Assembly (NCBI GenBank): GCA_034096865.1 | Contig: JAWQFJ010026687.1 | Location: 1 to 12,372, forward strand | Reading direction: 5' to 3' | Length of the DNA stretch: 12,372 nt | Source: Theodoxus fluviatilis | Lineage: Eukaryota > Mollusca > Gastropoda > Cycloneritida > Neritidae | Part shown: piece after piece, positions 1 through 12,372 of the stretch | Layout: each line of letters starts with the position of its first letter | How positions within the stretch are numbered: position 1 is the first letter of the stretch | Made by a program: the position numbers and the translations under genes | The notes under the pieces: model-generated | The model's input: the letters and a program-made list of their open reading frames with translations, nothing else | What the model was told of the DNA's origin: nothing | The model's database searches: none

Positions 1-61
1 CTGGCGGGCCACACATGCTGGCGAGCCACACAAGCTGGCGAGCCACACAAGCTGGCAGGCC
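1..61. repeat. 17-bp tandem repeat at window edge
   Basis: About 3.6 copies of a 17-bp unit of the form CTGGCGAGCCACACAAG, with one or two substitutions between copies. The array runs off the left edge, so its full length is unknown. It looks like a simple minisatellite; no coding or regulatory role is visible. Confidence 0.75.
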
Positions 62-977
62 AAAGCATTTGAGCGGCTACGTTTTTACGAGGTTAAATAA
101 AATCCGTATTCTTTTGTTATTGCGTGTGTGAAATACTGCAAATTCACTGAGGATTAACCAACCCAGGTTGCTTGCCAATCAGATGCTATGGCTCACTAGC
201 GTGTGTAGCCCGCCAGCTTGACTGTCTCTTTCACAAACTACTCTCCTCGAACGAACCCACTAGTGTGGCCCTTCTCTGGAAACTTTTCCGAAGATTTACA
301 GCCTATCAGCCTTTGTACGCTCGTGTAAGACCATTAATAACGAAAATCGCTCGATATGTTTAGAGCAAGAGCAAGTCAAATATCGATTTTCTAGGTCAAT
401 TGCTCTGACAAATCACATAGGGAGACGCGATTGAAATACCCGTATCCCTTACCCACGGGGAAAGCTCTATGGAAGTACTATGGCCATAAAATCCAGATTG
501 GAATGGTGAAGGTGAGGCTGTGGTGAGGGGACGGTGGATGGGGGTGGTGAGAATGGGGCGGCAGGTTCCGTATGAGAAACGCAAAGCTCACGACTGCAGA
601 CATGGTGCACTCCAAGCGATTACACCACTTCTTCATTGGACAGATTACATGTCTGCATAACATGCTTCTGCATGTGATAAGTTTATGAATTTTACACAGG
701 GGTCTGCCACAGTATGCAACGACAGCAAGCTCTTGAGCATACTGTTCTATATTTCTAGATGAATCGTAAAAGATGTGCAGAAAACTAGTAGATTATATCT
801 GTGTTCAAGTGATTTGCGTTGCCCCTATAACTGTAAACGTACAGCTTGTATACACTGGCCCCAACTGCAGTCGCTCATATATGGTTTGACCTGTGTAAGG
901 TTTGTCTGCGGCGCTTTACTTTATTGAATACATTTTGTTCTATTTGGTAAATTTCACGTCAAAAGTGACACTGCCAC
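62..977. other. Left flank, nothing recognised
   Basis: About 900 bp of mixed-composition DNA. The only open frames are about 60 codons, have no recognisable motifs, and overlap one another in different frames. No splice-flanked exon, RNA gene or repeat family was recognised. It is best treated as intergenic or intronic host DNA, or as an unrecognised old repeat. Confidence 0.5.
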
Positions 978-1307
978 ATGAAGCGACCTCCGAAGTGCGC
1001 CCCCAACAAGCAATCAGACGCGATCGTTTCGTTGGCGAACGGACTTATCACGATTGTTGATGGGGAAAACGGGAGTCGGTGTCGAGATTGCGAGCCAGCA
1101 GCGTTGGGCTTTGGAGACCGTTTAATTGCAAGAATTGACCAATAGGACGTTGAAGGGACAATTGCAGCAATTACTCCCCAAGAAACGAAACGATTCCATT
1201 TTGTTGCCTTTGGCGGGCTTTGCGAGCGGGCGACCGGCTTAGTAAACGTGTGTGTAATGACCGAGTCTTCTGCTGTGATTGTCGGTCTTATTAAGGAGCT
1301 TGAGTGA
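978..1307 (+). pseudogene. Possible decayed coding remnant (unknown)
   Basis: Reading from the ATG at 978, one frame stays open for 110 codons except for a single TAG at 1143-1145 (codon 56), and ends at TGA 1305-1307. The conceptual product has a CRDC motif around residue 36 and a hydrophobic C-terminal stretch ending VIVGLIKELE. I recognise no family. The opposite strand is also open over this stretch (959-1447), so chance is a serious alternative. Its position directly against the broken end of the 3' LTR suggests it may belong to whatever replaced the missing LTR end. Low confidence. Confidence 0.15.
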
Positions 1308-1370
1308 TGTGCGAGCATGTGGTCCTCAAGTCTATCTCCAGACGCACAACCATCACTATCATGACCTACA

Positions 1371-1673
1371 CCACCACTATCCAAATCAACAAACACCCAA
1401 AAATACCAATCACTAGCATGACCCTTGCCACACCAGCACCCAATCACTGATCGTCAAGACATTCCAATCCCCCACCACTATCCAAATCAACAAACAACCA
1501 AAAATACAAATCACTAGCATGACCCTTGCCACACCAGCACCCAATCACTGATCATCAAGACAGTCCAATCTCCCACCACTATCCAAATCAACAAACAACC
1601 AAAAATACAAATCACTAGCATGACCCTTGCCACACCAGCACCCAATCACTGATCATCAAGACAATCCAATCCC
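1371..1673. repeat. 101-bp tandem repeat, three copies (3' LTR)
   Basis: Units begin CCACCACTATCC at 1371, 1472 and 1573, a strict 101-bp period with a few substitutions (for example GATCGTCAAG versus GATCATCAAG). The 5' LTR has only two units at 6581 and 6682. The copy-number difference fits strand slippage during reverse transcription, or replication slippage or unequal exchange after insertion. Confidence 0.9.
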
Positions 1674-1860
1674 ACAAAACAATACTAAACTAAACCAGAA
1701 TTCCACTTGTCTTGTACATATTTACAATATACAATTCTAACTCACAACTTCGACCAAATTGACCAAAAATTCTTTTAACCCGTGGCGCCACCGACTCACA
1801 ATAAAAAAATCAACAAAATACAAAACATTTGTCATACCGACACACCCAAACACAAAAACC

Positions 1861-2308
1861 TATCCAAGACTTCGCCCACACAGGGTACATGGATATAACT
1901 TCACCACCGTCCCACAGAGAGACATATCCAAGACTTCGCCCACACAGGGTACAGGGATCTAACTTCACAACCGTCTCACACAGAGAAATATCCAAGACTT
2001 CGCCCACGCAGGGTACAGGGATATAACTTCACAACCCTCTCACCCAGAGACATATCCAAGACTTCGCCCACCTAGGGTACAGGGATATAACTTCACAACC
2101 GTCTCACACAGAGACATATCCAAGACTTCGCCCACGCAGGGTACAGGGATATAACTTCACAACCGTCTCACACAGAGAAATATCCAAGACTTCGCCCACG
2201 CAGGGTACCGGGATATAACTTCACAACCGTCTCACACAGAGAAATATCCAAGACTTCGCCCACACAGGGTACAGGGATATAACTTCACAACCGTCTCACA
2301 AAGAAATT
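1861..2308. repeat. 64-bp tandem repeat, seven copies (3' LTR)
   Basis: TATCCAAGACTTCGCCCA recurs at 1861, 1925, 1989, 2053, 2117, 2181 and 2245, an exact 64-bp period. Each unit also holds a CAGGGTACAGGGATATAAC-type block. Single-base variants mark individual units and are shared with the 5' LTR array, so the array predates this insertion. Tandem units inside an LTR often act as enhancers, but that is inference here. Confidence 0.92.
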
Positions 2309-2797
2309 TGTACTCACTGGGAAAAACCTCCTTCCTCGACACAACAACGTAGCTCCTAGCCCTCCGGCTCTCTCACTCTGCACGACAGCAGGTAATCGCT
2401 ATCCTGGTCGAGACTCTCGGCACGAGCCGTCCCCACTGTGGGACACACAGCGTCCCCTGACTCTCAACCGTAGAAAGCTCATGTTTTCCAGCACCCAGCA
2501 CCATAGCTCCTCACCCTCTCTCTCTCTACCTCCCTGTGTCCTCTGATTTTTCACTCCTCACCCCCTTCTCACATCTCCCGTGATCCTCTCGCCCGCCACT
2601 TGCACGGACCAATCCGTCTCAGTTCATGGCAACGTCACATGTCCGTGCTCGTTGTGAGTACTATTCAGCTTGACCCATGCTACTCACGATGTTATTTTTT
2701 CTAGCGCGGCCAAAACCGTTTCCAATATTAAGCCTGCCTTGTCGCCAGGATGTTAAAGGCCCTTATTCACCGCATCCTCAAAATTCGCCGTGTGACA

Positions 2798-2820
2798 AAC
2801 TCCCCCCCCCCCCCCCCCTC
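2798..2820 (-). promoter_or_regulatory. Polypurine tract (plus-strand primer site)
   Basis: On the minus strand this reads GA, a run of 17 G, then AGTT, immediately before the TGTCACAC start of the 3' LTR. A purine run abutting the 3' LTR is the standard primer site for second-strand DNA synthesis in LTR retroelements. The unbroken G17 is an unusually monotonous version, and its exact length may be unreliable in the assembly. Confidence 0.85.
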
Positions 2821-2822
2821 AA

Positions 2823-2842
2823 GTTCTATCATCCGATAGAAC
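2823..2842 (-). other. Perfect 8-bp-stem hairpin beside the polypurine tract
   Basis: GTTCTATC and GATAGAAC pair perfectly around a four-base loop, two bases upstream (sense direction) of the polypurine region and just after the RNase H stop codon. It could form in RNA or single-stranded DNA. A role in polypurine-tract protection or RNA export would be speculative. Confidence 0.6.
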
Positions 2843-2879
2843 CCACAAAAAAATACACACGGACGACTTTTCCTCCCCT

Positions 2880-3137
2880 TCACTCCCCTAGGCGACTCAG
2901 GAAGTCCGCTCCCACATTCTCGGCGCCCGGGATCGCTCGCACGGAGAATGAGTACTGTTGTAGCGATAGGGCCCACCTCATGACCCTTCGGTTAGTGCTT
3001 TTCATGGTTTGCCTGAACTGCAGGGGTTGATGGTCACACTCGATGATGAAATGGCGTCCCCACCGGTACGGTGCAAACTTGCCGATTGCCCAGACAATGG
3101 CTAGACATTCTCGCTCGATCGTAGAGAAGTTTTTCTC
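2880..3137 (-). other. RNase H C-terminal domain remnant
   Basis: The last ~83 codons of the fusion ORF. They match the C-terminal half of Ty3/gypsy RNase H: the helix with the second acidic residue (ECLAIVWAI), the CDHQPL strand, the RRVMRWALSLQQY helix and the GADFLSRL terminal motif. The ORF stops at 2880, only ~60 bp before the polypurine tract. No integrase follows, in contrast to most Ty3/gypsy elements. Confidence 0.88.
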
Positions 3138-4673
3138 CAGGTCTGCCCCTCTCTGTCTGGATGCCTTCAGCCTCCCACTCAGCTCCTCTATCTCCTCCAG
3201 TCTCTTGGCCAACTGCACAATGTAGTCGTTTTTCTGCAACTCCCGCTGCTGCAGTAAGGCCCTTTGGTGGTGGTACAGTGAGATGTACTCGCCGATAGTG
3301 TCTGTTTCTCCCTGGAGCTGCAGGACAAGATGCTCCAGCTGCTCTGCCTTGTCCCGCATCACACTCATGTACTTCTCCTGAATCATCTCCATGGCAGACC
3401 TCAGCTTCTCAAACTCCGCTCTGCTGATCTTGTCGCTGTCCAGGTACTCGTTGCTGGCAGATTTTCTGATGACCTCCTCCTGGAGGTCAGCGACCTTGAT
3501 GCCAAGGTTATCCGAGAGTTGGCGCTGGTCCGTCTCCAGATGATGTATCCTGGTTGACAGCGATTCAATCACTTCATCTCTGCTGGTTTCTCTCTCTGCG
3601 TCGGTCGACTCTGAGTTCTCCGAGACAGCGGTGACCTTGATCAGCATGTTGCGCAACTCCTTGTTCTGCGTCGTCAGTGCATCCATCATGTCCTGTGCAG
3701 AGTGCAGCTCATTCTGCAGCGTCTCCACGAGCTGGGCCTGGGCCTCATAGTGGCGGAGCCGGTCCTGGATCTGGTCCGGCTGGAACTCCTCACGCTGCAG
3801 CGACGCCAGCGTTCGTTGTAGCTGCTCAACACTCCTGTCCTTGTCCACCAGCTGGGCGTGGAGCTGGGTGAGTTCATCTTCCTGCACAGCCAGCTTGCCT
3901 GCCAGCTCTTGGCACGAGTGCTGGTCTGACTGCAGTCTGGTGGTCAGCTCCATGTTGTCGTTGCTCATCTTGACAAAGCCGTTCTGCAGCTCTGCCAGCT
4001 GGACCTTGAGTTCCTTGTTCTGGGCCAGGGCGCGGCTGAGCGCCGTCTTGTCGCTCTGGATGCTCTCCAGCAGTGAGCTGCGGTCTCCCGCCTCCTCCCC
4101 AAGCTCCGCAACCCTCCTCTCCAAATCCATGATCTGCTCCTCCTTCTCCTCCAGGAACCTGCTGAGCTGGGCATTGTCGCGGATCTGGGCCTCGTGTCGG
4201 CTCTGCAGGTCCCTCAGCTCAGACATGGCCGCCTCCAGCTCCTGTGCCGTCTCTGGTGGCACTGCCACTGTTTCTGTTGTGGCCCTGGACTTCTCCCCCG
4301 CCAGTGTCTCCAGTCTGGCCTGCAGCTCCATCACTGCAGCCTCCGCCTCGTGCTGCTGTAGCTTCAGCCTCGAGTTGTCCGTCACTTTTGATTTCAACTT
4401 GGCAGTGAGTTCTGCATTCTGTTGTGACAGCTCGTCCTTAGATTTGTTGAGTTTGCACAAATCCAGCTTCAACCGGTCCACTTCTTTGGCGTTCTCCCTG
4501 CTGGACTTCTCAAACTGCTGGCTGGTCTGGGAGAGAGAGAGGCAACGTTCTCCGACGGTGATACTGGCGACACGACATCCCTCCACGACCGTATGGCCTT
4601 GAGTGCGCTTCTTGGACAATTTCGAGCCCTGTGCCCGATTTCCTTGCACACAAAGCATCTTCCCCTGAACCAT
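2880..4673 (-). CDS. Captured GM130 (golgin A2) coiled coil fused to partial RNase H
   Basis: A 597-codon ORF in the -1 frame relative to gag and overlapping it by 205 nt. The first ATG is at 4673, but translation more likely comes from gag by frameshifting. Residues 1 to ~45 are gag/pre-pol sequence read in this frame. Residues ~48-513 match the central coiled coil of GM130/GOLGA2, the cis-Golgi vesicle-tethering golgin: ELKVQLAELQNGFVK (221-235) and GETDTIGEYI (455-464) are GM130 landmarks, with heptads nearly throughout. Residues ~513-595 are the C-terminal part of a Ty3/gypsy RNase H, with STIERECLAIVWAI, CDHQPL and GADFLSR. Acidic residues E522, D547 and D590 are present; the first catalytic Asp lies in the missing part, so the domain should be inactive. 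Also absent are the GM130 N-terminus (p115 and importin binding), the C-terminal GRASP65-binding tail, protease, RT and integrase. No intron interrupts the ~1.4 kb of golgin, which points to capture from spliced RNA. No stop breaks the frame, but the insertion is too young for that to prove selection. Confidence 0.88.
   Translation of the reverse strand: MVQGKMLCVQGNRAQGSKLSKKRTQGHTVVEGCRVASITVGERCLSLSQTSQQFEKSSRENAKEVDRLKLDLCKLNKSKDELSQQNAELTAKLKSKVTDNSRLKLQQHEAEAAVMELQARLETLAGEKSRATTETVAVPPETAQELEAAMSELRDLQSRHEAQIRDNAQLSRFLEEKEEQIMDLERRVAELGEEAGDRSSLLESIQSDKTALSRALAQNKELKVQLAELQNGFVKMSNDNMELTTRLQSDQHSCQELAGKLAVQEDELTQLHAQLVDKDRSVEQLQRTLASLQREEFQPDQIQDRLRHYEAQAQLVETLQNELHSAQDMMDALTTQNKELRNMLIKVTAVSENSESTDAERETSRDEVIESLSTRIHHLETDQRQLSDNLGIKVADLQEEVIRKSASNEYLDSDKISRAEFEKLRSAMEMIQEKYMSVMRDKAEQLEHLVLQLQGETDTIGEYISLYHHQRALLQQRELQKNDYIVQLAKRLEEIEELSGRLKASRQRGADLEKNFSTIERECLAIVWAIGKFAPYRWGRHFIIECDHQPLQFRQTMKSTNRRVMRWALSLQQYSFSVRAIPGAENVGADFLSRLGE
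3137..4532 (-). other. GOLGA2-like: Captured GOLGA2/GM130 central coiled-coil segment
   Basis: About 465 codons co-linear with the central part of vertebrate GM130 as I know it, from the region of human residues near 300 to about 870, with internal length differences. Identity is high in the SRALAQNKELK...GFVK and GETDTIGEYI blocks and lower between them. Composition is typical of an extended coiled coil, rich in Glu, Gln, Leu, Arg and Lys. The 5' boundary is uncertain within roughly 4520-4590; the 3' boundary lies in 3128-3145, where the golgin reads into the LEKNFSTIE start of the RNase H piece. Confidence 0.85.
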
Positions 4674-5998
4674 TTTGCATTCGTCACCCTCGCGGAACCA
4701 GCGTATTGCTCATCGTACTTGAGTGTCCCCTTTTTCACATTCCGGATACTCGACCTCGGATCAGAACTGTCCTTTTCTCCCTCAGGCTGCGTAGCTGTCC
4801 TGTCTCCTGAGTTGAGTCGCGAGAAGACCGACGTTGCCGACCGGGCCATGCGACGAGCTTCCAAGTGATTAAACGCGTGAGTCGCACTTTCCTTAGCTGT
4901 CGCTTTTCCCTTTTCAAGGACATGTTGCAGGAGCTCTGATGAGAAGCCCCTCAACAGCTGTTCTTTGAGGAAGAGGTCGAGGATGCCCTCTGCGTCTCCT
5001 AAGTCTACCTCCTCATGAGAAAGCCAGCTGATGAAAGCAGTTCTCAGACGAATGAAGAACTCTTTAAAATTTTCATCGCCTTCCCTCTTAATAGACCGGA
5101 ATGTCTTCTGGTACTGGTCGGCGGACTTGTGGAAGGCCTCTTGAAGAACTTTCTTGATTTTCTCATATTCAAGACTCTCAGGGTTGTCCATGCGGAGCCA
5201 CGCCTCCTTCGCCTTTCCCTGCAAAAGTGGAGACAGACGCCGACCCCATTCAGACCTCCTCCAACCATGTGCTTCTACGTTTCTCTCGAAGTGTAGTAAG
5301 TATCGGTCAATGTCCTCTTCATCTTGAAACTTCTCTAAATGGAGTCGATAATTGTCCCTCCTATCCACGTCCACTTGATTGTCGACAGTGGTCTCCGCTT
5401 GAGAGCGGGGCGGACCTCGCCCTACAGCCGCCTGCAGGATACTCGCCATGTCCTCCAGGTGCCGAGCGTCTCTCATCTCAGCCTCCCTCCTAAGCTCCAG
5501 TGTCTCTCGTTGCATCTGCTGCATCATTGCCAAAACTGATGCTATGGACTCCCCCTGCACTGGAGGACTATCACCAATGCCGGGAGGCTCTCGCTTCGCT
5601 CCAACGTTGGCTGAGACCTGTTGTGGAGGGGACTTGTACGACGTCAGTAGCGGTGAAGCCAGGCGAAAAGGAAGCAGACCACCCCTACCCCTTCCGGTAT
5701 ACGCACTGGACATCATGGGCGAGGAGACGCTGCCGAACGCCAACACCGCCTCTTCCCTCAGCTGAGGTGAGAAGGCGATGGTGGTCGTGGACGTAGTCGT
5801 AGTTACGGGTCCTGTAGTGACAGGTGTTGATGGATAAGATTCAACAAGGGTCCCCAACGGCTCGAACAGGGACCTCTCCGCCATCTCCAACACCGGGGAC
5901 AGCAGTGGCGAGGATATCCCGGGAGTAGGCGACGGACTCAGACAGCGAGAACGCTGCCGTAGAGTTGACGCTCGTACCGACCGGTCTGACTCGGCCAT
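4469..5998 (-). CDS. gag: Retrotransposon Gag (SCAN-like capsid, CCHC zinc knuckle)
   Basis: A 509-residue structural protein that would assemble the particle and package element RNA. The first in-frame ATG is at 5998 (MAESDRSVR); the frame is open a little further upstream, but only from a TTG. Residues 1-155 are rich in Ser, Thr and Pro. Residues ~157-190 form a short coiled coil (MMQQMQRETLELRREAE). Residues ~215-385 are a retrotransposon Gag capsid region (EKFQDEEDIDRYLLHFERN, then KAKEAWLRM). Its second half, ~285-383, resembles the SCAN fold (FKEFFIRLRTAFISWL, LKEQLLRGFSSELLQHVLE). A basic stretch precedes the zinc knuckle at 448-461, C-X2-C-X4-H-X4-C. The stop at 4471-4469 lies inside the captured golgin DNA, so about the last 21 residues are golgin sequence read out of frame: the capture gave Gag a new C-terminus. 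The frame is otherwise intact. Capsid assembly is a family property, not shown here. Confidence 0.9.
   Translation of the reverse strand: MAESDRSVRASTLRQRSRCLSPSPTPGISSPLLSPVLEMAERSLFEPLGTLVESYPSTPVTTGPVTTTTSTTTIAFSPQLREEAVLAFGSVSSPMMSSAYTGRGRGGLLPFRLASPLLTSYKSPPQQVSANVGAKREPPGIGDSPPVQGESIASVLAMMQQMQRETLELRREAEMRDARHLEDMASILQAAVGRGPPRSQAETTVDNQVDVDRRDNYRLHLEKFQDEEDIDRYLLHFERNVEAHGWRRSEWGRRLSPLLQGKAKEAWLRMDNPESLEYEKIKKVLQEAFHKSADQYQKTFRSIKREGDENFKEFFIRLRTAFISWLSHEEVDLGDAEGILDLFLKEQLLRGFSSELLQHVLEKGKATAKESATHAFNHLEARRMARSATSVFSRLNSGDRTATQPEGEKDSSDPRSSIRNVKKGTLKYDEQYAGSARVTNAKWFRGRCFVCKEIGHRARNCPRSALKAIRSWRDVVSPVSPSENVASLSPRPASSLRSPAGRTPKKWTG
4527..4543 (-). promoter_or_regulatory. Splice-acceptor-like sequence at the golgin 5' junction
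   Basis: On the minus strand CTCTCTCTCTCCCAG lies directly before ACCAGCCAGCAG, the point where GM130 similarity begins. A pyrimidine tract ending in CAG is what a 3' splice site looks like. It may be the tail of a host intron left at the capture junction, or just a low-complexity stretch. Use as an acceptor is untested. Confidence 0.3.
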
Positions 5999-6155
5999 CA
6001 ACCACTGAAAGCCAAGCAAACTACATCCCCACAACCAAACCCAGTCATCAGAACACTACCATCGCGGACTCTACACCAACTCTTCCAGGGTACCGACAAT
6101 TTCTTCTCAACCATACACCCAACAGAAAAACACAATTACAAAACCAATTGATTGG
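5999..6155 (-). other. Untranslated leader between primer-binding site and gag
   Basis: 157 bp between the primer-binding site and the gag ATG. In retroelements this region usually carries the RNA packaging signal. No strong hairpin or other motif was identified by eye. Confidence 0.55.
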
Positions 6156-6173
6156 ATCCCGGACGAGCCCCCA
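6156..6173 (-). promoter_or_regulatory. Primer-binding site, tRNA-Pro type
   Basis: The minus strand reads TGGGGGCTCGTCCGGGAT, complementary to the 3' 18 nt (including CCA) of animal tRNA-Pro and identical to the well-known murine leukaemia virus tRNA-Pro site. It starts three bases (AAA) after the 5' LTR end, the normal position for priming minus-strand DNA synthesis, and fixes both the LTR boundary and the element's orientation. Confidence 0.93.
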
Positions 6174-6274
6174 TTTTGTCACGGGTCCCTTCCTACTCGG
6201 ACTTTTTCCGAGAGGGACATCACATCCAATCAACAGATACAATACACAACACGCAAATAAATTAACAAATTCAA

Positions 6275-6280
6275 TTTATT
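6275..6280 (-). promoter_or_regulatory. Candidate polyadenylation signal AATAAA
   Basis: AATAAA on the element's sense strand, ~100 bp before the LTR/primer-binding-site boundary. It is the only such hexamer I found on that strand of the complete LTR. Its equivalent has been lost from the truncated 3' LTR, where it would be needed. Confidence 0.45.
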
Positions 6281-6580
6281 TTTACAAAACTCTAACACAA
6301 CCCATCAATAAAGTACACATTCAATCATAAAAAAACACATATCATAAAACCAAAACAATTCCAGTTCTTCAACAGCCCAACATCCTCCTAAACTCAACCA
6401 CACTCACTCAAAATCTAAACCACATAAGAAACCCACCTCAACCAACAACATCTCAACTTTCCCCAAAAGCCAGTCTCAATACATGACAATCCCATCAATC
6501 AAATCCTCAAATCACAACAATATCCAACTTAACACCATGCTAGAGTACACCACAATTAACCATCACTATCATGACCTACA

Positions 6581-6782
6581 CCACCACTATCCAAATCAAC
6601 AAACACCCAAAAATACCAATCACTAGCATGACCCTTGCCACACCAGCACCCAATCACTGATCGTCAAGACAATCCAATCCCCCACCACTATCCAAATCAA
6701 CAAACAACCAAAAATACAAATCACTAGCATGACCCTTGCCACACCAGCACCCAATCACTGATCATCAAGACAATCCAATCCC
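6581..6782. repeat. 101-bp tandem repeat, two copies (5' LTR)
   Basis: Units begin CCACCACTATCC at 6581 and 6682. They correspond to three units in the 3' LTR and account for nearly all of the length difference between the shared parts of the two LTRs. Confidence 0.9.
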
Positions 6783-6969
6783 ACAAAACAATACTAAACT
6801 AAACCAGAATTCCACTTGTCTTGTACATATTTACAATATACAATTCTAACTCACAACTTCGACCAAATTGACCAAAAATTCTTTTAACCCGTGGCGCCAC
6901 CGACTCACAATAAAAAAATCAACAAAATACAAAACATTTGTCATACCGACACACCCAAACATAAAAACC

Positions 6970-7417
6970 TATCCAAGACTTCGCCCACACAGGGTACATG
7001 GATATAACTTCACCACCGTCCCACAGAGAGACATATCCAAGACTTCGCCCACACAGGGTACAGGGATCTAACTTCACAACCGTCTCACACAGAGAAATAT
7101 CCAAGACTTCGCCCACGCAGGGTACAGGGATATAACTTCACAACCCTCTCACCCAGAGACATATCCAAGACTTCGCCCACCTAGGGTACAGGGATATAAC
7201 TTCACAACCGTCTCACACAGAGACATATCCAAGACTTCGCCCACGCAGGGTACAGGGATATAACTTCACAACCGTCTCACACAGAGAAATATCCAAGACT
7301 TCGCCCACGCAGGGTACCGGGATATAACTTCACAACCGTCTCACACAGAGAAATATCCAAGACTTCGCCCACACAGGGTACAGGGATATAACTTCACAAC
7401 CGTCTCACAAAGAAATT
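6970..7417. repeat. 64-bp tandem repeat, seven copies (5' LTR)
   Basis: TATCCAAGACTTCGCCCA recurs at 6970, 7034, 7098, 7162, 7226, 7290 and 7354. By eye the array matches the 3' LTR copy unit for unit, including private variants such as CCTAGGG in the fourth unit and GTACCGGG in the sixth. Confidence 0.92.
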
Positions 7418-8015
7418 TGTACTCACTGGGAAAAACCTCCTTCCTCGACACAACAACGTAGCTCCTAGCCCCCCGGCTCTCTCACTCTGCACGACAGCAG
7501 GTAATTGCTATCCTGGTCGAGACTCTCGGCACGAGCCGTCCCCACTGTGGGACACACAGCGTCCCCTGACTCTCAACCGTAGAAAGCTCATGTTTTCCAG
7601 CACCCAGCACCATAGCTCCTCACCCTCTCTCTCTCTACCTCCCTGTGTCCTCTGATTTTTCACTCCTCACCCCCTTCTCACATCTCCCGTGATCCTCTCG
7701 CCCGCCACTTGCACGGACCAATCCGTCTCAGTTCATGGCAACGTCACATGTCCGTGCTCGTTGTGAGTACTATTCAGCTTGACCCATGCTACTCACGATG
7801 TTATTTTTTCTAGCGCGGCCAAAACCGTTTCCAATATTAAGCCTGCCTTGTCGCCAGGATGTTAAAGGCCCTTATTCACCGCATCCTCAAAATTCGCCGT
7901 GTGACACGTAGTAGTCATGGATGATATTTTTCGCATCGATCATTTAACAGTGAATCACATCACTGAAGCTGACAGTGTGTCGCCTTTTTGCTTTACGCGG
8001 GATTTCCTCACGCCT

Positions 8016-8439
8016 GTTCTTAATTGATGAATAAATCTTGGCTAATATTCACCAAGTCTTGGCAAATTACTGAATGGCAAATATTCTGCAAAACCAAACC
8101 AAGCCAAGATCTCCCAAAGGACCTTTGCAATATGGCATCGATCGGCACCATGCCCATACTATTTGTGTGCAAAGGCTGTAAATGTAAACAGAGCGACATA
8201 TTTTTTCCGCCATTGTGCTCTGAGAGGATCTCACGAATATCTTGTGCCAATAGCTATTGGCAATACCTGTCGAGTCAATGTCCGAAGTCTTGGCCCATAT
8301 TTCCCAAGTCTTGGCGAGGACCAATTAAGAACCAGAACATTTGACCAAATATTCAGCGAATATATCCCAAGACTCGGCAAATTTTGACCTAATATTTGGC
8401 CAATATTTGCCAATACTTGACAAACATCAGGTTAAGAAC
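8016..8439. mobile_element. Possible MITE-like element with imperfect terminal inverted repeats
   Basis: GTTCTTAATTGATGA (8016-8030) is an imperfect inverted match to ACATCAGGTTAAGAAC (8424-8439). Similarity continues inwards on both sides through TTGGC/AATATT/CCAA blocks. The ~425-bp interval is AT-rich and repeats the near-palindrome CCAAGTCTTGGC at 8052, 8283, 8304 and 8366 (the last as CCAAGACTCGGC). There is no transposase and I see no clear target-site duplication. The short open frames here overlap on both strands and look like products of the palindromic sequence. It could instead be a degenerate interspersed or satellite-derived repeat. Confidence 0.4.
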
Positions 8440-9205
8440 TGGCTTTACTTTTCATTGGCCAGGACATGACGTTAAGGTACTATGCAAATCAAACGGGAAA
8501 TGGCTTCCGGCGTTTGACTTAAATAAGTAGGTTAGACGTAAATCCCTTTCATGCACACCACTGGACCTGTGTGCTGAGGAAGTGCTTTGCTGAGGCTGCT
8601 TCGGAGTAAAGACAGGACTTAAATCTAGCCATTCTATGCACAGGGTCCCCTACTTCTGCCGCCTTGCCTTGGCTGGCTCGCGAGAAATTATTTGTCAGCT
8701 AGTAGGCCAAACAACGCGCCCCTGCTGAATTAATTAAGTGTGCATGAATGAACACGACAGATCAGAGCTAGACGGCGCCAGAACGGAATCTGAAGGTCTT
8801 GGGAAGCATTGTCCGGGGCAACCTATATTTACGGAGATTGATCTCACTGAAGAGAAAAAACCCTCTATAAGGTAATCAGATTTTCCATCTGCCGGATTAG
8901 ATATTTCAAGAATGCTTTCCTGGCTTTGCCATTTCAATAACCAATATTCCCTGGGTCCTCGATTTATTCTAAGACATTATGGCAACAGTCGTTCAGCCAC
9001 TAATGTCGACAGGACGACCGACCCGGAGAAGGATGGACGCATACTAAAGGCTTGATTGCGCCCAGTGTGTCTGAAGGTCGATACGTCGGTCCAGTGCAAG
9101 AATGGGGAAACTCCATAATATCCTTGGCATGGGGATTTTTCCATCAAAGCACTGCGGCAGGCCATGGTGTCATTGATGCTAATATTAGTTTGATCTCAGT
9201 CTGTT
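8440..9205. other. Right flank, nothing recognised
   Basis: About 770 bp of mixed composition with no open frame above ~67 codons, no RNA gene and no repeat that I could identify. Confidence 0.5.
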
Positions 9206-9210
9206 CATTT

Positions 9211-9645
<435 letters not shown>

Positions 9646-10095
9646 ATGATTAGGGCCTCGCAACAGCAGCACAGGCAACCTCGACCGATCCTCGTTTTTC
9701 TCGCATTGTGGTCAGACAAACTGGTACTCCTTCAACGTGGCAGGGAACCTCTCAGATCCAGGGGAGTGAAGATATCTGGGGACCTGACGACAAGACAGAC
9801 AGCACTGCTGCGCAATCTCCGTAGTGAGGGAAGAGTGGGCTATTTCAGAAATAACCAGCTCTTCTACCGAGACGCTGCTACATATTCCTCAAGTCGTGCT
9901 CCACGTCACGTGAATACAGACAGCACACAGCGTATTCAAGACGCAGGCCCCGCAACAATAACAACAATAACAACAACAGTTATTTCTACTATTGTCATTG
10001 TCTCTACTTCCGCTGCTACTCTCACCATTGCTGACGTTGACGCTGCTTCTACAGGCCCCGCCCAGGAAGACGAACTGTTGACGCTAGCTTTATAG
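9646..10095 (+). pseudogene. L1-like ORF1 C-terminal fragment (tentative)
   Basis: A 149-codon open frame starting right after the CT repeat. Residues ~12-75 (RPILVFLALWSDKLVLLQRG, GVKISGDLTTRQTALLRNLR, GYFRNNQLFYRD) follow the pattern at the end of many L1-type non-LTR retrotransposon ORF1 proteins: RP-I-V-F, a helix, then an I..DLT..R..LL..R block and a short strand ending in a basic or acidic residue. That C-terminal region binds nucleic acid. The rest (Thr/Ile/Val/Ala-rich) reads through ACA/ACT-rich sequence and is probably not conserved protein. No ORF2 follows, so this would be a truncated remnant. The family call is from pattern memory only. The 3' half lies in arm 1 of the inverted repeat. 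Confidence 0.4.
9884..10053 (+). repeat. Inverted repeat, arm 1
   Basis: The reverse complement of this stretch matches 11615-11826. The best block is 10004-10053, where about 39 consecutive bases match the opposite arm before a one-base insertion. A second block around 9895-9940 (TACGCTGTGTGCTGTCTGTA on the other strand) and an (AAC)n-rich middle part also align, with gaps. Overall divergence is substantial, so the duplication is old or the arms are two related repeats. Confidence 0.8.
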
Positions 10096-10609
10096 GGAGG
10101 GTTGGATGTACGTCATGGCTCGATGACTAGCTTCGGACTCGTTTACGCACCCACTACCCCACACCAACTACTAGGCTTTTGACTATGCGCGCTACTGGCT
10201 TATCACATGCCTCCACGTAATACCCTTAAAGATTGTCTTTCCTACATTTTCTCCATATTATGCTAAAAAACGGATTTGTAAATTGTTACAGAAACGGACG
10301 ACTATCCATACTTTTGGAATCCACTAGTAAACTACTATTATTATGACTGGTGTGAATGTATGACTATGAATTACGTTGTAGGATGATTGATGTTTGATGA
10401 TTAATGACTATTTGATAAGATGGAGGTACGTAGATAATGGACACGCTAGTAATGAGCGTTATTGAGAAATAGTGACTGGTAGATAGTGCATAAGGATGCA
10501 AGATTGATGTAGGAGCCCATAGCAAGTGAGGGTTGAGTGGGGGATTAGTAGGAGGTGGAGGACTGTGAGAGTTCATTTATCTCTTAGGATGTTTTGAAGT
10601 TGTCATACT
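10096..10609. other. Unassigned AT-rich spacer between inverted arms
   Basis: About 500 bp, AT-rich and with many GATTGATG/TGATTAATGA-like stretches. No open frame above ~70 codons, no RNA gene and no recognisable transposon end was found. Confidence 0.5.
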
Positions 10610-11375
10610 GCTCACTTCTTACTATTACTTTATTAGTACTACTACTCCGTTATTTATTTCTTCCCGTTCCATTATTGCCTCCTTATTCTTCTTCTCCGTC
10701 TTCATTCTTCTTATTGTATTTCCCATCTTAGGATTTTGACCTACATCTCTTTTGCATTCTTTTGTCTCTTCCTTTTCCTATTCTTATTAGGGGGGGTCTT
10801 TTCTTCTTCTTCTTCAGTTTCTTCTTCCTTTTTCTATTCCTTTTATGCTTCGTGCTTCGATTCTCTTTTCTTCCTTCTTTCATTTTCTTCTCTTTGCTCT
10901 CTACCTCCCCCTCCTCTCGTTCCCCTTCTTTGTCCTTTGGTTCTTTGCTTTTTATTTTCCCCTCCCTCTCCCTCATTCTAATTCCTCTCCTGTCCCTCTC
11001 TTATTTTCCCATACGCCTCCTCCTCCTCCTCCTCCTCCTCCTCTCCTCCCTCTCTCCTCCTCTCCTCTCCTCCTCCCTCTCTTCCTCCTCCTCCTCCTCC
11101 TCCAGCCTCTCTCCTTCCTCCTCCTCCTCTGCCTTCGTCCTCGTCCTTCCTCCTCTTCCTACTTTCCTCCCTCCTCTGCCTGACTTTCCATCCTCTCTCT
11201 CCTCAACTCCTCCGCCGTCTTCCCCTTCCTCCTCCTCGCCCCCACTCCTCCTCCTTGCCTAACCTTTCTCCTCGTCTTTCTCCTCCTCTCCTGCCTCCCC
11301 TTCTCATCCTCGTTTCTCTCACTCTTCCTCCTACCTCTTCCTCCTCCTCCTCCTTTTCTCTTCCTCATTCAGTTA
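10610..11375. repeat. Long pyrimidine-rich tract with (CTT)n and (CCT)n
   Basis: About 770 bp in which the plus strand is overwhelmingly C and T: TTCTTC-type in the first half, then pure (CCT)n runs near 11016-11042 and 11084-11103. Such polypurine/polypyrimidine DNA can form triplex (H-DNA) and is prone to polymerase slippage. The long Ser/Leu/Pro and Arg/Glu/Lys open frames on the two strands are repeat artefacts. Confidence 0.9.
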
Positions 11376-11614
11376 CTATGAGTTTCGTCTCATCACTCAT
11401 CATCATCATCCCTCATCGTCCTCATCGTCAATCATCACCAATCATCATCATGTCGTTGTTGTTGTCTCAGTTTTTCCTACACGTATCCGGTCGTTCTTTC
11501 TTGTAACATTAGCGGTTTTTATTGATTATGCGAGGTGTTATTGTTTCGTTGAGGTGAAGTGAGGTGATGGCGTAGCAGTAGTTGTCGTGTGGTAGTGGTG
11601 GACAGATCATAGCA
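11376..11614. other. Short unassigned stretch with CAT/ATC repeats
   Basis: An interrupted (ATC)n stretch near 11395-11450 is followed by unique-looking sequence and GAGGTGAAGTGAGGTGATG repeats near 11550-11570. Nothing coding was recognised. Confidence 0.5.
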
Positions 11615-11826
11615 GTAGAAGCAGCGTCAACGTCAGCAATGGTGAGAGTAGCAGGCGGAAGTCTAGTATCAATGAGCGGCAATTTTGGCTTATGTGGGAT
11701 AGAAATAACTCGGTTTTTGTTATTGTTCTGTTTATTGTGTTTTGCGGCGGGCGTGCGGTCTTAGATACGCTGTGTGCTGTCTGTAATTCACGTGTGACGT
11801 ACGTGACGAGCACGACGCTTTAGGAA
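11615..11826 (-). repeat. Inverted repeat, arm 2
   Basis: Reverse-complement partner of 9884-10053. The block 11615-11664 carries the ~39-base near-perfect match; the GAAATAACTCGG/TTATTGTT part and the TACGCTGTGTGCTGTCTGTA block (about 11765-11786) continue the alignment in the same order, with small insertions. Arm 2 is ~40 bp longer than arm 1. No open frame corresponding to the arm 1 protein is preserved here. Confidence 0.8.
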
Positions 11827-12075
11827 GTGTACCTACGTGGGTGGAGGTTTGATGTTTGCGTTTCTAGGTCTACGTTTTAAGGGTGTTTGGTTATGCTAGT
11901 TTGTCTGTGCTGTGGTGGGTTGTGTGCGTGTGTTTGGAGCCTAATGCGGAATGTCGATAGGCTGAATAACGGGGTCAGGTCGGGGTTAGTTCTGGTTTGG
12001 CTGGCTTGGGTGTTAACCGAGTGCCCTCGAATCAGTCTTGAGTTTCGAGACAGAGTAGACGTATGGAATAGTTAG
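11827..12075. other. Unassigned G/T-rich stretch
   Basis: About 250 bp, G/T-rich on the plus strand, beyond the clear end of arm 2. If the inverted duplication once extended further, this should correspond to 9640-9880, but I can see only scattered matches. No gene was recognised. Confidence 0.45.
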
Positions 12076-12372
12076 GTGAGGGTCACGCGGGAATATGGAG
12101 AGATATGACAGATGCAGTACCAGAGCAGACGACAGACGACTACAGACAACAACATAGGAGGAGAGAAGGGGGAACAGAGAGGAAAACAAGGGAAACTCGG
12201 AGAGTAAAGAAATAACAAGAGAGAGAGAAGAAGAGAAAGGTGAGCGCACGGAGAGAGGTAGTTTGAATATGTCGGTTGTGTTCGAAGATGTGAGAGCACA
12301 AGAGAGTAGAGTGAAGCACATGGAGACAGAGCGAGACACACCACACCTCGAGACATACCAACACAGACCACT
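12076..12372. repeat. Purine-rich GA / CA low-complexity tract
   Basis: The plus strand is rich in GA and GAA (about 12150-12260), then in ACA/GACA-type sequence to the window edge. It is the compositional mirror image of the GT/CT block left of arm 1. It runs off the right edge, and reading frames on the minus strand across it are Ser/Leu-rich artefacts. Confidence 0.75.

Follow-up and report, generated by a model that had tools for sequence, protein, structure and literature searches.

A retrotransposon with a GOLGA2 segment in place of its polymerase genes

An LTR retrotransposon in the genome of the gastropod Theodoxus fluviatilis (assembly GCA_034096865.1) carries a spliced and circularly permuted segment of the golgin gene GOLGA2 between gag and a partial RNase H. 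We interpret this arrangement, with high confidence, as spliced GOLGA2 RNA that was captured by template switching into a Gmr1-like element and multiplied as a chimera, in which the golgin is most likely a passenger. In the window, that is, the whole stretch of 12,372 nucleotides analyzed here (contig JAWQFJ010026687.1), the element occupies positions 7906-1347 of the minus strand in the order LTR, primer-binding site (PBS), gag, golgin segment, partial RNase H, polypurine tract, and truncated second LTR; all features below are on this strand. An intron-free golgin frame between gag and RNase H, together with an LTR pair, a PBS-like sequence, gag, and a polypurine tract, had been noticed in the window sequence, and each was seen at or near the expected place.

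The 5' LTR (6177..7906, 1730 bp) is full, with the ends TGTCAC...GTGACA that also delimit it at C4633 and C2943 (other contigs are given by handles of this kind). The PBS, TGGGGGCTCGTCCGGGAT (6156..6173), begins 3 nt past the 5' LTR, and the identical sequence follows the 5' LTR of C461, C8618, C4633, and C2943; we take it to be of the tRNA-Pro type. The gag region (4544..5998) starts with an ATG at 5998, extends as far as the golgin junction, and contains a SCAN-like capsid region (4871..5116; PF02023, E 1.5e-6) and a CCHC zinc knuckle (4613..4660; PF00098, 22.7 bits against a cut-off of 20.8). At the gag/golgin junction, GGAGAACGTTG (4543..4553), the similarity of gag to golgin-free copies stops at 4543. 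The main golgin block of spliced GOLGA2 exons (3204..4542), with 294-, 30-, and 18-nt internal deletions compared with the C8618 copy, is followed by a permuted golgin piece, RLEEIEELSGRLKASRQRGADL (3138..3203), and by the C-terminal part of RNase H (2883..3137; PF17917, 3.8e-20, profile positions 43-105 of 105), which is in frame with the golgin and ends at a stop codon at 2880-2882. The polypurine tract (2800..2820) is adjoined by sequence (2883-2812) kept in 5/5 golgin-free relatives readable that far. Unlike the 5' LTR, the 3' LTR (1347..2797) is truncated at its own 3' end at about 1347, and contig C12209 shares this truncation and its flank (1346/1346 bp identical).

The captured segment is spliced GOLGA2

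The golgin segment matched Pfam PF15070 (GOLGA2L5) at 3.7e-64, and in a homology search the same family was present in 56/56 of the matches reported (the best 56 of 7994 candidates scored), so the original assignment to GOLGA2 stands. An intron-containing host GOLGA2 gene was found in the same genome on C6445. The element copy on C8618 corresponds to 15 consecutive host exons, from which 14/14 introns, all GT-AG, are exactly removed; therefore, the captured molecule was spliced RNA. Silent divergence between the element and the host allele is roughly 5%, which may point to an old capture, an old allele, or a donor of another species. These observations bear out the earlier proposal that an LTR element took up spliced GOLGA2 RNA by recombination, at the expense of PR, IN, RT, and part of RNase H. 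As in gene transduction, intron-free cellular cargo is accompanied by an intron-containing host gene, and the cargo lies inside the LTRs, replaces element genes, and was copied along with the element. At the 5' border, TCTCTCCCAG was considered as a splice acceptor and ruled out, since golgin residues are encoded there and the acceptor found in the host gene is located 3' of it. Searches of the assembly at the DNA, pattern, and protein levels revealed no host exons upstream of the captured block; their 6, 5, and 11 matches were all in element copies.

The golgin is circularly permuted

The segment had been read as a match to the central coiled coil of GOLGA2. Its golgin identity holds, but the last 66 nt (3203-3138) come from upstream of the 5' border: in orthologues they directly precede the start of the main block, so that 22 codons from before the 5' end now stand at the 3' end. 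The permuted piece scored 96, compared with a maximum of 51 in 200 shuffles. The permutation is seen relative to orthologues; the host exon that would prove it at the DNA level was not found in the assembly. Both element borders map within about one codon of a single golgin site.

A circular GOLGA2 RNA, copied once around as template, would yield both the permutation and borders about one codon apart, since a single circuit would automatically begin and end at one golgin site. If exactly one circuit of such an RNA had been captured in the particle, LTR retrotransposons would thus mobilize circular RNAs as permuted in-frame Gag fusions, a scenario to which we give little credence. Within a host exon whose end reads ...GATGCAG|GTAGGT, the internal joint is displaced inward by 18 nt from the exon end, where back-splicing would place it; back-splicing is thereby weakened as the main route, and an extra small deletion would be needed. 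This displacement is seen on the donor side; the acceptor exon was not found in the assembly. Furthermore, host and element have GGCCAAG and GAGGAGAT in common around the joint, in register, which favors a similarity-driven switch. Copying of a circular template therefore seems improbable to us.

The family of origin

Twelve other copies in the genome matched across the whole gag query, and the gag similarity ended at 4543 in 8/8 golgin-free copies fetched. Those that were printed show GGAGACGTTG at the junction position, followed by protease, and the 3' end from 2883 is common to 5/5 golgin-free relatives readable there. In a related fragment, C6600, integrase (102-273) is upstream of RT (585-744) and RNase H (834-937), which is followed by a stop and the LTR, whereas IN and RT are both missing from the golgin elements; the window is 94% identical to C6600 from 3137 onward, on the RNase H side. 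Because RNase H is natively last in C6600, one replacement explains all of the lost parts, and the terminal position of RNase H in the frame is ruled out as a sign of a second deletion that removed IN. The LTRs of C6600 and C5200 (gag-PR) are 99.6% identical over 1702 bp, and the C8618 LTR is 95.6% (1144 bp) and 96.5% (313 bp) identical to that of C6600; these identities place the capture in the autonomous family. A complete autonomous element in one contig was not seen, as C5200 stops in PR, C6600 starts there, and C19502 reads N further upstream.

Judging from the domain order, the family of origin is probably Gmr1-like Ty3/gypsy with the order gag-PR-IN-RT-RNaseH. A SCAN-like gag would also fit, but the match is borderline, with 28.4 bits in the window against a cut-off of 27 and 24.2 bits, below the cut-off, in the relative C16463, and none was reported for C8618 at E<=0.01. 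A homology search with gag gave nothing at E<=1e-3 among 7987 candidates scored. TG...CA LTRs, a PBS, a polypurine tract, and a 5-bp target duplication, which mark LTR retrotransposons, were all found in the family. In a gag tree, the five golgin copies do not form one clade, and the window and C461 group with C13796 and C15601 (support 0.82); therefore, exchange of gag segments or an error of the tree must be assumed. U3 was clearly exchanged. A second cassette in the same family looks coiled-coil-like by eye, with Pfam matches below the cut-off, and its homology search returned nothing at E<=1e-3 among 7996 candidates scored.

Copies of the chimera and absence of amino-acid constraint

Other copies with the same gag/golgin junction, sought as the original prediction suggested, were found: among the 19668 contigs of the genome, the fusion is present in six contigs and in at least five distinct insertion loci. 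Perfect 5-bp target duplications flank 2/2 golgin copies readable at both ends, C4633 (GTCAA) and C2943 (ATCAG), and 4/4 family copies with both flanks read when the golgin-free C3078 and C6868 are included; that of the window copy is unreadable owing to the truncated 3' LTR. The LTR pairs diverge by 0.0012-0.0172, and the insertions are therefore recent. Both the gag/golgin and golgin/RNase H borders are in frame. The expected fusion in one open reading frame was seen in C8618 (Gag-GOLGA2-RNaseH, 1172 codons) and in C4633 (891 codons) but not in the window, where the gag ORF (4472-6055) and the golgin ORF (2883-4709) are in different frames, with the frame change near the gag/golgin border; the frame is broken in 3/5 copies.

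Private changes among copies were 20 non-synonymous, 2 synonymous, and 1 mixed. Considering that non-synonymous sites are 3.6 times more numerous than synonymous sites, these counts indicate no amino-acid constraint. Of the distinct golgin deletions of more than 5 nt, 5/5 preserve the frame, which would occur by chance about 1 in 240 times if they were independent, and 342 or 843 nt of golgin were lost in still-mobile forms. The segment contains neither end of the golgin protein; these ends bind p115 and GRASP65.

It is conceivable that Gag-GOLGA2 is a selected functional protein whose coiled coil multimerizes Gag or docks particles at Golgi membranes, as the two long open frames, the in-frame borders, the frame-keeping deletions, and the coiled-coil-like appearance of the second cassette might suggest. 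However, the absence of amino-acid constraint, the large golgin losses, the broken frames, and the missing golgin ends make this improbable, and frame keeping could equally reflect RNA stability. A role at the Golgi is unsupported, and the effect on particle assembly or the host Golgi that had been envisaged finds no support here. Most likely, the golgin part travels as a passenger of which only reading-frame continuity is kept. Nor does the element fit a domesticated Gag-derived host gene, for which a single conserved locus under purifying selection would be expected rather than five loci with LTRs and 20 non-synonymous versus 2 synonymous private changes.

A model for the capture

In the template-switching model that we prefer, a Gmr1-like Ty3/gypsy particle would have co-packaged spliced GOLGA2 RNA. 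During reverse transcription, the enzyme may have departed from the element's RNA at GAGAA within RNase H, switched to the golgin RNA and copied it, and rejoined the element's RNA at GGAGA(A)CGTTG, where gag meets PR. Golgin would thereby have taken the place of PR, IN, RT, and the beginning of RNase H, with both borders in frame. Each border carries a short sequence common to both templates. The permutation, with the two borders at about the same golgin position, further calls for a switch from one golgin site to another that is locally similar, or for one passage around a circular or tandem template. The chimera, with its LTRs, PBS, polypurine tract, and gag, would then have reached at least five loci, with polymerase and integrase presumably supplied in trans by autonomous relatives. 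In the golgin part, only the continuity of the frame seems to have been maintained.

A LINE-made processed pseudogene of GOLGA2 that landed inside an element would also be intron-free, but PR-IN-RT is replaced rather than added to and the cargo is permuted, in frame at both borders, and without poly(A) at its end, so we consider this origin very improbable. An assembly chimera or collapsed repeat, for which the fragmentation of the assembly might speak, can be dismissed with near certainty, since the same borders recur with different flanks in separate contigs, and two of these have individual target duplications.

Comparison with known systems

Among the literature matches listed, no title or abstract start dealt with a golgin-carrying retrotransposon, nor with an animal retrotransposon in which a single host gene had multiplied as a fusion to Gag. 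One genome holds the intron-containing source gene, five loci with the chimera, sister elements free of golgin, and a relative that bears pol; with all of these together, the event is therefore readable nucleotide by nucleotide, including its borders, permutation, later deletions, and lost constraint. The permutation narrows the possible routes of reverse transcription and can be sought in other captured genes.

Host-gene transduction is known for retroviruses, and in acutely transforming retroviruses a host gene is fused to Gag in place of pol and helper functions are needed. The present element resembles them in its Gag fused to a host gene, displaced pol, and presumed helper dependence; it differs in being a retrotransposon in which no env was seen and whose cargo is without constraint among copies. 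LTR-mediated retroposition in metazoans was reportedly described by Tan in 2016. In the model outlined in PMC5408686, template switching at microsimilarities links mRNA to an LTR element, as we propose here. Our case differs in the retention of gag, which is fused in frame, in the clean replacement of pol, and in the multiplication of the chimera. The Gmr1 lineage of Ty3/gypsy (PMC2774666, PMC4131045) shares integrase before RT, seen here in the related fragment C6600, and perhaps a SCAN-like gag, borderline here, whereas PR, IN, and RT are replaced by golgin in the present elements. Maize Bs1 is an LTR element that contains pieces of three host genes (PMC13317346) and likewise has cellular coding sequence between its LTRs. 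In contrast to Bs1, the host here is an animal, the element is Gmr1-like, and a single gene, a permuted golgin, was captured and is present in several recent copies, two of which have an open fusion frame.

Anatomy of the golgin element

The anatomy claimed in the original prediction was recovered on the minus strand of the window, contig C15494: a complete 5′ LTR (7906-6177), a primer-binding site (6173-6156), which we take to be of tRNA-Pro type, gag starting at 5998, the golgin segment, and the C-terminal portion of RNase H, whose stop codon lies at 2882-2880. These are followed by a polypurine tract (2820-2800) and by a 3′ LTR that breaks off at ~1347. Pfam also detected a CCHC knuckle, as well as a SCAN-like region scoring barely over the cut-off. 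Protease, reverse transcriptase (RT) and integrase are missing from the golgin elements, which retain gag and the cis signals. The RNase H piece (Pfam RT_RNaseH, 3.8e-20) covers profile positions 43-105 and lacks positions 1-42, so it presumably lacks the first catalytic aspartate, going by Ty3 RNase H. The LTRs of the window each have a 64-bp unit arrayed in 6.9 copies, and the 3′ LTR has three copies of a 101-bp unit, against two in the 5′ LTR (arrays at 1371-1673, 1861-2304, 6581-6782 and 6970-7413). Beyond the right end of the element are long stretches rich in tetranucleotides and trinucleotides (9212-9636 and 11016-11354).

Host GOLGA2 and the captured exons

The proposed GOLGA2 identity held: the golgin segment matched GOLGA2L5 in Pfam (3.7e-64), and the GOLGA2 domain was present in 56 of 56 reported homologues (at least 56, among 7994 candidates scored). 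The best named homologues among the matches listed were from the gastropods Aplysia (59%), Candidula (58%) and Batillaria (57%), and from Octopus (55%), which points to a mollusc as the probable host. When the 965-Mb genome was searched with the golgin part, 28 matches were obtained, comprising the insert in six contigs and C6445, in which the host golgin sequence is split into exons across ~27 kb. The copy in contig C8618 corresponds to 15 consecutive host exons, the last one partial, with 96-100% identity to C6445, and each of the 14 introns between the captured exons has a single GT-AG solution at the exact joint. Considering that all 14 are exactly absent from C8618, the genomic comparison shows that spliced RNA was captured, in agreement with the predicted origin from host GOLGA2 mRNA. 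One further intron, ahead of the exon at C6445:4169, has a fitting acceptor as well; no donor exon for it was found. Within C6445 (30218-30931), the intron that follows one GOLGA2 exon repeats 28-41 bp of that exon eight times, at ~98-bp spacing.

Borders and order of the golgin segment

At the gag-side border, the relatives read GGAGACGTTG, whereas the golgin elements read GGAGAACGTTG; at the RNase H-side border, C6600, a related pol-bearing fragment, reads GTGCCGAGAAAAAC, whereas the golgin elements read GACCTGGAGAAAAAC. The two borders map to one golgin site, give or take about a codon. The final 22 golgin codons (3203-3138, RLEEIEELSGRLKASRQRGADL) match GOLGA2 immediately upstream of the 5′ border, and in the homologues P0006, P0008 and P0010 both golgin pieces form one alignment, separated by just one residue; the permuted piece scored 96, against a maximum of 51 in 200 shuffles. 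As such, the golgin is circularly permuted relative to the order in other species, on which this reading relies since searches of the assembly did not recover the deciding host exon, upstream of the captured block. The internal joint, QLAK|RLEE, is 18 nt short of a host exon end, and around it the element and host have GGCCAAG and GAGGAGAT in common, in register. The joint was probably made when reverse transcription switched from one golgin site to another of local similarity. A circular RNA template is a less likely route, which requires one extra deletion. The common borders and the permutation argue for a single capture, while the gag tree does not group the five golgin copies together.

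Golgin-free relatives

Searching the genome with gag DNA gave 34 matches, 13 over the whole query, and the eight golgin-free copies among these 13 were used for comparison. Similarity to the window stops exactly at 4543 in all eight and picks up again at 2883 in all five that are readable that far. In C5200, C13796 and C15601, gag continues into protease up to the contig end. In C3078 (59400-69399), C16463, C8420, C6868 and C1139, remnants of protease plus a different cassette stand where the golgin would be, with ~1.4 kb from the gag end to the 3′ region; a single frame spans 931 codons in C16463 and 932 in C1139. This cassette, which by eye appears coiled-coil- and membrane-segment-like, gave no Pfam family over the cut-off and no homologue at E ≤ 1e-3 among the candidates scored. 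Diverged partial relatives of it occur elsewhere in the genome, and the one read (C1134) is pseudogenised. The cassette is possibly a second capture.

Of the 14 matches to RNase H DNA, six were the golgin contigs, two were close relatives (C6600, 97%; C19502, 95%) and six were distant. The order in C6600 is integrase, RT, RNase H, stop and LTR, and integrase preceding RT is the Gmr1 order (PMC2774666); SCAN is reported in Gmr elements (PMC4131045). The C6600 LTR matches that of C5200, a gag-protease element, at 99.6% over 1702 bp, and that of C8618 at 95.6% (1144 bp) and 96.5% (313 bp). Based on this gene order and these LTR identities, the capture probably took place in the autonomous family of C6600 and C5200 as one replacement from the gag/protease border into RNase H. 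Such autonomous relatives would mobilise the golgin elements in trans; a complete autonomous element was not seen within one contig.

Insertion loci and evolution after capture

The predicted fusion recurs in six contigs. Since the C12209 flank is identical to that of the window over 1346 of 1346 bp, the two represent one insertion, leaving five loci (window, C461, C8618, C4633 and C2943). C4633 and C2943 share the same internal deletions, and have different flanks with no match between them and perfect 5-bp target duplications (GTCAA and ATCAG, respectively), which shows that the form with the deletions was itself mobile. By the Kimura two-parameter measure, LTR divergence was 0.0012 in C4633, 0.0043 in C461, 0.0121 in C2943, 0.0164 in C8618 (924 bp only), and 0.0061 in the window over the first 1324 bp, or 0.0172 if continued through the repeats to the truncation. 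The U3 of all loci except C8618 differs from that of C8618 (73-75% over the first 240-280 bp, where alignable), whereas the LTR ends agree at 93-95% over ~312 bp, pointing to a later U3 exchange between LTR families. The window LTR (6177-7906) is ~75% similar to the C8618 LTRs over the first 235 bp and ~94% over the last 312 bp, with no alignment in the middle.

The single gag-golgin reading frame that had been predicted exists in C8618 and C4633, where Gag-golgin-RNase H is uninterrupted for 1172 and 891 codons, respectively, but not in the window. The frame is broken in three of five copies: within the first golgin codons in the window, ~35 codons into the golgin in C461, and within gag in C2943. 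In a codon tally of the host against the five copies, excluding the partial copy C12209, 44 sites differ between the host and any copy. Twenty-one are common to all copies keeping the codon (16 synonymous and 5 non-synonymous, of which two, judging from outgroups, look like changes in the host). The remaining 23, private or partial, comprise 20 non-synonymous (ten of them limited to the C4633/C2943 lineage), 2 synonymous and 1 mixed. Between host and C8618, dS was 0.058 and dN 0.0078. The common changes look like host-type evolution, as would result from an early constrained phase, an old allele or an old split in the host. Private changes, as tallied here, show no constraint, and the suggested Golgi role is unsupported. 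All five distinct golgin deletions longer than 5 nt (294, 30, 18, 195 and 648 nt), with microhomology of 2-10 nt, keep the frame, which a 1-nt difference in C461 disrupts. Considering these deletions together with the unconstrained private changes, frame continuity may matter, but apparently not which amino acids are encoded. A golgin function seems less likely as the reason than RNA stability or a requirement for Gag to be extended without interruption.

Comparison with known elements

Gene capture by LTR elements is already known from Bs1 (PMC13317346), and template switching is known for such capture (PMC5408686). New here are the demonstration itself, the extent to which the element has spread, its Gmr1-type background and the permutation.
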